Translations under genes and position numbers: made by a program | Part shown: positions 1 to 64,000 of the stretch, piece by piece | Numbering within the stretch: position 1 is the first letter of the stretch | How the letters are laid out: every line of letters begins with the position of its first letter | Assembly (NCBI GenBank): GCA_021850485.1 | Contig: JAJZLY010000008.1 | Coordinates: forward strand, 271,879-335,878 | Source: Bacillota bacterium | GTDB lineage: Bacteria; Bacillota; Sulfobacillia; JAJZYS01; JAJZLH01 | Reading direction: 5' to 3' | DNA: 64,000 nucleotides | The notes under the pieces: generated by a model | Seen by the model: the letters and a program-made list of their open reading frames with translations, nothing else | Databases searched by the model: none | What the model was told of the DNA's origin: nothing

Positions 1-328
1 TCCGAACCGCATGAACCGCCACCAGAACGGCCATCGCCGTATCCCGGCGTAGTGGCTCGCCAAGAAAGTGCTCAGGCGCCAGGTCTGGTAGCTCAGTCAT
101 GATCCCCCGCCGGTCTGCCTCTTGGGCGATGACGTATACATGATCTGGGGACGTAACGCCAACCGCCTGCCGATAGGCTCGGTGGACCAGCGTTTCGCCC
201 AGCACGCTGACCAAGGGCTTGGGCCGACCAGGCCGAGAAAGTGGCCAAAGACGCTCACCGGGCCCACCAGCCATGATCACGACAACAGACTCCGAAGGAG
301 TGTCTCGACCCATCCGGGCATTGGTCAC
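1..328 (-). CDS. Mannose-1-phosphate guanylyltransferase, N-terminal fragment (cut by window edge)
   Basis: The minus strand is open from position 328 to the window edge, giving the first 109 residues. Residues 21-38 carry the nucleotidyltransferase signature G-G-x-G-x-R-L-x-P-L-S-R followed by P-K, and a later R-R-D-T-A segment fits the family. The enzyme makes GDP-mannose from mannose-1-phosphate and GTP in the cytoplasm, a precursor for surface glycans. The GTG at 328 was chosen because GGAGG (338-342) lies 9 bases upstream; an in-frame ATG follows 15 bases later. A related sugar-1-phosphate nucleotidyltransferase cannot be excluded because the C-terminal half is missing. Confidence 0.8.
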   Translation of the reverse strand, partial: MTNARMGRDTPSESVVVIMAGGPGERLWPLSRPGRPKPLVSVLGETLVHRAYRQAVGVTSPDHVYVIAQEADRRGIMTELPDLAPEHFLGEPLRRDTAMAVLVAVHAVR

Positions 329-694
329 CTCACCAAGCCTCCTTCTGAGACGCAAATCCAAGCCCATCACTTCTCTGTTCTCGGCCTCTTCCCATGCTTG
401 CCGCAGTTTTCTCCCGAAACCGTTGAACCGTACGTGCCTCGCCGGGTAGGAGAGAGACACTCGAGGTGGTCTGCCGTGACTTGGCCTGCTCCTTGGGCAG
501 TCGGAAGTGTTCCCCGGTCACCCGCGGCGGCGTACGTGAGTCCCGACGGTGTGGCGACCCGTCCTCCGCTGGCGCCGGAGGATGCCGCAGTCACTGGCCA
601 GTACTGCCCGGCGCGTGCGCGCCCTGCCGCCACCCGCTGCAGACACCAGCCCTCGGGCCAACTGGGTCGACCCCGCTTACTGGTGCCGGATGTC
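329..694. other. Intergenic stretch without a supported gene
   Basis: The open frames on both strands here have arginine/proline-rich, low-complexity translations typical of high-GC shadow frames and lack a good ribosome-binding site. I see no RNA gene, terminator or repeat. Confidence 0.5.
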
Positions 695-1192
695 CTAGTC
701 ATCCCCAGCTGCCCTCGGCCCGTCGCTCATGGGGGGATCAAAGAGCGCAGGTTGCCCTGGCTGCCATTGAAACGCGGCGGAAGGAAAGCCTAGTTCCGGT
801 AGATCCTCACGGTATCGCCAGGCGAAACTCACGCTTTCCCCGTCCCCAGACTGAAGTGTGCCACCTGTCACTGCGCACTGAATCATCACGCAGGTGAACT
901 CTACGGCATCCCCATTCGGATAGCGCGTCTGCAGGGGCCCGAACACGCCAACGATGGCGGTCGGTGCCACGTGTAGGCCCGTCTCCTCGTAAACCTCCCG
1001 CACGACGGCAACCGCAGGGCTTTCTCCGGGGTCGATAGCGCCGCCAGGCAGACACCAGAGTCCATTGTCGCTCCGCACCTCGATCAGCAGCCGGCCTTCT
1101 GCATCTCGGATTATCGCCACCACACTTGGCATCAGCACCAGCGCATGTCCGATGTGTCTCCGAAGCCCCCTCAAGTAGGACGAGATCGCCAC
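695..1192 (-). CDS. Nudix hydrolase
   Basis: A 165-residue protein with a perfect Nudix box: G51, E57, R65-E66, E69-E70 and G72, matching GX5EX7REUXEEXGU. These residues bind the divalent metals used to cleave nucleoside diphosphates linked to another moiety. The preceding beta strands (residues 22-45, ending in W-C-L-P-G-G) resemble MutT/ADP-ribose pyrophosphatase proteins; the substrate cannot be told. The GTG start at 1192 has AGGAGG 8 bases upstream. It is read toward the guanylyltransferase, but 366 empty bases separate them, so co-transcription is uncertain. Confidence 0.88.
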   Translation of the reverse strand: MAISSYLRGLRRHIGHALVLMPSVVAIIRDAEGRLLIEVRSDNGLWCLPGGAIDPGESPAVAVVREVYEETGLHVAPTAIVGVFGPLQTRYPNGDAVEFTCVMIQCAVTGGTLQSGDGESVSFAWRYREDLPELGFPSAAFQWQPGQPALFDPPMSDGPRAAGDD

Positions 1193-1459
1193 CGCTCAAG
1201 CCTCCTTTCAAATTCCTGCTAGGGCTGTCGTGAAGGGCTCGCAGCGGGTGGCCTGACATTGTGTAGATGGTTTCGGTAACGATCGACCGCGTCCTACTCC
1301 TCATGCCCTCTGGCCCAGACACTGGACGCAGTGTTCCTTTGGCATGAAGTGCCTGGACATCGCCACGCCCAGCACGACGGAGGCGCCAGTCTCTCGGGTA
1401 ACATTGAACGCGTCGGGGTTCAGGAGGATTCCCTTAGGGGAGGCTGGAACCCGCTGGCT

Positions 1460-2452
1460 ATGACTGCTAAGGAGTTCGCCCACCAACTCTCCATCCTCGG
1501 CTCCGAGACTGGGCGCAAATATGAGCTGGGATTTGCCCAGATTGCCGATCGGCTGAACACAGCCGACATCGATGGGTTGCGCCAACTCCTCGGGGATCCG
1601 AAGGCTGCCGACGATTTGCGCTACGCCTCCTTCTTCTGTTTGGCTACCCGCTATCGCCGCGATCGGAATCTTGGCAACCTCACTAAACTTCACAGCGATT
1701 TTTCAGCCAGCTTCAATCGCGATGACCATCCGACCCTCGACCACCTCCAGGCGATCCATCTGCTCGCCCTGTCCGGTGCCTCGAACCTCAACCAAGCCCT
1801 CTGGTTCGCGTCTAGAGCCAGAACTCGGTTGCCAGCACATCCAGGCGTCGCACATGCGTTCGCGGATGTCGTGGTGACTTTGCTCGACAACGATAGGGCG
1901 GTTGAGCAGAGTACGGTGGACGCGGCCTTCGAGGCTGTTCGAGAGGCGATTGCCCAGGAGCGTTACCCCAAGTTCCTGGTCACCGAGGCAAGGTTGCTCG
2001 GCTACCGAGGACGTTACGATGAAGCCGCTGAGGCCATTCGCACAGCAATCTCAGAGGAAGATTCGAACGAGCACGACTATAACCTCCGCGTGAATGAGTA
2101 CATGACCCATGCCATGTCCCTGCGGCTGCATCAGGCAAAGCGGGAGATGCGCGACCAAGTCGACGCCTTGAAGGCTGAGGTCCGCGACGTGAACGTCGGC
2201 AACCTGCAGTACTTGGCCATGTTCACGGGCCTGTTGAGTTTAGTGGCCGCCTCTATCGGCATCGCCGGACGGGTGTCGACAGCAGGCGCACTCTTGTTGC
2301 TGCCTCGTCTTGGTCTGGTTCTGACGCTGGCCTTTGCTGCCCTGTTTGCCATCATCCAGCTCTCTCATCGGCCTGGGCGACAGTGGATCTGGTACCTCTT
2401 GGCAGTCGTCGCGGCCATCTTGATGCTGGCTATTTTGTCGTACTTCGGCTGA
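1460..2452 (+). CDS. Helical-repeat protein with C-terminal membrane anchor
   Basis: About 330 residues. The first 250 are alpha-helical and repeat-like (TPR-style helices, for example the A-x-x-x-x-x-x-G-R-Y-D-E-A-A-E-A-I segment). The last 80 residues hold three hydrophobic stretches that look like membrane helices, so the repeat domain probably faces the cytoplasm from a membrane anchor. The stop codon overlaps the start of the downstream PP2C gene by one base (TGATG), so the two are probably translationally coupled. ATG 1460 is my choice because the sequence before it looks non-coding, but its ribosome-binding site (GGGGAGG near 1437-1443) is rather far. I do not recognise a named family. 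Confidence 0.7.
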   Translation: MTAKEFAHQLSILGSETGRKYELGFAQIADRLNTADIDGLRQLLGDPKAADDLRYASFFCLATRYRRDRNLGNLTKLHSDFSASFNRDDHPTLDHLQAIHLLALSGASNLNQALWFASRARTRLPAHPGVAHAFADVVVTLLDNDRAVEQSTVDAAFEAVREAIAQERYPKFLVTEARLLGYRGRYDEAAEAIRTAISEEDSNEHDYNLRVNEYMTHAMSLRLHQAKREMRDQVDALKAEVRDVNVGNLQYLAMFTGLLSLVAASIGIAGRVSTAGALLLLPRLGLVLTLAFAALFAIIQLSHRPGRQWIWYLLAVVAAILMLAILSYFG

Positions 2453-3288
2453 TGAGCGTCCGCATATACTCCGGGAGCCTTCCTGGTGACTTGACCCACG
2501 AAAACGAGGACGCCGTCTGGGCCTCTCCGGAAGCCGCCCTTATCGTTGATGGCGCCACGCCTCTCCAGGCTGGAGTCGGCCTTGGATCCCCTGCTGCCAA
2601 CTTCGTGCGTCGCCTTGTTGGACGCCTACAAGGTACGCTGACCCCAGGGATCAACCTCCAAGACGCAGTCCTTGATGCTCGAGATGTCTTGGGCCAGGAG
2701 GGCGAGACGCCTGACCTTGCCTCTACAAGCCTCGCCCTCGTGACGATCGAAAAGGGCCGCCTGCGCTATCTGGTCATAGGAGACTGCTGCCTGGCACATG
2801 TCTCGCAGGACGGTACTATCCGAATGGTTCGTGACGAGACGGTACCAAGGCTTGATGACGCCGTCGCACTTCAGGTGCGAGGATTGCAAGAGGATGGGCT
2901 CTCTTACGAAGCCGCTGTCGCACGCTGCCTGCCGGATCTCAGGCGCAACCGTGCCCAGACGACCGGAGACGGTGGGCACGCCCTTTCTTCTCTGCCTGGG
3001 CAAGTCCCACAGATCCTGACCGGGGAGACCTCGTGGCGGAGTGGCGATCAGGTCCTCCTGTGCAGCGATGGGTTTGCGCGACTTGTGGACCTCTTCCGGG
3101 TATTCCCCGACTTTGGTAGCCTCGCCGTCGCCGTCAGGCAAGAAGGCGTCGAGCCAATGGTCGGCCGGCTTCGACAGATCGAGGCGCGTGATCGTCAGTG
3201 CCTGCAGTACCCTCGGCTCAAGATCTCCGATGATGCTTCGGCGGTCCTGCTCACCGACGTGACCTTTGACGCACACACGACGCCGTGA
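2452..3288 (+). CDS. PP2C-family serine/threonine protein phosphatase
   Basis: 278 residues with the scattered metal-binding motifs of PP2C phosphatases in order: N-E-D-A near residue 20, V-D-G-A-T near 33, I-G-D-C-C mid-protein, C-S-D-G-F in the second half, and a final D-D-A-S. These aspartates coordinate the two Mg/Mn ions that dephosphorylate Ser/Thr. The start overlaps the upstream stop by one base, so phosphatase and membrane repeat protein are probably made together; the repeat protein could be substrate, scaffold or sensor. No kinase gene is visible nearby. Family call firm, target unknown. Confidence 0.85.
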   Translation: MSVRIYSGSLPGDLTHENEDAVWASPEAALIVDGATPLQAGVGLGSPAANFVRRLVGRLQGTLTPGINLQDAVLDARDVLGQEGETPDLASTSLALVTIEKGRLRYLVIGDCCLAHVSQDGTIRMVRDETVPRLDDAVALQVRGLQEDGLSYEAAVARCLPDLRRNRAQTTGDGGHALSSLPGQVPQILTGETSWRSGDQVLLCSDGFARLVDLFRVFPDFGSLAVAVRQEGVEPMVGRLRQIEARDRQCLQYPRLKISDDASAVLLTDVTFDAHTTP

Positions 3289-3733
3289 CCAGGCACTGGC
3301 CGCCGTTTCCCCTGTTCCAGGATGGGGTGAGACACAGCGGACCCGACCAACTTTGTGTATCACGGTGGTGAAGGTGCCGATCAGGATGGTCCCCTTGCTT
3401 GACCTTGCCCATGCGGTCTCGGGCTCCCTGGCTGCTAGACAACCCCTTGATTGAGAATCAAGAGGTCGCACGGTCAAGTCCAGCCGCACCCCAGGACTTT
3501 TCTAACCAGTTCCGTTGAAACCTGCGTCCAAAGCAGGGAGGTTCGGGGCTTCAGGTCTCCCGCAGCCTCGCCGCGCCACTATGGATCTCACGACCTTGCC
3601 CGCAACGGCCAGAATGTTCCGATGCCCACCTGCCACCCGAGAGCGTCCTGACCGCCACTTTGATTTTCCCTGGGGCTAGAGCTGCGCTACGAGTCAGTCC
3701 CAGTGCAGAGTAACACATAACCACTCCAACGGC
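3289..3733. other. Intergenic stretch with a tRNA-like arm only
   Basis: No convincing coding frame was found in this stretch. It contains a tRNA-like anticodon arm near 3446-3462 (listed separately) and ends at the promoter of the AAA ATPase gene. Confidence 0.5.
3412..3493 (+). other. Possible degenerate tRNA-like sequence
   Basis: CTTGA (3446-3450) and TCAAG (3458-3462) form a 5-bp stem around a 7-base loop with T-T-G-A-G-A-A, the layout of an anticodon arm with anticodon GAG (Leu). Downstream, GGTCAAGTCC resembles a T-arm missing one T, and TGCGGT (3412-3417) can pair with GCCGCA (3483-3488) as an acceptor stem. The D-arm region is too long and there is no class II variable arm expected for tRNA-Leu, so it is at best a decayed tRNA or an attachment-site remnant, and may be coincidence. 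Confidence 0.25.
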
Positions 3734-3775
3734 TTGACAGTTAGAATCGTGGATCATAACATTTTTCGTGTTATG
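3734..3775 (+). promoter_or_regulatory. Promoter and palindromic operator of the AAA ATPase gene
   Basis: TTGACA (3734-3739) lies 17 bases before TAACAT (3757-3762), a good sigma-A promoter. A perfect 7-bp inverted repeat, CATAACA (3755-3761) and TGTTATG (3769-3775) with a 7-base spacer, covers the -10 box, the expected transcription start and the ATG at 3773. A repressor there would block transcription. The predicted start is about 4 bases before that ATG, so the mRNA would be nearly leaderless. Confidence 0.6.
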
Positions 3776-4975
3776 ACTGATATGCAGGGTCCCCGGAACC
3801 CCTACCGGCCAGGCGCCGGCGTGAGCCCGCTGTTCCTTGCGGGCCGGGACGACACACAGCGCCGCTTCAAGGCTATCCTCTCAGCTTCTCCACAACTCCC
3901 TGCGAATGTTCGCGTCACGGGGTTACGCGGAGTCGGCAAGACAGTGCTGCTCAAGGACCTCGAGGAGAAGGCCCAAGCCGAAGGATGGCTGTGCAGTCGC
4001 GTCCAGGTGCAACCGAGGCACAACAACGATGCCAGCATAGCCGACCTCGTAACCGAGCTCAGTCGAGCCACGGTGCGCAGGGTGTCTAACGCTACCAAGG
4101 TTCGTCAGGCCGTGGAAGGCGCTGCCACGGCTGCCCTAGAGCACGTACGTGTCGCTTGGCGCGACGTGGAGCTGTCATTCGCCGGCGGCGGGGACAGCGA
4201 ACGTGATATCGCCAAAGAGCTCTACGACGCTGTGGCGGCAGTGCACCGTCATCGGCACCGCGGCTGGCTACTCATGCTGGACGAGGCCCAGGTTCTACGG
4301 GATGACACGGACCGTACCGGCTCCCATCCGCTCTCGCTGCTGATCGCCGCCGTCAATGCCCTCCAAGAGAAGGAACTTGCGATCGCTCTCACTCTCTGCG
4401 GCCTGCCGACGCTTCGAACCAACCTGCTCAGGGCGCGGACATACACAGAGCGGATGTTTCGTGGCGAAGAGATTGGCCGGTTGGCCGAGCCACAAGCCGC
4501 GGAAGCATTCGTCCGGCCTTTGGAGGGCACGGGCGTGGCAGCGGCACCCGATGTCGTTTCACGTGTCGTGCAGGAAACGGAAGGCTACCCGTACTTCATC
4601 CAGTTGTGGGGGGCGGCGTTGTGGGACGCGTCTCAAGATGCGGGTGTAGCTGGATTTTCAGAGCCTCTAATCGATGCGATCGAGGACGATATCTATCGCC
4701 AGCTCGACATCGACTTCTACGATGGTCGGGTTGAAGCGCTCAGGCCGGCTGAACAGGATCTTGTCCTGGCCACGGCGCGCTGTCCTTACCCCCCATTGCG
4801 CACTGCCGACATCCATGGACAAATCGAACATGGGGCTGGCTACCTCAACGTGCTGATGGGGCGCCTGACCGAACAAGGCGTTGTGTTTCGCACTCAAAAG
4901 GGGCAGTACGAGTACACCGCACCCAAATTTCACGAGTATCTGAAGCGCAGGATCGGTCGTGTGGAGACGCGCTGA
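3773..4975 (+). CDS. AAA-type ATPase (ORC/ExeA-like P-loop NTPase)
   Basis: About 400 residues. Walker A is G-L-R-G-V-G-K-T at residues 50-57, and Walker B is L-L-M-L-D-E-A-Q at 166-173 with D170-E171. The C-terminal 130 residues look like a winged-helix tail, as in archaeal ORC1/Cdc6-like and ExeA-like single-gene ATPases found on mobile and defence loci. It stands alone with its own promoter. No Shine-Dalgarno is seen before the candidate ATGs at 3773 and 3782, consistent with the leaderless transcript predicted from the promoter. The TTG at 3734 sits inside the -35 box and is unlikely to be the start. Function beyond ATP-driven DNA or protein remodelling is unknown. Confidence 0.75.
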   Translation: MTDMQGPRNPYRPGAGVSPLFLAGRDDTQRRFKAILSASPQLPANVRVTGLRGVGKTVLLKDLEEKAQAEGWLCSRVQVQPRHNNDASIADLVTELSRATVRRVSNATKVRQAVEGAATAALEHVRVAWRDVELSFAGGGDSERDIAKELYDAVAAVHRHRHRGWLLMLDEAQVLRDDTDRTGSHPLSLLIAAVNALQEKELAIALTLCGLPTLRTNLLRARTYTERMFRGEEIGRLAEPQAAEAFVRPLEGTGVAAAPDVVSRVVQETEGYPYFIQLWGAALWDASQDAGVAGFSEPLIDAIEDDIYRQLDIDFYDGRVEALRPAEQDLVLATARCPYPPLRTADIHGQIEHGAGYLNVLMGRLTEQGVVFRTQKGQYEYTAPKFHEYLKRRIGRVETR

Positions 4976-5249
4976 CGCAAGGAGCGGTAGAGAACGACAC
5001 GGCCGGAAGCCACATCAGTTGGCCTTCCTAGGGCTGTCCCGCTCCAGAACACCAGCGACCCCTACCAATCGAGCGGTCACGGCTATGCGGATAAGGTCCG
5101 ACGGCACAAGGGGCCAGCCTCGACCAGAGCGAGGCGAGGATCACGTGGCGTGGCCGAGCCAAAGTGTGCACGCCCCCGTCCTTGAGGAGCGACACGATCC
5201 GCGCGCCCCCAACCATATCTTCTCCGTGGTCGCCGCCCTAGCGCTCAGA

Positions 5250-5681
5250 TCAGTGGGCAGGTCCGCCTATGCTCAGGCCAATGTCGCTGGGCGTGTGCTT
5301 CAAGGTCCCGTCCTAGGCCACGAAACAAACCGTCTCAGCCGTGCCCGGCCTGGTGAGGGCGGGCGAGGCCAGATGGGTGGCATCCAAGCCCCCAAGGTCT
5401 TTCGCTTCGGCCAGCTATGTAGCTCGCTATAGCGACGGCTGACTGACGTTGACCAGGGAGTCAAGCCGCCCGTCTGCTCGGAACACCGCGACTGCCGCCA
5501 CCCGCTCGGCCTGTGTACTGCGCCCAAAGCGAGCCGCCATGGCCAGTGTGGCACGACCCTCTGCGTATGCCAGGCGCGAGGTTGCAACCCTCTCTGCTGA
5601 TTTGACGGCCTCGCTTACGGGCCCGACCCCCTTCGGACACATAGAGATGGACCCGGGCACTGGTGTCGGGTAGAGGATCAT
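5250..5681 (-). pseudogene. Ruined VapC (PIN-domain) toxin
   Basis: Read in one main frame, this encodes a VapC-like protein from M-I-L-Y to a C-terminal stop at 5250, with the PIN landmark L-D-A-T-H-L-A. The frame is broken by in-frame TAG codons at 5427-5429, 5415-5417 and 5313-5315. The first catalytic motif (D-T-S-A-x-V-x-L-Y-V) lies in a shifted frame between an apparent one-base deletion near 5668 and a compensating one-base insertion near 5630. No functional nuclease can be made. The ATG overlaps the stop of the intact upstream antitoxin gene by 4 bases, the usual TA arrangement. Confidence 0.8.
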
Positions 5682-5965
5682 CTCCGCTGTTCGACAATCA
5701 GGTCTGCCAGTGTACCGCCACGCACTATTGCAGGACGTGCGGCGCCGCGCGGCTTGCCCATGCTCCAGTCCACCACGCCCCCTGCCGTCAGTGACTCCAG
5801 GCCAGTCATGGCGTCCTCAGCGGGAGTAAGACGTGCCACTGGAGCGCCTCTGTCTGTAATCAGCAGCGACTCGCCGGCACGGACCCGGTAAAGGTAGGCG
5901 GCCAACCCGTCACGCAGTTGCCCAATGGCCACATGTTCCACCGCCATCGCTCCTTGTGTACTCAT
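5678..5965 (-). CDS. Phd/YefM-type antitoxin, partner toxin inactivated
   Basis: A 95-residue protein with the Phd/YefM pattern: an N-terminal half with I-G-Q-L-R-D-G-L-A-A-Y-L and a strand-turn with L-L-I-T-D-R-G-A-P-V-A-R-L-T-P, followed by a flexible tail that would wrap the toxin. In the family the N-terminal domain dimerises and binds the operon operator. Its frame is undamaged although the VapC gene it overlaps (ATGA) is wrecked. It may persist by chance, as a transcription factor, or as an anti-addiction gene neutralising related toxins such as the intact VapC at 9 kb; that last idea is inference. Confidence 0.82.
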   Translation of the reverse strand: MSTQGAMAVEHVAIGQLRDGLAAYLYRVRAGESLLITDRGAPVARLTPAEDAMTGLESLTAGGVVDWSMGKPRGAARPAIVRGGTLADLIVEQRR

Positions 5966-6185
5966 GACACCACCTGAACCGATGGTACCGCCACCTTGTG
6001 AGCCGTATCACGATTCCCCGCAGGGCCGGAGTCGCGTCAATGCAGTCCTATCGTCAGCAGCACAGCAACCGAAGAAGACCTACCCTTGCAAGATCGGAGG
6101 AACTCCCGAGAGCGTCCCGCCGAACTTACAGCGCCTGACGGACTCACCTGGGGCTCACTGCAAGGGCAAGTGGCCCGACCTTTCG

Positions 6186-7556
6186 CTAGAACTCTTCTTT
6201 GGTGAACTTCTCCCCGACAGTGCGTACGAGCTTGGGACTCGCCAAGACGATCACGACGCCGACCAAGATCCAGACGATCACCAGGTAAGGGAAGTAGTTG
6301 AAGGGCGCCGCCGGGATCGGATAGATGTTGGCCCACAGGGTGTACGCCAGCAGGAAGATGGCGAGCACCGGAATGATGAACTGAAAGCCCTTCCAGCGGC
6401 CGACGCTGTGAAAGAGCTTGATGGCGCTCACCTGGGTCACCAGATAGACCAACAGCAGGGACAGCACGCCGATCGTGCCCAGCCAGCCGAAGACGTTGGT
6501 GCCAAGCTGCGGGATCAGAGCCAGATCGGACACGAAGGCGATGACCATGATCACGGCCAACGCCACAAACGGCGAGGCGTGCTTCGGGTGCGTCTTACCG
6601 AGGCTGTGCGAGATGAATCCGTCGCGGCCGAGGGCGAACAAGATGCGGGAACCACCACTGGCTGTGCCTAGTGCCGAGGCGAAGGCGGAGATGGTCGCAC
6701 CGAACATGATCATGGCGGCCATAGCAGCACCGGCGTAAGTGCTGGCCAAGGTGGCCAAGGGCGCCGTCGAGCCGGCGAAGGCCTTGACCCCACCGGCGCC
6801 TAGTCCAAATCCGACGGACTGGGTGTAGGAGATCAGCAGGTAGAAGGCGCCGACTAAGAAGACGGCCGACGTGATGGCGAGCGGGATGGAGCGCTTGGGA
6901 TTAGCTGACTCCTCCCCTAGTGTGGCTGCTCCTTCAAAGCCAGCGAAGGAGAGAAAGCCGAAGACAGAGGCCAGTGCTACCGCCGAAAAGCCGGCCTTGC
7001 CGATGGCGAAGGGCTGCATGGTGAGCCCATGGGCACCGCCGTGGCCCAGAATAATGGCGGCCAAGATCAAAATGAGGACAACCGACACACCCTCGAAGAC
7101 CAAGGTCACCCGGGTGGAGAGCCGAATCGAGCGGAAGGCCAGCCACCAAATCAGCACACCGGCCACCACGGCCGGGATGATCCAGGACACTTGCACGCCC
7201 AAGAGCGCCAAGAACGTCTGGAAGAAGGCGCCGACTTCAGCCATGGAGGCGCCGGTGAAGGCGATGTAGGTGAACAGTAGCGCCCATCCGGAGAGAAAGC
7301 CAAAACGCGGTCCCAGCGCCACACCGTTGAAGGCGTAGACCGAACCTGCCGTCGCATAATGCCGGCTGAACTCGACGAATGAATAAGACACGAGGGCGAT
7401 GGTGATAAAGGCGCCCAGGAATGATAGCGGCACGGCAGTGCCGGCAATCGAGGCGGCGAGTGATCCGTTCAGGGCCATGGCTGCCGTTGGCGCCATGATG
7501 GCGATGGAAAGGGCCATGGTCTCCCAGATGCCAAGTCCGCGGCGGAGCCCGTTCAT
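6186..7556 (-). CDS. APC-superfamily permease
   Basis: 456 residues, almost wholly hydrophobic, with about 12 predicted membrane helices and the N-terminal A-L-S-I-A-I-M-A-P-T segment and E-E-S-A-N-P-K-R-S-I-P loop typical of amino acid/polyamine/organocation permeases. It overlaps the stop of the upstream formamidase gene by 4 bases, so the two form an operon. The context suggests uptake of an amide, an amino acid or a small nitrogen compound hydrolysed by the formamidase; exact substrate unknown. The start at 7556 keeps the characteristic N-terminus. Confidence 0.88.
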   Translation of the reverse strand: MNGLRRGLGIWETMALSIAIMAPTAAMALNGSLAASIAGTAVPLSFLGAFITIALVSYSFVEFSRHYATAGSVYAFNGVALGPRFGFLSGWALLFTYIAFTGASMAEVGAFFQTFLALLGVQVSWIIPAVVAGVLIWWLAFRSIRLSTRVTLVFEGVSVVLILILAAIILGHGGAHGLTMQPFAIGKAGFSAVALASVFGFLSFAGFEGAATLGEESANPKRSIPLAITSAVFLVGAFYLLISYTQSVGFGLGAGGVKAFAGSTAPLATLASTYAGAAMAAMIMFGATISAFASALGTASGGSRILFALGRDGFISHSLGKTHPKHASPFVALAVIMVIAFVSDLALIPQLGTNVFGWLGTIGVLSLLLVYLVTQVSAIKLFHSVGRWKGFQFIIPVLAIFLLAYTLWANIYPIPAAPFNYFPYLVIVWILVGVVIVLASPKLVRTVGEKFTKEEF

Positions 7557-8443
7557 AGGATTCCCTCCAAAGTGTCCTTCTCCAGGTGCATGGAAACGAC
7601 CCAGTTCGGCTGGTCCACGATCTCTGAGATCTTCAGGTCGCCCGCTACGGAGGCCACTAGGTAGGCGTCCACCTCGCTGAGTCCGGTACGGCGGACGACC
7701 TCTTCAATCATGCCGCTGGTGGCAGCCCTGGCTGCCTGCCACAGGTCCGGTCCGATGCCGGTAGTGGCGATGGCGCGGCCAGCACGGGCGCTAGACGGGT
7801 GGGTTTCGACCATCGGGAAACGCAAGTTGCGGCCCTTCACCAGCTGCAGGCGCAGGGTGACTTCAGAGCTGGTCTCTATGGCGGTGCCGCAGACCTCGCC
7901 ATCGCCCTGGGCGGCATGGGTGTCACCAAGGGACAAGAGTGCTCCCGGTACCGCCACCGGCAGCCAGAGGCGAGCACCGGGTGTGATATGGCGGATGTCC
8001 ATATTCCCACCTTGGGCACTCGGTGGGACGATCGGATGGTCACCGGCTGCGGCCAGCGCCACGCCGATCGTACCGATGAAGGGCACGACCGGGATGCGCA
8101 GCCCAGGCAAGAGCTCGGCACGCCGCTCTGTGACCTTGGAGATGCGCAGGTGGGGGGTCAAGAACTGATCGGCGAGTAGGCCGAAACCTGGAATGTTGGC
8201 GGTCCAACCCCAGGTGTCGAGGTCGATCGAAAGCACCTCAACGATCAGGGCGTCTCCCGGCTCGGCGCCGACCACGAACACCGGTCCGGTCACCGGGTTG
8301 ACCCGGGCGAAGTCGAGCTTCGCAACGTCGTCCACGGTGGCCTCCGCCCCAAACTGGCCACCCGACGCGTTGGCGATCCCCAAACGAACGGTGGATCCAG
8401 GCTCGACAACGGCGACAGGAGATATCTCACGGTTCCAAACCAC
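7553..8443 (-). CDS. Acetamidase/formamidase family enzyme
   Basis: 296 residues matching the FmdA/AmdA family, which hydrolyses formamide or short aliphatic amides to ammonia and the acid. Landmarks are the early P-G-D-x-x-x-V-E-V strand, the G-N-M-D segment with I-P-P-S just before it, the G-D-x-H-A-x-Q-G-D-G-E active-site stretch, and the late D-A-Y segment. The GTG start at 8443 has AAGGAG 9 bases upstream. The gene overlaps the APC permease by 4 bases, indicating a two-gene amide-scavenging operon that yields nitrogen in the cytoplasm. Confidence 0.88.
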   Translation of the reverse strand: MVWNREISPVAVVEPGSTVRLGIANASGGQFGAEATVDDVAKLDFARVNPVTGPVFVVGAEPGDALIVEVLSIDLDTWGWTANIPGFGLLADQFLTPHLRISKVTERRAELLPGLRIPVVPFIGTIGVALAAAGDHPIVPPSAQGGNMDIRHITPGARLWLPVAVPGALLSLGDTHAAQGDGEVCGTAIETSSEVTLRLQLVKGRNLRFPMVETHPSSARAGRAIATTGIGPDLWQAARAATSGMIEEVVRRTGLSEVDAYLVASVAGDLKISEIVDQPNWVVSMHLEKDTLEGIL

Positions 8444-8737
8444 ATGAGACTGCTCCTTGGGGATGTGAAACGAACGCGTGTCCTCATCTCTCCCTTCAAG
8501 TCCTCTGATTCATCAGATTCTGCCTTCGGTTCTGCGTCCCAAGAGTAAGACCTGCAGGGCTTGTGTGGCCTTTGCGGCGAAGCCAGGAGGGCGCTGCAGC
8601 AGGCGATCTCAGATAAGGGAGTTTGAGACAGATCGACTGACACTTGCCACTGTTGATTAGGAAAGAGGCACGGCTCGAGAGTCGCCTTCCCACGGACGAG
8701 CAGGGCTCACGGTTCGAGAGATCACGGTGGTGTTGCA
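8444..8737. other. Divergent intergenic region
   Basis: This lies between the formamidase operon (minus) and the Phd-VapC operon (plus). I see no coding frame or RNA gene; it should hold the formamidase promoter, but no convincing -35/-10 pair stood out. Confidence 0.4.
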
Positions 8738-8766
8738 TTGACATGTAGAACATCTTGTTCTACATT
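8738..8766 (+). promoter_or_regulatory. Promoter with perfect palindromic operator of Phd-VapC
   Basis: TTGACA (8738-8743) and TACATT (8761-8766) are 17 bases apart. A perfect 10-bp inverted repeat, ATGTAGAACA (8743-8752) and TGTTCTACAT (8756-8765) with a 3-base spacer, fills the spacer region between the two boxes. This is the expected layout of an autorepression operator for a TA operon. The start codon begins 7 bases after the -10 box, so the transcript is predicted to be leaderless. Confidence 0.75.
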
Positions 8767-8772
8767 ACTGTC

Positions 8773-9051
8773 ATGGAACGCCAAGTACCTGTGCGTGAGT
8801 TAAACCAACAGACCAGCGCCGTGCTCGCTGCGGTCGCCCGCGGGCAGGCGGTCACTGTCACCCGGGACGGTCGTCCGATCGCCCGCCTGGTGCCTATTTT
8901 GCAGGCGGAAGTGACGCTGCATCGCCTGGTCGCAGCGGGACGGCTGACCGTCCCCACAGCCGTGGGACCGTTTGTTATGCCGCCTGGCGACCCATATTCC
9001 GGGGACGTCGCCGAGCACTTGGCACAGGATCGTCAGGATGAGCGTTGGTGA
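8773..9051 (+). CDS. Phd/YefM-type antitoxin of intact VapBC pair
   Basis: 92 residues beginning M-E-R-Q-V-P-V-R-E-L-N-Q-Q-T-S-A-V-L, then the strand-turn R-D-G-R-P-I-A-R-L-V-P diagnostic of Phd/YefM folds. It should bind the palindrome in its promoter and inhibit the VapC encoded 4 bases inside its end (GTGA overlap). ATG 8773 was preferred over the upstream TTG at 8755, which lies inside the operator. There is no ribosome-binding site, matching the predicted leaderless mRNA. Confidence 0.87.
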   Translation: MERQVPVRELNQQTSAVLAAVARGQAVTVTRDGRPIARLVPILQAEVTLHRLVAAGRLTVPTAVGPFVMPPGDPYSGDVAEHLAQDRQDERW

Positions 9052-9455
9052 TCTATCTCGATTCGTCGGCCGTGATCAAACTGGTACGCCAAGAGACAGG
9101 GACCAGAGAACTGCTGGACTGGCTCGCCAGTCAGCCGGACTCGACCTTGGTTTGCTCTGTTCTGGTTGAGGTTGAAGTCCCCCGCGCTCTCCGCCGATAC
9201 GCTCCATCGGCGCTGAGCCAAGTTCCTCGCGTGTTGGCTGGCCTGTATCTGGTGGCAATCGATGACACGATCCGGGCCACAGCCGCCTCTTACGCTGAGC
9301 CCACTTTTCGTAGTCTTGACGCCATTCACCTTGCCACGGCTGAGGTTATGGCAACCCTAGGGGATCCGCTCGATGCCTTTGTCGCATACGATCGCCGACT
9401 GCTCACAGCGGCCGCCGTTAGAGGTATTCCCACGGTCAGCCCAGGACAGGGGTGA
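9048..9455 (+). CDS. VapC-type PIN-domain ribonuclease toxin
   Basis: 135 residues with a complete PIN-domain acidic set: Y-L-D-S-S-A at the N-terminus, an internal E in V-E-V-E, L-D-A-I-H-L-A, and V-A-Y-D-R-R-L near the end. PIN toxins cleave RNA (often tRNA or rRNA) using Mg2+ held by these acids. GTG at 9048 overlaps the antitoxin TGA by 4 bases. Unlike the VapC at 5.3-5.7 kb it has no lesion, so the pair looks active. Confidence 0.87.
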   Translation: MIYLDSSAVIKLVRQETGTRELLDWLASQPDSTLVCSVLVEVEVPRALRRYAPSALSQVPRVLAGLYLVAIDDTIRATAASYAEPTFRSLDAIHLATAEVMATLGDPLDAFVAYDRRLLTAAAVRGIPTVSPGQG

Positions 9456-9725
9456 GTCGGACCAGAAACACTGGATTACGGCCATCCTCCGGATCAGCAG
9501 GTCTCGTCCGCACACCACTTTCGTCGGCACCATTCCCATCAGGTTACGCTGACTCTGGCGAACCGTTGGCCCCTCAGGCTCAGCCCAGCTCCACCAGCCT
9601 ATACGGTGACCGCGGATATCGCGACGAGACTTGACGGAACGTGTCGCGTAGGGGGAGACCGACCACAACGGCAATCGAGGATGGTAAATGTCAAGTAAGA
9701 GTGGGCTCTGTGTCGCCAAGCAAAT

Positions 9726-10618
9726 CTAGGCCAGTCCGGCACAGAGAGCTGGGTCCTGGGGCTTCGCGCGCAGGGAGTCGCGGAATCGGTAGGAGTCGCT
9801 GCTGAACTGAATGAAGTGGGCGTCGTGGGTGAGGACGTCTGTGCGTTCTTGGATCTGGCCGTACCTAGCGAGCAGTCGGTACATGGTCCGCACCGAGCAC
9901 AGGTAGGTGCCTTCGTCCAACAGGGTGGCGTAGATCTCCCACGGGGACTTGTCCACGAAGAGGGCAGTGTGCAGTGATGCCAGAACCTTGACCCGCTCCT
10001 CCTCGGTCAGGGTCTGCCTGGGCGGCCGACATGGTCTGGGGGCTGCGGCATCGCCGGGTGGATCCGGCGGTAGAAGGCGGGCCGACTCACGCCCAGGGCC
10101 TTCAGGGCAAGGGTGATGCCAATGATCGGGTCCAGTGGGCGGGCGCTGCTGTTCAGGGCTTCTTGTCGGTCTTGGCCAAGGGCTGTCCCAGCAGCCTGGA
10201 AACTTTTTTTGACCTCGATGCTGATCTCCGCCTGCTCCAGGCGGGTGTTCAGCCGCAGGTTCTCCCGCTCCAGCTCGGCAATCCGAAGGCTCTGCGCATC
10301 GTGCCGCGGCGTCCGCCCCCGCTTCCTCGGGTCCCGGCCGGAACGCTCCCCAGCTCGCCGCTCTCGTCTCCAGTCCGTCAGGTGGGAGGAATACAGCCCC
10401 TCTCGGCGCAGCAGGGCGCCCACCTCGCCAGACGGTCAGCGCGCCACCGCCTCCAGGATGCCAAGCTTGTACTCTGCCATGAACCGGCGGCGGGCCGCTT
10501 TCTCCACCACTTCCAGGTCCGGACTGGAACCCAGCTTGGGCGCCACGGCCGGCATCCCGGACCCCTTCTCTTCATCCCGTGTCCCCATCCTGATCGGCAC
10601 CCTCTCCATGAGCTTCAT
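9726..10618 (-). pseudogene. Broken insertion-sequence remnant (IS3-like, possibly mosaic)
   Basis: The reading frame resembles IS3-type OrfA (R-R-F-M-A-E-Y-K-L, then G-A-L-L-R-R-E-G-L-Y-S-S-H-L and a leucine-rich coiled coil) running into OrfB (A-L-G-V-S-R-P-A-F-Y-R-R, then S-P-W-E-I-Y-A-T-L-L-D-E-G-T-Y-L). It has an in-frame TGA near 10439, a frameshift near 10025, and stops before the DDE catalytic core. The last 30 residues (T-H-D-A-H-F-I-Q-F-x-x-D-S-Y-R-F-R-D-S-L) look more like the tail of an IstB-type ATPase, suggesting fusion of two elements. Terminal inverted repeats were not found. Confidence 0.75.
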
Positions 10619-10851
10619 CGCTCGACTCCTTGTCCACCCTCATACACTAATATTGGCGGGTCTCCGGTCTCACCCCATCCTGGTACAGAGGGACCTGTGC
10701 CCCGAGAGCTGTCGCACATACAGAACCATGGCACCTGCGACGCCCGGTAGAGTTGTCCTGGCCAGCTTCATGGGTTGACGCGCGCCGCCGGGGCGTCGGT
10801 AGGGTGTGCCGCGCTTCCGGCGAGGGCTTACAGACTAGCTTTCTACTTCAC

Positions 10852-10879
10852 TTGCTCTTTTATTGCACTCTGGTAGACT
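10852..10879 (+). promoter_or_regulatory. Promoter of the RES toxin-antitoxin operon
   Basis: TTGCTC (10852-10857) and TAGACT (10874-10879) are 16 bases apart. The ATG at 10886 begins 7 bases after the -10 box, again predicting a leaderless transcript. No strong palindrome is visible here. Confidence 0.5.
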
Positions 10880-10885
10880 GTGGCC

Positions 10886-11740
10886 ATGATGAAATACACC
10901 AGAAGCGCCTATGCGGTCCAGAACACGCTCGCTCAGGCGCTGGGCGTCCACAGCGCGCAGGAGTGCGCCAAGTTGTTGGCAGACATCTCGGAGCGGTTCG
11001 ACGCCTTTAGGGAGGCCATGCCCCACGCCTTGCGCGGTGAGTGGGCGGCGGTCGTTGTGCTGGTCAACAACTGGCACGGCCTCTTGGACGACATCATGGA
11101 GTCGGCTGCTGGGGAAGCACCCAAGCTGGTGCAGCGCACCGATCACGGGTTTGGCATCGTCACGGCGGCCCACCGGGTGAGCGAAGAGCCGATTCGCTAC
11201 CTCTATCACCTGATCAGCGATGTACCATGTTCGCCGCTGCTGGCCCGCTTTGGCCAAGACATTGGGGTCGGCGTGGTCGCCATCGACGCCGTCCGCCAGC
11301 TGCTGCCGGGATTTGTCCCGCTGAACGCCGAGCAGTCCATGGGCTGGCCTGATCTGCCCATAGGTGCGGACCTCACCCGCTACCGCCGCCTGGTGGACAT
11401 GGCTGTCCGTTCGATGGAGCCGCCACTGGCCAGAGTGAAGCAGCTCTTTGCCCTCAACAGCGCAGAACTGGCTCAACTCTTTGCCGTCAGCCGCCAGGCG
11501 ATCGAGCAGTGGCAGAAAAGCGGTGAGGTGCCAGCATCTCGACGCCAGAAGCTGGCTAACCTTATTTCTGTAGGCGAGCTGCTCGACCGCAAGCTCAGCC
11601 CGGGCCGACTGCCGCTGGTCGCCCACCGTAGGGCCGACGCGTACGGAGGCCTCACCATGCTGGAGATGGTGGCGGCCGACCGTGACGCGGAGCTTCGCGA
11701 CCTGACCGAGCGCGCCCTGGACTGGTCTGGTACGGCCTGA
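10886..11740 (+). CDS. Xre/MbcA/ParS-like antitoxin with long N-terminal extension
   Basis: 284 residues. The C-terminal 100 resemble the Xre-MbcA-ParS antitoxin: a helix-turn-helix (S-A-E-L-A-Q-L-F-A-V-S-R-Q-A-I-E-Q-W) and a toxin-binding end with M-L-E-M-V and E-R-A-L-D-W-S-G-T-A. Family members are usually about 150 residues, so the first 180 or so residues are an extra helical domain I do not recognise. The next gene encodes a RES toxin and starts at the shared stop, so the two are coupled. ATG 10886 is chosen by distance from the promoter; ATG 10889 is equally possible. No Shine-Dalgarno. Confidence 0.78.
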   Translation: MMKYTRSAYAVQNTLAQALGVHSAQECAKLLADISERFDAFREAMPHALRGEWAAVVVLVNNWHGLLDDIMESAAGEAPKLVQRTDHGFGIVTAAHRVSEEPIRYLYHLISDVPCSPLLARFGQDIGVGVVAIDAVRQLLPGFVPLNAEQSMGWPDLPIGADLTRYRRLVDMAVRSMEPPLARVKQLFALNSAELAQLFAVSRQAIEQWQKSGEVPASRRQKLANLISVGELLDRKLSPGRLPLVAHRRADAYGGLTMLEMVAADRDAELRDLTERALDWSGTA

Positions 11741-12288
11741 TGGAAGTTATCCGGCAGTCATGCGAGCGCTACCGGGTCGCAGACCCGTCCTGGAACAACC
11801 CTCTCGACGGCACCTGGTCGATGCGCTTCGGTGGGCGGTGGAACAGGCCAGGGAGCTTTCCCGTCACCTACCTGAGCGCTGATCTGGCCACGGCACGGGC
11901 CAACGCTCGTCGCCTGCTCTTGGAGAATCTGCGCGGTCAGCCGTTTGCAGCGGCTGACCTCGACCCCTCCGAGCTGCCGCTGCTGGTCTCAGTAGACCTT
12001 CCCGACGATCGCTACCTCGACGTGATCACGGATCGCGGCTGCCTGGGCAACGGGTTGCCTGTGACATATCCCCGTGACAGTTCCGGCAAGCAGGTGTCCT
12101 GGGCTGTCTGCCAGCCGGTTGGCCAGGAGGCCTGGGGCGCTGGCCTAGCGGGGGTCGCCTGCAGGTCTGCAGCCCCTAGCACTGCTGCTGATGGTCAGGA
12201 ACTGGCCTGGTTCGACCGACACGAGGTCAAACTCCAACCCACACAGTCACGGACATTTCAGGACTGGTACGGCGTGATCGACTGGTAG
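11740..12288 (+). CDS. RES-domain toxin (NAD+-degrading type)
   Basis: 182 residues with RES-domain landmarks: R12 in R-Y-R-V, then G31-G32-R33-W34-N35, Y44 in V-T-Y-L-S, and a late C-R-S-A segment supplying the serine. Characterised members (for example MbcT) destroy NAD+ by phosphorolysis or hydrolysis and are neutralised by the adjacent Xre/MbcA antitoxin. The ATG at 11740 overlaps the antitoxin stop by one base. The frame is intact, so the pair appears functional. Confidence 0.83.
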   Translation: MEVIRQSCERYRVADPSWNNPLDGTWSMRFGGRWNRPGSFPVTYLSADLATARANARRLLLENLRGQPFAAADLDPSELPLLVSVDLPDDRYLDVITDRGCLGNGLPVTYPRDSSGKQVSWAVCQPVGQEAWGAGLAGVACRSAAPSTAADGQELAWFDRHEVKLQPTQSRTFQDWYGVIDW

Positions 12289-12598
12289 ACGCACTCTGAG
12301 CCCCGGCCTCGTCCCCGGTTCCGCCCGCTGCTGGCTGCCGGCACGCTGATGGAGTCAATGGACCGCTTTTGCAGTCGAGCCTCCTCACCCAGCCTGCTGC
12401 GTCCGTCGATGCATCCGCCCCAACCAGAGGCAGGATCGGCCGGGCCAGCCGCCAAGGGATGTGGCATACAACCGACGCGCCAGGCTCTCACGGCCCCGCC
12501 CGCCTTCCCTGTGGCAGCGCTCTTCGATGCTCAACTCTGCACAGCGCGTAGCCGCAGGCACCCAAGAGTGCCGCCGAGCACGGAAAGGGGCGAGAAGG
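12289..12598. other. Intergenic stretch without a supported gene
   Basis: An open plus-strand frame extends through part of this stretch in phase with the next gene, but its arginine/serine-rich translation looks non-coding and I place the start at 12599. No terminator or RNA recognised. Confidence 0.4.
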
Positions 12599-13075
12599 GT
12601 GGCCGATCGAAGCTCTGCCGTATACCACACGGTAGCCCGCATTCTGACCGGTCTGAAGGAGTTCCGGCGCCTGCGCCAAGAGCACCCGGATCAAGACCCC
12701 TCACCGTTCCTGCTGCTGACCTTGGTGTCAGCTGCCGAGCTCGTCCTGTTCATTGAGCCGGCCCCCAACCCTGCAACATTCCATGGTGGCACCAGCGAGA
12801 TGGCGGGCGCGGAGTCGAGACCCCTCTCCTTTCGGCATCGTGAGCGGCCGGAGTGGGACTTCGGACCGTGGTTCGCCGAGAAGTCATGGCACTTGTATGC
12901 AGCGGCCCGCGATCTGGCGAGCCTCTGGATGGCGTCGAGAGAAGCCCCTGATCCGCACAGCCGCGAGCGGATGGATACGCTCGTGGCCCAGGTGGAGATG
13001 TATGGGCGGTCGATCTTCGATCAGCTCACGGATGGCGACTTGATCGTCGAGACTGTGCCCGCACCCGAATTCTGA
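12599..13075 (+). CDS. Hypothetical cytoplasmic protein
   Basis: 158 residues, not recognised. It is probably mostly helical, with a hydrophobic core segment (F-L-L-L-T-L-V-S-A-A-E-L-V-L-F) too short and too charged nearby to be a clear membrane span, and an aromatic-rich middle (E-W-D-F-G-P-W-F-A-E-K-S-W). GTG 12599 has AAAGGGG 8 bases upstream; in-frame ATGs further up are possible but the intervening sequence looks non-coding. It lies between the RES pair and the SWIM protein, in an accessory setting. Confidence 0.55.
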   Translation: MADRSSAVYHTVARILTGLKEFRRLRQEHPDQDPSPFLLLTLVSAAELVLFIEPAPNPATFHGGTSEMAGAESRPLSFRHRERPEWDFGPWFAEKSWHLYAAARDLASLWMASREAPDPHSRERMDTLVAQVEMYGRSIFDQLTDGDLIVETVPAPEF

Positions 13076-13245
13076 GAGAGAGCAAGGCCCGATGTCGGCC
13101 ACCGCGGTGAGGCTGGGTCAATTCTCAAACGGAGCCAGTGGGTCACTCCTAGACCGGCGTTGATACCGCCTGGATGTGCAGCCAGCGCTCCACCATCCCG
13201 CCCACCACAGGTCCTGGCCCTGGGCCGCAGAACTGAACCGACATC

Positions 13246-15021
13246 ATGCCGAGACTGCCAAGGGACCGGGGGAGCGAACTGGAGCGGGCCTTCAGCCGTC
13301 CGGCTGTGCGCGCCCTGGCCGGGCCCCGCACCTTCGAACGCGGCGAGGACTACGCAGCCGGTGGTCTGGTGAAGAGTCCACGCATCACTGACTCCGCCGC
13401 TGATGCCAGCGTGCAGGGGTCTCACCCCTATCAGGTGCACCTGTGGGTGGTGGGTGGAGATCCCCACTTCTCCTGCTCCTGCCCGGTCGGCAGCGAGGGG
13501 GCCTTTTGCAAGCACGCGGTGGCGCTCGCCCTCGTCGCCACCAGTCCCGACACCGCTGGCCAGAGGTTGAGAGCCAAGGCTGAGGTAGATGTCGGGAGCT
13601 ATCTCGGGTCCCTCGACCGCGCAGAACTGGTCAGGCTAGTGACGGAACTCGCCGCCACCAGTGACGCCGCGGCCACCCATCTCCGGCTGGAGGCGGCAAG
13701 AAAGGACCCGACGGCGCCATCGGATCCGGCGTTCATCGCCGCCATCGATATCGCCTTTGCACCAGATGACGTTAACTCCTACCGCGACCTGTACCACTAC
13801 TTCAGGCGCATCGAAGCCACCGTCGCCACGCTCCGCCAGCTGCTCGAAGATGGCCAGGCCGAGATGGTGATCCGGCTTGCCGAGCACGCCTTGGAACGGG
13901 CCGAGGACGCCGCCCAGTCGGTCGACGACTCGAACGGTGAGATGCGTGACATTGCTGACGCTCTTCAGGAGATCCACCTCGCGGCCTGTCGGCGGGCCCA
14001 GCCCGACCCGGTGGAACTGGCCGCCCACCTGTTCGACTGGGAACTCCACAGCGGTGACCTCGACGTGTTCGCGGGCGCCGCCAAGGCATACGCGTCAGTG
14101 CTCGGGGGTAGCGGCGCCGCCGCCTACCTGGCGTTGGCAGAGGCCGCCTGGGCACGGTTTCCACCGCTCGCTCCCGGCGACAAGGGGTCTTTCGACAGCG
14201 CTCGTTTTCGGGTCACCAACATCATGGAGACCCTGGCGGGGCTGAGTGGTGATGTCGACCAGTTGGTGGCTGTGCTGGAGAAGGACCTCTCCTCTCCGTA
14301 CCAGTTCTGTCGAATCGCCGACCAGCTGCGGGCGGCTGGCCGCTTCCCGGAGGCTCTCAGCTGGGCCGAGCGGGGTCTTCAGTGCTTTGGTGCCAAAGCG
14401 GATGAGCGCCTGGTCTCTCTGGCCACCGACGAATACCATCGAGCCGGGCAGAGTGAGCGGGCAGTGGAACTGGCGTGGGCAGTCTTTGATGCGGACCCCT
14501 GTGCCACCACCTACCGCCGGCTGAAGCCCCAGGCGACCAGGGCCGGCAGTTGGCACACCTGGCGGCAGCGGGCACTTGACCGGCTGCGGCAGAGTGTCGC
14601 AGACCGCATCCAGCAAGAGCACGCCGAGAGCTCGACTGGCAGGGCCAAGCCGCACTGGCGGACAGGCGCTGATGGCTCCGATCTGGTCGAAGTGTTCTTG
14701 TTCGAAGACGACAGCGAACAGGCCTGGAAAGAGGCCCAGGCCCACGGCTGCTCGGCACCCCTCTGGCTGGCTCTGGCCAGGCGGCGGGAGGCCGACCACC
14801 CGCTGGACGCCATTCCCATCTTTCAAGATCAGGTGGAGCGGCTGATCGATCAGATGAACAACCAGAGCTACGAGGAGGCCGTTCAGCTGATCGGCCGCAT
14901 CATCCAGTTGATGGCGCAGACGACCGACCCAGAGGCGGTACAGGCATACCTGGCGGCGGTGCGCGCCCGGCACCGCCGAAAGCGCAACCTGATCAAGCTG
15001 CTCGATGCCCGGAAGTGGTGA
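13246..15021 (+). CDS. SWIM zinc-finger protein with helical-repeat C-terminus
   Basis: 591 residues. A SWIM zinc-binding motif sits near residues 85-97: C-S-C, then C-K-H after nine residues, preceded by the typical G-D-P-H-F-S strand. The remaining 450 residues are helical repeats (TPR-like), including W-A-E-R-G-L. SWIM domains bind nucleic acid or protein partners and occur in SNF2 helicases and standalone proteins; no helicase gene follows. The start is the first ATG of the homologous-looking stretch, without a strong ribosome-binding site. Function unknown. Confidence 0.8.
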   Translation: MPRLPRDRGSELERAFSRPAVRALAGPRTFERGEDYAAGGLVKSPRITDSAADASVQGSHPYQVHLWVVGGDPHFSCSCPVGSEGAFCKHAVALALVATSPDTAGQRLRAKAEVDVGSYLGSLDRAELVRLVTELAATSDAAATHLRLEAARKDPTAPSDPAFIAAIDIAFAPDDVNSYRDLYHYFRRIEATVATLRQLLEDGQAEMVIRLAEHALERAEDAAQSVDDSNGEMRDIADALQEIHLAACRRAQPDPVELAAHLFDWELHSGDLDVFAGAAKAYASVLGGSGAAAYLALAEAAWARFPPLAPGDKGSFDSARFRVTNIMETLAGLSGDVDQLVAVLEKDLSSPYQFCRIADQLRAAGRFPEALSWAERGLQCFGAKADERLVSLATDEYHRAGQSERAVELAWAVFDADPCATTYRRLKPQATRAGSWHTWRQRALDRLRQSVADRIQQEHAESSTGRAKPHWRTGADGSDLVEVFLFEDDSEQAWKEAQAHGCSAPLWLALARRREADHPLDAIPIFQDQVERLIDQMNNQSYEEAVQLIGRIIQLMAQTTDPEAVQAYLAAVRARHRRKRNLIKLLDARKW

Positions 15022-15248
15022 GGCCATCGCGCCGTCTCAGGGCAGGCACCGCTTACGGCCGGCGCCAACGGCCCGGGGCGGCCCCAGGCATGGGCCACGC
15101 CGCCGCCGCTCTCTGGTCGATCCACGGTCCACCCGAGGTGCGTGGTTGTGCAAAGCGTCGCCTCGATCCGCTCGCGCACCGACGCTTGCCTACCCGAAGG
15201 CGACAGTCCGGATCACTCCTTCGCTACAAGGGCTGGGTCGACCTCGGA

Positions 15249-15608
15249 TCAGCGACTGGACCGCCGGTTGCTGCCAGACTCAGCCAAGACGGGGACGGCC
15301 CCGCGCTCCGCAGCGGAGGCGTCCAGGGTGAGCTTGAGACGCATGTTGAAGACCTTGGCGAACGCCAGGAGCGTTCCGACTTCCACATTGGACTTCCCGG
15401 ACTCGAGCCTTGCCACATATGACTGGGGACGCCCCACCTTCTCGGCGAAGGCCGTCTGAGACAATCCCAACCGGACGCGGAGACCGACGATCGCACGAGC
15501 CACCTCCGCATAGGGCACCTCGCGACGAAAGGCCGTGACCAGTTCTGGATCCGTGTCCCAGTCTCTCTCCATCTCCTCAAGCCGTCGGAATGATGTGCGT
15601 TCAGGCAT
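15249..15608 (-). CDS. HigA-type XRE antitoxin
   Basis: 119 residues with a canonical helix-turn-helix: R-L-G-L-S-Q-T-A-F-A-E-K-V-G-R-P-Q-S-Y-V, then R-L-E-S-G-K-S-N. This is the DNA-binding domain of HigA-like antitoxins, which also bind the toxin. The gene follows the HigB-like toxin and overlaps it by 8 bases, the toxin-first order typical of higBA. ATG 15608 sits in the toxin's last codons. It probably represses the operon through the palindrome at 15992-16007. Confidence 0.85.
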   Translation of the reverse strand: MPERTSFRRLEEMERDWDTDPELVTAFRREVPYAEVARAIVGLRVRLGLSQTAFAEKVGRPQSYVARLESGKSNVEVGTLLAFAKVFNMRLKLTLDASAAERGAVPVLAESGSNRRSSR

Positions 15609-15993
15609 CCCTGTCACTCCCTTCCCTGGCGTATCGTTCCACCGCCTCTGCAACCCGCTCGGCAGCCAGCCTGTACACTGCTGGTGCGAACCGGTCGCAT
15701 TTCTTGACCTCGCCATGAGCCACGAGAAGGACTGAACCCCTGGCGGCCAGTCCGAAAAACGCCCGATAGGCGCCTGTGCGGTGGCCCACCCGCACCTCCC
15801 GGATATTCTCCTCGCCCTCGATCCGATCGACGTGCGACGTGCCAATCGCCGGACCGAACGCTCGCAACAGGGCGAAGACGTGGCGGAACCTGGCGATGAT
15901 CCTAGTTCGTTCGCCCTTCTCGGGATGGCAGTGCCACAACCAGACCTCGAAGGCGTCACTGACCAGGACAGCCCCATCCGCATCCCGTAACAT
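15601..15993 (-). CDS. HigB/Gp49-like mRNA-interferase toxin
   Basis: 130 residues resembling the phage Gp49/HigB branch of the RelE superfamily: an N-terminal helix followed by strands carrying R-E-V-R-V, a G-A-Y-R-A-F-F motif and the closing H-G-E-V-K-K-C-D-R helix. These toxins cleave ribosome-bound mRNA. It precedes its antitoxin, overlapping by 8 bases. The ATG at 15993 lies inside the operator palindrome; a start a few codons later is possible. Confidence 0.8.
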   Translation of the reverse strand: MLRDADGAVLVSDAFEVWLWHCHPEKGERTRIIARFRHVFALLRAFGPAIGTSHVDRIEGEENIREVRVGHRTGAYRAFFGLAARGSVLLVAHGEVKKCDRFAPAVYRLAAERVAEAVERYAREGSDRDA

Positions 15994-16007
15994 ATCTTAT
16001 TAGATAT
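15992..16007 (-). promoter_or_regulatory. Palindromic operator at the HigBA start
   Basis: ATATCT (15992-15997) and AGATAT (16002-16007) form a perfect inverted repeat with a 4-base spacer, overlapping the toxin start codon and an AT-rich -10-like region in otherwise GC-rich DNA. A HigA dimer binding here would autorepress the operon. Confidence 0.55.
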
Positions 16008-16207
16008 ACTGCGGTCAGCAGAACTGGCAGCTGACGTCGAGTCTGTGGTCCGCTGCTTCCGTCGCATATGTTCGCTCTCCGTGCCGAGAGTTCCGAGCCG
16101 ACTACTCACTTCTCGCCAAACGAATGCGTCGGCTACCGCCCCTGGCTCCGCTGTCGCCGCCCATCTTCCCATCACGGCCTCACCTCGGCGCAATCGACTG
16201 CCGGTTG

Positions 16208-17464
16208 TTATCGGACTCCGCCTCGCCCTCGGGACAGGCCATCGTCGCTCGCCTTATCGTCCGCCGCCCGGGTGATTGGCTCCGTCGTAGGGGCCGCCCC
16301 TGGCCGCTGGCCCACTGCCTTCTGCGGCTGCAGCGGCACCGCCAAGGTACGCAGCAGGATCAGGATATCCAGCGCCAGGGAGTGGCGGGTCAGGTAGTAG
16401 AGGTCGTACTTCAATTTCTCATCTGCGGCCAGGTCGTAGGTGCCATAGAGCTGGGCGAGCCCACTCACCCCCGGCTTAACCCGCAGTCGGAGCAGGTAGT
16501 AGGGGTTTTTGGCGGAGAACTGGCGGACCCACTCGGGGCGCTCCGGTCTGGGCCCGACAAAACTCATCTCACCGCGCAGGATGTTCCAAAGCTGCGGCAG
16601 TTCGTCCAGTCGGCTTCTCCTCAAGAGACGGCCAAAGCGAGTCAGTCGAGGGTCCGAAGGCACGGCCAAGGACCCGTCATCAGTCAGGCTTGCCTGTTTG
16701 TTCATGGTCCGAAACTTCCAGATCCAAAACGTCCTGGTCAGCCGACCCACCCGCTCTTGGCGGTAGAGTACTGGAAACCCGTCGTCGACCGCCGCGATGA
16801 TCGCGATCAGCGCCCCCAAGACCGCTGCCGGAATCGCCAGAATCAGCACCAGCAACAGGTCTTCGGCCCGCTTCAGCACGCGATCCCCCGGGCCGAACCC
16901 GACCGTGGGCAGGGCCAGCTGCAGGCGAAAGTCGTCAGAGCGGGCCAGGCTGGCCGCGGTAAGCAGAACCATGGCTGGGTCCGGTTCGATCCGGATCTCC
17001 TCTTTGCCCACCTCTGACACGAACACGGCCGGCTTAAGATCGCCTATAGCCATCAGGTGAACGGCCGGCGCCTGGAATGTCCCGCTCATCAGACGACGGC
17101 TTAGGACCAAGACAATCGCCTGGAAGATAGGGGCGGCCAGAAGCACACTGCGCGGGATCGCCGCAGCGTTCAGTAGATAGCTCGCAGCCATGGTCGCCAC
17201 CAGAGCGGCAAAGGAAGAGGTGAGGACAGATGCCTGGGCCTCTTCGAGGGTAACGTGGCGCTGATAGACACCGAACAGGGCGTGGGAGATGAGGGCGAGC
17301 AGCACCAGGATCGGCAGCGCATGAAGAAAGGGGATCCAGTTGTAAAGGGGGATGGGACCGGTGATGAAACGTAGGCGAAAGGCCAAGAGATAGGCGCCAA
17401 GGGAGATCAGAAGATCGAGTGAAAAGGCCAGCGCCAGTGCGCGCTTGGAGCCCAGCCCCTCCAT
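16208..17464 (-). CDS. Sugar-phosphate transferase (polyprenyl-phosphate glycosyl-1-phosphate transferase)
   Basis: 418 residues: four N-terminal membrane helices, a central cytoplasmic part, one more hydrophobic segment, then the catalytic bacterial sugar-transferase domain with F-W-I-W-K-F-R-T-M, R-R-S-R-L-D-E-L-P-Q-L-W-N-I-L-R-G-E-M-S and G-P-R-P-E-R-P. The D-E-L-P-Q and R-P-E/R motifs are the family signature. It loads the first sugar-phosphate on undecaprenyl phosphate at the membrane. ATG 17464 overlaps the upstream glycosyltransferase stop by one base. The C-terminus has a low-complexity tail. Confidence 0.9.
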   Translation of the reverse strand: MEGLGSKRALALAFSLDLLISLGAYLLAFRLRFITGPIPLYNWIPFLHALPILVLLALISHALFGVYQRHVTLEEAQASVLTSSFAALVATMAASYLLNAAAIPRSVLLAAPIFQAIVLVLSRRLMSGTFQAPAVHLMAIGDLKPAVFVSEVGKEEIRIEPDPAMVLLTAASLARSDDFRLQLALPTVGFGPGDRVLKRAEDLLLVLILAIPAAVLGALIAIIAAVDDGFPVLYRQERVGRLTRTFWIWKFRTMNKQASLTDDGSLAVPSDPRLTRFGRLLRRSRLDELPQLWNILRGEMSFVGPRPERPEWVRQFSAKNPYYLLRLRVKPGVSGLAQLYGTYDLAADEKLKYDLYYLTRHSLALDILILLRTLAVPLQPQKAVGQRPGAAPTTEPITRAADDKASDDGLSRGRGGVR

Positions 17465-18555
17465 CAGTGCGCCTCCTCGGCCAGCAACTCCTGGTACAGG
17501 GACAAGGTGTCCCTGCGCATCTGTTCGACTGTGAAGCGCTGTCTTACTGCTTCCCTGGCCCGCTGGCCCCACATCCAGGGTCTGGTCTTGTCCCGGCAGA
17601 GCTCTTGCACGGCCAGAATGAAAGACTGATCCTGGCCTGCTGGCATGACCCGCCCAGAGAGTCCCTCGGCCAGGAGATCGCCGACACCGCCCACCGCAAA
17701 AGCCACGATCGGCAGTGCTTGGGCGGCTGCCTCGAGCAGGGCGTAGGGCAGTCCTTCCTTGCGAGAGGGCAGCAGGAACCCGTCCATTTGGCCAAGCCAG
17801 GGCCGGACCGGATCGACCCAGCCCTCGAGACGAAGCCGCCCCCGCACCCGCACCGTCTTGGCTTCGCGCTCCAGCCAGGGCCTCAGCGGGCCGTCTCCCG
17901 CCACGTGGAGGACGGCGTCAGGCGGCAGGGCACAGGCAATTTCGGGCAGGAGCCGGACTCCTTTCTCCGTCACCAGTCGGCCGACGAAGGCGAGGTGGCG
18001 GGGCAATCCTTGGCGGGGACCAGGCTCGGGTCCGAGGGCGACGCCATTGCCGATGCGATGGATGCGGTCTCGAGCTATGCCAAGGCCGCTCGCCAGTTGA
18101 CACTCCCGGCTGGACACACCGATCCAGGCCCTGGCTCGCCCCTTTCGCCACCGCTCGAGCCCCGCCAGCACCGCCCGCTCAAGGGCGCGGCGAGTGGGGT
18201 CGAAGGCGGCGAGGCCGTGCGACGTGGCCACCAGCACGGGGCCATCCCGCGGGACGGCCCACTTGGCCAAAAAGAGCGCCTTGGCACCGTGGGCATGGAC
18301 GATATCGACCCTCTCCGAGCGGATGATGGCCCCGAGGGCGGCGCGTCCTTGACCAATGGTCGTCAGTGGGGCATGGCGGGAGAGGCCCGGGATCACCTCC
18401 ACCTTCGCCCCAGCGGCCTCCGCCTGATCGCTCAGCCAGCCGCCACTGCCGCTGACCAACAGCGTTCGGGCGCCCCCTAGCGCCTGCACCAACTCCCAGA
18501 CGTGCCGCTGTGCACCGCCTTGATCGCCATCCGCGATCAGCTCGAGGATCCGCAT
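17464..18555 (-). CDS. GT4-family glycosyltransferase
   Basis: 363 residues with the GT-B fold of GT4 retaining enzymes: N-terminal G-D-Q-G-G-A-Q-R-H, the V-H-A-H-G segment, F-V-G-R-L-V-T-E-K-G at the start of the second Rossmann domain, and the donor-binding K-E-G-L-P-Y-A-L-L-E-A-A-A motif. It transfers a nucleotide-activated sugar to a lipid-linked acceptor at the inner membrane face. It sits between the ligase-like gene (7-base gap) and the sugar-phosphate transferase (one-base overlap) in a polysaccharide operon. Confidence 0.9.
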   Translation of the reverse strand: MRILELIADGDQGGAQRHVWELVQALGGARTLLVSGSGGWLSDQAEAAGAKVEVIPGLSRHAPLTTIGQGRAALGAIIRSERVDIVHAHGAKALFLAKWAVPRDGPVLVATSHGLAAFDPTRRALERAVLAGLERWRKGRARAWIGVSSRECQLASGLGIARDRIHRIGNGVALGPEPGPRQGLPRHLAFVGRLVTEKGVRLLPEIACALPPDAVLHVAGDGPLRPWLEREAKTVRVRGRLRLEGWVDPVRPWLGQMDGFLLPSRKEGLPYALLEAAAQALPIVAFAVGGVGDLLAEGLSGRVMPAGQDQSFILAVQELCRDKTRPWMWGQRAREAVRQRFTVEQMRRDTLSLYQELLAEEAH

Positions 18556-18562
18556 GCTGCGC

Positions 18563-21130
18563 CTAGGCCTTGACCGGCTTCAGTACCCGGATGGCGTTCT
18601 CGATCGCACCCACCTCGCTGGCGGTGAGCCCACCCGTCCCGCTCCACACCTTTTGCAAAGCCGGCATGTTCGGCACGCCTCCGGAGACGGTGCCCAGCGC
18701 ATAGAGCCAGCCGTCCGCCAGGGCGGCCTGGGCCGGATCCATTGACGCCGCCTGGGTCAAGGAGGAGGTGGCGAGCGGCACCTGGCTCAGCAGAGCGGCC
18801 AGCTCCCCTTGGGTCAGCGTGAAGTTTACCCCGGGTCCGATGTTCACCGAGGCCGGGATCGCCGACTCGGAGGCATAGATGCGGCTGAACTTGGCAAGCT
18901 CAGCCTCGCCTGCCAGGAACGAGAGCTTGGCAACCTTAAGCTGGCCGTGGGTGTAGTGCCCGTCCCCGATGAACAGATCGGCCCTGGCCACCGTCGCATA
19001 GGCAGTGGCCCAGTGTGGCGCCTGCAAGACCACCTGCTTGGCAATCGCCAGGCCCTGGCTGGTGGCGCCGACGGCCAGGAGCTGACTGGCCGAGGCTTGG
19101 GCCTGGACCGGATCATGAGGGGCATTGGCCAAGGCTCGAGCGACATCCGCCTGGACCAGGGGAGCGGCAGTGGTGCCTCCTGCCGCCTGGACAGTGGCCA
19201 GATCGTTCCACAGGGTGGTGTCATAGGGTGCGAAGGTAAGGGCGGTGTTGAGATCGGTCACGGCCTGAGTTGAGTTCTTGGCATTTTGGGCAGCCAGGGC
19301 AGCGTTCGCCTCAGCGTGCGCCACCACGGATCCGGCCATGACGAGGGCCAGCAGGCCCGCTCCCAGCGCCACATACCGGGTATCTGGGCGCCAGATCGGC
19401 TTCTTGGGCGGTCCGTTCAGCACGGCCAACCAGGCAATGGTGAGCAACACCATCATCAGGTAGGCGAAGTCAAAGTCGATCAGGGAGTGGAAAAAGAGTG
19501 TGCCGATGCCGGCCACGGCAAAACCGCGGCCGGGCTGTCCCTTTTGGGTCTTGAGCACTCCCAGACAGGCAAGGATCCAAAAGGCGAGATAGAGTAGGCC
19601 ACCGACGGTTCCGTATGAGGTGAGAATGTCGGTGAGAGACCCGTGGGTCTGGGTGGAAGTGTAGTTAAAGGACTGAGCGGTACGGTACGTTGACGTCCAA
19701 CCGCCGCCTCCCCAGCCCAAAAAGGGCCGCATCGACCACAACTTGAGGGCATCCCCAATGAACAAGATCCGCTGCCAGACGCTGAGGTCGTTCGGTGCGA
19801 TGTCCACAAAACGGTTGGCGACCGAGGCGGGCAGAATTCGACTGGCCAGGAGAAGGACGGAGGCTGGCTGTACATTGGTAATCCCGACCACACCACTGAC
19901 CAACTGGGCCTCAACAAACTCGGACACGGTGCCCTTGGGCACCGGGGCAAAGGATATTGTGACAGTTCTTTGGCCAGCCACCGTCACGGTCTCTGTCTGA
20001 TCAGTGGTGGGTGTGCCGTAGGCATTTTCGGCGACTGCCGTCAGTGTGACGGACCCAGATCCCGTCATCGACACCGTAGCCTGTGCCGTACCTCCCGCCT
20101 CTGCCACCTTCAAGGGGGCCGAAGGGGGCACTGGGATCGGCTGGGCCGCCCGGTTGACCGCAAAGGCGATCAGGATCAGAAGAATGCCACCGACCAACAC
20201 AAGTGCGGACTGACGATTTTTCACGAGGCGCCTGATGCCCTCTTCCAGGGCCACAGCCAGCACAGCCGCCAAGATCAGCCCCGGAATGAAGGACGTCTTA
20301 AGCGCTAGCTCATAGCCAATGGCACCTGTTAGGAAGACGATCAACCCACGCCTCAGGCTCTGCCCCATCTCCTGGCGGCCAGTGAAGCCGAGCCCCACCA
20401 CTGTGGCAATTAGGAGGGCCAAGAGGGCGCCCCGGGAGACGGTCAGCAGCCCAGCCATCACCATCCCGGACGAAAGTGCGAGCAGCGTTTCTTGCCACCA
20501 GCGGTGGCTGACCGTGCTCAGCCGCCACAGGGCCATCCAGGCCAGCCCGAAGGCCAACGCTCCTGCCGTGTCTGGGTACTGCAGACCGAGCGTGAGCCGG
20601 CCAGCTAGGTTCCACTGCAAGATGTTGAGCAGGTGAACGGACTCCACCATTCCGACCAGCAACAGCAGGGCGGCGCCGGCCAAGGCACCGTCGATCAGGT
20701 CCCTTCCAAAGGCCGGTCCCTCGCGCCTTACCACGGCATACAGCACGAAGGCCGACGCCCAGACCGCCATGGCCAACACTGCGTTCTCGCGATTCGCCGC
20801 CCACAGGAAGGACAACACCGCGACTGTTGCCAGCGAGAACAACAAGACTTCGAGCCCATCCCAGTCGCGCTGCCGCGGATGCGTCAAGAACCACCAAACT
20901 CCGATGACCAATATGCACCCCGCCGCAGCCACTCGCTGCTCCGAGAAGAACAGTCCTTGCAGTAGAGCCACGGCCACCACCAGGAATCCGGCCGCTCTAC
21001 CGCCGGTCACCTGTGGCAGGAGCCCAGGCCGCTGTGCCCTGAGTGCAATAGTCTGGCGGGCATGGCTGGCGGCGAGTCTAGGGTCAGCTGCTGTTCGCCG
21101 CTGCTGTTTCTGCCTGGACCTCCGTCCCAC
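18563..21130 (-). CDS. O-antigen ligase/polymerase-like membrane protein with periplasmic insert and TPR tail
   Basis: 855 residues. The first 330 contain about ten membrane helices; a middle segment (about 335-430) is Thr/Val-rich and looks like an extracellular beta-sandwich; then comes the Wzy/WaaL region with the F-L-G-W-G-G-G-G-W motif and T-H-G-S-L-T-D-I-L-T, more helices, and a C-terminal 250-residue soluble helical-repeat domain. The Wzy_C family transfers or polymerises lipid-linked glycans outside the membrane. GTG 21130 has AGGAGG 8 bases upstream. First gene of the polysaccharide operon. Whether it is a polymerase, a ligase or a protein glycosyltransferase cannot be told. Confidence 0.82.
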   Translation of the reverse strand: MGRRSRQKQQRRTAADPRLAASHARQTIALRAQRPGLLPQVTGGRAAGFLVVAVALLQGLFFSEQRVAAAGCILVIGVWWFLTHPRQRDWDGLEVLLFSLATVAVLSFLWAANRENAVLAMAVWASAFVLYAVVRREGPAFGRDLIDGALAGAALLLLVGMVESVHLLNILQWNLAGRLTLGLQYPDTAGALAFGLAWMALWRLSTVSHRWWQETLLALSSGMVMAGLLTVSRGALLALLIATVVGLGFTGRQEMGQSLRRGLIVFLTGAIGYELALKTSFIPGLILAAVLAVALEEGIRRLVKNRQSALVLVGGILLILIAFAVNRAAQPIPVPPSAPLKVAEAGGTAQATVSMTGSGSVTLTAVAENAYGTPTTDQTETVTVAGQRTVTISFAPVPKGTVSEFVEAQLVSGVVGITNVQPASVLLLASRILPASVANRFVDIAPNDLSVWQRILFIGDALKLWSMRPFLGWGGGGWTSTYRTAQSFNYTSTQTHGSLTDILTSYGTVGGLLYLAFWILACLGVLKTQKGQPGRGFAVAGIGTLFFHSLIDFDFAYLMMVLLTIAWLAVLNGPPKKPIWRPDTRYVALGAGLLALVMAGSVVAHAEANAALAAQNAKNSTQAVTDLNTALTFAPYDTTLWNDLATVQAAGGTTAAPLVQADVARALANAPHDPVQAQASASQLLAVGATSQGLAIAKQVVLQAPHWATAYATVARADLFIGDGHYTHGQLKVAKLSFLAGEAELAKFSRIYASESAIPASVNIGPGVNFTLTQGELAALLSQVPLATSSLTQAASMDPAQAALADGWLYALGTVSGGVPNMPALQKVWSGTGGLTASEVGAIENAIRVLKPVKA

Positions 21131-21328
21131 GCGGTCACCCTCCTCAATCTCAGCCTAGGTCATTCGCCGGATAGGTGCGCCCGGCCTGCTCACGCTGAGC
21201 CTCTGCTGCGACTAGGTCGCAAGGAACTTGGTTGGGCTAGAGCGGCTCTCCAGCGCCCTCCACCGTCGTCTCCTAGGCCACGCACCTCAGATTCATCCCG
21301 GGGCACTGAATCGCCCCGTGCTGCGTAG

Positions 21329-21358
21329 AAAAGGGACCCCGGCCTAGGCCGGGGTCCC
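21329..21358 (-). terminator. Rho-independent terminator of the S-layer-like gene
   Basis: A perfect 12-bp stem (21333-21344 with 21347-21358) around a 2-base centre is followed on the minus strand by TTTT (21332-21329). It lies 45 bases past the stop of the S-layer-like gene. Confidence 0.9.
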
Positions 21359-21403
21359 AGTCCTGTCTGACAGCCTCGCTGTCAGTTCGTTGTGGTGGTC
21401 AGG

Positions 21404-24271
21404 TTACGGCAGCGTTGTGCTGGCGAACAGGTTGTCGTACTGGAGGGTCGTCGCCGTTGAGGTGTTGGTGTAGGTCACTGGGATCGGTCCACTGTTGGCC
21501 GGAACCGAAATGGCGTAGTAGACACCGCTCGGATCAGTGCTAGTGGCGGTGGTGCCGTGAGCAGTGGCTCCGCCACCGCTGAAGGTGAAGGACGAGGCGT
21601 TACTCCAGACATACACGGTCGCCGCTGCGGTGTCCGGCACCAGGTTGCCGCTAGCGTCTGCGCCCCACAGGAACACCGAGGTTCCAGAGTTCGCTGTGAA
21701 GCCGGTGTAGTCGTTCGTACTGTTCGCGGTCAGGGCCTGGTTCGCACTGTTGACCAGGATGAACCCGTTGAAGCCAGCAGGCTCCACTTGCAGGGCGGCC
21801 GACGCTGAGAGCGCAGTCGCCGAGTTGAGATAGGTGACTTGGACGTTCTGGCTACCGGCGGTGCTGGTTGTGAAGCCGGCAAGCTGCCAGTGTCCTGCAC
21901 TTATGTTTGTGAACGTGCAGGTCGTGCAGCTACTCGGTGTACCCAAGCCAGCCGACGTGGTGACGCTGAAGGAGCCGTTACCGGTACCCGCCGGGTTGCC
22001 GTACTGGTCTGTGCCGTAGACGTTCAGGGTGACCGAGGTGCCAGCCGTTGGTGCAGTTGAGCTAAAGCTCGCTGTCAGGCTGGTCGGAACGGTCGCTTCC
22101 ACAGTCACGCCTTCTGTAGCGTTCTTGGTAGAGTTTGCGCCGTTCACGAAGAACGTAGCTGAAACGACGACCGAAGTGGTCGTGGTTACACCAGGCTCGA
22201 CGGTCACAACAGAACTCGCCTGACCGCTCGCGTTGGTGGTAACCGAGGTGGCGCTCATCGTGGTGCTTGTGTTGGCGGTCGGCGTAAAGGTGACCGTCTG
22301 ACCGGCCAAGCTCACATTGTTGCCCTCAGCGTCAGTCAACTGAGCTGTGATGGTGGCCGTCGGTGAAGCATACCCCAGGTACAGCGGTGTCGCTGCTGGC
22401 GAGGAGATGGTGATGCCGTTTGCTGCTCCGGGAGTTACGACTAAGGCAACCTGCGAACTGCTGGTCAGCCCGGTGGCAGATGCCTGGAAGTCGTAAGTGC
22501 CTGCAACTGAGGAGCCGCTATTGTACAGATAGACCGTACCTGAAGCTGCGGAGTTGAAGGAGACACTCGTGCTACCGGTAGCCGAGCCGTTCATCTCGAC
22601 ATTGGTGGCGGTCGATCCGCCAGACGTCTCGCTAACGGTCACGGTGCCGGTGAAGGTGGTCGGGTGGCCGTTGGCGTCGACCGGTGTGATGGTCAAAACG
22701 TCCGCCGCAGTTGCAGCTCCGGTCGTGGAGGCCGCAAGCGTGTCTGCGTTGACCGTTGTGGTGGACTGCGTCATCTGTAGGCCCACGGCGGCACCGGTCT
22801 CACCGGCCGTCGTGGATACCGTGGCACTGGAGATGCCCGTGGTGGCCGATGTGCCAGTTACGGTGATGGTGCCGACAGCTGCTGCCGGGACGTCAACCGT
22901 TACCGTGAGTCCATTCGCGTTGTTGGAACTCCCCACGTAGTAGAGCGTCTCGGTGGTGGCGCCGTTTGCGAAGGTCGCGCCGGCTCCGGTTACAGTGAAG
23001 TTGATGCCGAACGCGCCGTTCAGCATCGGGTTTCCGCTCTGGTCGTTCACGAATGCGGTAACAGCATAGTTGCCAGCCACGTTGTTCGAGACGAACGACT
23101 GTGCCGACAGGCTGACCGCAGCAGCTGCCTGGGCGACGGAAGTCACCGTGGCAGTGTACGGGCCGTTGCCGTTGATCACCGTGTAGTTGGTCGACGTTGA
23201 CGGCATCGTTGCAGTCAAGGTCGTGGTTCCGAGCGCCACCGTTCCGCTGGTCAGGGAGAAGGTGGCAACACCGTTCACAGTCTGGGCAGCACTCGGTGAC
23301 GGGGCGGCCAGAACGCTGGTGTTGCTACTTGCGAGGTCAATGGTGTCGGTGTTGTCGTTGGCCACCACGTTGCCGTTGGCGTCAACCACTTCAACCGTCA
23401 CCGTGTTCGAGGCTGCGCCGTTAGCCACGACTGTAGCTGGCGTGACGATCTTCAGCATGGCTGCGGCGCCGAACACTGCGATGTCCACGGTACCCGTCAG
23501 GGTTCCCGAGGTCGCCGTAACGACGTAGTTGCCAGCCTGGCTGCCGACGAAGGTGTTGCCGCTGAGCACGGCGTTGGTCGAGTTCACGCTGTAGGTGACG
23601 GTACCACCAGTGACGGTGTTACCGGCCGCATCCTTGATGGTCGAGGTGAGGACGACCTGCTGGCCAACCGCCGCGTTCGTCGTCGATGCCGAGACCGTCA
23701 AGGTGGAAGCGGCGCCCGAGAACGAGGCGAAGGCGGTGCTGAACTGGCTAACAAAGAACGGGTCGTCAGCTGACGACACGCCGTTGTTCGGCTGGAAGGA
23801 GCCATCAGGATAGCCCTTGACCAGACCGACCTTAACCGCTTCCACGACGAAGCCGCGAGCCCAGGACGGGATCGAGGAATTGTCTGTGAAGGTGGTAGCT
23901 GTCGTCATGTACGAAGAGGCCGCTGCCGCGGCTGCGGGGCCGAGGGCCATAACTTCGATCTTGGTCGCCTGGGCACGGGTTAGGGGGCCGGTCGGGTCGA
24001 ATAGGCCGCCGCCTACTCCATTGACCCATCCTGCCTTGGCCGCCGCGTCAATGTACCCGGCGTCTGGGGCAGAGGCGGGAACGTCGGAGAAGATGGGCGT
24101 TGCCGGCGTAACCGGTGTTACGCCCGCAGCCTGTGCGATCTGGGCGACGAACTGAGCACGGGTCGTCACCGTCGGCGTCGTTGCCGCCGAGGCTCCAACC
24201 GCACCCATCGTCCCGAAGAGCATGGCTGCCGTTGCAACGGCGACCACGAGCTTCTGGATCTTGTGCAACAA
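21404..24271 (-). CDS. SLH-domain surface (S-layer-like) protein with Ig-like repeats
   Basis: 955 residues. A signal peptide (K-I-Q-K-L followed by a hydrophobic core and A-S-A-A near residue 29) precedes about two SLH-like repeats (residues 35-185), with I-F-S-D-V-P and W-A-R-G-F-V-V-E-A-V landmarks; SLH domains bind pyruvylated wall polymer. The rest is Thr/Ser/Val-rich bacterial Ig-like (Big/invasin) repeats with recurring D-x-x-G-N-x-V motifs. The start is a TTG (24271, or the next one at 24268) with AAGGAGG 8 bases before it. A promoter at 24469-24497 gives a leader of nearly 200 bases, as in abundant surface-layer genes. Probably the main S-layer or a major wall protein. Confidence 0.88.
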   Translation of the reverse strand: MLHKIQKLVVAVATAAMLFGTMGAVGASAATTPTVTTRAQFVAQIAQAAGVTPVTPATPIFSDVPASAPDAGYIDAAAKAGWVNGVGGGLFDPTGPLTRAQATKIEVMALGPAAAAAASSYMTTATTFTDNSSIPSWARGFVVEAVKVGLVKGYPDGSFQPNNGVSSADDPFFVSQFSTAFASFSGAASTLTVSASTTNAAVGQQVVLTSTIKDAAGNTVTGGTVTYSVNSTNAVLSGNTFVGSQAGNYVVTATSGTLTGTVDIAVFGAAAMLKIVTPATVVANGAASNTVTVEVVDANGNVVANDNTDTIDLASSNTSVLAAPSPSAAQTVNGVATFSLTSGTVALGTTTLTATMPSTSTNYTVINGNGPYTATVTSVAQAAAAVSLSAQSFVSNNVAGNYAVTAFVNDQSGNPMLNGAFGINFTVTGAGATFANGATTETLYYVGSSNNANGLTVTVDVPAAAVGTITVTGTSATTGISSATVSTTAGETGAAVGLQMTQSTTTVNADTLAASTTGAATAADVLTITPVDANGHPTTFTGTVTVSETSGGSTATNVEMNGSATGSTSVSFNSAASGTVYLYNSGSSVAGTYDFQASATGLTSSSQVALVVTPGAANGITISSPAATPLYLGYASPTATITAQLTDAEGNNVSLAGQTVTFTPTANTSTTMSATSVTTNASGQASSVVTVEPGVTTTTSVVVSATFFVNGANSTKNATEGVTVEATVPTSLTASFSSTAPTAGTSVTLNVYGTDQYGNPAGTGNGSFSVTTSAGLGTPSSCTTCTFTNISAGHWQLAGFTTSTAGSQNVQVTYLNSATALSASAALQVEPAGFNGFILVNSANQALTANSTNDYTGFTANSGTSVFLWGADASGNLVPDTAAATVYVWSNASSFTFSGGGATAHGTTATSTDPSGVYYAISVPANSGPIPVTYTNTSTATTLQYDNLFASTTLP

Positions 24272-24468
24272 GGTACTGACCTCCTTGGATCACTGACTAG
24301 ACACTAGGAGCGAACGCACGGAGTCTTGGCACTCGAGGCCCTTAAGCCTCGGGACCCGTGTGGCGGATCCCCCCCTTCGCGTGGTTTCAACACCCGGAAA
24401 CCTTGGGACCCCAAATCACTGGGCCCGCTCAACTCTCGCTTGGCGCCAAAGACACCAATAGCCACGAA

Positions 24469-24497
24469 AGCCTACCATAGGCCCGCAAACAAGTCAA
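24469..24497 (-). promoter_or_regulatory. Promoter of the S-layer-like gene with long leader
   Basis: On the minus strand TTGACT (24497-24492) is followed 17 bases later by TAGGCT (24474-24469). The leader to the start at 24271 is about 190 bases and contains a 6-bp hairpin (CGAGGC/GCCTCG near 24335-24352). Long structured leaders often stabilise S-layer mRNAs. Confidence 0.5.
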
Positions 24498-24578
24498 CGG
24501 CGAGGGTTTGCGCCCTTGCAGGCTGAACCCACCACCCGACTCGCACTTATAGACTTCGTATCAGGGCCCCGTTTTCCT

Positions 24579-24619
24579 ACCCAAATGGCTCTGCATCTAG
24601 GAAGATCACCCATTTGGGT
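24579..24619. repeat. Inverted repeat between pyrG and the S-layer-like gene
   Basis: ACCCAAATGG (24579-24588) is the exact reverse complement of CCATTTGGGT (24610-24619), separated by 21 bases. The right half also contains a tighter palindrome, CACCCA-TT-TGGGTG (24607-24620). There is no T-run after it on either strand, so it is either a weak pyrG terminator or a protein-binding site. Confidence 0.5.
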
Positions 24620-24658
24620 GACCCCGAAAAGCGCGTTGTGGGCGCGTCTTCGGGCTGC

Positions 24659-26296
<1,638 letters not shown>

Positions 26297-26355
26297 CTAA
26301 CCCTCCCCGGTCATTTGGGCGGCGCCGCGGCGTGGCTTGTTCAAGAAATAGCAAT

Positions 26356-26373
26356 GGGCTCCCAGAGGAGCCC
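26356..26373 (-). terminator. Probable terminator between the diguanylate cyclase gene and pyrG
   Basis: GGGCTCC (26356-26362) pairs with GGAGCCC (26367-26373) over a 4-base loop; the minus-strand sequence after it is T-rich but not a clean run. Leaky termination, or attenuation of pyrG, is possible. Confidence 0.5.
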
Positions 26374-26383
26374 TTCTCCGATT

Positions 26384-27637
26384 CTAGGGAGCGGCAGGAG
26401 AGGTGTCAACGGCCGAGCGAGAACTTTCCTCCACCGCGTCTTCGGCGCCCTGATGTCCGGCCTTGGCCAAATACATGCGGCGGTCGGCCCGCTGAACCAG
26501 ATCGCGCCAAGATCCGCCCTTTTCGGCATGCGCTGCCCCCAGGCTGATCCCGACTGACTGGTCACTGGCCGGCACCTTCAGCGCCGGAGACGCCAGGGCG
26601 GCCTCCACCCGGCGTAAGATGCCGGGGATCTGGGCCGCATGCACGCCGGGCAACACCACCATGAACTCGTCGCCGCCGAGTCTGGCCACAATGTCCTCCG
26701 AGCGCAGCACCCCGATCAGACGGCGCGACACCATCTCCAGCACGCTGTCGCCGACGCCGTGTCCGTAACGGTCGTTGATCGCCTTGAAGTCGTCCAGATC
26801 GGCGTACAAGACGGCGGCCGGCCCCCGCTTCAGGCAGGCGGCCAAATACTCCTCACCCCACCTGCGGTTATAGGACTGCGTGGTCTGGTCTTGGCGCAAA
26901 TAGGTCTGCTGCACTCCGGCCTGGCCGCGCATCTCCACCCACAGCACGCTCCAGCCGCCCAAGGCCGCCACCCAGCTGGTGGTGAGTCCATCGCTGACGC
27001 CGAGCACGAAGGTGAACAAGAACACAGGCGCCATGACCACCGTCAACAGCGCATATAGCCGCCACTTGAGTGCGGCCCCCGGTCGCAGCGCCTGGCGGGC
27101 GAACAACAAAAGCGCCGTGCCCAGACAAAAGATTGTCACCAAGATGCCAAAGACGGCCAGCGGCCCTGTTCCCACCGCCGTCAACCAGCCGCCGCCAGCA
27201 CTGGGGGCCACGGCTGCCATCACCCAACTCGGCTGAAACCAAGACCCGATCAGCACCAGGCCAGCCACCGCCCAGGCTCCTCTCAGCCACAGCGGCCGGG
27301 GGCTTCTGATGATCGCTGACACGCCGTCCACCGCAGACACACCAGCGAACAGGGCCAAGGGGATGGCCAATCGGGCCCAGGGCAAGGCCGCGCTGGCGCT
27401 ACTCGCCCCCAGCCACAGCGCCTCGTCTGCCAGGGCCAATCCAACTGCCAGAGACAGTCGGGCAAAGGGGCCGGCCAGGGCCTCGCCGCCCATCCGCGGC
27501 AACGACCCGAAAAACGGCACCGAGAGCAGGCACAACAGCGCCACTGCCCAAATCGGCAGCGCGCCGAGCGGCAAGGTCACTGTCTGCCCCGTGCGCACCC
27601 ACCCCCTCGCCGATCCCAGTACCTCGGTCGGCTCCAT
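26384..27637 (-). CDS. Membrane-anchored diguanylate cyclase (GGDEF)
   Basis: 417 residues. The N-terminal 235 residues hold about six to seven membrane helices with no recognised sensor name. A GGDEF domain follows, with Y-A-D-L-D-D-F-K-A-I-N-D-R-Y-G-H-G-V-G-D and the active-site L-G-G-D-E-F, so the enzyme should make cyclic di-GMP from two GTP. No EAL or HD-GYP domain is fused. ATG 27637 was chosen because the upstream frame is arginine-rich and overlaps a hairpin. Confidence 0.9.
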   Translation of the reverse strand: MEPTEVLGSARGWVRTGQTVTLPLGALPIWAVALLCLLSVPFFGSLPRMGGEALAGPFARLSLAVGLALADEALWLGASSASAALPWARLAIPLALFAGVSAVDGVSAIIRSPRPLWLRGAWAVAGLVLIGSWFQPSWVMAAVAPSAGGGWLTAVGTGPLAVFGILVTIFCLGTALLLFARQALRPGAALKWRLYALLTVVMAPVFLFTFVLGVSDGLTTSWVAALGGWSVLWVEMRGQAGVQQTYLRQDQTTQSYNRRWGEEYLAACLKRGPAAVLYADLDDFKAINDRYGHGVGDSVLEMVSRRLIGVLRSEDIVARLGGDEFMVVLPGVHAAQIPGILRRVEAALASPALKVPASDQSVGISLGAAHAEKGGSWRDLVQRADRRMYLAKAGHQGAEDAVEESSRSAVDTSPAAP

Positions 27638-27715
27638 CCTAACGGCACGCCTTCGACGAAGCCTCGGCCGCTCCCTGTGCGCATCCAGGCGCCAAACCGC
27701 CTGCGGCCAATGCAC

Positions 27716-27742
27716 TGGGGAGACCGCAACGGTCTCCCCAGT
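27716..27742 (-). terminator. Hairpin after rpoE
   Basis: An 11-bp perfect stem (27716-27726 with 27732-27742) over a 5-base loop lies 42 bases past the rpoE stop. It lacks a clear T-run, so it may be a processing or pausing hairpin rather than an efficient terminator. Confidence 0.5.
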
Positions 27743-27783
27743 TGGCCCGGGGCCTCTTTTACGTCCCCGTCAGTCTTCGGCCC

Positions 27784-28161
27784 TTATTCCCAGGTCTCTT
27801 CTACTTCCTCGCTGACCAGTTCGTCAGCTGCCTCTTCATCCACCTCGTCGATTTGCTCCACTTCCGGCGGCGGTTCCAGCCGCCGTTTGCGGCTGACCGG
27901 CACGGTGCCGGCGGGCTTGGTCTCGCTCTTCTTCACGACCTTGGGCTTGGGGCCCCAGTCCCTCAGTCCCCAGCCTTCGGTGCTGTACACAAGACGCGGC
28001 TCCAAGCAGAGCAGGCTGTGCAACTCGGCCATCTTGGCCGGCGTTGCCGCCTTGGCACCGAGCACCGCGGTCAAAAGCTCCTTGGCCCCGATCGCGGCGT
28101 GCTTGTCTCGGACATGTTGACAGGCCTTTTCCACCAATTGCTCGTCTGTTAGCTCGGCCAC
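27784..28161 (-). CDS. rpoE: RNA polymerase delta subunit
   Basis: 125 residues: an N-terminal HARE-HTH-like domain (L-T-D-E-Q-L-V-E-K-A through A-E-L-H-S-L-L) and a C-terminal tail dominated by Glu/Asp (E-V-D-E-E-A-A-D-E-L). This two-part layout is the signature of delta, which in Bacillota helps core polymerase recycle and increases promoter selectivity. GTG 28161 is chosen because GGGAGGA lies 12 bases upstream and the protein then begins M-A-E-L-T-D-E-Q like other delta subunits. The nearby pyrG supports the call. Confidence 0.82.
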   Translation of the reverse strand: MAELTDEQLVEKACQHVRDKHAAIGAKELLTAVLGAKAATPAKMAELHSLLCLEPRLVYSTEGWGLRDWGPKPKVVKKSETKPAGTVPVSRKRRLEPPPEVEQIDEVDEEAADELVSEEVEETWE

Positions 28162-28389
28162 CTGTGCAAAGTCTCCTCCCAAGAGTTGGTTCTTGCCTTT
28201 CAGTATACGGGGTGACCGGGCCGAGGCAAGCCTCCAGCCCACCGGCCGCGTATGTCATACGGGCATCGATCGGCCCTACGCCCCATCCGCCCAAAGCCGC
28301 ATGTGTTCATCCTCTTGTTGGCTTCCGACTCCATCTTAGCGATCAGGGTCTTCCGTTTGGTCAAGATCGTGGTCGTCCACCGGAGGCAT

Positions 28390-28755
28390 CTACTCCCCAC
28401 TATTCGAGGCGACTTGTCCCCCTGTGCCCAGTTGCTGGCGCGCCCACTGTGCCAACGGCGGTACATCTTCGGTGACGGTCGCCCACTAATGTCTCAGCAT
28501 CAATGGCGCTTCATCGATGGGTCAACACAATGCGCATGCCAGCCATCTGGCGCCAGGGCAGGGCGGCGCCTCGTCGTTGGGCCTCAGTCGAGAGGTGGCT
28601 GGCGGTCTCGGCGACGATCTGGATGGCGTGCTCCACGGCGCGCATCGCCCATGGATCTTGTCCCAACCAGATTGCGCTCTTGGCCCGCAAGTGGCTTTGC
28701 AAGAGGTCTGCCTCACGGACGATGTCTTCCAGCCTTCCTCAATCTCCGCCGTCAG
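28390..28755 (-). pseudogene. Ruined HepT (HEPN) toxin
   Basis: Stitched across frames this encodes a HepT/DUF86 toxin: an N-terminal L-T-A-E-I-E-E, then E-D-I-V-R-E-A-D-L-L and R-A-V-E-H-A-I-Q-I-V-A-E-T-A, then M-A-G-M-R-I-V-L-T-H-R, and a C-terminal D-V-P-P-L-A-Q-W-A-R-Q-Q-L. It is broken by an apparent one-base loss near 28738, an in-frame TGA (28511-28513) right after the R-x4-H active-site motif where the family Tyr should follow, and a second shift near 28490. The upstream MntA gene, its normal partner, is intact. Confidence 0.75.
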
Positions 28756-29072
28756 TCTTTCGCGACATAGAGCACCTGCCTCGAGCTCAGGATCTCCTGA
28801 CGCAGGTAGGGCTTGAGAGTCCGCAGCAGAGCTAGGTCGACAGACCGACCAAAGAGGTCTTGGAGGTCCATGGCCAGCCCACCCATGTCCAGAAGGCCAA
28901 ACGGCTGGTCTGGCTTCACGTCGACAAGCACGTCGACATCGCTTCGGTCGGTGAAGTCAGGGCGCAAGACGGAGCCAAATAGGGCCAGCTCTTTGATCGG
29001 ATACCTGCGGCAAATATCTGCTACTTCCTCGGTGGGAACCGTCATCTGAATGTCTGGTTGACTCGCCGCCAC
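28752..29072 (-). CDS. MntA-type nucleotidyltransferase antitoxin
   Basis: 106 residues of the minimal nucleotidyltransferase fold: F-G-S-V-L-R-P-D-F then S-D-V-D-V-L-V, the GSX10DXD motif with the catalytic aspartates. In HepT-MntA systems this protein AMPylates the HEPN toxin and silences it. Here the toxin gene directly downstream is ruined while this gene is intact. GTG 29072 is chosen from GGGGAGG about 8 bases upstream; GTG 29081 and an internal ATG are alternatives. Confidence 0.82.
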   Translation of the reverse strand: MAASQPDIQMTVPTEEVADICRRYPIKELALFGSVLRPDFTDRSDVDVLVDVKPDQPFGLLDMGGLAMDLQDLFGRSVDLALLRTLKPYLRQEILSSRQVLYVAKD

Positions 29073-29217
29073 GAGCGTCACCTCCCCTTGGGGTCAGTAT
29101 GTCGCGAGATGCTGTCTGGTCTCCCTTAGGGCTGGTCACCGCTTCCTTCTGTCCCGCCAGCGGCAACAATTGGGCAGTCACCTCTGCGCCACCGCGCGCC
29201 GGTTCACTAGGATTCGG

Positions 29218-30027
29218 TTAGCCGTTTCGCTTCAACTTGCCGGCGCGCATGGCGTAGCGCTCGCCCCAAGAGAAGATTACGAGACCGATCGGAATGGTAA
29301 CCAATCCAGCCGCAACCAGCCCGCCGGCGGTGGGGAGCAAAGACGCCACAGACGCCCCGTGCAACATGGCGGCGCGGGTGGCCTGCAAGGTGTAGGTGGC
29401 CGGCGACAAGATGCCCATCGCCCTAAGCGGCTGAGGCAGGGCCGAGACCGGGTAGTAGACGCCGGAGACCAGCAAGATCACCCCTTGGATCACCTGAGTG
29501 GCCTGCGCCCCCCGCTCTGCCGACATCAGGGGCAAGACAGCGCCCATCAACCCCAGCCCGATGAAGGGCAAGATCGAGGCCAAGACGATCAGCAGTGCAC
29601 CGGGCAGATCGGCCCCGGCCAAAGATAGATGGAAGAAGAAGATCACGGCGATCAGCACCACGGCGGTGCGGATCAGCCCGTACAAAGATCCCCACAGGCA
29701 CACGCCGCCCAAATAGGTGATGCGGTGGATGGGGGCCATCATCGAGTACTCGATGGTGCCTTCCCAGCGCTCCCACTGGATGGAGTTGGAGACCTCTTGG
29801 AACAAGATGGACAGGAAGTTCCAGAGCAGCGCCCCGATCACCAGATAGAGCACAATGCCGGCCCGCTGGGCGGGCGGGGTCAGGGACGCGATCAACCCGA
29901 TGGTCAGGGTGTTGATCACGTTGTAGAACAAAAACACCGCTTCCCACCCGAAGTAGCGCTTGACCAAGTGCAAGTTGCGCTGCACCAGCGACAGGGCGGC
30001 TCGCGATTCGACGCGCAAGGACGACAT
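29218..30027 (-). CDS. ABC-2 type transporter permease
   Basis: 269 residues with six predicted membrane helices, arranged as in ABC-2 exporter permeases (a long cytoplasmic N-terminus, F-x-E-V-x-N-S-I-Q-W-E-R-W-E-G-T-I-E-Y after helix 2, and the P-V-S-x-L-P-x-x-L near the fifth helix). It pairs with the ATPase gene one base upstream and should form an exporter for a drug, lipid, peptide or polysaccharide precursor. Substrate not visible. Confidence 0.88.
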   Translation of the reverse strand: MSSLRVESRAALSLVQRNLHLVKRYFGWEAVFLFYNVINTLTIGLIASLTPPAQRAGIVLYLVIGALLWNFLSILFQEVSNSIQWERWEGTIEYSMMAPIHRITYLGGVCLWGSLYGLIRTAVVLIAVIFFFHLSLAGADLPGALLIVLASILPFIGLGLMGAVLPLMSAERGAQATQVIQGVILLVSGVYYPVSALPQPLRAMGILSPATYTLQATRAAMLHGASVASLLPTAGGLVAAGLVTIPIGLVIFSWGERYAMRAGKLKRNG

Positions 30028-30028
30028 G

Positions 30029-30862
30029 TTAGAGTTCGGCCTCCTCTTGTTCCAAAAGATCAGACATGGTGGCCCCGACCAGCGCCAAGAAGGCCTCTTC
30101 CAGCCCGGCGCCCGGGGCGTAGCGGTCCGTCAGCTCGGTCGGCGTGCCCTCGGCGATGAAGTGCCCGTGGTGGATCACCGCCACCCGGTCGCACAGCCGC
30201 TTGGCCTCGTCCATGTCATGGGTGCACAGCACGATGGTGGCGTCATGGGTGAGGCGGATCTCCTCGATGAACTCTTGCACGTCGTGCTTGGAACGCGGAT
30301 CGAGCCCAGTCGTCGGCTCGTCTAGGAGCATCAAGGTGGGCGAGGTGAGCAGTGCTCTGGCGATCGCCACCTTTTGCTGCTGGCCACGCGACATGTTTTC
30401 CAAGGGTGCTCGCAGCTTACGCTCGGAAAGTCCCAGCCGGTGCAAGATGTCTTGGGCCCGGTGGTGCACCTCGGACTGCGGCACGCCGTACAGGCCGGCG
30501 GCATAGGATAGGTTCTCGTAGGCGGAGAGCTTCTTGAAAAAAGACGCCTCCACCGACACCCGGTTGATCATCCGCCTGACGGCCATCGCCTCTGCGACCG
30601 GGTCCTTGCCGAAGATGCGGATCTCACCACCGTCCGGATAGAGCAAGGTGCCCATCAGCCGGATCAACGTCGACTTGCCAGAGCCGTTGGTGCCCAAGAT
30701 GCCGTAGGTCTCGCCACGGTGGACGGTGAACGAGACACCGTCCAGCGCCATCACCCGGCGCTTGTTGCGTGTAAAGACACCGGCCTCCCCGCCGTCTGGG
30801 GCCTCCCAGAACTCTTTTTTGGCGTCTTTGACCGATACCGCCAAATCTGGAGCCAAACTCAT
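30029..30862 (-). CDS. ABC-2 exporter ATP-binding protein
   Basis: 277 residues with a full ABC ATPase set: Walker A G-T-N-G-S-G-K-S-T, the variant signature M-S-R-G-Q-Q-Q-K-V (usually L-S-G-G-Q), Walker B L-M-L-L-D-E-P, D-loop G-L-D, and the switch histidine in C-T-H-D-M-D-E-A. ATG 30862 has AGGAG about 10 bases upstream; ATG 30883 is an alternative. No separate promoter is seen between it and the hairpin at 30903-30935, so it may be expressed by read-through from the small transcription unit upstream. Confidence 0.92.
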   Translation of the reverse strand: MSLAPDLAVSVKDAKKEFWEAPDGGEAGVFTRNKRRVMALDGVSFTVHRGETYGILGTNGSGKSTLIRLMGTLLYPDGGEIRIFGKDPVAEAMAVRRMINRVSVEASFFKKLSAYENLSYAAGLYGVPQSEVHHRAQDILHRLGLSERKLRAPLENMSRGQQQKVAIARALLTSPTLMLLDEPTTGLDPRSKHDVQEFIEEIRLTHDATIVLCTHDMDEAKRLCDRVAVIHHGHFIAEGTPTELTDRYAPGAGLEEAFLALVGATMSDLLEQEEAEL

Positions 30863-30902
30863 GTCGCTCAATACTCCTTCCATCTTCCCGTCCTGACACG
30901 AC

Positions 30903-30935
30903 AAAGCGGCCGGGGGCACCGCCCCCGGCCGCTTT
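30903..30935 (-). terminator. Strong hairpin between the small ORF and the ABC exporter
   Basis: A 15-bp perfect stem (30903-30917 with 30921-30935) over a 3-base loop, GC-rich with A3/T3 ends on both strands. It lies 18 bases past the small ORF stop and 40 bases before the ABC ATPase start. It could end the small transcript or act as an attenuator for the exporter. Confidence 0.75.
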
Positions 30936-30953
30936 CTTCAGCGTGTCGCTAGG

Positions 30954-31043
30954 TCAGGTTTGCCGCCTATTCGCTTTCGAGATGGCGCCAGTAGCGCGCG
31001 AACGTCCTGTGCCATCAGCACTGACGTCCATGATGATGCCCAC
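30954..31043 (-). CDS. Small ORF (29 residues) upstream of the ABC exporter
   Basis: A short frame starting at GTG 31043 with AGGAGG (31056-31051) 7 bases upstream, the best-placed ribosome-binding site nearby. The product begins G-I-I-M-D-V-S-A-D-G and ends K-A-N-R-R-Q-T, is hydrophilic and basic at the C-terminus, and has no signal peptide or membrane span. It has its own promoter (31093-31121) and is followed by a strong hairpin, so it forms a complete mini transcription unit. It may be an attenuation leader peptide, an exported peptide precursor, or part of a small RNA. Not recognised. Confidence 0.5.
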   Translation of the reverse strand: MGIIMDVSADGTGRSRATGAISKANRRQT

Positions 31044-31092
31044 CGGCGTTCCTCCTCTCGAAGCGTTGGTATCTGGCACACAGGGCTTCGCA

Positions 31093-31121
31093 TTTGTATC
31101 ACTGGCATGGGCGACTGTCAA
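31093..31121 (-). promoter_or_regulatory. Promoter of the small ORF / exporter leader
   Basis: On the minus strand a perfect TTGACA (31121-31116) is followed 17 bases later by TACAAA (31098-31093). The leader to the small ORF start is about 40 bases. Confidence 0.65.
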
Positions 31122-31258
31122 TGTTAGGCTGGGCCTTATTTGTGACTCCACGACGATGCCCGGCGCAACCGCTCCCTGCATGTGCCCGTTGGGGTAAGCC
31201 GGGATATGACCATACGTTATATAGGCCAAGAGAAACAATCAGGGACTCAACCAGGTCT

Positions 31259-31564
31259 TTACGCCGACGGACCCGCCCTCAAGATCGGCTGCACCAGCGC
31301 ACAAAATCGCGCGGTCAGCTCCTCCAACAAGGACACAATACCCACAGGCGTATCTATCGGAGACCTACGGTCCTCAGCCAAGTTGGTCAGCAGGGCCACG
31401 ATGCGTGCTCCGATCAAGCCGCACTGGTGAACCAAGAACCTGTCGGGGTCTTGCACCTCGATTCCATGCAGGCTACAGGCTAACTCCGGAAAATGTCGGC
31501 CGTTTCGCGTCACCAGCAGGTCGGCCCTCCCCGCGACAGCTGCGCCGTTTTGGCTCTGTTTCAC
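31259..31564 (-). pseudogene. C-terminal fragment of a PIN-domain toxin
   Basis: The frame encodes the second half of a PIN toxin: A-G-R-A-D-L-L-V-T-R-N-G-R-H-F-P, G-I-E-V-Q-D-P-D-R-F-L, then a helical VapC tail with R-I-V-A-L-L-T-N-L-A-E-D-R-R. The N-terminal half with the first catalytic aspartate is missing or scrambled in other frames upstream (about 31565-31740). No antitoxin gene is recognisable. Likely a third decayed TA locus. Confidence 0.6.
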
Positions 31565-31830
31565 GACGAACCGGCGCCGTCCAGATGAAAGCCCTGCTGC
31601 GACGGCCGCAGCAGGAGAGCCCGCTTTGAGATGTCCAGTATCCCAGCATCCATGTCGGCGAGGTGTCTGATCGGCTCGTCACGTCTAGGTTGGCGCCTTT
31701 GGCTGTGAGTTGCTGCATACGCAAAGGCGTTCACAAATCGGCAGCCTGCGGCCAAAGGCGCAACGCCTCCAGCTGGTGTGTGCGCCCTGACGCCGCCCTG
31801 GCGACGAGGCGGAACTGGCCTAGAAGGAAC
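31565..31830. other. Decayed stretch upstream of the PIN fragment
   Basis: Minus-strand frames here may hold scraps of the missing PIN toxin N-terminus or its antitoxin (for example H-L-A-D-M-D-A-G-I-L-D), but no continuous gene can be supported. Confidence 0.3.
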
Positions 31831-31867
31831 AGCAGTGGCCGCACTCGGCAGGCGTGCGGCCACTGCT
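31831..31867 (-). terminator. Terminator of the Sec thioredoxin-like gene
   Basis: A 14-bp perfect stem (31831-31844 with 31854-31867) over a 9-base loop, followed on the minus strand by a T-rich stretch. It lies 25 bases past the stop codon at 31892. Confidence 0.75.
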
Positions 31868-31891
31868 TACTTGGTCCTGGGCCCGTTCAAT

Positions 31892-32473
31892 CTAAACCTG
31901 GGCGAAGCTCCCTTTCTCCCACCAGATGGTGTCTCCGTATGTCTGCTTCAGCACGCGCCAATTGGCCAAAAAGCGGTCGCGATCGCCGGCTCGCAACGCC
32001 GCCACACCGGACCAGAACTGGCCTTCGGCCGCCTGGATGAGCCCCGGCCACCGCGCTACCACGTCCAAGAAGGCCATCTCTGCCGCCTGGTACTCAGCAT
32101 GAAACAACTTGGCTTGGGCATCTGCCAGGGCCATCTCGGCCTGCAAACTAGAGGGCGCCACGTAGCCGACCGAGCGCCTGAGCTCCACGCCGTGGTGGTC
32201 GAACCAGACCAAAAGCGGCGTCCAGACCAAGCGCAGTTCGCGCATCGCAACCTTGGCCAGGTCATCGGGCTCGGCGGTGTTGATCTGCACCGCCACCGCG
32301 TACTTGGCAATCGAGTCTTGGACCTCTTTGACGGGATACGTAGCCGCATCCATCTTGGCGCAGCCGCCTCAGCCCGGGTTTTTCAGCATGTCCACGAACA
32401 AAAGTTTGGCGCTAGCACGAGCCGCCTGGCGGCCTGCCTCCAGCGTGGGGAGCCAATCGATCCCTTCGCTCAT
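31892..32473 (-). CDS. Thioredoxin-like selenoprotein (UxxC) with helical C-terminus
   Basis: 193 residues if TGA at 32371-32369 is read as selenocysteine. ATG 32473 has GGAGG 8 bases upstream; the 34 codons before the TGA are in frame with a good thioredoxin-like N-terminus (L-L-F-V-D-M-L-K-N-P-G), and the TGA falls exactly at the first redox cysteine, giving U35-G-G-C38-A-K-M-D. After it come the thioredoxin cis-Pro region (W-T-P-L-L-V-W-F-D) and a TPR-like tail (E-Y-Q-A-A-E-M-A-F-L). A hairpin with SECIS-like position follows the TGA (32342-32365). It probably reduces a disulfide, peroxide or other oxidised substrate in the cytoplasm. A nonsense mutation is the alternative, made unlikely by the second Sec-type gene at 54.6 kb. 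Confidence 0.82.
32342..32365 (-). promoter_or_regulatory. Candidate bacterial SECIS hairpin (thioredoxin-like gene)
   Basis: Starting 3 bases after the TGA on the minus strand, GGCTGC (32365-32360) pairs with GCGGCT (32347-32342) including two G-U pairs. An inner GCC/GG-x-U helix closes the loop A-A-G-A-U. The loop G is about 15 bases from the UGA, at the short end for bacterial SECIS elements. Confidence 0.45.
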
Positions 32474-32539
32474 CTCAAGATACCTCCTGCCAGCAGGGTC
32501 TTCCATTAGCCTATCACTTTATTTTTCATAGTGCAAAGG

Positions 32540-34189
32540 TCACATCCGGTCCGGTGCGCTCACCCCGAGCAGGGCCAGGCTCTCTTTGAGCACCGACCCG
32601 ACTGCTCGGGCCAGGCGGCGGCGGGCCAAGGACAGCGGCTCAGGAACGCCCAGTACCCGGTGGCGATTGTAAAAGGCGTGAAACTCCTGGGCCAGGGTCA
32701 TGGCGTAGTGGGCGATGTGGTGGGGAGCACGGGCGGCTGCCGCATGGGTGAGTTCTTCCGGGAAAGAGAGCAGGCGGCGGGCCAAGAGCAGTTCCTCGGG
32801 CTCGGTCAAGAGCAGCAGGTCACCTGAGCCTGCGGCTGCACCCTGGCGGAGCAAAGACGCGATGCGGGCATGGGCGTACTGGACGTAGTAGACCGGGTTT
32901 TCCTGCGATTCGCTGACCGCCAGCGCCAGGTCGAAATCGAGCGGCGAGTCTGGCGAGCGCAGCAAGAAGGTGAAGCGGGCACTGTCCACCCCTACCTCTT
33001 TGAGGAAATCCGCGATCGGCACGAAGTCGCCCTCGCGCTTGCTCATCGCCACCAGCTCACCTTGGCGCAGCAGCCGGATCCACTGCACCAGCACCACTTC
33101 GAAACTCTCGGCCGGCTTGCCGGTGGCGGCCACCGCCGCTCGCATCCGGCCCAGATAGCCATGATGGTCCGGGCCGAGCACGTCGATCAGGCGGTCAAAG
33201 CCGCGGCTGTACTTGTCCCAGTGGTAGGCGACGTCGGCGGCGAAGTAGGTGGGGGTGTTGTCTTTTCGCACCACCACCCGGTCCTTGTCGTCGCCGAAGG
33301 CGGTGGTGCGCATGAAGCGGGCGCCGTCTTGGCTGTACAGCACGCCCTGACGCTCCAGTTCGGCCAAGGCCGCCTCCACCCGTCCGGCCGCCCTCAGGTC
33401 TTGCTGTTCGCTGAAGTAGCGGTCAAAGCGCACGCCGTACGCCAGCAGGTCGCGCTCTCGCCAGCGGCCGATCAGATCCACCGCAAACTGAGAGAGCATC
33501 GAGATGGCAGCACCCTGATCCAGGCCAAAGAGCGCTTGTTCACCGCGCTCGGCCAAAAAGGCCTGGGCGATCTCGCGGACGTAGTCGCCCTTGTAGCCGT
33601 CTTCTGGAAAGGGCACCGCCGCTTGTTGATCCTTGACCAGCCAGTAGTAGACGGTTTTGCCCAAGGCCTCCACCTGGGTGCCGGCGTCATTGACGTAAAA
33701 CTCGCGCCACACCTGATGCCCGGCGGCCGTGAGCAAGCTGGCCAGAGCGTCACCGTAGGCGGCTGCTCTGGCTGACACGACGTTTAGCGGACCGGTCGGA
33801 TTGGCCGACACGAACTCGACCAAGATCCGCTCGCCGCTGCCGGCTGTCTCCTTGCCATAGTCGGCGCCGGCCGCTTCCACTGCCTCGATCGCCGCTGCAC
33901 AGGCCTGAGGCGCCAAAAAGGCGTTCAGGAAGCCAGCTCCTGCCACCTCGATGTGGTCGAACCAGGGATCAACCTGCACCGCGGCCATAAGCTCAGCCGC
34001 CACCTGCTTGGGCGGGCGCTTGAGCGTGCGGGCCAACACCAGCGGCCAGTTGGCCGCCAGATGGCCGTGTGACGGGTCATCTGAAATCTCCACCGAAAAA
34101 GCCGGCAGCGCTCCCTCAGGCCAGCGGCCGTCTTTTTGCAAGCCAGACGCGGCCTGTTCCAGAAGGCGGGTCAGATGGCTACGCAACAT
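32540..34189 (-). CDS. argS: Arginyl-tRNA synthetase
   Basis: 549 residues. The N-terminal Add-1 domain precedes the catalytic core, whose HIGH-type motif reads S-A-N-P-T-G-P-L-N-V-V. The KMSKS-type loop reads V-A-M-S-K-R-E-G, and the C-terminal DALR anticodon-binding domain includes Y-V-Q-Y-A-H-A-R. It charges tRNA-Arg. Its start overlaps the end of the agmatinase-family gene by 11 bases, making it the last gene of an arginine/polyamine operon. Confidence 0.97.
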   Translation of the reverse strand: MLRSHLTRLLEQAASGLQKDGRWPEGALPAFSVEISDDPSHGHLAANWPLVLARTLKRPPKQVAAELMAAVQVDPWFDHIEVAGAGFLNAFLAPQACAAAIEAVEAAGADYGKETAGSGERILVEFVSANPTGPLNVVSARAAAYGDALASLLTAAGHQVWREFYVNDAGTQVEALGKTVYYWLVKDQQAAVPFPEDGYKGDYVREIAQAFLAERGEQALFGLDQGAAISMLSQFAVDLIGRWRERDLLAYGVRFDRYFSEQQDLRAAGRVEAALAELERQGVLYSQDGARFMRTTAFGDDKDRVVVRKDNTPTYFAADVAYHWDKYSRGFDRLIDVLGPDHHGYLGRMRAAVAATGKPAESFEVVLVQWIRLLRQGELVAMSKREGDFVPIADFLKEVGVDSARFTFLLRSPDSPLDFDLALAVSESQENPVYYVQYAHARIASLLRQGAAAGSGDLLLLTEPEELLLARRLLSFPEELTHAAAARAPHHIAHYAMTLAQEFHAFYNRHRVLGVPEPLSLARRRLARAVGSVLKESLALLGVSAPDRM

Positions 34190-35039
34190 GTCCTGGGCCC
34201 GCTGCCAAGATGATCAAGAGCTCACGCACGGCCTTGGCCGCCAACACGGCGGTGATGCCAGAGGGGTCCAGTTGCGGGGCGACCTCGACCAGGTCCATGC
34301 CCACCCAGTTGAAGCCACTAAGCTGGCCCAACAGCGCCTCCCACTCCTGCCAGGAAAAGCCGCCCGGCTCTGGCGTGCCGGTGCCGGGGGCGAAGGCCGG
34401 ATCAAAGCCGTCGATGTCCAAGCTCAGATAACAAGCACCATCGCCGATCAGCCGGCGGGCCTCCGCCATCCCCTGCGGCGTCACCGGCAGGCGGTGGGTA
34501 AGCGGCCATTCGTCTTTGTCGGCGGAGCGCACGCCGAATTGCAAGACCCGGCCCGGCCCGATGATGTCCAAGATCCGCCGCATGACGGTGGCGTGGGACA
34601 AGGACTCGCCTTGAAAGGTGTCTCTGAGGTCGGGGTGGGCGTCGAACTGGACCAGCCAGAGATCCGGGTGGCGCTTGGCGAGGGCGCGCACCGGCGCCAG
34701 CGAGACCAGGTGTTCACCGCCCAGGCCAAAGGGGATCAATCCCTGGTCCAAGATGCCGTCCACAAAGCGCTCGATGCCCAAAAGGGCGGCCTGAACACCG
34801 CCAGCCGGCACCACCAAATCGAGGGCGTCCCAGATCGCCTCAGCCGACACCTCTTGGCCCTGAGCCGGCGAGAACAGCTCCAAGCCGTAGGTGGCCTCGC
34901 GGATCGCCTGCGGTCCGAACCGGCTGCCCGGCCGAAAAGAGGCAGTGCCATCGAAGGGCATGCCGTAGACCGCGATCTGACTTCGCTCTGGGCTGCCTGC
35001 GGCAAACAGCATGCCCGGCTGGCGCGGTGTGACGTTCAT
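34179..35039 (-). CDS. speB: Agmatinase / aminopropylagmatine ureohydrolase family protein
   Basis: 286 residues of the arginase/ureohydrolase fold with the manganese ligands in G-G-E-H-L, F-D-A-H-P-D-L-R-D and S-L-D-I-D-G-F-D-P. It releases urea from agmatine or from N1-aminopropylagmatine. ATG 35039 overlaps the speE stop by 4 bases. With PvlArgDC and SpeE upstream it completes a route from arginine to putrescine or spermidine; whether ureohydrolysis comes before or after aminopropyl transfer cannot be read from sequence. Confidence 0.9.
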   Translation of the reverse strand: MNVTPRQPGMLFAAGSPERSQIAVYGMPFDGTASFRPGSRFGPQAIREATYGLELFSPAQGQEVSAEAIWDALDLVVPAGGVQAALLGIERFVDGILDQGLIPFGLGGEHLVSLAPVRALAKRHPDLWLVQFDAHPDLRDTFQGESLSHATVMRRILDIIGPGRVLQFGVRSADKDEWPLTHRLPVTPQGMAEARRLIGDGACYLSLDIDGFDPAFAPGTGTPEPGGFSWQEWEALLGQLSGFNWVGMDLVEVAPQLDPSGITAVLAAKAVRELLIILAAGPGHVA

Positions 35040-35863
35040 CGCAACAGCTCTTGGACGAAGGGCGGCAGGGCAAAGGCAGCCTGGTGCACGGCTTTGGTGT
35101 AGTAGCGGCCAAGCGGCTCTTGGCGAGGCTGTGGGGTCAGGTCGCCACCGCCATATCCCACGGCGTACGACCAATAGCCAGACGGGTAGGTGGGGGCAGG
35201 CCCGGTGTAAAGCGCCACCTCGGGGAAGCACTCCTTTAGTCCCAGATAGGTGCGGCGCAGCACATCGGCATTGACCAAGGGCGACTCCGCCTGGCAGACG
35301 GCGATGCCGCCAGGGCTGAGCGCGCGCTGCAAGTCAGAGAAAAAGGGCTTGGCGAATAGTCCCTCGGCCGGCCCCACCGGGTCGGTGGAGTCGACCAAGA
35401 TCACATCCCACTTAGAGGTGGCGCCCGCCACCAGCTCCACGGCGTCTTGGTGCATGATCTTGGCTCTGGGGTCGTCCAGGGAGACGGCCAGGGTGGGGAA
35501 AAAGTCGCGGGCGGCGTCGGTCACCCGCTGGTCGATGTCGCACAGCCAGGCCTCTTCTACCTCCGGATGCTTGAGCACCTCGCGCAAGGTGCCACCGTCA
35601 CCACCACCGACGATCAGCACCTGCTTGGGGCCCGGGTGGGCCATCAGCGGCACGTGAGCCAGCATCTCGTGGTAGAAGAACTCGTCTTTTTCGGTGACCA
35701 TGAAACAGCCGTCCAAAAACATCACATGGCCAAAGGCTTCTGTGTCGACCACCAACAGGTCCTGATAGGCGGTGCGCTCGCGGCGCAGCACCGAGCGCAC
35801 CCGCAGGCCAAGCCGCAGATCGGGTGTCTGCTCCTCATCCAGCCACAGCTGGTCTCGCTTCAT
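35036..35863 (-). CDS. speE: Spermidine synthase family aminopropyltransferase
   Basis: 275 residues with the polyamine synthase Rossmann core: G-G-G-D-G-G-T-L-R-E binding decarboxylated S-adenosylmethionine, and the I-L-V-D-S-T-D-P-V-G-P-A acceptor/catalytic loop. The N-terminus has W-L-D-E and the L-F-L-D-G-like F-L-D-G-C. ATG 35863 is preferred because homologous-looking sequence begins there. It lies 5 bases downstream of the arginine decarboxylase gene and overlaps speB by 4 bases. No S-adenosylmethionine decarboxylase gene is in the window. Confidence 0.92.
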   Translation of the reverse strand: MKRDQLWLDEEQTPDLRLGLRVRSVLRRERTAYQDLLVVDTEAFGHVMFLDGCFMVTEKDEFFYHEMLAHVPLMAHPGPKQVLIVGGGDGGTLREVLKHPEVEEAWLCDIDQRVTDAARDFFPTLAVSLDDPRAKIMHQDAVELVAGATSKWDVILVDSTDPVGPAEGLFAKPFFSDLQRALSPGGIAVCQAESPLVNADVLRRTYLGLKECFPEVALYTGPAPTYPSGYWSYAVGYGGGDLTPQPRQEPLGRYYTKAVHQAAFALPPFVQELLR

Positions 35864-35868
35864 CTGGA

Positions 35869-36330
35869 CTACCCCCACAGGCAGACTGCGGCGAAGGCGC
35901 AACCGCAGGACACGACATGGTGCTCCGCTGACTTGACCAGCACCCGGCTGAGGGCAAGCCCGCGCACCAAAAAGCCCTCCTCCAGCATCTTCCGGATGCG
36001 GGCCTCGGCTTCCTGGGCCGATCCCAAGAAGGCGGTCTCCATGATCAGTCCGAAGGCGCCTGGTTCGCCAAACCCGATGCCCACTGCCGCTGCGATCTGC
36101 TCGCCAGGCGTGGTCGAGGAGATGTGGCCGTAGGCGGTGGGCAGCAGGCTGCCGGGGGCGATCGCCAAGGACATCGCCTGCTCGGCACCGGGCGGCAAGA
36201 TGGAGCTGACCCGGATCAGATTCATGTTCCCGCAGCCGGCTGCCAGCAGTGCGCCATCAAAGGCGTTTAGGGCCGTTTCACCCTCCGACGAGGCAGCCAC
36301 CATGGTGAAGCGAGTCGGCGTTTGCAGCAA
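35869..36330 (-). CDS. Pyruvoyl-dependent arginine decarboxylase
   Basis: 153 residues. The self-cleavage site is in N-L-I-R-V-S-S-I-L-P-P-G: cleavage between S42 and S43 turns S43 into the pyruvoyl group and yields beta and alpha chains. The enzyme decarboxylates arginine to agmatine. The start is TTG 36330 with AAAGGAAG 9 bases upstream, giving M-L-Q-T-P-T-R-F as in family members. First gene of the operon PvlArgDC-speE-speB-argS, behind a perfect TATAAT (36378-36373). Confidence 0.92.
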   Translation of the reverse strand: MLQTPTRFTMVAASSEGETALNAFDGALLAAGCGNMNLIRVSSILPPGAEQAMSLAIAPGSLLPTAYGHISSTTPGEQIAAAVGIGFGEPGAFGLIMETAFLGSAQEAEARIRKMLEEGFLVRGLALSRVLVKSAEHHVVSCGCAFAAVCLWG

Positions 36331-36372
36331 TGCTGGCGTCTTCCTTTCTTGGCCAATCGCAAAAACCTGACC

Positions 36373-36378
36373 GATTAT
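36373..36378 (-). promoter_or_regulatory. -10 box of the polyamine/argS operon
   Basis: A perfect TATAAT on the minus strand (36378-36373) lies about 43 bases before the TTG start. The -35 region (CCGTAG-like near 36396-36401) is weak and overlaps the end of the FAH-family gene, so activation or a different spacing may apply. Confidence 0.5.
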
Positions 36379-36396
36379 ACACGGCTGGGACGCTCC

Positions 36397-37281
36397 CTAC
36401 GGATGCTTTTGCTCCAACACCACCTTGTTTTTCAACTGGCCGATCGCCTCGACCGAAACGGTCACCACCTCGCCTGGTAAAAGCCAGCGCGGTGGCTTGC
36501 GCCCACTGCCGGTCCCAGCCGGCGTACCGGTCAGGATCAGGTCTCCGGGCTCCAGTGTGGTGAATTCTGAGGCCGCCGCTACCAGCTCTGGTACCGCAAA
36601 GATCATGTCGGCGCTAGTCCCGTCTTGCATCGGCGCCGCCCCGATCCAAGAGCGCAGCCGAAGCGCCTGCGCATCGTCGATCTCGTCTTTGGTCACGATC
36701 CAAGGACCGACCGGGGCGGTCTGATCGAAGTTTTTGCCGGGCGTCCACTGGCTGGTGCGGTGTTGGAAGTCGCGCACGCTGACATCGTTGGCCACGGTGT
36801 AGCCAAATACGCTGGCCAGCGCCGCCTCCCGGCTCAAGCTGCGGCCGCCTGAGCCGATCACCACCGCTAGCTCCACCTCCAGGTCCAGCTGCGGACTGGC
36901 CAAGGGCAGCAAGATGTCGCCAAAAGGATCGGCCAGGCTAGACGGCAGGCGTAAGAACATCTCTGGCGCAGGCGGCAGCGCATGGCCGCCCTCAGCGGCG
37001 TGGGCACTGTAGTTGAGGCCGATGCCGATCACCCGCCCCCAGCCCTCGACCGGCACCAGCAAGGTGCCCTCGACCAGCGGCATCAAGCGGTGCTCTTCAG
37101 TCTGGCGGCCAATCTCTGCCTGCACCAGAGGGGCAAGGTCAGCCCACATCCGGATCAGGCCCCGCATCGAGTCCGCAGCCAGTTGATGCGCTTGCAGCAA
37201 CGGGCCAAGGTCGGCCACGCCTGCCTCGGTCACGGCCACCACCCGCGGCCCGCTTTCGCCCTGCTGCCGAGCCAGTTTCAC
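36397..37281 (-). CDS. Fumarylacetoacetate hydrolase (FAH) family protein
   Basis: 294 residues with FAH-fold landmarks: I-G-I-G-L-N-Y-S-A-H, F-L-R-L-P-S-S, the metal-binding E-V-E-L-A-V-V-I-G, G-Y-T-V-A-N-D-V-S-V-R-D, G-K-N-F-D and the closing L-T-G-T-P-A-G-T-G. Members hydrolyse or decarboxylate 2-oxo acids from aromatic degradation, or act as oxaloacetate decarboxylases/tautomerases. The gene begins 7 bases after fabH; the exact reaction is not deducible. Confidence 0.88.
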   Translation of the reverse strand: MKLARQQGESGPRVVAVTEAGVADLGPLLQAHQLAADSMRGLIRMWADLAPLVQAEIGRQTEEHRLMPLVEGTLLVPVEGWGRVIGIGLNYSAHAAEGGHALPPAPEMFLRLPSSLADPFGDILLPLASPQLDLEVELAVVIGSGGRSLSREAALASVFGYTVANDVSVRDFQHRTSQWTPGKNFDQTAPVGPWIVTKDEIDDAQALRLRSWIGAAPMQDGTSADMIFAVPELVAAASEFTTLEPGDLILTGTPAGTGSGRKPPRWLLPGEVVTVSVEAIGQLKNKVVLEQKHP

Positions 37282-37288
37282 CTCTGGT

Positions 37289-38278
37289 TCAACTCCAGCG
37301 GAAGACGGCAGCGCCCCAGGTCAGGCCCGCTCCAAAAGAGACGATCAGCACCAGATCTCCGGGCTTGAGGTGTCCCTCTTGGTAGTAGTCGTTCAGCGCC
37401 ATCGGCACGCTGGCGGCAGAGGTGTTGCCGTAGCGGTCAATGGTCACTGCCATCTTGCCCGCTGGGATGCCCATGCGCTCAGACAACTGGTTCAAGATGC
37501 GCAAGTTGGCCTGATGGGGGACCACCAGGTCGATCTGGTCCAAGCTGACCCCGGCCTCTTCCAGCGCCTGCTGACAGGCCCGCTCCATCACGCCGCAGGC
37601 CTGCTTGAAGGTGGCCTGTCCGTTCATCTTAAAAAAGTGCAGCCCTTGATCCACCGTCTGATGGCTGGTCGGGTTGCGCGAGCCGCCGCCTGGGAAGTAC
37701 AGCAGGTCCCACAGCCCGCCATCCGAGCCCAGGTGCGAGGAGAGCACGCCCTCGACGCCGTCTGGCGCTGCCTCTAAGATCATTGCCCCGGCGCCGTCGC
37801 CGAGCAGCACACAGGTGGAGCGATCGGTCCAGTCCAGCATCCGGGACAAACACTCAGCGGCCACCACCAGCACCCGCTTTTGCACGCCGGAGGCCACCAG
37901 GCTGCGGGCCAGATGAAAGGCGTACAAAAAACCGGTACAGCCGGCCGCCACGTCCACGGCGCCGGCCCGGTGAGCCCCCAGCCGGTCTTGCAGCAGACAG
38001 GCCACAGACGGGAACTGCATGTCGGCGGTGACGGTGGCGACCACGATGAAGTCGATTTGGTCTGCGCTCACGCCAGTGCGCTCCATCACCTGGCAAGCGG
38101 CGCGGTAGGCGAGATCCGAGGTGGCCTCGCCATCGGCGGCGACGTGACGCTCCTTGATGCCGGTGCGAGAGACGATCCACTCGTCCGTGGTATCGACCAT
38201 CTTCTCCAAGTCGTGGTTGGTCAGGGTTCGCTCAGGCACATAGGCGCCGATGCCCAGCACCCGGACCGGGACGGCCAC
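37289..38278 (-). CDS. fabH: 3-oxoacyl-ACP synthase III (KAS III)
   Basis: 329 residues with a complete catalytic triad: C114 in A-A-G-C-T-G-F, H255 in P-H-Q-A-N-L-R-I, and N285 in Y-G-N-T-S-A-A-S. FabH condenses acetyl- or branched acyl-CoA with malonyl-ACP to start fatty acid synthesis. GTG 38278 follows the PAP2 stop by one base and gives the usual short N-terminus (V-R-V-L-G-I-G-A-Y-V-P). Lone fabH genes outside a fab cluster may also serve specialised acyl condensation. Confidence 0.93.
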   Translation of the reverse strand: MAVPVRVLGIGAYVPERTLTNHDLEKMVDTTDEWIVSRTGIKERHVAADGEATSDLAYRAACQVMERTGVSADQIDFIVVATVTADMQFPSVACLLQDRLGAHRAGAVDVAAGCTGFLYAFHLARSLVASGVQKRVLVVAAECLSRMLDWTDRSTCVLLGDGAGAMILEAAPDGVEGVLSSHLGSDGGLWDLLYFPGGGSRNPTSHQTVDQGLHFFKMNGQATFKQACGVMERACQQALEEAGVSLDQIDLVVPHQANLRILNQLSERMGIPAGKMAVTIDRYGNTSAASVPMALNDYYQEGHLKPGDLVLIVSFGAGLTWGAAVFRWS

Positions 38279-38279
38279 C

Positions 38280-38894
38280 CTACTCGCCCCTGCGCCGCAT
38301 CCGCATCGGCGGCCGGTCCTCACCGGGGTCAAAGCCGAAGATGCGGATGAAGCCGGCAACCGGAGCTTCGATCACAGACCTAAAGCGCAATACCAAAAGC
38401 GCCACCGCCGTGCCGATGATGGCGCCGGCCAAGACGTCAGTCGGCCAGTGCACGCCGACGGCCACCCGGGCAACGGCGATCAAGACGGCCAGGATCAGGT
38501 ACGGCCAGCCCAGGGCTGCGCCCCCTAAGAACATGGCGGTGGCGATGGCGAAGGCGCCCGTCGCATGGTCAGAGGGGAACGATGAATCGTTGCCGTGCTT
38601 GACCAGAGCATGCACCAACAGGGGATAGGCAAACTCCGGGCGCTCTCTGAACACGATCAGGCTGATGCCCATCGTGATCAGGACCGACACACCAGCGGCC
38701 ACCGCCGCATAGATCAGTGCCCGCCTGGCCCGGGTGGCGTGACGAGGCAGGGCGAAAAACAGCACAGTCAGGGTGACAGCGTAGATCTCAGGGCCGTAGG
38801 TGGCGAAGAAGACGGACAGATGGGTCAGGATCGAGGAGCCAGCAGCAGCGTGATTGATCGCCAGCAGGATTCTGAGTTCTAGGTTCAGGACCAC
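38280..38894 (-). CDS. PAP2-family membrane phosphatase
   Basis: 204 residues with about five membrane helices and phosphatase motifs S-F-P-S-D-H-A and V-A-R-V-A-V-G-V-H-W-P-T-D-V. Members dephosphorylate undecaprenyl pyrophosphate or phosphatidic acid at the outer membrane face. GTG 38894 (or 38891) is placed by the promoter and by the start of plausible coding sequence; the long upstream frame looks non-coding. It shares an operon with fabH, hinting at lipid metabolism. Confidence 0.85.
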   Translation of the reverse strand: MVLNLELRILLAINHAAAGSSILTHLSVFFATYGPEIYAVTLTVLFFALPRHATRARRALIYAAVAAGVSVLITMGISLIVFRERPEFAYPLLVHALVKHGNDSSFPSDHATGAFAIATAMFLGGAALGWPYLILAVLIAVARVAVGVHWPTDVLAGAIIGTAVALLVLRFRSVIEAPVAGFIRIFGFDPGEDRPPMRMRRRGE

Positions 38895-38924
38895 ACCCCC
38901 AGAGCAGTGCTGGTAACAGGTGCG

Positions 38925-38953
38925 AGTATACCAATGCGGGTGTGGTGGCACAA
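38925..38953 (-). promoter_or_regulatory. Promoter of the PAP2-fabH operon
   Basis: On the minus strand TTGTGC (38953-38948) and TATACT (38930-38925) are 17 bases apart, giving a start about 25 bases before the GTG at 38894. Confidence 0.55.
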
Positions 38954-39092
38954 CGAGCGAAGGGCCTTTCTCCTTAGGCGCTAAGTGGGGTGCAGGGGAC
39001 ATCGGAGCCAGCAGTCGAAGCCCAGTCGTTGCCGCGACCCCGACCGTGCAGCCCGTGACCAGCATGCTGGGACCTGGAGGGGAAACACGGAG

Positions 39093-39863
39093 GTGAAAAA
39101 CCAAGCCCCGCTGTTGCTGCTCGGCTCTTACCACATGAATAATCCCGGTCGCGATCTCCATAACGCGGTCGTCGACGACGTACTGAGCGATGCCCGCCAG
39201 CAGCAAATCCGGGCGGTCACCGCCGGCCTCGCCCGTTTTCGCCCGACGATCGTCGCCATCGAGGTCCAACGGGAACAGGATGCTGCCTGGAATCAGGACT
39301 ATCAGCGCTATTGCCAAGGTCAGTTCACCTTAACCTCAGACGAGCGCCATCAGTTGGGGTTTCGGCTAGCCGCCACCTGCGGCCTCGAGCGCATCCACGC
39401 CGTGGATTGGAACGAGGATCTCCCGTACGTCGAGGACGACTTGGAAGCGGTCTGGGCATACGCCAAGGAGCACCACCCAGATCTCTACGCCACCGTTTCT
39501 GGCCGCTTCGAAGGGTGGGCCAGAGAGTTCGACCGCCGGCAAGCCACACAGACGGTCGGTCAGCTGTTGAGTTGGTTGAATGACCCAGGTCGACTGGCCC
39601 AAGAGCACCTCAACTATCTGGCCCTGGCCACGCTCGGGACAGCCGGAAAGCACCCGGCCGTGCCTTGGATCACCGGCTGGTTTCAGCGAAACCTCACCAT
39701 CTTCGTCAACCTGACCCGTCTGGTCAGCAGCCCCGAGGATCGGATCCTCGTCGTCTACGGGGCGGGACATATCCCTCTGCTCCATCAGTTTGCCGCTGAT
39801 AGTGGCCACTTTGCGGTAGAGAATGCTGCGGACTTTCTGCCGCAAAGTGCGTCCAGCCCGTAG
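39093..39863 (+). CDS. DUF5694/TraB-like protein
   Basis: 256 residues resembling the DUF5694 group: an early L-L-L-L-G-S-Y-H-M, F-R-P-T-I-V-A-I-E with nearby charged residues, a C-G-L-x-R-I-H-A-V-D segment, and the final I-L-V-V-Y-G-A-G-H-I-P-L-L. The G-x-H and G-A-G-H elements recall TraB/ChaN/EreA-like metal-dependent hydrolases, but activity is unproven. GTG 39093 has GGAGGGG 10 bases upstream. Single gene, transcribed away from the PAP2 operon. Confidence 0.7.
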   Translation: MKNQAPLLLLGSYHMNNPGRDLHNAVVDDVLSDARQQQIRAVTAGLARFRPTIVAIEVQREQDAAWNQDYQRYCQGQFTLTSDERHQLGFRLAATCGLERIHAVDWNEDLPYVEDDLEAVWAYAKEHHPDLYATVSGRFEGWAREFDRRQATQTVGQLLSWLNDPGRLAQEHLNYLALATLGTAGKHPAVPWITGWFQRNLTIFVNLTRLVSSPEDRILVVYGAGHIPLLHQFAADSGHFAVENAADFLPQSASSP

Positions 39864-40002
39864 CGACATGCCTCTCGGGCGTTGTCACGCACCTCTGCCC
39901 GCTGACCGCCTCGTCCAAGAGTCGGAGGCGCTGGCCGCCATGCCTGCACCTTGGAGCCTGTCCCTAGAGCGACTCTTTTCTGGTTATGACTGTCTTTCTA
40001 TA

Positions 40003-40031
40003 TTGTCTATTTCATAGCCACCCTATATGCT
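40003..40031 (+). promoter_or_regulatory. Promoter of the 40 kb gene pair
   Basis: TTGTCT (40003-40008) and TATGCT (40026-40031) are 17 bases apart, within an AT-rich pocket of GC-rich DNA. The start codon is 33 bases past the -10 box. Confidence 0.5.
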
Positions 40032-40063
40032 GGGGTGAATCTTGTTCGCAAGGGGGATACGTA

Positions 40064-40402
40064 ATGCCAACGGATCTGACCGGATTCGATCTGGACGCCA
40101 GCGTCTCGGTCTCGGACCTCCGTGCCGAGGCCTCCTGGCAACGACTGCTTATCCGCTATGGCAAGCTGCGTGTGGAACGGCGCGGCCGTGGAAGCTCGGC
40201 GGTCGTTGGTGTCCTTCTGGCTCCTCCCGTATGGCGCGAAGTGTGCCGTTTGATCGCCGCCCAGGAGGCAGCCGAAGATCGAGCAGTTGAGCAGATCATT
40301 GACCTGAGGGCAGGCGGGGAACTTCTCCAGGGCCAGGAATTGACAGAGGGCATGGCTGCACGCCTTAGGGCTCAGCTGGAGAAGGTGCGCCCTGAGCGAT
40401 AA
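40064..40402 (+). CDS. Putative antitoxin of an unnamed TA-like pair
   Basis: 112 residues with a Phd-like middle: a helix A-S-W-Q-R-L-L-I-R-Y-G followed by L-R-V-E-R-R-G-R-G-S-S-A-V-V-G-V-L-L, then a long charged helix (A-Q-E-A-A-E-D-R-A-V-E-Q). ATG 40064 has AGGGGG about 7-8 bases upstream and its own promoter. The next gene follows within 25 bases and encodes a RelE-like small protein, so a TA role is inferred. I cannot name the family. Confidence 0.6.
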   Translation: MPTDLTGFDLDASVSVSDLRAEASWQRLLIRYGKLRVERRGRGSSAVVGVLLAPPVWREVCRLIAAQEAAEDRAVEQIIDLRAGGELLQGQELTEGMAARLRAQLEKVRPER

Positions 40403-40424
40403 CATCCGGGAGACGGCCATCGAG

Positions 40425-40784
40425 TTGTTTGTGCTGACCCTCTCGGAACTTCCGATCGTAGCCGTACGCGGGCACATCGAGGAGGACATACGGGCTCTGA
40501 GCGAGGCGTTTAGCGACGAGCAGGAGTTTGTTTCGGCGCTGCACGCGATTAGCGCCGAACTGCGTCTGATTGTGGGCGACCCGGACCGAGGAGGCAGCCT
40601 GCACGGTCACTACACCGCCTGGAAATACAGCAAGTTCCAGTCGCAGCGCTCCCAACATCACCCGGCGGATCTCCGCATCATCTTTCGACGGGTGGCCGAG
40701 GCCGGAGCAAGCCACGTTGAGGTACGCGCCTTCGGTCATCGCTGGCATCCGGTGGCTGTCTACCTGCGGGGCAAGGATCGATAG
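40425..40784 (+). CDS. Putative RelE-like toxin
   Basis: 119 residues. The second half has the strand pattern of RelE/HigB toxins: W-K-Y-S-K-F-Q, then D-L-R-I-I-F-R-R-V, V-E-V-R-A-F-G-H-R-W-H-P-V-A-V-Y. The TTG start at 40425 has GGGAG 12 bases upstream; the frame remains open 5' of it, so translation may begin earlier at a non-standard codon near 40393. Convergent with the ribokinase gene. Function inferred from size, fold pattern and pairing. Confidence 0.6.
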   Translation: MFVLTLSELPIVAVRGHIEEDIRALSEAFSDEQEFVSALHAISAELRLIVGDPDRGGSLHGHYTAWKYSKFQSQRSQHHPADLRIIFRRVAEAGASHVEVRAFGHRWHPVAVYLRGKDR

Positions 40785-40830
40785 AGCCGCAGAGCGTCAT
40801 GGCTGCGCCAATCCCTTGGGATCCTCAGAT

Positions 40831-41757
40831 CTATGCGCCTCGGTGCACCGGTTTCGCAGTGACCTCGCTCCGATGGGGCAAAGACGTCATCGCCCCCGGC
40901 CGGGTCACCGCCACCGCGGCCACGGCCGTGGCGTAGCGACAGGCCTCGACCAGATCGGCACCTTGCAGTGTGGCGGCGACCAACCCACCTGAAAAGGCAT
41001 CACCGGCAGCCGTGGCATCCACGGTTGTGACCTGATGGGCTGGAATTGTCTCCACTAGACGCGCGCTCACCAGCACCGAGCCCTCGTGACCGAGCTTCAC
41101 CACCGCCGCCCCAGCTCCCAGCGCCAGCAGCTTCTTGCCGGCGGCCCCGGCCGAAGCGAAGTCCGTGACGGCAATCCCAGTCAGCGCTGTGGCCTCGACC
41201 CGGTTGGGGGTGACCAGATCAGCCCTGCCCACCAATTTGGCTGCGACGCCCTCGGCCGGTGAGGGGTCGAGGAACACCTTCAGGCCGGCCTGGCGGGCCT
41301 TGATCATCGCCAGCTCGGCGATGGGGTGCGGGATTTCCAACTGACAGGCCAAGATGGAGGCGCCCAGGAAGCCCAAGCCAGCCAGGGCATCGATCTGGTC
41401 AGGGCTCAACTGACCGTTCGCCCCCGGCGACACCAAGATGGTGCTCTCTCCGCCCGCGGTGCTCAAAATCAGGGCTAGGCCACTGGCTTTCTCTTTCAGG
41501 TCGATCAGTTGGCTGACGTCCACGCCCTCGTCGGTCAGAGCCTGGCGCAAGGTGGTGGCAAAGTGATCGGAGCCCACAGCTCCTACGAAGGCCACGTCCA
41601 CGCCTAGTCTGGCCGCCGCCACCGCCTGGTTGGCGCCCTTGCCGCCCGGACCCCATCTTGTGTCGCCGCCCAGTAGGGTCTGCCCACTTTGCGGCAGATG
41701 GGCAAGCGGCATGGTCAGGTCCATGTTCACAGACCCCACCACCACCAGCTGCGCCAC
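40831..41757 (-). CDS. rbsK: Ribokinase
   Basis: About 308 residues of the PfkB family: the N-terminal G-S-V-N-M-D, the G-G-K-G-A-N-Q-A-V-A-A-A sugar-binding motif, P-N-R-V-E-A, K-L-G-H-E-G-S, and the catalytic D-A-T-A-A-G-D-A-F-S-G-G. It phosphorylates ribose (or a deoxy-sugar) using ATP. GTG 41757 is chosen; GTG 41769 is an in-frame alternative overlapping the upstream stop. No ribose transporter gene is adjacent. Confidence 0.9.
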   Translation of the reverse strand: MAQLVVVGSVNMDLTMPLAHLPQSGQTLLGGDTRWGPGGKGANQAVAAARLGVDVAFVGAVGSDHFATTLRQALTDEGVDVSQLIDLKEKASGLALILSTAGGESTILVSPGANGQLSPDQIDALAGLGFLGASILACQLEIPHPIAELAMIKARQAGLKVFLDPSPAEGVAAKLVGRADLVTPNRVEATALTGIAVTDFASAGAAGKKLLALGAGAAVVKLGHEGSVLVSARLVETIPAHQVTTVDATAAGDAFSGGLVAATLQGADLVEACRYATAVAAVAVTRPGAMTSLPHRSEVTAKPVHRGA

Positions 41758-41758
41758 C

Positions 41759-42208
41759 CTAGGCCCCACTCTTGGTCCGCCGCCACAGACCGCGCGCCGG
41801 CACGTCCTCGGGCGAGCGGGTCTGATCCGGGTGTTGGGAGTAGGCCTGGGCCATCCGGCTGTATGCCTCGAGCGACCAGATCTTGCCCTCGGTCACACGC
41901 CGCAGTGCCCTGGCCATCGGGTCAAGCGTGCGGCCGTCAGCCAAGAGCAGGAGCGGGCCCTTGGGTCCAGCTTGCCAGCTGGCGCTCAGTTCCTTGCGCA
42001 GCGCCTCACCTAAAAAGGCGCCGACCACCTCAGCCACCTCGGCGGGTTCACCGTGCAGCCTCTTGGGAAGGCGCTGGTCGATCATCTGGTCCAGTTGGCC
42101 AATCACCGCCAGGCTGGGAAAGATGATCTGACCTGTGATCTCTTTCGCCACCTGGCCCTGGACCAATGACAGTTGGGCCATCCGTTCGGCCAGGGATGCA
42201 TCGGCCAC
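41759..42208 (-). CDS. Hypothetical cytoplasmic protein
   Basis: 149 residues, not recognised. N-terminal half helical with I-F-P-S-L-A-V-I-G-Q-L-D-Q-M-I-D; middle V-V-G-A-F-L-G-E-A-L-R-K-E-L, then G-P-L-L-L-L-A-D-G-R-T-L-D-P, a pattern seen in uncharacterised short proteins. No signal peptide or membrane segment. It ends next to the ribokinase start and is probably co-transcribed. Confidence 0.65.
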   Translation of the reverse strand: MADASLAERMAQLSLVQGQVAKEITGQIIFPSLAVIGQLDQMIDQRLPKRLHGEPAEVAEVVGAFLGEALRKELSASWQAGPKGPLLLLADGRTLDPMARALRRVTEGKIWSLEAYSRMAQAYSQHPDQTRSPEDVPARGLWRRTKSGA

Positions 42209-42227
42209 GGCGGCGCCTCCTCTTGCG

Positions 42228-42253
42228 GACTCGTTTCTAGGACTCGTTTCTAG
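42228..42253. repeat. Tandem 13-bp duplication
   Basis: GGACTCGTTTCTA occurs twice in direct succession just upstream of the hypothetical gene at 42208. Probably a replication-slippage duplication; it could alter spacing of a promoter. Confidence 0.6.
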
Positions 42254-42447
42254 TCTCGCTGTTTGCCGCCGCCCTGTCTGCCCCTACCGGAGCAGGGCTC
42301 TGCCCGCATCGGCTGATCCTCTTTCTTCAGCACGGGCGACAAGAACGAGTCAGCCCAAGGCCACGTCGGATCGGCCCGGGGCGTCAATAAGGCAGCGCCG
42401 GGCGATCTTCTTCTGCCACCTGGCACGGCCATCGGCTGAAATCTCGC

Positions 42448-42882
42448 TTAGCCGCGATCGAGATGTTCACGCAGCGTTTGCACCGTCCAGGTAGGACATC
42501 CACAGCCGAGAAAATCATGGTCAGCAGTGAGGATCCCGGCGTCGAGCGCCAAGGCCAGGGCAACAGGCGCCCAGTCCCTGGCATCTCGCGGGACCCGTCG
42601 GCGAGCCTCGGCCGCCCGATGCAGATAGAAGGTGCGCGGGATGATTTCAATCATCCGATGATTGATCAGAGCATGGACAGATTCATGGAGCAGGCGCGCC
42701 TGCTCTCCGGTCAGTTGCCCGGATGCAACGATCTTGCCGACCAGACGCTGCAGTTCGTGCTCGGCTTCCTCCCACTGCTCCTCTGCGACGACCACCTGCA
42801 ACTCAGCGTGGCTCAACAGCGCCCTGCCTCGTTCCCGAAGCAATTCGGCGACCAGCACGCTTGCATCTGCGACGACGATCAT
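42448..42882 (-). CDS. PIN-domain toxin (VapC-like)
   Basis: 144 residues with the full acidic PIN set: V-V-A-D-A-S-V-L-V-A-E-L at the N-terminus, a mid-protein E-E-A-E, R-D-W-A-P-V-A-L-A-L-A, and L-T-A-D-H-D-F-L-G-C-G. Predicted Mg-dependent ribonuclease. It overlaps the antitoxin gene by 4 bases and shows no lesion. Confidence 0.82.
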   Translation of the reverse strand: MIVVADASVLVAELLRERGRALLSHAELQVVVAEEQWEEAEHELQRLVGKIVASGQLTGEQARLLHESVHALINHRMIEIIPRTFYLHRAAEARRRVPRDARDWAPVALALALDAGILTADHDFLGCGCPTWTVQTLREHLDRG

Positions 42883-43136
42883 TCGCCGGGTCTCCGCCGC
42901 AGATCAAACAGCTGTGCCAGTTCCTCCTCCGTGAGGCCGGTATCAGCGAGTACCTTGTCGACAGTAGAACCGAGCTGCTCCAGGGCCCGTTTCGCCTGGC
43001 CCCGGTCCCGTTCGACCGGAATGTAAAAGCCGATCACTTGGCCGTGCCGGCTGACGGCTACGGGGTCGTCCCCAGACAGGTAGGTCGTCGCATGATCACG
43101 GAATTCGCGGACCCCAACACTCTTCAGCTTTGCCAC
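42879..43136 (-). CDS. Phd/AbrB-like antitoxin of VapBC pair
   Basis: 85 residues: K-S-V-G-V-R-E-F-R-D-H-A-T-T-Y-L and D-P-V-A-V-S-R-H-G-Q-V-I-G-F-Y-I-P, the Phd/YefM-type strand-turn with an N-terminal V-R-E-F helix, then a Glu-rich tail. GTG 43136 touches a perfect 10-bp palindrome upstream, the likely autorepression operator. A longer upstream frame exists but crosses the operator and promoter. Confidence 0.8.
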   Translation of the reverse strand: MAKLKSVGVREFRDHATTYLSGDDPVAVSRHGQVIGFYIPVERDRGQAKRALEQLGSTVDKVLADTGLTEEELAQLFDLRRRPGE

Positions 43137-43162
43137 TGTGACCACCTCGTGGTCACAGTGTA
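43136..43162 (-). promoter_or_regulatory. Operator palindrome and -10 box of VapBC
   Basis: CTGTGACCAC (43136-43145) and GTGGTCACAG (43149-43158) form a perfect 10-bp inverted repeat with a 3-base spacer, ending at the GTG start. The -10 TACACT (43162-43157) abuts it, with TTGACC (43186-43181) 18 bases further up. Binding would cover the transcription start. Confidence 0.7.
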
Positions 43163-43342
43163 GTCTGAGCTCATCGGCTCGGTCAATGCAGAGCGGGGCG
43201 CATTTCTCCGCTTGCGTCCTGGTCACGGCTCGCCATAAGGCTATTGGGCGGGGACACCATCGGCCGCCCGTTGAGATTCAGTGCTCTAGTGTCGGCGCCG
43301 AGTCGATCTGGAAGCCTTTTGGTCATGACCGAGACAGGAAAG

Positions 43343-43367
43343 GGGCCGCCCCGGTGGGGAGCGGCCC
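43343..43367 (-). terminator. Terminator of the 43.4-44.2 kb gene
   Basis: GGGCCGC (43343-43349) pairs with GCGGCCC (43361-43367), extended by inner C/G pairs, and is followed on the minus strand by C4-T3-C-C-T. It lies 25 bases past the stop at 43392. Confidence 0.7.
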
Positions 43368-43391
43368 GATCGATACGGTGCAGGAACCTAC

Positions 43392-44171
43392 TTAGTTGTC
43401 CAGGCTGAACGATTGGCTGTTGTTGTCACTGGTGGTGGTCTGGTGGCCCTTGTTGTGGTCTTGGCCCTTAGCGTGTTGGTTCTGGTGAGCGTCCTTGGTG
43501 GACGTGGTGGTGGTGGTGCTAGACGTGACCATCATGGTCACGCTGACAGACGTCGCCATCAGGCCCTGGCCCTGGCTCACGCCGCTGATCGTCACCGCGT
43601 CACCGACGGCGAGATCATTCATGGTTAGGCTGACGCCGCCGACGCCGGTGATGGCGGCCTTCTCTTTGATCTGGACTACGACTTTGCTACCGTTTGCCTC
43701 TAGAACCGTGATCCGGTGCCCTTTGTCGATGGTCACGACGGTTCCGGTCACAGTCGCCGCCAATTTCTGGACGGTGATCGCCGACACCAGGCCGGCTGCG
43801 TTGAGGCTCAGGTTGACCTGGCTACCGACGGCCACGCTGGTCAGGGCCAGCGGCTGGCCACGGTACATCACGGTCAGCGGTGAGGCCAGGGTGTAGGTGT
43901 AGGTCTGTCCAGTCACGGTTGCGCCCTGGACGTTCTCGCCGTCTCGCTGCAGGTTCAAGGTTAGGCTGGTGGCCCCGATTGCCGACACGGTACCCTCTTG
44001 GCGCTGGGCCGTACCTTGGTCTTTGCCGTTGGTGGCAGAAGCCACCTGGCTCTGACCGTGGTCCGGCTGACCGGCGGCGTGCGAGACCAGGCCCATCGGC
44101 AAGGCCATTGAGACTGCGATCAGCCCGCCACTCACTAAGGTGGCTGTAATCGATTTGAGTCGCATCATCAT
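43392..44171 (-). CDS. Exported DUF5666-like beta-domain protein
   Basis: 259 residues: signal peptide (M-M-M-R-L-K-S then a hydrophobic core ending S-H-A-A-G), then repeated beta segments with G-T-V-S-A-I-G-A-T-S-L-T-L and L-A-V-G-D-A-V-T-I-S-G typical of DUF5666-like domains, and a Thr/Ser/His/Gln-rich tail. It is a paralogue of the C-terminal half of the next gene upstream, with near-identical Q-T-Y-T-Y-T-L and Q-V-N segments. Secreted, with no SLH anchor of its own. ATG 44171 has AAGGGA 7 bases upstream. Confidence 0.75.
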   Translation of the reverse strand: MMMRLKSITATLVSGGLIAVSMALPMGLVSHAAGQPDHGQSQVASATNGKDQGTAQRQEGTVSAIGATSLTLNLQRDGENVQGATVTGQTYTYTLASPLTVMYRGQPLALTSVAVGSQVNLSLNAAGLVSAITVQKLAATVTGTVVTIDKGHRITVLEANGSKVVVQIKEKAAITGVGGVSLTMNDLAVGDAVTISGVSQGQGLMATSVSVTMMVTSSTTTTTSTKDAHQNQHAKGQDHNKGHQTTTSDNNSQSFSLDN

Positions 44172-44284
44172 GAGTCAATCCCTTCAACGGTACGTTTGGG
44201 GTCTGACACACCTAGTTGTTCGCACTGGAATGGTGGTTTACGACCGTAGGCGCTGAGCCGACCTGGTGCACAGCCAGGCAGAGA

Positions 44285-44315
44285 CAGGGCCGCCCGCTTT
44301 TGGCGGACGGCCCTG
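44285..44315. terminator. Terminator after the SLH protein gene
   Basis: An imperfect 13-bp stem (44285-44297 with 44303-44315) closes a 5-base loop. It lies just past the minus-strand stop at 44338; the better T-run is on the plus strand, so it may work in both directions. Confidence 0.6.
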
Positions 44316-44337
44316 TTTTCGGTCCTAGGGAGGTGGA

Positions 44338-45885
44338 TTAGTTGTCGGTTGAGGTGCTGGAGCTGGTGGATCCTTGGACTACGGTCGTCACCTGAATGGT
44401 GGTGGCCCGCAGTCCCTCTTCACCCATGGTGCCGCTCACCGTCACCAAGTCGCCGACGGCCAGTTGATTGACGTTCAGCGGGTTGCCGCTGGGGTCGGTG
44501 ATCGTGGCCCGATGGTTCGTCTGGACGGAAACGGTCGTGCCGTCAGCTTCCTGGATCAGGACCTTTTGGTCCTCACCGAGGCCGATGATAGTGCCGGAGA
44601 TCGATGCCTGCTGCTTTTGCACGATGATCAAGGAGGCTTGGCCGCTGGAGTTTAGGTGCACGTTGACCTGACTGCCTGCTGTCACCTGGCTGAGCGGGAT
44701 GGACAGGCCGTGGAAGATGGCAGCGGCATCCGGCGCCAGCGTGTAGGTGTAGGTCTGGCCGGTGACGGTTTGGCCATAGGTCTGACCGGTCACGGTCTGG
44801 CCCTGGGAACCGTCTCCCTGGGAGTTGTCGCCGTTACCCTGCAAGGTCAAAGTCAGACTGGTCGAGGTCATCGTCGACACGGTACCCTCCACTGCCTGTT
44901 GCTCCTGCTCGCCACTGGTGCCTTGGCCACCGGAGGTGGTGGTCGCAGCTGTGTTCTCCACCGCAACCAAGATGGCGTTACCGGCGGCGTCTTCAGCGAC
45001 CGCTACCTGGTCTCCGGTCTTCAGGGCGGTTAGGGAGACCGACTGGTTGTTTTCGTAGACGATCGAGGAGCTGGCCACCGGGATGATGGCGACAGTGCCA
45101 TCTGCCTCGGTCACGGTGACGGTGCCGATGGTGGTCTCACCGTTGCTGGTGCCAGAAGCGACGCTCACACCGCTGACCGTACCGACCACCAGGGAGCTGG
45201 AGGTGGTGGCGGGCGGGGAGCCGTAGCGGCGCTGACCGCGGGCCAACATGGCCGCCATCTGGGCTCTGGTGATGGTGCCGTTCGGGCTGATGGTGGTGGC
45301 GGAAGTGCCCTTGATCAGTCCCAGTTGCACGGCGAGCGCCATGGCGCCCATGTCCTGGGCCGGGATCTGGGAGGCGTCTGTGAAGGCCGCCAGGTCTGCG
45401 GTTGAGGTGCTTTGGGCCTGAGTGTTCAGACCCATGGCGCTGATCAGCCAGACGATCACCTGCTGCCTGGTGGCGACTGCGGTCGGGTTCAAGGTGCCAG
45501 TGTTGGCCAGCACGCCCATCTGGACAGCCACTTCAATGCTGTGGGTGGCCCAGGCCGGAATGTTGGCGTCATCGGTGAACTGCAAGGTCACGCCGGTGCC
45601 GGACTGGCCGTTGCCCAGCGCCCGCACGATCAGTGCCAAGGCCTCGTCCCGGGTGAGCGGCGCGTTGGGCGCGAACAGCCCGTTGCCGACACCCTTGATG
45701 ATGCCCTGGGCGGCTAGCTGAGCCACATCCTCGGTGGCCCAAGACGCCTGCCCCATGTCTCGAAACGAAACCTGATTGCCTCCGGTCTGACCGGCGGCGA
45801 AAGCGCTGGAACCCATCGGCAGTGCCATCCCGGCTGCCACCAGGGCAGACCCGGCAACAACTGTGATCACCTGTCTAAGGCGCAT
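44338..45885 (-). CDS. SLH-anchored exported protein with DUF5666-like domains
   Basis: 515 residues: signal peptide ending near F-A-A-G, three SLH repeats (A-S-W-A-T-E-D-V, T-R-D-E-A-L-A-L-I, then I-P-A-W-A-T-H-S-I and a third set with T-R-A-Q-M-A-A-M-L), then three to four beta segments of the DUF5666 kind. A short imperfect duplication (T-V-T-G-Q-T-Y twice) lies in the middle. ATG 45885 has GAGGAGG 8 bases before it. SLH domains should anchor it to wall polymer, with the beta domains facing outward. It follows the WalRK operon on the same strand. Confidence 0.85.
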   Translation of the reverse strand: MRLRQVITVVAGSALVAAGMALPMGSSAFAAGQTGGNQVSFRDMGQASWATEDVAQLAAQGIIKGVGNGLFAPNAPLTRDEALALIVRALGNGQSGTGVTLQFTDDANIPAWATHSIEVAVQMGVLANTGTLNPTAVATRQQVIVWLISAMGLNTQAQSTSTADLAAFTDASQIPAQDMGAMALAVQLGLIKGTSATTISPNGTITRAQMAAMLARGQRRYGSPPATTSSSLVVGTVSGVSVASGTSNGETTIGTVTVTEADGTVAIIPVASSSIVYENNQSVSLTALKTGDQVAVAEDAAGNAILVAVENTAATTTSGGQGTSGEQEQQAVEGTVSTMTSTSLTLTLQGNGDNSQGDGSQGQTVTGQTYGQTVTGQTYTYTLAPDAAAIFHGLSIPLSQVTAGSQVNVHLNSSGQASLIIVQKQQASISGTIIGLGEDQKVLIQEADGTTVSVQTNHRATITDPSGNPLNVNQLAVGDLVTVSGTMGEEGLRATTIQVTTVVQGSTSSSTSTDN

Positions 45886-45931
45886 CAAATCATCCTCCTC
45901 AACCAAGCGTGAACTCGAGACCTGGATCTAT

Positions 45932-46279
45932 TTACAGAGCTTCGTAGGGCACGCCGCCTTTCGGGGGGTCGAGCGGCACCACTTCTAAAAAGAATCCGTC
46001 GGCGCTGGTCAGTCGGATCTCGCCGGCGAACACGGACACTTCGATTTCGCTTCCCTCATCCAGGGGCAGCGCCACTTCCCGGTAGAGCACCCGGTCTTGG
46101 TGCTCGGCAAAACTGCCGGTCAGGCTGAGCCGGCCCTCGGCCAACACCACGTCTTCCAGGGTCATGTCCACGCGGGCGAGCAATGCGTCGCCGAGCGCCA
46201 AGGTGCACAGCACCGCTTTCCCCTGGTGACTTCTCAGCGCCGAAAATAGCTGGCCCAGTTCCGCTTGCGCCACTGTCAT
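45932..46279 (-). CDS. Hypothetical small protein of the WalRK operon
   Basis: 115 residues, predicted mostly beta-strand (V-L-C-T-L-A-L-G-D-A-L-L-A-R-V-D, R-L-S-L-T-G, E-I-E-V-S-V-F-A-G-E-I), no signal peptide. ATG 46279 has AAGGAG 5 bases upstream. Position after yycI suggests a link to wall regulation, but I do not recognise it. Confidence 0.65.
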   Translation of the reverse strand: MTVAQAELGQLFSALRSHQGKAVLCTLALGDALLARVDMTLEDVVLAEGRLSLTGSFAEHQDRVLYREVALPLDEGSEIEVSVFAGEIRLTSADGFFLEVVPLDPPKGGVPYEAL

Positions 46280-46326
46280 CGCTCCTTAACTGACTCCCAC
46301 AGACCAGGGGACGAGAGCTCGCTCTC

Positions 46327-47109
46327 CTAAGGGATCTCCTCGCCGCTGAAGGCATCGATGCGCACCGTCTGGCCGGGGCCGACCAATACCCACTGCGGGG
46401 CCAGCAGTTGCCAGGCGCTGGTGGCCAAAGGATATACCAGCGCCATCGACTGGACGCGGCCGCTGCCACCGGTGGCCGCCTCGTAGGCCACTGCCTCGGC
46501 CGCCGACAGCAGGCTGGCCCGGCCGCCTGCGCTCTGGGCCTGATTCAGCCGGACTTGAACCAGCCAGTCCTTGGCTGGCCCTTCCACCACCACGGCGCTG
46601 GCCCCGGCCACCGGTACTCCGTTGACGCTTTCGCCGAACACCACGCTGAGCGTGGATCCGGCCTTGAGCACCGTTCGCTCGCTGAGGCCGCTCGGCAGCT
46701 GCAAGGCGGTGAGCAGGCTTTGGGCCGCACTGATCGCCGCCGCCTGGCCGACCACCGGCAACTCCGCCGGCGACGGCGCCAGCACCACCCAGACCGCACC
46801 ATCGGGCTCTTGGCTGACGGACTCCTGACCGCGCTGGTAGCGGATGGCACCGCTTGGCTGAAGCACGCCTTTGGGCACAGAGCCAAAGAGCGTGAGCGCC
46901 ACCTGGGCGGCACTGACCAAGCGCATGCGAACCACGGGCAAGTCGTGAACGCCAGCACCCAAAGGGTTGGCGACCGCGCCCGGCGGCAAGGTAGCGACCG
47001 TGCCTTGGCCAGAGGAGATCGGTCCGCTGACTTGCAGCAGGCTGAATAAGAACACATCGACAGCCAGGAAGATGCCGATCAAGAGCCGGCGGGCACCAAC
47101 CCAGCCCAT
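46327..47109 (-). CDS. YycI-like regulator of WalK
   Basis: 260 residues: one N-terminal membrane helix (R-L-L-I-G-I-F-L-A-V-D-V-F-L-F) and an extracellular two-domain body rich in small residues, the length and topology of YycI. In Bacillus, YycH and YycI dampen WalK through membrane contacts. It overlaps the YycH-like gene by one base in the operon walR-walK-yycH-yycI. Sequence similarity is weak; the call rests on order, topology and length. Confidence 0.7.
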   Translation of the reverse strand: MGWVGARRLLIGIFLAVDVFLFSLLQVSGPISSGQGTVATLPPGAVANPLGAGVHDLPVVRMRLVSAAQVALTLFGSVPKGVLQPSGAIRYQRGQESVSQEPDGAVWVVLAPSPAELPVVGQAAAISAAQSLLTALQLPSGLSERTVLKAGSTLSVVFGESVNGVPVAGASAVVVEGPAKDWLVQVRLNQAQSAGGRASLLSAAEAVAYEAATGGSGRVQSMALVYPLATSAWQLLAPQWVLVGPGQTVRIDAFSGEEIP

Positions 47110-48278
47110 CAGCCGGCGCCGCCGCTGACCAAGACCTCCTGGCCGCTGGCTTCCACCACCAGGGCGCCCACAGCGAGCCGGCCAGCGTCGTTGACCTCAA
47201 CCGGCACCACGGCCACAAGCCCCCGGCTGAGAGTCGGGCTGAGGGCGAGCGTGAGGGCCGCAATGGAAAAGGGCTGCACTCCCGAGACCAGCACCCCGAG
47301 GCCAGCCGAACGGGCACTGACCACAGAACTCTGGGCGAACTGCACACTGGCTGCGCTCGGTCCCAGCACCACCAGCCGGTCCACGGTCAGGGCCAAGGAC
47401 ACTGTGGACTGCCTGCCACCAGTCGTCACCGCACTGACCGTCAGGTCCGGCGTGAACCCGGGATGACTGCTCACGAAGCTCTCTGCGGCGCTGACCGCAC
47501 TCAGGCCAAAGAAGTCGGGGGCAGCCGATCCGAAGGATACCTGGAAGGCACCGGAGCGCTCCACATGCAACACCGTGGCGCCGTCCGTATAGGCGACGCC
47601 GTCCGCGCCCTCGTCGATGGCCTGCACGCTGAGCGGCAGCGGCAAGAAGGACGGCACCAGCTGGTCGACGGGAACAGGCGCAGCCACCACCTGACCTGCC
47701 GGCAGACTGCCGCTGGCCGCAGAGAGCAACGGATGGGCAGCCGACGGAGTACCAGCGGCCAGGGCCTGCGGCAGTCGAGCCGCGAACTCAGCCGACACTG
47801 TCGCACTGAGCGGCTGCTGGTGCCAAATGCCGCTCGCCAGCCAGAGCACAACCGGGTGGTTACCAAGGGTCAGTACGATCAGGCTGAGATCGCTGACCGC
47901 TGGCCTGGAGGTGAAGGGAACCTGGCTGGGCCAGACCACTGCCACCGCCGCCGGCGCCTGATGAATCGCACTCAGGGCAAGTGCAGCGCTGATCGGCTGG
48001 CCTCCACTCAGCGCTGGCAAGGCGCTGGCCCAGGTGACCCAAAGCCGTCGGTAGCCTGGCATCGACGGCAGTTCCAGGGCCGCCTTGGGCGCGATCAGCT
48101 CAATCGCCAGCGGTAAGGGCTCCACCACCGCCACCGGTGGCGGCGGGGTGTACGCCGTGTGCGTGGGCAGATAGGCGAGGGACGGCAGCGACAGCCATAG
48201 CCGCCCCACCAGGGCGACCGACAAGAAGACCAGGGCGGTCAAGGCGGATCCTTCCACCCAGTTGGTCCAGCGGTTCAC
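47109..48278 (-). CDS. YycH-like regulator of WalK
   Basis: 389 residues: a membrane helix near the N-terminus (A-L-T-A-L-V-F-L-S-V-A-L-V-G) and a long extracellular part with alternating strands, as in YycH (usually about 440 residues). It overlaps walK by 4 bases and the YycI-like gene by one base. Role by analogy: adjusts WalK activity and thus cell-wall hydrolase expression. Confidence 0.7.
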   Translation of the reverse strand: MNRWTNWVEGSALTALVFLSVALVGRLWLSLPSLAYLPTHTAYTPPPPVAVVEPLPLAIELIAPKAALELPSMPGYRRLWVTWASALPALSGGQPISAALALSAIHQAPAAVAVVWPSQVPFTSRPAVSDLSLIVLTLGNHPVVLWLASGIWHQQPLSATVSAEFAARLPQALAAGTPSAAHPLLSAASGSLPAGQVVAAPVPVDQLVPSFLPLPLSVQAIDEGADGVAYTDGATVLHVERSGAFQVSFGSAAPDFFGLSAVSAAESFVSSHPGFTPDLTVSAVTTGGRQSTVSLALTVDRLVVLGPSAASVQFAQSSVVSARSAGLGVLVSGVQPFSIAALTLALSPTLSRGLVAVVPVEVNDAGRLAVGALVVEASGQEVLVSGGAG

Positions 48279-50044
48279 CGCCCGCTCCCGGCCGCCTGCG
48301 TTGGCTGCCAGCGCGGCAGACTGATGCGGACCAGGGTCCCGCCCTCTTTGCGGTTGGTGATCTTGATCTGACCGCCGTGGGCGACCACGATCTCCTTGGC
48401 GATGGAAAGGCCGAGCCCGGTTCCGCCGACGTCTCGACTGCGCGCCGTGTCCACCCGGTAGAAGCGTTCAAAGACGTGCGCCAAGCTGGCTGGTGGGATG
48501 CCTGGCCCCCGGTCGGATATGGAGATCTCGACCAGGTCGCCAGTAGGGCGCGTGGCCAAGGTCACGGTGCCAGCGGGCGGTGAGTAGCTGATCGCATTCA
48601 TCAGCACATTGATCAGGACCTGAGTGAGGCGGTCGAGATCACCGGGTACGCGAAGCTGCGCATCGGGCAAAACGCTGTCGACGATCACCGCGCGCTCTTG
48701 GGCCTGGGTGGCCACCGCCGCCTTCGCCCGCTGCACTAGGTCGACCACCGCCACTGGCTCTCGGTGCAGCGCCAGTTGCTGACTGTCGGCCTGAGACAAG
48801 GTGAGCAGGTCCTGGACCAATCGCACCATGCGGTCGGTTTCAAAAAGCGCTACCCCGACGAATCGCTGCCGCAGGCTGGGTCTCAGCGCTCGTTCTGAAC
48901 TGAGGGTTTCCAGGTAGCTTTTGAGCGAGGTCAGCGGCGTCTTCAGCTCGTGGCCGACATCAGCCACAAACCGCCGGCGCATCTCGTTCAAGCTGGCCTC
49001 CTCCGTAACGTCCTGGATCGTCACCACCCAGGCCGCCAGCGCTGCCGCTGGCCTACCTTCCACCCGCAGCACCCGGCTTTGGCCTTGGCTCGTCCAGCTG
49101 ATAAAGCGAGGCCCCGTGGTCTTTGCGGTGAGCAACTCGAGCCCGGCCAGTTCCGCCGCTGGCCGGTCGAGCAGGGTCTCGGCCGCCGGATTGGAAAACA
49201 GCACCGCTCCATCTGGACCAAGCGCCACCACGCCGTCTCGGATGTTGAACAGCACGGCCTCCAGCTTCTCCCGCTCCCGGCCGATGGTCTCCAACGTTCC
49301 CTGCAAGGTCAGGGTCATCTCATCGAAGGCCCGCCCCAGCTGGCCCAGGTCGTCGTCCGGCCAGCCCTGGTCCGGCGGTGGATCGAACTGGCCACTGCCC
49401 ACCCTGTGCACCCGGCTGGCCAAGCGGCGGATCGGACCGGCCATCAGCCGGGACAGCAAGATGCCAGCGATCACGGCCAGCAGCAGGCTGAACACCGTGG
49501 CTAAAAGTAAGATCTGACGGATGTTGGTGATGGCAGCCACCACCGGCGTGAGCAGTGCGGTCATCAGCACGGCCCCGACCAGATGCCCTTGGGCCAGCAC
49601 CGGCAGCGCCACCTCGGCCACGGGCTGCCCGCCTTGGTGCGCGTAGCCGCTGACCCGCTTGCCGCGCAGGGCGTCTGCCACCAGCGGCGAGGCCAGGCGG
49701 CTGCCGATCTCGCTTTGCAAGGCACCGGAGGTTCCGACCACAATCGCCTGGCTGTTCACCACCACCACGGTTTGGCCGCCGACCGCCCCGAACTGGGCGA
49801 TCTCCGGCGAGAGGTCGAGTGTCGAACTGGGCTGGGCCAAATTCGGCTCCAGCACACTGCCCAACAGCGCCGCCTGGGTGGAGAGGTTGACGGTGAAAGA
49901 GGTCAGATAATAGCGGTTGAGGGAGGTGAGCAGGTAGCTGCCGCCGACCTCCATCGTGAGCAGGACCAGCAGCAAGCTGACCAGCAGCATCCGCCACTGG
50001 ACGCCAATTGGGGCGAACAGGCGTCTAGAGAGGCTCCAGTTCAA
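48275..50044 (-). CDS. walK: WalK-type sensor histidine kinase
   Basis: 589 residues: TM1 (about 17-37), an extracellular domain, TM2 (about 176-200), a HAMP linker, a PAS domain (about 255-345), then a HisKA domain with H365 in D-V-G-H-E-L-K-T-P-L and an HATPase_c domain with G-G-T-G-L-G-L-S-I-A-K-E-I. The order TM-extracellular-TM-HAMP-PAS-kinase is that of WalK, which senses wall synthesis state. It overlaps walR by 20 bases and is followed by yycH/yycI-like genes. Confidence 0.88.
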   Translation of the reverse strand: MNWSLSRRLFAPIGVQWRMLLVSLLLVLLTMEVGGSYLLTSLNRYYLTSFTVNLSTQAALLGSVLEPNLAQPSSTLDLSPEIAQFGAVGGQTVVVVNSQAIVVGTSGALQSEIGSRLASPLVADALRGKRVSGYAHQGGQPVAEVALPVLAQGHLVGAVLMTALLTPVVAAITNIRQILLLATVFSLLLAVIAGILLSRLMAGPIRRLASRVHRVGSGQFDPPPDQGWPDDDLGQLGRAFDEMTLTLQGTLETIGREREKLEAVLFNIRDGVVALGPDGAVLFSNPAAETLLDRPAAELAGLELLTAKTTGPRFISWTSQGQSRVLRVEGRPAAALAAWVVTIQDVTEEASLNEMRRRFVADVGHELKTPLTSLKSYLETLSSERALRPSLRQRFVGVALFETDRMVRLVQDLLTLSQADSQQLALHREPVAVVDLVQRAKAAVATQAQERAVIVDSVLPDAQLRVPGDLDRLTQVLINVLMNAISYSPPAGTVTLATRPTGDLVEISISDRGPGIPPASLAHVFERFYRVDTARSRDVGGTGLGLSIAKEIVVAHGGQIKITNRKEGGTLVRISLPRWQPTQAAGSGR

Positions 50045-50711
50045 GGTAATATCCCCGGCCGCGTCTGGTCTTGATGGTGATCGGGTGGCTGGGGTCGGTT
50101 TCGATCTTGGCCCTAAGCCGGCGGATCGTCACGTCGACCAGCCGGGCACTGCCGCTGAGCGACCCCCACACCGCCGTCCTCAAGTCGTCGCGGCTGAGCA
50201 CCTGACCGGGATGGGTGGCCAGCACCTGCAGCAGAGAGAACTCGCGCCCGGTCAGCGCCACCACCTTTCGTCCCTGGGTCAAGGTGTAGGCGGCCGGGTC
50301 TAATAAGAGCTTCCCGACGGCCAACTGCTCGCCCGTGCGCTGGCGCGGCCGAGTGGTCCGGCGGATCAGCGCCCTGGCCCTGGCCACCACCTCTCGCACC
50401 GAAAACGGCTTCACCACGTAGTCGTCGGCGCCGATTTCCAGCCCCACCACCCGGTCAGTTTCATCGGCCTTGGCGGTCAGGATCATGATCGGCACCTCGG
50501 AGTGGCGGCGGATCTCGCGGCAGACGGCGATGCCGTCCAGGCCGGGCAGCATCAGATCCAAGATGACCAGATCAGGCGGCATCATCTCGACCCGGCGCAG
50601 CGCCTCCAGGCCATCTCCGGCCCCTTGCACCTCGAAGCCTTCCTTCTCCAGGTGATAGGCCAAAATGTCGACGATCGGCTGCTCGTCGTCGACAATCAGC
50701 ACCCGGGTCAT
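50025..50711 (-). CDS. walR: WalR-type OmpR-family response regulator
   Basis: 228 residues: receiver domain with V-D-D-E near the N-terminus, phospho-acceptor D52 in V-I-L-D-L-M-L-P, and K in V-V-K-P-F; then a winged-helix DNA-binding domain ending R-R-G-R-G-Y-Y-L. ATG 50711 overlaps the stop of the upstream PLP enzyme gene by 4 bases, an unusual head for a wal operon. Predicted to control wall-metabolism genes after phosphorylation by WalK. Confidence 0.9.
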   Translation of the reverse strand: MTRVLIVDDEQPIVDILAYHLEKEGFEVQGAGDGLEALRRVEMMPPDLVILDLMLPGLDGIAVCREIRRHSEVPIMILTAKADETDRVVGLEIGADDYVVKPFSVREVVARARALIRRTTRPRQRTGEQLAVGKLLLDPAAYTLTQGRKVVALTGREFSLLQVLATHPGQVLSRDDLRTAVWGSLSGSARLVDVTIRRLRAKIETDPSHPITIKTRRGRGYYLELEPL

Positions 50712-51871
50712 GACACTGCCGCCAGGGCCTGAGCCAGGTCTTGCCACAGATCGGCCACCTGCTCGATGCCCACAGACAGTCGGATCAGTCCCTCTGTCAC
50801 GCCGATGGCGGCCTTTTGCGCAGCACCAAGCGAGCGGTGACTGGTCAAGCCGGGGTGGCTGACCGTGGTCGCCACGTCGCCCAGGCTGGGTGCCAAGACG
50901 ATCAGGCGCAGTCCTCGGATCAAGGTGTTCGCCCGCTGCTCGCTGCCGACATCGAAGGCCAAGAGCGCACCAGGCGAAAGCAGATCCATCTTCCAGGATT
51001 GGTCGGACCCTAGCGACGGGTAATAGGTGGCCTTGACCGCCGGGTGCGCATCCAGGTGGCGGGCCAGGTCACTGGCGTTGGCGACGGCCTGCTGCTGGCG
51101 GACGAATAGGGTTTTCGCCCCCTCCAGGGCCAGCCAGGCGGCGCGCGCATCGGCGACCATGCCGAGCCGACCCCGCAGCCGAGCGGCTTCGGCCACCAGC
51201 TCTTGGCGGCCCACGACGGCCCCCAAGATGACGTGGGCATGGCCAGAGATGGCCTTGGTTAGAGAGTGCACCACCACGTCTGCGCCCCGATCCAGCGGCC
51301 GGCAACAGACCGGGGTGGCGAAGGTGTTGTCCACCACCAGCCGGGCGCCTGTTTCCCGGCAATGCTGGGCCAGCCGACCCAGCGGGCTGGGCCGGCACAA
51401 GGGGTTGGAAATGCTCTCGACCAATACGCCCTCGCCGGCGGCAAAAGACGGCAAGGAGTCGGCCCAGGGGTCGAACGCGGAAATCGGGCGTCTGCTGGCG
51501 ATCTCGGTCTGAATCAGATCCAAGGTGCCGCCATAGAGGTGGTGGGCATACCACAGTCGCTGCCCGGGAGCGCAGGTCGCCTCCATCGCCAACCACAGTG
51601 CCGCCTGCCCGGACGAGCAGGCGATGCCGGCCTCGGCCCCTTCCAGGGCCGCCACCTGCTGGCCGAGCGCTAGGGTGTTCGGATTCTCCATCCGGCTGTA
51701 CACGAAGTCGCCAGGTGTCGTGAAGGCCTGGTCCACCGTCTCCAAGTCTGGGAAGACAAACACACTCGTTCCGTAGATGGGGGCCACCAGCGGCGGCTGG
51801 CGCACTTCGACCACAGGCGGGTGGACCGCCTGGGTAGCAGGGTCGACGCTGGGCAGGTCCTTGTCGATCAT
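50708..51871 (-). CDS. PLP-dependent trans-sulfuration family enzyme
   Basis: 387 residues of the Cys/Met-metabolism PLP family: Y-S-R-M-x-N-P-T-like S-R-M-E-N-P-N-T, G-I-A-C-S-S-G-Q-A-A, V-V-D-N-T-F-A-T-P, and the PLP-lysine in H-S-L-T-K-A-I-S-G-H. It could be a cystathionine synthase/lyase, O-acetylhomoserine sulfhydrylase or methionine gamma-lyase; the active-site variant does not decide. ATG 51871 is preferred to an upstream arginine-rich extension. Confidence 0.87.
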   Translation of the reverse strand: MIDKDLPSVDPATQAVHPPVVEVRQPPLVAPIYGTSVFVFPDLETVDQAFTTPGDFVYSRMENPNTLALGQQVAALEGAEAGIACSSGQAALWLAMEATCAPGQRLWYAHHLYGGTLDLIQTEIASRRPISAFDPWADSLPSFAAGEGVLVESISNPLCRPSPLGRLAQHCRETGARLVVDNTFATPVCCRPLDRGADVVVHSLTKAISGHAHVILGAVVGRQELVAEAARLRGRLGMVADARAAWLALEGAKTLFVRQQQAVANASDLARHLDAHPAVKATYYPSLGSDQSWKMDLLSPGALLAFDVGSEQRANTLIRGLRLIVLAPSLGDVATTVSHPGLTSHRSLGAAQKAAIGVTEGLIRLSVGIEQVADLWQDLAQALAAVS

Positions 51872-52068
51872 TTGATTCAGATTAGCGTCCCTGCGGCCGA
51901 GTCCTTCACTCGAGCGGCGGCGGTGCACCGTCTGGCCCTGGCGGCCATTGCCACTGGCGGTCCGATTCGATGGTTCATGAACGGCGGGGTCAGTTCTGAG
52001 TGGTACTAGCCTTGACGGTGGAACCTGGCAGGCCTAGTGTTTCCGGCAACTCCGTGGAGGTGGTTTAG

Positions 52069-52845
52069 ATGCGCGTTGCCTTGGCCGGAGTGGGCATGAT
52101 CGGCACCTCCCTGGCTCTGGACTTGAGGGCCCTCGGCCACCAGGTGTGGGGCTACGATCCAGACCCAGAGCACCTGGCCGAGGCTCAGGCCATGGGCGCC
52201 TTAGACGGCGGCCTGCCACAACTGGCCGGCAGCTTCGACCTGATCTTGCTGGCGGCGCCGCCCCAGGCCTGTCTGGAGTTAGTGCAAAGTCCGTGCCAGG
52301 CACCTTTGTGGCTGGACGTGGCCTCAGTGAAGGCTCCGATCGTAGCGGCGGCGATGGCCCGCGCTGTGCCCTTCGTTGGCGGCCACCCCCTGGCCGGCAA
52401 TGCCGGGTCCGGACCGCAAGCGGCGACCGCCGGCTTGTTCCAAAACCGCGGCTTCGCCCTATGTCCTGGTGGTGGACCCTTGACCCAGGCCATCTCGCTG
52501 GTACAGTCGCTGGGAGCCCATCCGTTCGTGCTCAGCGCCGAGGTCCATGATCGTGAGGTGGCTGCCAGCTCGCACGTCTTGTACCTGCTCAGCGCAGCCC
52601 TGGCTCGACGCCTAGCCGAGACAGCGCCCGAGCTGATCGGCCCGGCCGCCCATGAGTGGCTTCGTCTGGCCAGCGCTCCGGCGGCTCTCTATCAGGAGAT
52701 CTTGACACTCAACCATGACGCCGTGACGGTGGCATTGGACGACCTGATGGCAGAGGCCCGCCGCCTTGTGGACCGTGGCGCTTACGAATCAGCCGAGCAG
52801 CTCGCCCAAAAGATCCGAGAAAGGTGGGAGTCAGATGCCGGTTAG
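52069..52845 (+). CDS. tyrA: Prephenate dehydrogenase-like protein
   Basis: 258 residues. N-terminal Rossmann G-V-G-M-I-G-T-S-L-A-L-D-L, then V-A-S-V-K, the catalytic H in G-G-H-P-L-A-G, and a helical dimerisation domain with H-D-R-E-V-A-A-S-S-H. It oxidatively decarboxylates prephenate to 4-hydroxyphenylpyruvate with NAD(P). ATG 52069 has GGAGG about 10 bases upstream. It overlaps aroH by 11 bases; the pair forms a tyrosine branch. Confidence 0.88.
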   Translation: MRVALAGVGMIGTSLALDLRALGHQVWGYDPDPEHLAEAQAMGALDGGLPQLAGSFDLILLAAPPQACLELVQSPCQAPLWLDVASVKAPIVAAAMARAVPFVGGHPLAGNAGSGPQAATAGLFQNRGFALCPGGGPLTQAISLVQSLGAHPFVLSAEVHDREVAASSHVLYLLSAALARRLAETAPELIGPAAHEWLRLASAPAALYQEILTLNHDAVTVALDDLMAEARRLVDRGAYESAEQLAQKIRERWESDAG

Positions 52846-53203
52846 CGGGGTGCGCGGTGCTACCGTCGCTGCTGCCAACGAGGCTCATGCCATCTGGGAC
52901 GCCACCGAGGAGCTCCTGGTGGAGCTCACCCGCTTAAACGCCATCGAGCAGAAAGAGGTGGTGGCCGCCTTTTTCACCATGACACCGGACCTGAACGCAG
53001 CCTACCCCGCCTACGCCGCCCGCCGCCTGGGCTGGACCCAGGTACCGCTTCTGGGAGCGGTGGAGACAGCCGTGCCGGGCATGCCTGAGCGGATGATTAG
53101 GGTCCTGATTGAAGTGGAGCGGCCCCAGCGCCAGGTGCTGACCGCAGCCTACCTGCACGGCACGCTCAGCCTGCGACCGGACTTGGCCCCGCCAGAGGAC
53201 TGA
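52835..53203 (+). CDS. aroH: Chorismate mutase, AroH type
   Basis: 122 residues of the trimeric AroH fold: V-R-G-A-T at the N-terminus carries the catalytic Arg, with E-E-L-L-V-E-L, A-A-F-F-T-M-T-P-D-L-N-A-A-Y-P and R-V-L-I-E-V-E. It converts chorismate to prephenate. ATG 52835 lies within the last codons of tyrA, so the two steps are translationally coupled. Confidence 0.92.
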   Translation: MPVSGVRGATVAAANEAHAIWDATEELLVELTRLNAIEQKEVVAAFFTMTPDLNAAYPAYAARRLGWTQVPLLGAVETAVPGMPERMIRVLIEVERPQRQVLTAAYLHGTLSLRPDLAPPED

Positions 53204-53204
53204 C

Positions 53205-54467
53205 CTAGCGTTCGGCCGCCAGGTCGATCGGCTGGCCCAAGAGCGTGGTGTGGCTGGCGGTGGTCTCGGCGACGATTCGCCCGGCTTTCACCACCAGCCG
53301 AATCGGGGCCAGCCGACGGATGGCATTCCACTTGTCCTTGGCCTCGATCAGCACCAGGTCGGCCGGCTTGCCGACCTCCAGGCCGTAGCGATCGGAGATG
53401 CCCAGGGTGCGGGCGGCGTTCACCGTCACCATGTCGTAGCAGGCCATCACTTCTTGGCGGCCGGTCATCTGCGCCACATGTACCGCCATGTGGGCCGGTT
53501 GCAGCATGTTGCCGGTGCCCAGCGAATACCACGGGTCCATCACATCGTCGTAGCCGAGCGAGACATTGAGTCCGTGCTGCCACAGTTCTTTCACCCGGGT
53601 CAGGCCGCGCCGCTTGGGGTAGGTGTCCATCCGCCCCTGCAACGTGATGTTGACCAGCGGGTTTGCCACAAAGTTGATGCCAGCGCGCTGTAAGAAGCTC
53701 ATCAGCTTGAAGGCGTAGGCGTCGTCGTAGCTGCCCATGGCGGTGGTGTGACTGGCCGTCACCAGCGCGCCCATACCGGAGCGAATGGCCAGTGCGGCCA
53801 CGATTTCCAAGAACCGAGACTGCGGGTCATCGGTCTCATCGCAGTGGATGTCGATCGGCCGCCCGTATTTCTCGGCCAGCCGAAAGCTGATCGCCACCGA
53901 CTCGGCGCCCATGTCCCTGGTCAACTCGTAGTGCGGGATGCCGCCGACTACGTCGACGCCCAGCCGCAGCGCCTCTTCCATCAGCTCTGCACCTTTCGGA
54001 TAGGACAAAATGCCCTCTTGCGGGAAGGCGACCAGCTGGACGTCGACCAGTCCGCGCAGATTTTGCTTCACCTCGAGCAGCGCTTGCACCGCCGTCAGCT
54101 TGGGGTCGGTGGTGTCTACGTGCGAGCGGACATGGAGCACGCCCTGGGCCGCCTGCCAGTGCAGCAGGCGGGTGGCCCGCCCGATCACGTCTTGCCGGCT
54201 GAGTGTTTGTTTGCGAAGGGCCCAGGTCTCGATCCCCTCGAACAAGGTGCCGCTCTCGTTCCACTTCGGCTCGCCGGCGGTGAGCGTGGTGTCCAAATGC
54301 ACGTGGCTCTCCACCAAAGGCGGCGAAAGCATCAGTCCGCTGACATCGCGCTCAACGTCGGCCGGTCCAGCGATCGCCGGGCCGATGGCGGCAATCTTGC
54401 CGTCCGCCATCGCCACGTCGACCTGGGCACCATCCAACCAAGCGCCTCGCAACACCAACTGGTGCAT
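53205..54467 (-). CDS. Cytosine-deaminase-like amidohydrolase
   Basis: 420 residues of the amidohydrolase superfamily: metal-binding H-V-H in E-S-H-V-H-L-D-T-T, D-I-H-C-D-E-T-D-D, A-S-H-T-T-A-M-G and the terminal D in G-Y-D-D-V-M-D-P-W. This order matches CodA-type cytosine/isoguanine deaminases, which use one iron or zinc. ATG 54467 has AGGAGGG 7 bases upstream. It converges on aroH with only a one-base gap. Confidence 0.88.
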   Translation of the reverse strand: MHQLVLRGAWLDGAQVDVAMADGKIAAIGPAIAGPADVERDVSGLMLSPPLVESHVHLDTTLTAGEPKWNESGTLFEGIETWALRKQTLSRQDVIGRATRLLHWQAAQGVLHVRSHVDTTDPKLTAVQALLEVKQNLRGLVDVQLVAFPQEGILSYPKGAELMEEALRLGVDVVGGIPHYELTRDMGAESVAISFRLAEKYGRPIDIHCDETDDPQSRFLEIVAALAIRSGMGALVTASHTTAMGSYDDAYAFKLMSFLQRAGINFVANPLVNITLQGRMDTYPKRRGLTRVKELWQHGLNVSLGYDDVMDPWYSLGTGNMLQPAHMAVHVAQMTGRQEVMACYDMVTVNAARTLGISDRYGLEVGKPADLVLIEAKDKWNAIRRLAPIRLVVKAGRIVAETTASHTTLLGQPIDLAAER

Positions 54468-54616
54468 GCCATTCCCTCCTGCCTGATCAGCGCCAACTGT
54501 CTTGTCCCCGCTGCGGCCTAAACTCCCATTCCGCAATCAGCGCGCCCCTCCTTTCGCCTGCGCGTGCTACCATGACAGGGCACACGACAGGCACTTTCCG
54601 AGGAGGAATCGACCGG

Positions 54617-54853
54617 ATGACGATCACGATTCGTTACTGCACCGAATGAGGATATCTGGATGAGGCCGCCCGGGTGGCGGTCGAGATCTTGGACATGTTC
54701 GAGAACAAGATCCGCTCCCTGACCCTGACGCCGGGATTGAATGGGGTCTTCGAAATCACCTTGAATGAGCGGCAGATCTTTTCCAAAAAGGATACAGGTG
54801 AGTTCCCCGAACCCGGTGCCATCTCCCGGCTGATCGAAGAGCGCGCCCTCTAG
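54617..54853 (+). CDS. SelW-like (Rdx family) selenoprotein
   Basis: 78 residues if TGA (54647-54649) is read as selenocysteine. ATG 54617 has AGGAGG 10 bases upstream. The N-terminus is I-T-I-R-Y-C8-T-E-U11-G-Y-L, the C-x-x-U redox motif of SelW/SelT/SelH-type proteins, followed by E-A-A, the hydrophobic strands and a final helix (A-I-S-R-L-I-E-E) of the small thioredoxin-like Rdx fold. Length fits the family. A stable hairpin follows the TGA (54664-54682). If TGA were a stop the gene would end after ten residues while the rest of the frame stayed open and family-like. Likely a thiol-linked redox protein. Confidence 0.88.
54664..54682 (+). promoter_or_regulatory. Candidate bacterial SECIS hairpin (SelW-like gene)
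   Basis: GGCCGCC (54664-54670) pairs with GGCGGTC (54676-54682), seven pairs including one G-U, over the loop C-G-G-G-U. The loop G at 54672 is 23 bases after the UGA, inside the usual 16-37 base window for bacterial SECIS elements, which bind SelB. Confidence 0.6.
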
Positions 54854-54985
54854 CCACCACCCTGGCGGGAACCTTGCCACAGGGCCGAGGTGTCAGGTCG
54901 AACAGAGCCGTTTCACCAAGCCGCCACCAGATCAGGTGGTGGCTTGGGTGCTGACCGATCGTCCCATCGACCAGGGGGTGTGCTG

Positions 54986-57037
54986 ATGCCAAAGCCGCAG
55001 CGATCTGCCGGCCGCCAACGCTGGCTTACTCTGGTCATCGCCACCGCTGGCGTGCTGGTGGTGGCCACAGCGCTGATCGTGCTCACCCGGCCGCACGCCC
55101 CGGCTGCGCCAGCAACTCAGGCAGCCGCTACGCTGACGCCGCCTGCCACCTTGACCGCTGTCGACCTGCTCTCGCCGCATGTCGGCTGGGTGGCCGGCTA
55201 CACTCCGGCCAGCGGCCAGGGTCAGCTGCTGAGCAGCCAAGATGGCGGTGCCCACTGGCACGTGGATACGTTGGCCGGAGACCAGGTGCTGGCGCTCGCC
55301 ATGAGCGGGCCTACCCAGGGCATGCTCTTGGCCGAGACCGGCTGCAATGCGTATGTGTGCAAGCAGCTCGCCATCTTGTCCACCACCACCGGCAGCCGTT
55401 GGTCGGTGCGCTGGACGCACCCGCTGGTGCCCGTCGTGATGCAAAACCTGTCGGCGCTACAGGGCGCGGTTTTGGTCGTCCGGCCCACCGCCAGTTGGGC
55501 CCTGGTCGGAGGGTTGTTGCTCACCAGCACCAACGGCGGTGTCACCTGGCATCTGGTCCACATCGGCTTTGGCTTGACGCCCACCTCTTTGTCGGTGGTC
55601 GGCCACACTGCGGTGGTGGCTGCGGTCAGTCCGCCTCAAGCCGCCGTATCTGAGGTCAGCGTGCTGATCAGCCAAGATGGCGGTGCAGTCTGGCACAGCT
55701 TGTTCCACATCACGCCAGCGGGCGGGCTGTTCCCCTACTCGGCAGGCGTGTCCTTCGCCACCGGGCAAGACGGCTGGCTGTACTACAAAAATGGCACCAG
55801 CTGGCAAGCCTTCCTCTGGCACACCCAAAACGGCGGCCGCACCTGGACTGCACAAGCAGGTGCCCCCGGCTCCGGGCGGACCGTGTCCCTGGCCCCGGTG
55901 TTCGTCTCGCCCAGCCTTGGCTGGCTGCCCGTCTCTGAGGGCGCCGCCCCGTTTCCGGGCGGACTGTACGTGACCACAGACGGCGGTGCGCACTGGACTG
56001 GTGTCGGCACCTCGTTTCAAAATCCGTGGAGCCTGCAGGCGGTCTCGTTGCTCGCATCTGGCACTGGCTGGGCGGTGATCGATCAGTCTTCGGGGCTGAG
56101 CGTGCTGGCGCAGACCACAGACGGCGGCCACCAGTGGCAAGACCTGCTGCCGGCCCTGCGCCCGACCGCTGGCGTGGCCTTTTCTTCAGCTGCAAGCGGC
56201 ATCGGCATCGGCGCTCCGATTGATTCAGGCGCCGTGCTGGTGACCCAAAATGGCGGGCGCAGCTGGCGGCAGGTGGCGTCGTTGCCGGCGGATCTGACCG
56301 CCCTCAGCGTATCTGGCGGCCAGGTGATGGTCAGCGGCCAGGATGCCGCCTTGGCCAACCAACTGGTGCTCTATGCCGGCAGTGGCAGTCCGCTGCATTT
56401 TCGGCTCAGATACCAGATGCCGGTGCCCTACACCGACCTGCCGGCGGCGACTCCGCTGTTGCACTTTTCCTCGGCCAGCCAAGGCGTGTGGAAGGTGTTC
56501 GGCTTTCCCAGAGCCGTGGTGCTTGCGACCACGGATGGCGGCACCAGCTGGCAGCCGCTGGCCAGCTATGCCCGCGCTCCTGGCACTTGGGACGCCTTGG
56601 AGTACCTGAGCGCCAACCAGGCGGTCTTGGCCACCCAGCTCTCCGCCTCGGCCGTCAACGCCGCCGGCACCGACTTCCCGGTTTCGCTCTCTGCCTCCGT
56701 CAGCGCTGGCGCCAGCTGGCAGGTGATCAATCAGCTGGCCTTGCCGGGATGGATGCAGGCGATGGACTTTCTCAGCCCCAGCCAGGGCTGGCTGCTGGTG
56801 GAGTCGGCCCCGCTCAGCGCCCACCCCTCAGAGTGGCTGTATGCCACCAAAGACGGCGGCCTCACCTGGCAGTCCCATCGGCTGAGCCTGCCGCCGGCCC
56901 TGGTGCCGCTCAGCCCGCTGGGTGGCAGCGAACTGCTCAGCTTGGACTTTGCCACCGCCAAGGCGGGCTGGATCGTCTCGGCAGGCGCCCTTTTGCGCAC
57001 CACCGACGGCGGTCAGACCTGGCAGGTCGTGCCCTAG
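54986..57037 (+). CDS. Ycf48/BNR-like repeat protein, membrane-anchored
   Basis: 683 residues: an N-terminal membrane helix (T-L-V-I-A-T-A-G-V-L-V-V-A-T-A) then about ten repeats of the Ycf48/sortilin-like propeller kind, each with T-x-D-G-G-x-x-W or Q-D-G-G-A-H-W and a following S-x-x-x-G-W. The propeller probably lies outside the membrane; such proteins bind glycans, peptides or assembling complexes. ATG 54986 has AGGGGG upstream. Its TAG shares a CTAG palindrome with the stop of the convergent OsmC gene. Confidence 0.82.
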   Translation: MPKPQRSAGRQRWLTLVIATAGVLVVATALIVLTRPHAPAAPATQAAATLTPPATLTAVDLLSPHVGWVAGYTPASGQGQLLSSQDGGAHWHVDTLAGDQVLALAMSGPTQGMLLAETGCNAYVCKQLAILSTTTGSRWSVRWTHPLVPVVMQNLSALQGAVLVVRPTASWALVGGLLLTSTNGGVTWHLVHIGFGLTPTSLSVVGHTAVVAAVSPPQAAVSEVSVLISQDGGAVWHSLFHITPAGGLFPYSAGVSFATGQDGWLYYKNGTSWQAFLWHTQNGGRTWTAQAGAPGSGRTVSLAPVFVSPSLGWLPVSEGAAPFPGGLYVTTDGGAHWTGVGTSFQNPWSLQAVSLLASGTGWAVIDQSSGLSVLAQTTDGGHQWQDLLPALRPTAGVAFSSAASGIGIGAPIDSGAVLVTQNGGRSWRQVASLPADLTALSVSGGQVMVSGQDAALANQLVLYAGSGSPLHFRLRYQMPVPYTDLPAATPLLHFSSASQGVWKVFGFPRAVVLATTDGGTSWQPLASYARAPGTWDALEYLSANQAVLATQLSASAVNAAGTDFPVSLSASVSAGASWQVINQLALPGWMQAMDFLSPSQGWLLVESAPLSAHPSEWLYATKDGGLTWQSHRLSLPPALVPLSPLGGSELLSLDFATAKAGWIVSAGALLRTTDGGQTWQVVP

Positions 57038-57513
57038 GCGGACGGCCCTGTCACAACCAACTGCTCGTTCCAGTACACGGCGTAGCTGACCTGGGCGACC
57101 GGCTTGAGCATGGCCGCCACCGGGCAGTATTTGGTGAACGAGAGTTCGGCGGCGCGCATGAAGTGAGGCAGGGCCCCTTCATCCCCGGTGCCCCGGTAAC
57201 TGAGCCGGATGGCGGTGAACACCTTGGGGTGGGACTCAGCGGTATCTCCCTCGGCCGTCATCTCGAAGCGATCGAGCCGCTTGCCCATCTTCTGCATGAT
57301 CGCCGCTACGTCCATGCCGGTGCAGCCGGTCAGGGCCACCAGAATCAACTCCTTAGGGCGCGCACCGTGGCCATCTTCGAGCACCCCGTCCATCGCCACC
57401 TGGTGTCCCGAGCCCGATCGACCGGCAAACCTCAGCCCCTGTTCCCAGAGTGCGCTCGCTTGCTCCACCGTCCGAACCTCCCCTTGCCTGTGACCCTTTC
57501 GCTCAGCCGCCAT
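57034..57513 (-). CDS. OsmC/Ohr-family protein
   Basis: 159 residues with the two redox cysteines of the OsmC family: A-L-T-G-C-T-G-M-D and S-F-T-K-Y-C-P-V-A. The preceding R-P-K-E-L-I-L-V-A fits the OsmC core helix. Members reduce organic hydroperoxides or act on modified thiols. ATG 57513 is chosen because homologous-looking sequence starts there; upstream frame is the antisense of the recombinase gene. Confidence 0.87.
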   Translation of the reverse strand: MAAERKGHRQGEVRTVEQASALWEQGLRFAGRSGSGHQVAMDGVLEDGHGARPKELILVALTGCTGMDVAAIMQKMGKRLDRFEMTAEGDTAESHPKVFTAIRLSYRGTGDEGALPHFMRAAELSFTKYCPVAAMLKPVAQVSYAVYWNEQLVVTGPSA

Positions 57514-57678
57514 GCGCCGCCGGAGCAGGCCTCCCGTCTGCCCCACCCGGCCGCTTGGCCAAGCGACTTCGCCCATTGTATGCCACACAGGTGCACACGC
57601 TGGCCACAAGCGACCCGCCTTGTGGCGCGCAGGAAGGCGACGGCGCTGCGCGGAAGGGTGTCGCCCAGAGGTGAAGGC

Positions 57679-58611
57679 ATGATCAACCCACCGGCCCAGG
57701 ACAGCGCCCGGCCGATCGCCCTGTCCGACGACCAGGTGGTGGAGCGCTGGCTGGCAGCGCGCATAGCCGCCCATCCGGCCAGCGCTGAGACCGTGCGCGC
57801 CTACCGCCGGGAGGTGCGTCGCTTCCAGCTTTGGGTGGCCAAGTCGCTGCGCCATGTCACCTATGGCGACGTCAACCGCTTCGTCGTCCACCTCGACCAA
57901 GAGGCCAAGCTCGATCCTAGCTCGGTGGCCAGGGCGCTGGCCGCCTTGCGCAGTCTGTTCGATTACGCCGTGGCGGAGGGGTTCTTCCGCCAAGACAACC
58001 CCACCCGCATGGTGTCTGCCCCAGTCCGTCGCCATCGGCCGCCGCCGTCGCTGCTGGGGTCAGGTCAGGTCTGGGCGCTGCTGGAGGCCAGCAGCCAACT
58101 GGAGTTACGGGATCGGCTGCTCCTGTTGGCAGTCCTGGTCCTGGGATGTCGGGCGGACGAGGCCGGCGCCCTGCGCTGGGGGGATTTCGTGCGAGATCCG
58201 GCCGACCGCCTGGGCTGCCTGATCGCAAGCGGCACCAGCGCAGAGCGGACGGTGGCGGTGCCTGGCCCGCTGGGCGCACTGTTCGCTGCCTGGCGAGAGG
58301 TGGCCGCGGTGAGCGGCCCCTGGGACCGGTTCGACCGCCGCTACCTGTTTGGCACCAGAGGGCAGCGCCCGCTGTCCGAGGCTGCGGTGCGCCGTCTGGT
58401 GGGTGCTGCCTGCCGCCGTCTTCTGGGTCAAGGAGCCCCCACCTTGCATCTGCTGCGCTTGTCCGGTGCCAGCCTGGCTCTGTTGGCCGGCCAGTCACCG
58501 GCGCAACTGGCATCGGACTGGGATCTGTCGCTTGAGACCGTGTCCGGCCTGCAGCGGATCAGCCGGTCTCTGGCCGAGTCCACACCGCTGCAGATCTGGC
58601 CCCAGGCCTGA
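57679..58611 (+). CDS. Tyrosine-recombinase-like protein lacking the catalytic Tyr
   Basis: 310 residues: a SAM-like N-terminal DNA-binding domain (A-Y-R-R-E-V-R-R-F-Q-L-W) and a catalytic-like domain with R158 in G-C-R-A-D-E-A, H257 and R260 in H-L-L-R, and W281 at the second His/Trp position. The beta-hairpin Lys is not evident, and the nucleophile position (about 291-292, in G-L-Q-R-I-S) is Leu-Gln instead of Tyr. It is probably unable to cut DNA; it may bind sites or be decaying. ATG 57679. Confidence 0.78.
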   Translation: MINPPAQDSARPIALSDDQVVERWLAARIAAHPASAETVRAYRREVRRFQLWVAKSLRHVTYGDVNRFVVHLDQEAKLDPSSVARALAALRSLFDYAVAEGFFRQDNPTRMVSAPVRRHRPPPSLLGSGQVWALLEASSQLELRDRLLLLAVLVLGCRADEAGALRWGDFVRDPADRLGCLIASGTSAERTVAVPGPLGALFAAWREVAAVSGPWDRFDRRYLFGTRGQRPLSEAAVRRLVGAACRRLLGQGAPTLHLLRLSGASLALLAGQSPAQLASDWDLSLETVSGLQRISRSLAESTPLQIWPQA

Positions 58612-58648
58612 GTCTTCGGTCCCGTATCCGACACAAGGAGGTAGCGTC

Positions 58649-59317
58649 GTGGCGCTTGAGATTCAGTGGTTCGGTCAGTCCGCCTTTCGGCTCTCAGACG
58701 GTGGGCTGGTGGTGTTCATCGATCCCTTCGGGCCGATGGACGGACTCAGTGGCCGTAAATTGCGCTTTGCATACCCACCGATCCCGGTGCAAGTTGCCGA
58801 TCTGTTGCTGATCACCCATGAGCATCTGGACCACAACCACCAGGCCACCGTCAGCGGATCGCCCGTGGTGGTCCGTTCCACCGCTGGCAGTTTCGAATCA
58901 CCCTGTGGCCCGGTGACCGCCATCGCCTCCGAGCACGACCCCGTGGCCGGCACCCGCCGCGGGCCGAATACCATCTTTGCCTTCTCCCTGGGCGGCTTTC
59001 GCATCGCCCACTTTGGCGACTTCGGCCAGCTCGCCTTGCGGCCCGAGCAAAAGGCCGCGCTCGGCCAGATCGACTTGGCCTTCTTGCCAGTCGGTGCCGG
59101 CCCCACCATCGACGGCAACCAGGCCGCTGAGATCGCCCGGGAGATCGGCGCCAGTTGGGTGGTGCCCATGCACTACCGCACCCCGGCCATCGACTTCCTG
59201 GAGCCATTGGACACCTTTTTGGCTGCCATGCCACACCGGCACACACCGGCGGTGACCGCCGTGGCCGAGGCGGCGGCGGAAACACCGACTGCACTGGTCT
59301 TGAGCCCGCCCCTGTAA
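58649..59317 (+). CDS. UlaG/MBL-fold metal-dependent hydrolase
   Basis: 222 residues of the metallo-beta-lactamase fold: W-F-G-Q-S-A-F-R-L, then T-H-E-H-L-D-H-N-H supplying metal ligands, H-F-G-D-F-G-Q-L, and V-P-M-H-Y near the end. UlaG-like proteins hydrolyse lactones or other esters; substrate unknown. GTG 58649 has AAGGAGG 7 bases upstream. Confidence 0.87.
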   Translation: MALEIQWFGQSAFRLSDGGLVVFIDPFGPMDGLSGRKLRFAYPPIPVQVADLLLITHEHLDHNHQATVSGSPVVVRSTAGSFESPCGPVTAIASEHDPVAGTRRGPNTIFAFSLGGFRIAHFGDFGQLALRPEQKAALGQIDLAFLPVGAGPTIDGNQAAEIAREIGASWVVPMHYRTPAIDFLEPLDTFLAAMPHRHTPAVTAVAEAAAETPTALVLSPPL

Positions 59318-59423
59318 AACTGCCGCCACACCCTAGCTCACCGGCGAAGGCCAGCGCACCGGGCGGCGGCCCGCGCTGGCTTGGACTTGTCGGCGGGGGG
59401 AGGTTGTATGATAAAGTCGATCT

Positions 59424-59510
59424 GGACCTAGGAGAGCCGCATGGCTGATGCACTCGATTGCGCTTCGACTGCCGGTGTGCGGTCTGGGTGATGCCAGCGG
59501 AGAGGGGTCC
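59424..59510 (+). promoter_or_regulatory. TPP riboswitch
   Basis: The 3' half has the conserved C-T-G-G-G-T-G-A-T-G-C-C-A-G-C-G of the thiamine-pyrophosphate aptamer (59484-59499) and the 5' half a variant G-G-C-T-G-A-T-G (usual G-G-C-T-G-A-G-A). GGACC (59424-59428) pairs with GGTCC (59506-59510) as the P1 closing stem. It lies upstream of a thiamine operon, and the following C-C-A-G-C-G-C-T-G-G palindrome touches the ribosome-binding site, so control may be translational. Confidence 0.8.
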
Positions 59511-59541
59511 TAGCCAGCCAGCGCTGGGGGAGGGATTTGGC

Positions 59542-60135
59542 TTGGATCTCAGGTTGCATTTTCTGGTTCCCGCAGATCCGGCCTGGCTCCCCAGAGTAGA
59601 GGCGGCGATCAGCGGCGGTGTGAGCGTGGTGCAGTTGCGGGCCAAGGGTACAGACGACCGCACCCTCTTGGCCGTTGGCCAAAAGTTGCGTGAGCTGACC
59701 GATCACCGCGGCGTGTCATTGGTGGTGAACGATCGGCCCGACCTGGCACTATTGCTGGAGGCGGACGGCGTTCATCTTGGGCAGAGCGATCTGCCAGTTC
59801 ATGAGGTGCGACGGTTGGTGGGATCCAGTTTGCAGATCGGCCTGTCGACCCACTCCTTATCGGAGGCCATTGAGGCCTGTGAGCAGCCGGTGGACTACCT
59901 GGCGTTTGGCCCGGTCTTCAGCACTCGATCCAAGCAGGCGGTGGCACCGACGACCGGTCTGCGCACGCTGGCCGAGGTGACCAAGCGGGCGACCAAACCG
60001 GTGGTGGCGATTGGCGGCATCTCTTCGGCAAACAGCGCTCGCATCCGGGAGGCAGGAGCGGTGGGCTTGGCCGTAATCGAGGCCCTGGCTCTAGCCCCAG
60101 ACCCGGCCAAGGAGGCCCAGGCCCTGTTGGCCTGA
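59542..60135 (+). CDS. thiE: Thiamine-phosphate synthase (ThiE)
   Basis: 197 residues of the TIM-barrel ThiE family: V-V-Q-L-R-A-K-G, V-N-D-R-P-D-L-A, G-V-H-L-G-Q, L-S-T-H-S, D-Y-L-A-F-G-P-V-F, and A-I-G-G-I. It joins the thiazole and pyrimidine phosphates. TTG 59542 is preferred because GGGGAGGG lies about 8 bases upstream; ATG 59491 lies within the riboswitch. First gene after the TPP riboswitch. Confidence 0.83.
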   Translation: MDLRLHFLVPADPAWLPRVEAAISGGVSVVQLRAKGTDDRTLLAVGQKLRELTDHRGVSLVVNDRPDLALLLEADGVHLGQSDLPVHEVRRLVGSSLQIGLSTHSLSEAIEACEQPVDYLAFGPVFSTRSKQAVAPTTGLRTLAEVTKRATKPVVAIGGISSANSARIREAGAVGLAVIEALALAPDPAKEAQALLA

Positions 60136-60230
60136 ACCCCCCTTCGCACGCTCGCTGACCGCGAATTAGGCGGGGCCGTGCCCACTTCGGGGCGCGGCCT
60201 CGATCCATCTCATCGAAGGGAGCCAGCATC

Positions 60231-60884
60231 GTGCCCAAGGCCACGTTGCACCTGATCGTCGATGGACGCACGCCGATTGACGCCGTGGCGGCAGCGCTGG
60301 CGGCTGGTGTGGATGTGATCCAGCTGCGCGACCGTTCTAGCGCGGCGAGAGATCTGTACCAGCAGGCCCAGAGCCTGCTGCCTGAGATCCGTAGCGCCAA
60401 GGCCGGCCTGATCGTCAACGACCGCCTGGACGTCGGTCTGGCGGTGGCGGCCACCGGCGTGCATCTAGCGGGCCGCAGCCTCGCCCCGCAGGTGGCCAGG
60501 ACAGTGGCTGGCGAGTTGTTGCTGGGTGCCAGTGTGCACAGCCTGCCCGATGCGCTGGCGATTGCCCCCTGGGTGGACTACCTCACCTTCGGGCCGATCT
60601 TTGCCACCGCCTCGCATCCGGGCCAGTTGGGGGCCGGCCTGGTCGCCCTGGCGGAGGTGGTGCGCTCTGTGCCCTGCCCGGTGCTGGCCATCGGCGGCAT
60701 CGGCCCGGCCAATGCCGCATCCGTCGTCACCGCTGGCGCCAGCGGCGTAGTGGTGATCTCCGCCATCTTGCAGGCCGAAAACGTCGCTCGAGCGACCGCC
60801 GACCTGAGACAATCTCTCGACCTAGGACCCGATCCGATGCGGGCCGACCCGGCGTTGATCAAAGGGGGCCGGCTTAGATGGTGA
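60231..60884 (+). CDS. ThiE/TenI paralogue
   Basis: 217 residues, a second ThiE-like barrel: V-I-Q-L-R-D-R, I-V-N-D-R-L-D, G-V-H-L-A-G-R-S, G-A-S-V-H-S, D-Y-L-T-F-G-P-I-F and A-I-G-G-I-G. The G-V-H-S region and shorter substrate loop resemble TenI, a thiazole tautomerase that acts after ThiG. GTG 60231 has GAAGGGAG upstream. It overlaps the ThiS-ThiG gene by 7 bases. Confidence 0.8.
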   Translation: MPKATLHLIVDGRTPIDAVAAALAAGVDVIQLRDRSSAARDLYQQAQSLLPEIRSAKAGLIVNDRLDVGLAVAATGVHLAGRSLAPQVARTVAGELLLGASVHSLPDALAIAPWVDYLTFGPIFATASHPGQLGAGLVALAEVVRSVPCPVLAIGGIGPANAASVVTAGASGVVVISAILQAENVARATADLRQSLDLGPDPMRADPALIKGGRLRW

Positions 60885-61846
60885 TTGAGGTGAACGGTGC
60901 CCGCCGGGAGGTCCCACCGGGGGTGAACCTGACCCAGCTATTGGCCGCTGAGGGACTGACCTCCGAGTGGCTGGCCGTGGCCGTCGACGGCACGGTGATC
61001 GCCAAGAGCAGCTGGGACACAACCTGGCTGCAGGCGGGGCAGCGCGTTGAGATTGTGACGGCCATGGCCGGCGGCGCTGATCAGCTGGAGCTGGCCGGGG
61101 AGCATTTCTCCTCCCGCCTGTTTTGCGGCACCGGCAAATACCGCACGCTGGCGCTGATGCGCCAGGCACTGGCGGCCAGCGGCTCTCAACTGGTGACGGT
61201 GGCAGTGCGCCTCCTGGAAGAGCAAAGCGGCCCGCCGATTTTGCCGGAATTGGACGCGAGTCGCTTTCGCATCTTGCCGAACACGGCAGGGGCCCACAGT
61301 GCCGAGCAGGCGGTCCACATCGCCCGTTTGGGCCGAGAACTGATCGGCCACGGCTGGGTCAAGCTGGAGGTGATCGGCGACCAGCAAACGCTGTGGCCAG
61401 ACCTGACCGAGACCATCGCCGCCACCAAGACCCTGGTGGCCGACGGGTTCGTGGTCTTGGCATACACCAGTCCGGACCTGGTCGCCGCCCTGCGCCTGGA
61501 AGATGCCGGAGCTGCGGCTGTGATGCCGCTTGCCGCACCGATCGGCTCCGGCCAGGGACTGCAGGACTGGTCCGGCATCAGCCGCTTGCGCCAGCGGATC
61601 AGCGCCACCTTGGTGGTGGACGCTGGCATCGGGGTACCTTCTGACGCCTGCCTGGCGATGGAGCTGGGGGCGGACGCTGTCTTGGTGAACACGGCGATTG
61701 CCCGCGCCGACGACCCCGTCGGCATGGCAAATGCCATGCGCCTTGGGGTGGAGGCGGGTCGGGCGGCGTTTTTGGCCGGGCGGATGCCCAAGCTGGCGGT
61801 CGCCGAGCCGTCCAGTCCGGCCCAGGGCGTTCCTCGGCCATCATGA
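60878..61846 (+). CDS. ThiS-ThiG fusion (sulfur carrier plus thiazole synthase)
   Basis: 322 residues. Residues 1-66 are a ThiS ubiquitin-like fold ending G65-G66 in T-A-M-A-G-G; from about 70 the chain continues as ThiG (F-S-S-R-L-F-C-G-T-G-K-Y, L-P-N-T-A-G, W-V-K162-L-E-V-I-G-D, M-P-L-A-A-P-I-G-S-G). In separate proteins ThiS uses its free C-terminal Gly as thiocarboxylate; here that Gly is internal, so the fusion must be cleaved after G66, read differently, or use another sulfur donor. K162 forms the Schiff base with the sugar. Confidence 0.85.
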   Translation: MVIEVNGARREVPPGVNLTQLLAAEGLTSEWLAVAVDGTVIAKSSWDTTWLQAGQRVEIVTAMAGGADQLELAGEHFSSRLFCGTGKYRTLALMRQALAASGSQLVTVAVRLLEEQSGPPILPELDASRFRILPNTAGAHSAEQAVHIARLGRELIGHGWVKLEVIGDQQTLWPDLTETIAATKTLVADGFVVLAYTSPDLVAALRLEDAGAAAVMPLAAPIGSGQGLQDWSGISRLRQRISATLVVDAGIGVPSDACLAMELGADAVLVNTAIARADDPVGMANAMRLGVEAGRAAFLAGRMPKLAVAEPSSPAQGVPRPS

Positions 61847-62865
61847 CCAAGCCGGACTGGATCGTGATCGGCGCTGGCGTGATCGGCCTGTCGGCCGCCT
61901 GGGCCCTGGCTCAAGACGGTCAGCGGGTTGAAGTGGTCGAGGCCTCCCGGGTTGGTGACGGCACGTCGTCGAAGGCGGCGGGCATGCTGTTGCCTGAGGT
62001 GGAGTCGGTGCACAGCTCTCAACTCTTTCCGATGGCAGCAGAGAGCCTGGCACTCTACCCCGCCTGGGTTTCGGCTCTGGAGGGGGCAAGCGGTCAGGCG
62101 GTCGGCTATGCTGCGACCGGATGTCTGGTCTTGGCCGAAGCCAAGGCTTTTTCAAAAACCTGGCCCGGCCTTCCGGCCAGCTTGGGCTCGGACTTGGCTG
62201 CGGCGCAGTCCGGACTGGCCGCTGGCCTGGCCGGCTGCTATCTGCCCAATGGTGCCCAAGTCGATCCGCCGCTGCTGATGGCGGCGCTGCAGACGGCCTG
62301 CCTCAAGGCTGGCGTCACGATCCGTGAGCATGCTGCCGTGACCGAGATCCGCCGGGTGGCGGATCGCTGGCTCGGCATCACAGCCGGCCAAGACCGTTTG
62401 GTGGCCAACCACTACCTCTTGGCCACCGGCGCCTGGACCAGTGAGCTGACCGCAGAACTCGACGTCGACCTCGGCATCTTTCCGGTGAAGGGACAGATGG
62501 TTGAGCTTAAGGCTCCGGTAGATGCGCTCTCGGCCATTTTATTTGGGCCCGGCGTCTACCTGTGCCAGAAGCAAGACGGACGGGTGCTGGTCGGTGCGAC
62601 CAGCGAGCGAGTCGGCTTCGACCTGGCGGTCAGCGAGCAGGCGGTGGCCGACCTCTTGACGCGCGCGGCCAAGCTGCTGCCAGTTGTGGCAAGCTGGCCG
62701 ATCCAGCGCAGCTGGGCTGGGTTGCGCCCGGGTCGGGAAGGCTTGCCGGTGATCGAGGCCATCTCCCAAAATGCGCTGGCCGCCGTCGGCCACTACCGAA
62801 ACGGCATCCTGCTGGCGCCGTTGACCGCCGCCAGGCTGTGCGAGCTGGCCAGACAGATCGCCTAG
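61843..62865 (+). CDS. thiO: Glycine oxidase (ThiO)
   Basis: 340 residues of the DAAO/glycine-oxidase FAD family: W-I-V-I-G-A-G-V-I-G-L-S-A-A-W at the N-terminus, later G-A-T-S-E-R-V-G-F and a final G-H-Y-R-N-G-I-L-L-A-P. ThiO makes the iminoglycine used by ThiG. It overlaps the ThiS-ThiG gene by 4 bases and completes the operon. Confidence 0.9.
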   Translation: MTKPDWIVIGAGVIGLSAAWALAQDGQRVEVVEASRVGDGTSSKAAGMLLPEVESVHSSQLFPMAAESLALYPAWVSALEGASGQAVGYAATGCLVLAEAKAFSKTWPGLPASLGSDLAAAQSGLAAGLAGCYLPNGAQVDPPLLMAALQTACLKAGVTIREHAAVTEIRRVADRWLGITAGQDRLVANHYLLATGAWTSELTAELDVDLGIFPVKGQMVELKAPVDALSAILFGPGVYLCQKQDGRVLVGATSERVGFDLAVSEQAVADLLTRAAKLLPVVASWPIQRSWAGLRPGREGLPVIEAISQNALAAVGHYRNGILLAPLTAARLCELARQIA

Positions 62866-62997
62866 CCGACGAACCGTGGGTGCTGCCCGAGAGCGCCGTG
62901 GACAGGGTGCTCGGGTCAGACGCCCGATGTTGGCTGGCCGTCGTATACTGAGTTTGCGTTGCCAGCGGCGTCGACACGGATGCGGGGGTTAGAGCCT

Positions 62998-63324
62998 ATG
63001 GCGACCTTTTGTCGAGCCTGTGGGATTGAGGTTGATTCCAGGGCAGTGATCTGCCCCAGTTGCGGTGTTGCCCAGCATGCCCGTCCCGACCAGGCCAGGC
63101 CTGTGCTGGCCCTGGTCTTGAATCTCCTACTTCCGGGCGTCGGGACCATCCTTCTGGGCCAGGTCAGCATCGGCGTCTTGCAATTGGTGCTCCAGGTCGT
63201 CGCCTGGGTGCTTGATTTCACGGTGATTCTCACCCCGTTTGGGATCGTCCTTGGATTTTCGGTCTGGGTGTGGGCACTGGTCATCTCCATCCGGGCCTTT
63301 TCAGCCGGTCGCCGTGCGGCCTGA
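62998..63324 (+). CDS. Zinc-ribbon membrane protein
   Basis: 108 residues: an N-terminal zinc ribbon C-R-A-C then C-P-S-C, followed by two to three membrane helices ([16 protein letters not shown] and [14 protein letters not shown], then [10 protein letters not shown]). Small zinc-ribbon/TM2-like proteins occur widely with unknown role. ATG 62998; promoter not identified. Confidence 0.72.
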
Positions 63325-63364
63325 GGGCGAGACAGAGCTCCCGGAGGTCAGCGCTACGCCGCCG

Positions 63365-63820
63365 ATGCAGCGCACTTATACGCTCGCCGTTGCCGGCTTT
63401 CTCACCAATTCTGCGGGCCAAGTTCTGCTCGTCCGCACCTACTGGCGTTCGGATACCTGGGAACTGCCGGGAGGTCAAGTGGAAGCTGGGGAGACCCCAG
63501 TTACAGCTCTGGTTCGCGAGGTTCAGGAGGAGACCGGCCTTGATTGCGAGATCACTTCTGCCACCGGTACCTACGTGAATCTCGCCACTAGGGTGGTCGT
63601 CCTTACCTTCGCGGGCATTACCTTGAGCGGTGAGTTGCAGCTATCGAGCGAAACATCAGACGTCTTGTTCGTCGAGGCCACTGAAGCCGCACTATGTAGC
63701 CGGATCACTCGGCCCCATCTGCGGACCCGGGCTCTGGACGCGCTGCGGTCCAGCCGATCGAGTTACGCCGCCTACCGGACCAGGCCGTATCTTCTGCTGG
63801 AGCAGCTGATCGAGGAGTAG
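63365..63820 (+). CDS. Nudix hydrolase
   Basis: 151 residues with a full Nudix box: G-G-Q-V-E-A-G-E, then R-E-V-Q-E-E-T-G-L. The preceding W-E-L-P and V-L-L-V-R-T are typical MutT-like strands. Substrate unknown. ATG 63365 is chosen; an in-frame GTG at 63314 overlaps the previous gene and could extend the N-terminus by 17 residues. Confidence 0.82.
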
Positions 63821-63880
63821 GGCGAAAGGGTTCCTCACGTCCAGGTCGCTCACAGGGCGTGCTCCACCGCCAACGCACGC

Positions 63881-63910
63881 TTGACATGCAGATTTCCTCA
63901 TCTGTAGAAT
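63881..63910 (+). promoter_or_regulatory. Promoter of the right-edge ABC gene
   Basis: TTGACA (63881-63886) and TAGAAT (63905-63910) are 18 bases apart, with an imperfect palindrome C-A-G-A-T/A-T-C-T-G between them (63889-63904). The ATG is 8 bases past the -10 box, again predicting a leaderless mRNA. Confidence 0.65.
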
Positions 63911-63917
63911 TCAGCAC

Positions 63918-64000
63918 ATGATGAATGCGATCGAGGTTTCTCATCTGCGGGTTGTGCGGGGCGGTCGGGTCGTGCTGCCGGACCTGTCCTGCACCGTGTC
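63918..64000 (+). CDS. ABC transporter ATP-binding protein, N-terminal fragment (cut by window edge)
   Basis: 27 codons reach the window edge. The start (M-M-N-A-I-E-V-S-H-L-R-V-V-R-G-G) matches the first strands of an ABC ATPase before Walker A, which lies outside the window. The promoter-to-ATG distance predicts a leaderless transcript. ATG 63921 is the alternative start. Confidence 0.6.
   Translation, partial: MMNAIEVSHLRVVRGGRVVLPDLSCTV

Follow-up and report, generated by a model that had tools for sequence, protein, structure and literature searches.

A predicted UxxC thioredoxin-like selenoprotein with a TPR-like C-terminal region in a little-studied lineage of Bacillota

A list of 119 prokaryotic selenoprotein families (PMC13188914) includes, as a predicted family, 'thiol:disulfide interchange protein, PF13098, UxxC', with WP_011366075.1. 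Here we describe a gene whose product likewise has a PF13098 domain with a UxxC motif; compared with that family by domain and motif description only, the protein differs in having an additional TPR-like C-terminal half. Judging from the sequence, the gene very probably encodes a thioredoxin-like protein containing selenocysteine (Sec), and the usual annotation would truncate it at its in-frame TGA.

The gene lies in a 64,000-nucleotide stretch of DNA, hereafter the window (G000:C2:271879-335878), from a genome of 1.61 Mb that is 97% complete. The reading frame 32473-31892 on the reverse strand comprises 194 codons, with a single in-frame TGA at 32371-32369, and translates as MSEGIDW...KNPG-U-GGCAKMD...SFAQV followed by TAG, the TGA thus falling within the motif PGUGGCAKMD. 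An earlier note on this DNA had described 34 codons before the TGA, 158 sense codons after it, the TAG stop and a ribosome-binding site, all of which we verified: AGGAGG (32488-32483) stands 9 nt ahead of the ATG, and GGAGG is also found 5' of the start codon in the congeneric homologues of G012 and G013. The terminator that the note had placed after the gene fared less well: the inverted repeat is perfect over 14 bp (fold z = -3.5), but there is no clear T run and a terminator scan made no call there, leaving a possible terminator devoid of a T run. A comparable hairpin lies 3' of the homologous gene in G012.

Table 1. Features of the predicted selenoprotein locus (window coordinates)
Feature	Position	Strand	Remarks
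Predicted selenoprotein gene	31892..32473	(-)	ATG 32473-32471, Sec codon TGA, stop TAG 31894-31892; 193 residues
Shine-Dalgarno AGGAGG	32483..32488	(-)	9 nt 5' of ATG; read directly
Predicted Sec35 codon TGA, first position of UGGC	32369..32371	(-)	TGA in 9/9 Sec-type members, Cys in 8 distant ones
Cys38, putative resolving residue of UxxC	32360..32362	(-)	Invariant in alignment A2 and Cys-type members
Codons 36-47, overlapping RNA constraint	32333..32368	(-)	No substitution of any kind among three congeneric species
SECIS-type stem-loop	32334..32351	(-)	6-bp stem GGAUGC/GUAUCC, loop GGCUAC
Thioredoxin-like domain (PF13098, residues 29-112)	32138..32389	(-)	Above Pfam cut-off; DsbD C-terminal domain structures matched
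Pro86 of WTP	32216..32218	(-)	Invariant in alignment A2
TPR-like C-terminal region (residues 119-181)	31931..32119	(-)	Weak YbgF match; TPR structures matched by profile
Perfect 14-bp hairpin 3' of stop codon	31831..31867	(-)	Inverted repeat 31831-31844 / 31854-31867

Nine genomes from five families have the same TGA conserved at the same site, even where protein identity falls to 25%, which is far beyond chance; each Sec-type homologue has exactly one in-frame TGA, at the site of Sec35 in the window protein. Besides the window gene, the set comprises genes from two congeneric species (G012 and G013, 83-85% identity), from a single genome in a second family of the order (41%), from three genomes in a third family (47%), and from a single genome each in a fourth (37%) and a fifth family (25%). 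The earlier note had suggested looking at this position in Cys homologues, and Cys indeed fills it in eight distant ones, namely that of G090 (PGCSGC) and those of seven genomes of one genus, recovered by a profile search in the class. The tally at the Sec35 position is therefore nine TGA and eight Cys, with no other residue seen.

Sec and Cys forms cluster in the tree, which shows two label changes, and the Cys-type branch is strongly diverged. One Sec form (PGUSGC; G095, L031:210-767 (-)) groups with the Cys forms, although this position is unsure because the branches are long, and it retains a GGAUAC/GUAUCC stem; its grouping and its stem suggest that Sec may have been present early in the family. 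The genomes with the Cys form still have selA, so that this form is not accounted for by a lost Sec trait. In one genome of the third family (G086), which also still has selA, we noticed an apparent gene remnant (L060, G086:C14:76864-77181) that matches profile positions 85-192 and in which no active site was seen; it is perhaps a decayed copy. A single-sequence query of a 398-genome, phylum-wide sample returned no relatives outside the genus, and the plasmids searched gave none. As far as the searches made here go, the family appears restricted to one class of Bacillota.

All nine Sec genes carry, after the UGA, a stem of the form GGAU(G/A)C-6 nt-GUAUCC with all six pairs intact, in agreement with the selenoprotein reading of the earlier note. 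In the window gene this SECIS-type stem-loop starts 17 nt past the UGA and its loop lies 23 nt past it, the loop sequence being GGCUAC, as against CGUGAC in other families; the isolated stem-loop has an energy of -10.4 kcal/mol in the window gene and of -7.9 kcal/mol in other families. With this loop spacing, a G at the first two loop positions and this energy, the window element conforms to the bacterial SECIS model of PMC13188914, which constrains loop spacing, loop G and energy. When codons were resampled according to the usage of the respective genome, with the protein left unchanged, the stem arose in 2-7% of the draws for any one genome, and energies as low as the observed ones in 0.2-2.6%; these values are not to be simply multiplied, owing to the shared ancestry of the genes. 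Chance agreement of the stem is nonetheless very unlikely because the genomes span five families. The sole Cys homologue examined for the stem, that of G090, is without one. Among the nine Sec genes no pair changed on both sides, the single variable pair going from GU to AU; the support for the predicted stem is thus conservation against synonymous freedom, not compensatory change. Applied to the genome, the SECIS model yielded no second convincing site, the best other match having an E value of 0.11.

The genome also contains the Sec machinery that the earlier note had proposed to search for, with all four components present: selA (3.6e-124), selB (353 bits for a cut-off of 242), a tRNA-Sec(UCA) gene (72.7 bits, anticodon TCA) and selD, which adjoins selA. 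Judged by its gene content, the host uses selenocysteine. Note that selD (G000:C20, L001:372-1481 (-)) is itself a selenoprotein gene, since its frame, read through its own in-frame TGA, gives SGUGCK; usual ORF calling begins it at a later GTG, whereby the active site is lost. The selD TGA is followed by a hairpin with the loop GGA, although the whole 76-nt stretch examined folds no better than shuffled sequences.

The window protein scores above the Pfam cut-off of 27 bits for both PF13098 and PF13899 (30.0 and 29.2 bits) and has the active-site pair and the conserved proline of the thioredoxin fold, Sec35, Cys38 and Pro86 being invariant in alignment A2. By analogy with the fold family, Pro86 would occupy the thioredoxin cis-proline position. 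When the profile was compared with solved structures, residues 10-117 matched structures with the thioredoxin fold, C-terminal domains of DsbD among them, and residues from about 119 to 183 matched the TPR structures of CpoB and YbgF. The TPR-like tail reported in the earlier note is recognizable at the level of the family, six of whose ten members match TPR_16/TPR_6, but not in the window protein itself, for which the Pfam search gave no TPR match. An AlphaFold2 model built from three sequences only had a pLDDT of 44. No signal peptide is obvious in the sequence, and the protein is probably cytosolic.

Could the TGA be a genuine stop codon or a sequencing error, the locus then being a pseudogene or a pair of genes, one for a stub of 34 residues and one for a protein of 153 residues? 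A 153-codon ORF with an in-frame ATG at 32353 does exist downstream of the TGA. A start at this ATG would, however, remove the first strand together with the two residues of the active site, and the Cys homologues are one continuous protein. A stop or an error is also difficult to reconcile with the identical TGA found in nine genomes and with the selection acting on its two sides. Indeed, comparison of the window gene with its two congeners, G012 and G013, gave Ka/Ks values of 0.144 and 0.053 for the part preceding the TGA and of 0.144 and 0.131 for the part following codon 47; these similarly low values indicate that both parts are protein-coding under like constraint, i.e. that the UGA is flanked by coding sequence on either side. 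By contrast, none of the 12 codons from 36 to 47 is variable (hypergeometric P = 2e-5), despite a Ks of about 0.7 or more elsewhere, which points to an overlapping RNA signal. We consider a stop or an error very improbable. Some bacteria reassign TGA, and the frame is equally open if the codon is read as Trp or Cys, whether through code reassignment or by a suppressor tRNA. Yet argS in the window and the G013 homologue itself both end in TGA; since TGA is a normal stop elsewhere in the window, the code is not reassigned. Furthermore, the only tRNA with a TCA anticodon among those met in these searches is tRNA-Sec, and reassignment would leave the SECIS-like element and the Sec enzymes unexplained, making it less probable still. 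We rejected pseudogene, sequencing error and reassigned code alike.

From the UGA conservation, the Sec/Cys exchange, the Sec machinery, the stem-loop and the selection pattern, we infer that Sec would be inserted at this UGA. SelB would bring Sec-tRNA(UCA) to codon 35, guided by the downstream stem-loop; in the protein, Sec35 would act as the attacking nucleophile and Cys38 as the resolving residue, with Pro86 in the cis-proline loop. The resulting Sec-Cys selenenylsulfide cycle would most likely serve to reduce disulfides or, alternatively, a related substrate of the selenenyl or peroxide type, and the TPR-like half would probably bind a partner or the substrate. The protein is thus most likely a thiol:disulfide reductase, although for disulfide reduction as its main reaction our confidence is only moderate. 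A Sec protein with another function, e.g. as a peroxidase, in the delivery of selenium or as a TPR adaptor under redox control, is a less probable but still sizeable alternative: selenolates favour peroxide and selenium chemistry, and the Cys-type branch is strongly diverged. Against it, the closest profiles are those of the DsbD C-terminal domain and Thioredoxin_2/7, and the intact UxxC together with Pro86 is typical for disulfide exchange.

The genomic context gives no functional clue. The neighbours (argS, agmatinase, spermidine synthase and arginine decarboxylase upstream, an ABC transporter downstream) are shared within the genus only and differ in the other families, and the proposed reductase function is therefore deduced from the fold alone. 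In the window, a compact arginine/polyamine cluster immediately upstream (32540-36330 (-)) is made up of argS and the genes for agmatinase, spermidine synthase and a pyruvoyl-dependent arginine decarboxylase. On the other side, positions 30950-31040 (-) may encode a very small protein, MDVSADGTGRSRATGAISKANRRQT; GGAGG lies 5' of this ORF and a hairpin follows it. The ORF is present in a single copy in the genome, and short reading frames resembling it occur close to the selenoprotein genes of L010 and L011.

Finally, we compared the window protein with described families. None of the NCBIfam selenoprotein models came near its cut-off. The VPGUxxT family thioredoxin-like (seleno)protein type 2 (NF041383) is likewise thioredoxin-like, with Sec after PG, and all ten members of our family match it weakly (best 6e-10); we rejected this assignment, as the window protein scores 13.2 bits against a cut-off of 275 and has UGGC, not UxxT. 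The Trx7/PDZ domain-containing (seleno)protein (NF041199), weakly matched by four of the ten members, also combines a Thioredoxin_7 domain with an extra domain, but its listed motif is CxxU and its extra domain is PDZ, where ours is TPR-like. TsoB (NF045694), a rhodanese/DsbD fusion, was rejected as well (17.4 bits, cut-off 805). The C-terminal (gamma) domain of DsbD, among the closest solved structures, has the thioredoxin core in common with the window protein, which differs in being free-standing, without a membrane domain, and in having Sec for the first Cys and a TPR-like tail. Literature searches on selenocysteine in Sulfobacillus and on TPR selenoproteins yielded no title or abstract dealing with this protein.

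The architecture, which the earlier note had called uncommon, is so in that no curated NCBIfam model fits and that no fusion of thioredoxin and TPR-like parts appears among the 119 families of PMC13188914; the combination of PF13098 with UxxC, however, is already listed there. Many redox selenoproteins of bacteria are known already, and to these the protein adds a well-supported but fairly ordinary case, which leaves the general picture of Sec use in the bacterial selenoproteome unchanged. The family offers a natural Sec/Cys comparison, and the predicted partner-binding tail could be exploited to identify what a UxxC enzyme acts on. We class the protein as a newly recognized member of the thioredoxin-like selenoproteins with UxxC, and possibly as a subfamily of its own. 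We lean towards an undescribed subfamily, set apart by a predicted cytosolic thioredoxin domain joined to a putative partner-binding, TPR-like half, its apparent restriction, in these searches, to one class of Bacillota, the conservation of a SECIS-type element in five families and the existence of a distant branch with Cys.

What the first reader, a model, noticed from the sequence alone, without database searches (positions are those of the whole stretch)
54617..54853. SelW-like (Rdx) selenoprotein with CxxU motif
A 78-codon frame with perfect AGGAGG has a single internal TGA, at position 11 in Y-C-x-x-U-G-Y, the exact Sec position of SelW/SelT/SelH-type proteins. The rest of the frame fits the Rdx fold. 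It would be missed by standard gene callers, which see no ORF here.
Basis: partly seen in the sequence, partly recalled or inferred. Interest (0 to 1): 0.85.

Follow-up and report, generated by a model that had tools for sequence, protein, structure and literature searches.

The report
SelW-like selenoprotein gene with SECIS hairpin
A small bacterial redox protein is encoded here by a gene whose internal UGA "stop" codon is almost certainly read as the rare amino acid selenocysteine; the protein family is well known, so this is a solid, easily overlooked, but ordinary new member.

Summary
The 78-codon frame at 54617-54853 (+) has an AGGAGG, one in-frame TGA at codon 11 (54647-54649) and a TAG stop. 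With TGA read through it matches Pfam Rdx (1.2e-21) and NCBIfam CXXU_selWTH above its cut-off. The modelled fold matches solved SelW-related proteins. The genome has SelA, SelB, a SelD that itself carries an in-frame TGA, and tRNA-Sec. In the same class 52 of 53 homologous matches that cover the position have TGA there and one has Cys. A 5-bp hairpin with a G at loop position 2 starts 16 nt after the TGA; its third-codon-position pairs covary or are frozen, and it is degraded in 9 of 10 non-Sec homologues. This fits the published bacterial SECIS model. SelW-like CxxU selenoproteins are long known, including in Symbiobacterium, and one is experimentally read through in Campylobacter. Verdict: a real selenoprotein gene, new member of a known kind, low surprise. 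One side finding deserves follow-up: Sec-Rdx domains fused to DUF2703 beside ArsR and SBF-type genes in distant relatives.

The parts
54601..54606 (+). Shine-Dalgarno AGGAGG, 10 nt before the ATG
   Evidence: read directly; purine-rich counterparts upstream in the relatives
54617..54853 (+). SelW-like (Rdx family) selenoprotein gene, 78 residues with U11, stop TAG
54638..54649 (+). CxxU redox motif (Cys8 codon TGC 54638-54640 to Sec11 codon TGA 54647-54649)
   Evidence: TGA at the aligned position in 52 of 53 class matches that cover it
54666..54680 (+). bSECIS-like hairpin: stem 54666-54670 with 54676-54680, loop CGGGU 54671-54675, invariant G at 54672 (two further pairs, 54664-54665 with 54681-54682, by folding of this sequence)

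Best explanation
The frame is a functional selenoprotein gene of the SelW-like Rdx family. Ribosomes start at 54617 behind a strong Shine-Dalgarno site. At UGA 54647 the hairpin just downstream (54666-54680) recruits SelB with GTP and Sec-tRNA(Sec), so selenocysteine is inserted instead of termination (inferred from the known bSECIS and SelB mechanism). The 78-residue product folds as a small thioredoxin-like alpha/beta domain with Cys8 and Sec11 forming a CxxU redox centre. It most likely works as a small selenol/thiol oxidoreductase whose Se-S bond is recycled by cellular thiols (inferred from the family; substrate unknown). Shown here: frame, family, fold model, machinery, conservation of TGA and hairpin. 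Inferred: actual read-through, redox activity, partner.
For: Family across the TGA: Rdx 77.1 bits (cut-off 22.6), CXXU_selWTH 62 bits (cut-off 34.2). Fold: mean pLDDT 96; best PDB matches are SelW-related proteins, TM 0.91-0.92 by query, rmsd about 1 A. Machinery in the same genome: SelB 353 bits, SelA 487 bits, SelD 348 bits with its own in-frame TGA in SG*GCK, tRNA-Sec 72.7 bits and ARAGORN tRNA-SeC with anticodon tca. TGA kept in 15 of 15 hits among 41 relatives and in 52 of 53 position-covering class matches. Hairpin: complete 5-bp stem in 45 of 51 class Sec sequences and 14 of 18 outside the class, against 1 of 10 non-Sec homologues, and best of 363 possible 5-bp helices in the class set. 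Loop G invariant in 68 of 68; pairs of third codon positions covary with 0 of 2000 shuffles reaching the observed pairing, and in the class two third positions are fully frozen. Sec-Rdx genes track SelB (15 of 15 carriers, 14 of 26 others) and SelA (46 of 50 against 59 of 104).
Against: No expression, ribosome or mass-spectrometry data for this organism. Folding the 61-nt stretch around and after the TGA gives no unusual stability (z -0.39); only the short hairpin does (z -2.07, 7 of 200 shuffles). No promoter or terminator pattern was found. Four Sec-Rdx genomes have no SelA above the cut-off (G006, G013, G096, G100), perhaps because they are incomplete drafts. Shuffle and Fisher tests ignore relatedness.
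Confidence: 0.96

Rival explanations
1. A pseudogene or sequencing error: a Cys codon (TGC/TGT) changed to TGA.
For: A one-base change would give it, and Cys homologues exist.
Against: 52 of 53 class matches that cover the position have TGA; congeners at 70-81% identity keep an open frame with dN below dS after the TGA; the hairpin is conserved.
Confidence: 0.01
2. TGA is read as an ordinary amino acid (for example Trp) throughout the genome, or by a non-Sec suppressor.
For: The frame alone does not say which residue is inserted.
Against: 19 of the 52 longest non-overlapping mechanical ORFs of the window end in TGA; a tRNA-Sec with anticodon tca and the full Sec set are present; 9 of the 10 non-TGA homologues have Cys, one Arg, none Trp.
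Confidence: 0.01
3. Two separate products: a 10-residue leader peptide ending at TGA and a separately started 59-aa protein from GTG 54674.
For: The downstream frame is open with a GTG at 54674.
Against: The family profile runs across the TGA (residues 2-74); Cys8 and the first strand lie upstream of the TGA; the GTG codon lies within the hairpin and the fragment would lack the redox motif and first strand.
Confidence: 0.02

Closest known systems
Bacterial SelW-like (SELENOW-like) selenoproteins, Rdx family PF10262 / TIGR02174, CxxU
   Same: Sequence family, length, fold, CxxU with Sec at the same place, SECIS within the coding region with a G in the apical loop.
   Different: Only the organism; this protein is 41-48% identical to the relatives outside its genus in alignment A1.
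Symbiobacterium thermophilum SelW-like selenoprotein (Zhang 2006, PMC1794560, Table 3; passages seen)
   Same: Listed as a SelW-like selenoprotein. I believe genome G035 of this class is that organism, from its contig length of 3,566,135 bases (the identification is recalled, not verified).
   Different: 42-45% identical to the window's protein if G035 is that organism.
Campylobacter jejuni selW on CJnc60 (PMC11955535, passages seen)
   Same: About 80-aa SelW with one UGA read by tRNA-Sec, unannotated as a protein; read-through shown by ribosome profiling and proteomics.
   Different: A distant bacterium; the NCBIfam equivalog for that group (NF041051) scores 76.1, below its cut-off of 88.
Rdx proteins of known structure (PDB 3dex, 2oka, 2fa8, 2obk, 2ojl, 2p0g)
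   Same: Sequence and fold.
   Different: This gene has TGA where the Cys homologues read have TGC or TGT; I did not inspect the PDB sequences residue by residue.

Membership tests
SelW-like Rdx family (PF10262, TIGR02174) | Profile match above the curated cut-off | tested here: met
   77.1 against 22.6 bits; 62 against 34.2 bits
SelW-like Rdx family (PF10262, TIGR02174) | Thioredoxin-like Rdx fold | tested here: met
   AlphaFold2 model pLDDT 96, TM about 0.91 to SelW-related crystal structures
SelW-like Rdx family (PF10262, TIGR02174) | CxxU/CxxC after the first strand | tested here: met
   Cys8 and TGA11 after strand 2-8; both columns invariant as C/U in alignment A1
NF041051 SelTWH_Campy equivalog | Score above cut-off | tested here: not met
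   76.1 against 88 bits
Bacterial selenoprotein gene | selA, selB, selD and tRNA-Sec in the genome | tested here: met
Bacterial selenoprotein gene | bSECIS model as given in PMC13188914 (passage seen): 3-9 nt loop, 4-16 bp upper stem, G in the first two loop positions, 16-37 nt between UGA and loop, MFE at or below -7.5 kcal/mol | tested here: met
   Loop CGGGU of 5 nt with G at position 2, stem 7 bp by folding (5 conserved), 21 nt from UGA to loop, -12.9 kcal/mol; the program bSECISearch itself was not run
Bacterial selenoprotein gene | UGA position held by U or C in homologues | tested here: met
   52 TGA and 1 Cys of 53 position-covering class matches; outside the class 18 TGA, 1 Cys, 1 Arg of 20 read that cover it
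Bacterial selenoprotein gene | Sec detected in the product | not testable with these tools
   needs mass spectrometry or 75Se labelling

The most novel reading that the evidence does not exclude
The Sec-Rdx (CxxU) domain may serve metalloid or soft-metal thiol chemistry rather than general antioxidant reduction. In distant relatives of the same phylum it is fused to DUF2703 in genes lying beside ArsR-family regulators and SBF-family (Acr3-like) permeases, and in this class it is kept almost only in the Sec form. The stand-alone protein in the window would then be a housekeeping member of a selenol-based metalloid-handling or reductase family.
Probability: 0.1. Interest if true: 0.5.

Novelty: new member of a known kind. 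Interest (0 to 1): 0.25.

Why it matters
It shows that a short selenoprotein gene, which standard open-reading-frame rules truncate or miss, can be recognised from raw sequence and then confirmed from independent lines: machinery, conserved UGA, and a covarying hairpin whose signal sits in third codon positions. It does not change what is known about SelW-like proteins, whose bacterial function remains unknown.

Tried and rejected
Pseudogene, genome-wide TGA recoding and split-gene readings were tested and rejected. Folding energy alone was uninformative for the 61-nt stretch. Rfam at gathering thresholds found nothing in the window, so it gives no support for the hairpin. Promoter and terminator scans found nothing. 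dN/dS upstream of the TGA is not usable: only 10 codons, dS undefined in two of three pairs. The named-genome scan found only Cys forms because its pattern required a Cys codon; it cannot be used for Sec/Cys frequencies. I did not search the rest of the genome for further selenoproteins beyond SelD. The identity of the organism was not established.

Full report
Observation. The frame 54617-54853 on the + strand reads MTITIRYCTEUGYLDEAARVAVEILDMFENKIRSLTLTPGLNGVFEITLNERQIFSKKDTGEFPEPGAISRLIEERAL with TGA as U. AGGAGG lies 10 nt before the ATG. By the standard code only a fragment of this frame is open: 59 codons from GTG 54674.

Family and fold. With Cys standing for Sec, the protein matches Pfam Rdx (1.2e-21) across residues 2-74 and NCBIfam CXXU_selWTH above its cut-off; it stays below the cut-off of the Campylobacter equivalog. 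PDB sequence relatives are mostly bacterial proteins, two of them named as SelW-related. A model from 14 aligned homologues has mean pLDDT 96 and matches those structures at TM 0.91-0.92 by query and about 1 A, with mouse SelW lower (TM 0.65). It is the only Rdx match in its genome.

Machinery. The 1.61-Mb draft genome (97.2% complete) holds SelB, SelA, SelD with an in-frame TGA in the motif SG*GCK and tRNA-Sec (anticodon tca). TGA also serves as a stop: 19 of 52 long non-overlapping mechanical ORFs in the window end with it.

Conservation of the TGA. Among 41 relatives 15 have the gene, all with one TGA at this place. A profile search of 154 genomes of the class gave 55 matches in 51 genomes. 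I read all 55: two are fragments at contig ends that do not cover the position, 52 have TGA there, one distant match (G076) has Cys. In 398 genomes drawn from the phylum, 32 matched, nine of them class members already counted. Of the 23 others I read 21: 18 TGA, one Cys (G493), one Arg codon CGA (G296), one fragment; G247 (one in-frame TGA by the table) and G216 (weak, none) were not read. Seven Cys loci came from named genomes, but that scan demanded Cys. In the two congeners both neighbours are also kept: an amidohydrolase upstream on the other strand and a YCF48/BNR-repeat protein downstream.

Co-occurrence. SelB above cut-off is present in 15 of 15 carriers and 14 of the other 26 relatives (Fisher p 0.0014). 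In the class SelA is present in 46 of 50 genomes with the Sec form and 59 of the other 104 (p 5.6e-6). These tests treat related genomes as independent. The four carriers without SelA above cut-off are G006 (a fragment at a contig end), G013, G096 and G100; of these, G006 and G013 do have SelB above cut-off, the other two were not tested for it. Counts were read off the tables by eye.

The hairpin. Sixty-nine TGA sequences (51 class, 18 outside; one class duplicate dropped) were compared without gaps over the 60 bases from the TGA. Of 363 possible 5-bp helices the one at offsets 19-23 with 29-33 is best in the class set: complete in 45 of 51 class sequences, 14 of 18 outside, and 1 of 10 homologues without TGA. 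That one is the Arg-codon sequence G296, which could be a recent change from TGA. Offsets 20/32 and 23/29 are third codon positions on both sides. They pair in 63 and 67 of 68 distinct 60-mers, against 45.7 and 60.4 in shuffles (0 of 2000 reached), using C-G, G-C and T-A types (and A-T at 20/32). Within the class the third positions at 23 and 29 never vary, while the third positions outside the stem carry 0.9-2 bits of entropy. Pair 21/31 switches in the class between G-C and A-T through amino acid changes on both sides (Ala/Thr with Ala/Val). The second loop base is G in 68 of 68. Two pairs, 19/33 and within the class 23/29, do not vary enough to test. The hairpin meets the bSECIS constraints printed in PMC13188914 (passage); the minimal hairpin of this gene folds at -12.9 kcal/mol. 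The 61-nt context is not unusually stable.

What is known. SelW-like selenoproteins with CxxU were the most abundant family in the Sargasso Sea set (PMC1088965, passages). They were listed for Symbiobacterium thermophilum, with the remark that SelW-like proteins have few Cys forms in Sec-using organisms (PMC1794560, passages). SelW genes missed by annotation, and SECIS covariation over several selenoprotein families, were described for epsilonproteobacteria (PMC4607533, passages). Read-through of C. jejuni selW was shown by ribosome profiling and proteomics (PMC11955535, passages). The 2026 review lists the family under PF10262, CxxU, as predicted with high confidence (PMC13188914, passages). 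A search for Thermaerobacter with selenoprotein gave one unrelated paper (listing).

Verdict. A real selenoprotein gene and a new member of a known kind. The function of bacterial SelW-like proteins stays open; a thiol/selenol oxidoreductase is the likeliest role, by family inference.

Noticed in passing
L084, L085, L087, L088, L090 (genomes G470, G309, G163, G357, G333); L086 (G296): The Sec-Rdx domain is the N-terminal part of an open frame of about 270-320 residues whose C-terminal part is DUF2703 (Pfam-checked in L084, L085 and L086, by eye in the others), with a bSECIS-like hairpin. ArsR-family regulators (L085, L086, L088) and SBF-family permeases resembling Acr3 (L084, L088) lie beside it. 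Searches of DUF2703 with selen and of SelW-like with arsenic listed no paper on such a fusion; NCBIfam's DF family (seleno)protein model matches the DUF2703 part below its cut-off.
   Followed up: partly
L086 (genome G296): The Rdx-DUF2703 gene has CGA (Arg) exactly where relatives have TGA, yet keeps a complete hairpin; possibly a recent loss of Sec or a sequencing error.
   Followed up: no
L091 and L102 (genomes G134, G135): Two Sec-Rdx genes in tandem, their TGAs about 315 bases apart, both with TGA and hairpin.
   Followed up: no
L026 (window genome contig C20:57266-58189): SelD is itself interrupted by TGA in SG*GCK, so it is probably a selenoprotein, directly next to selA.
   Followed up: partly
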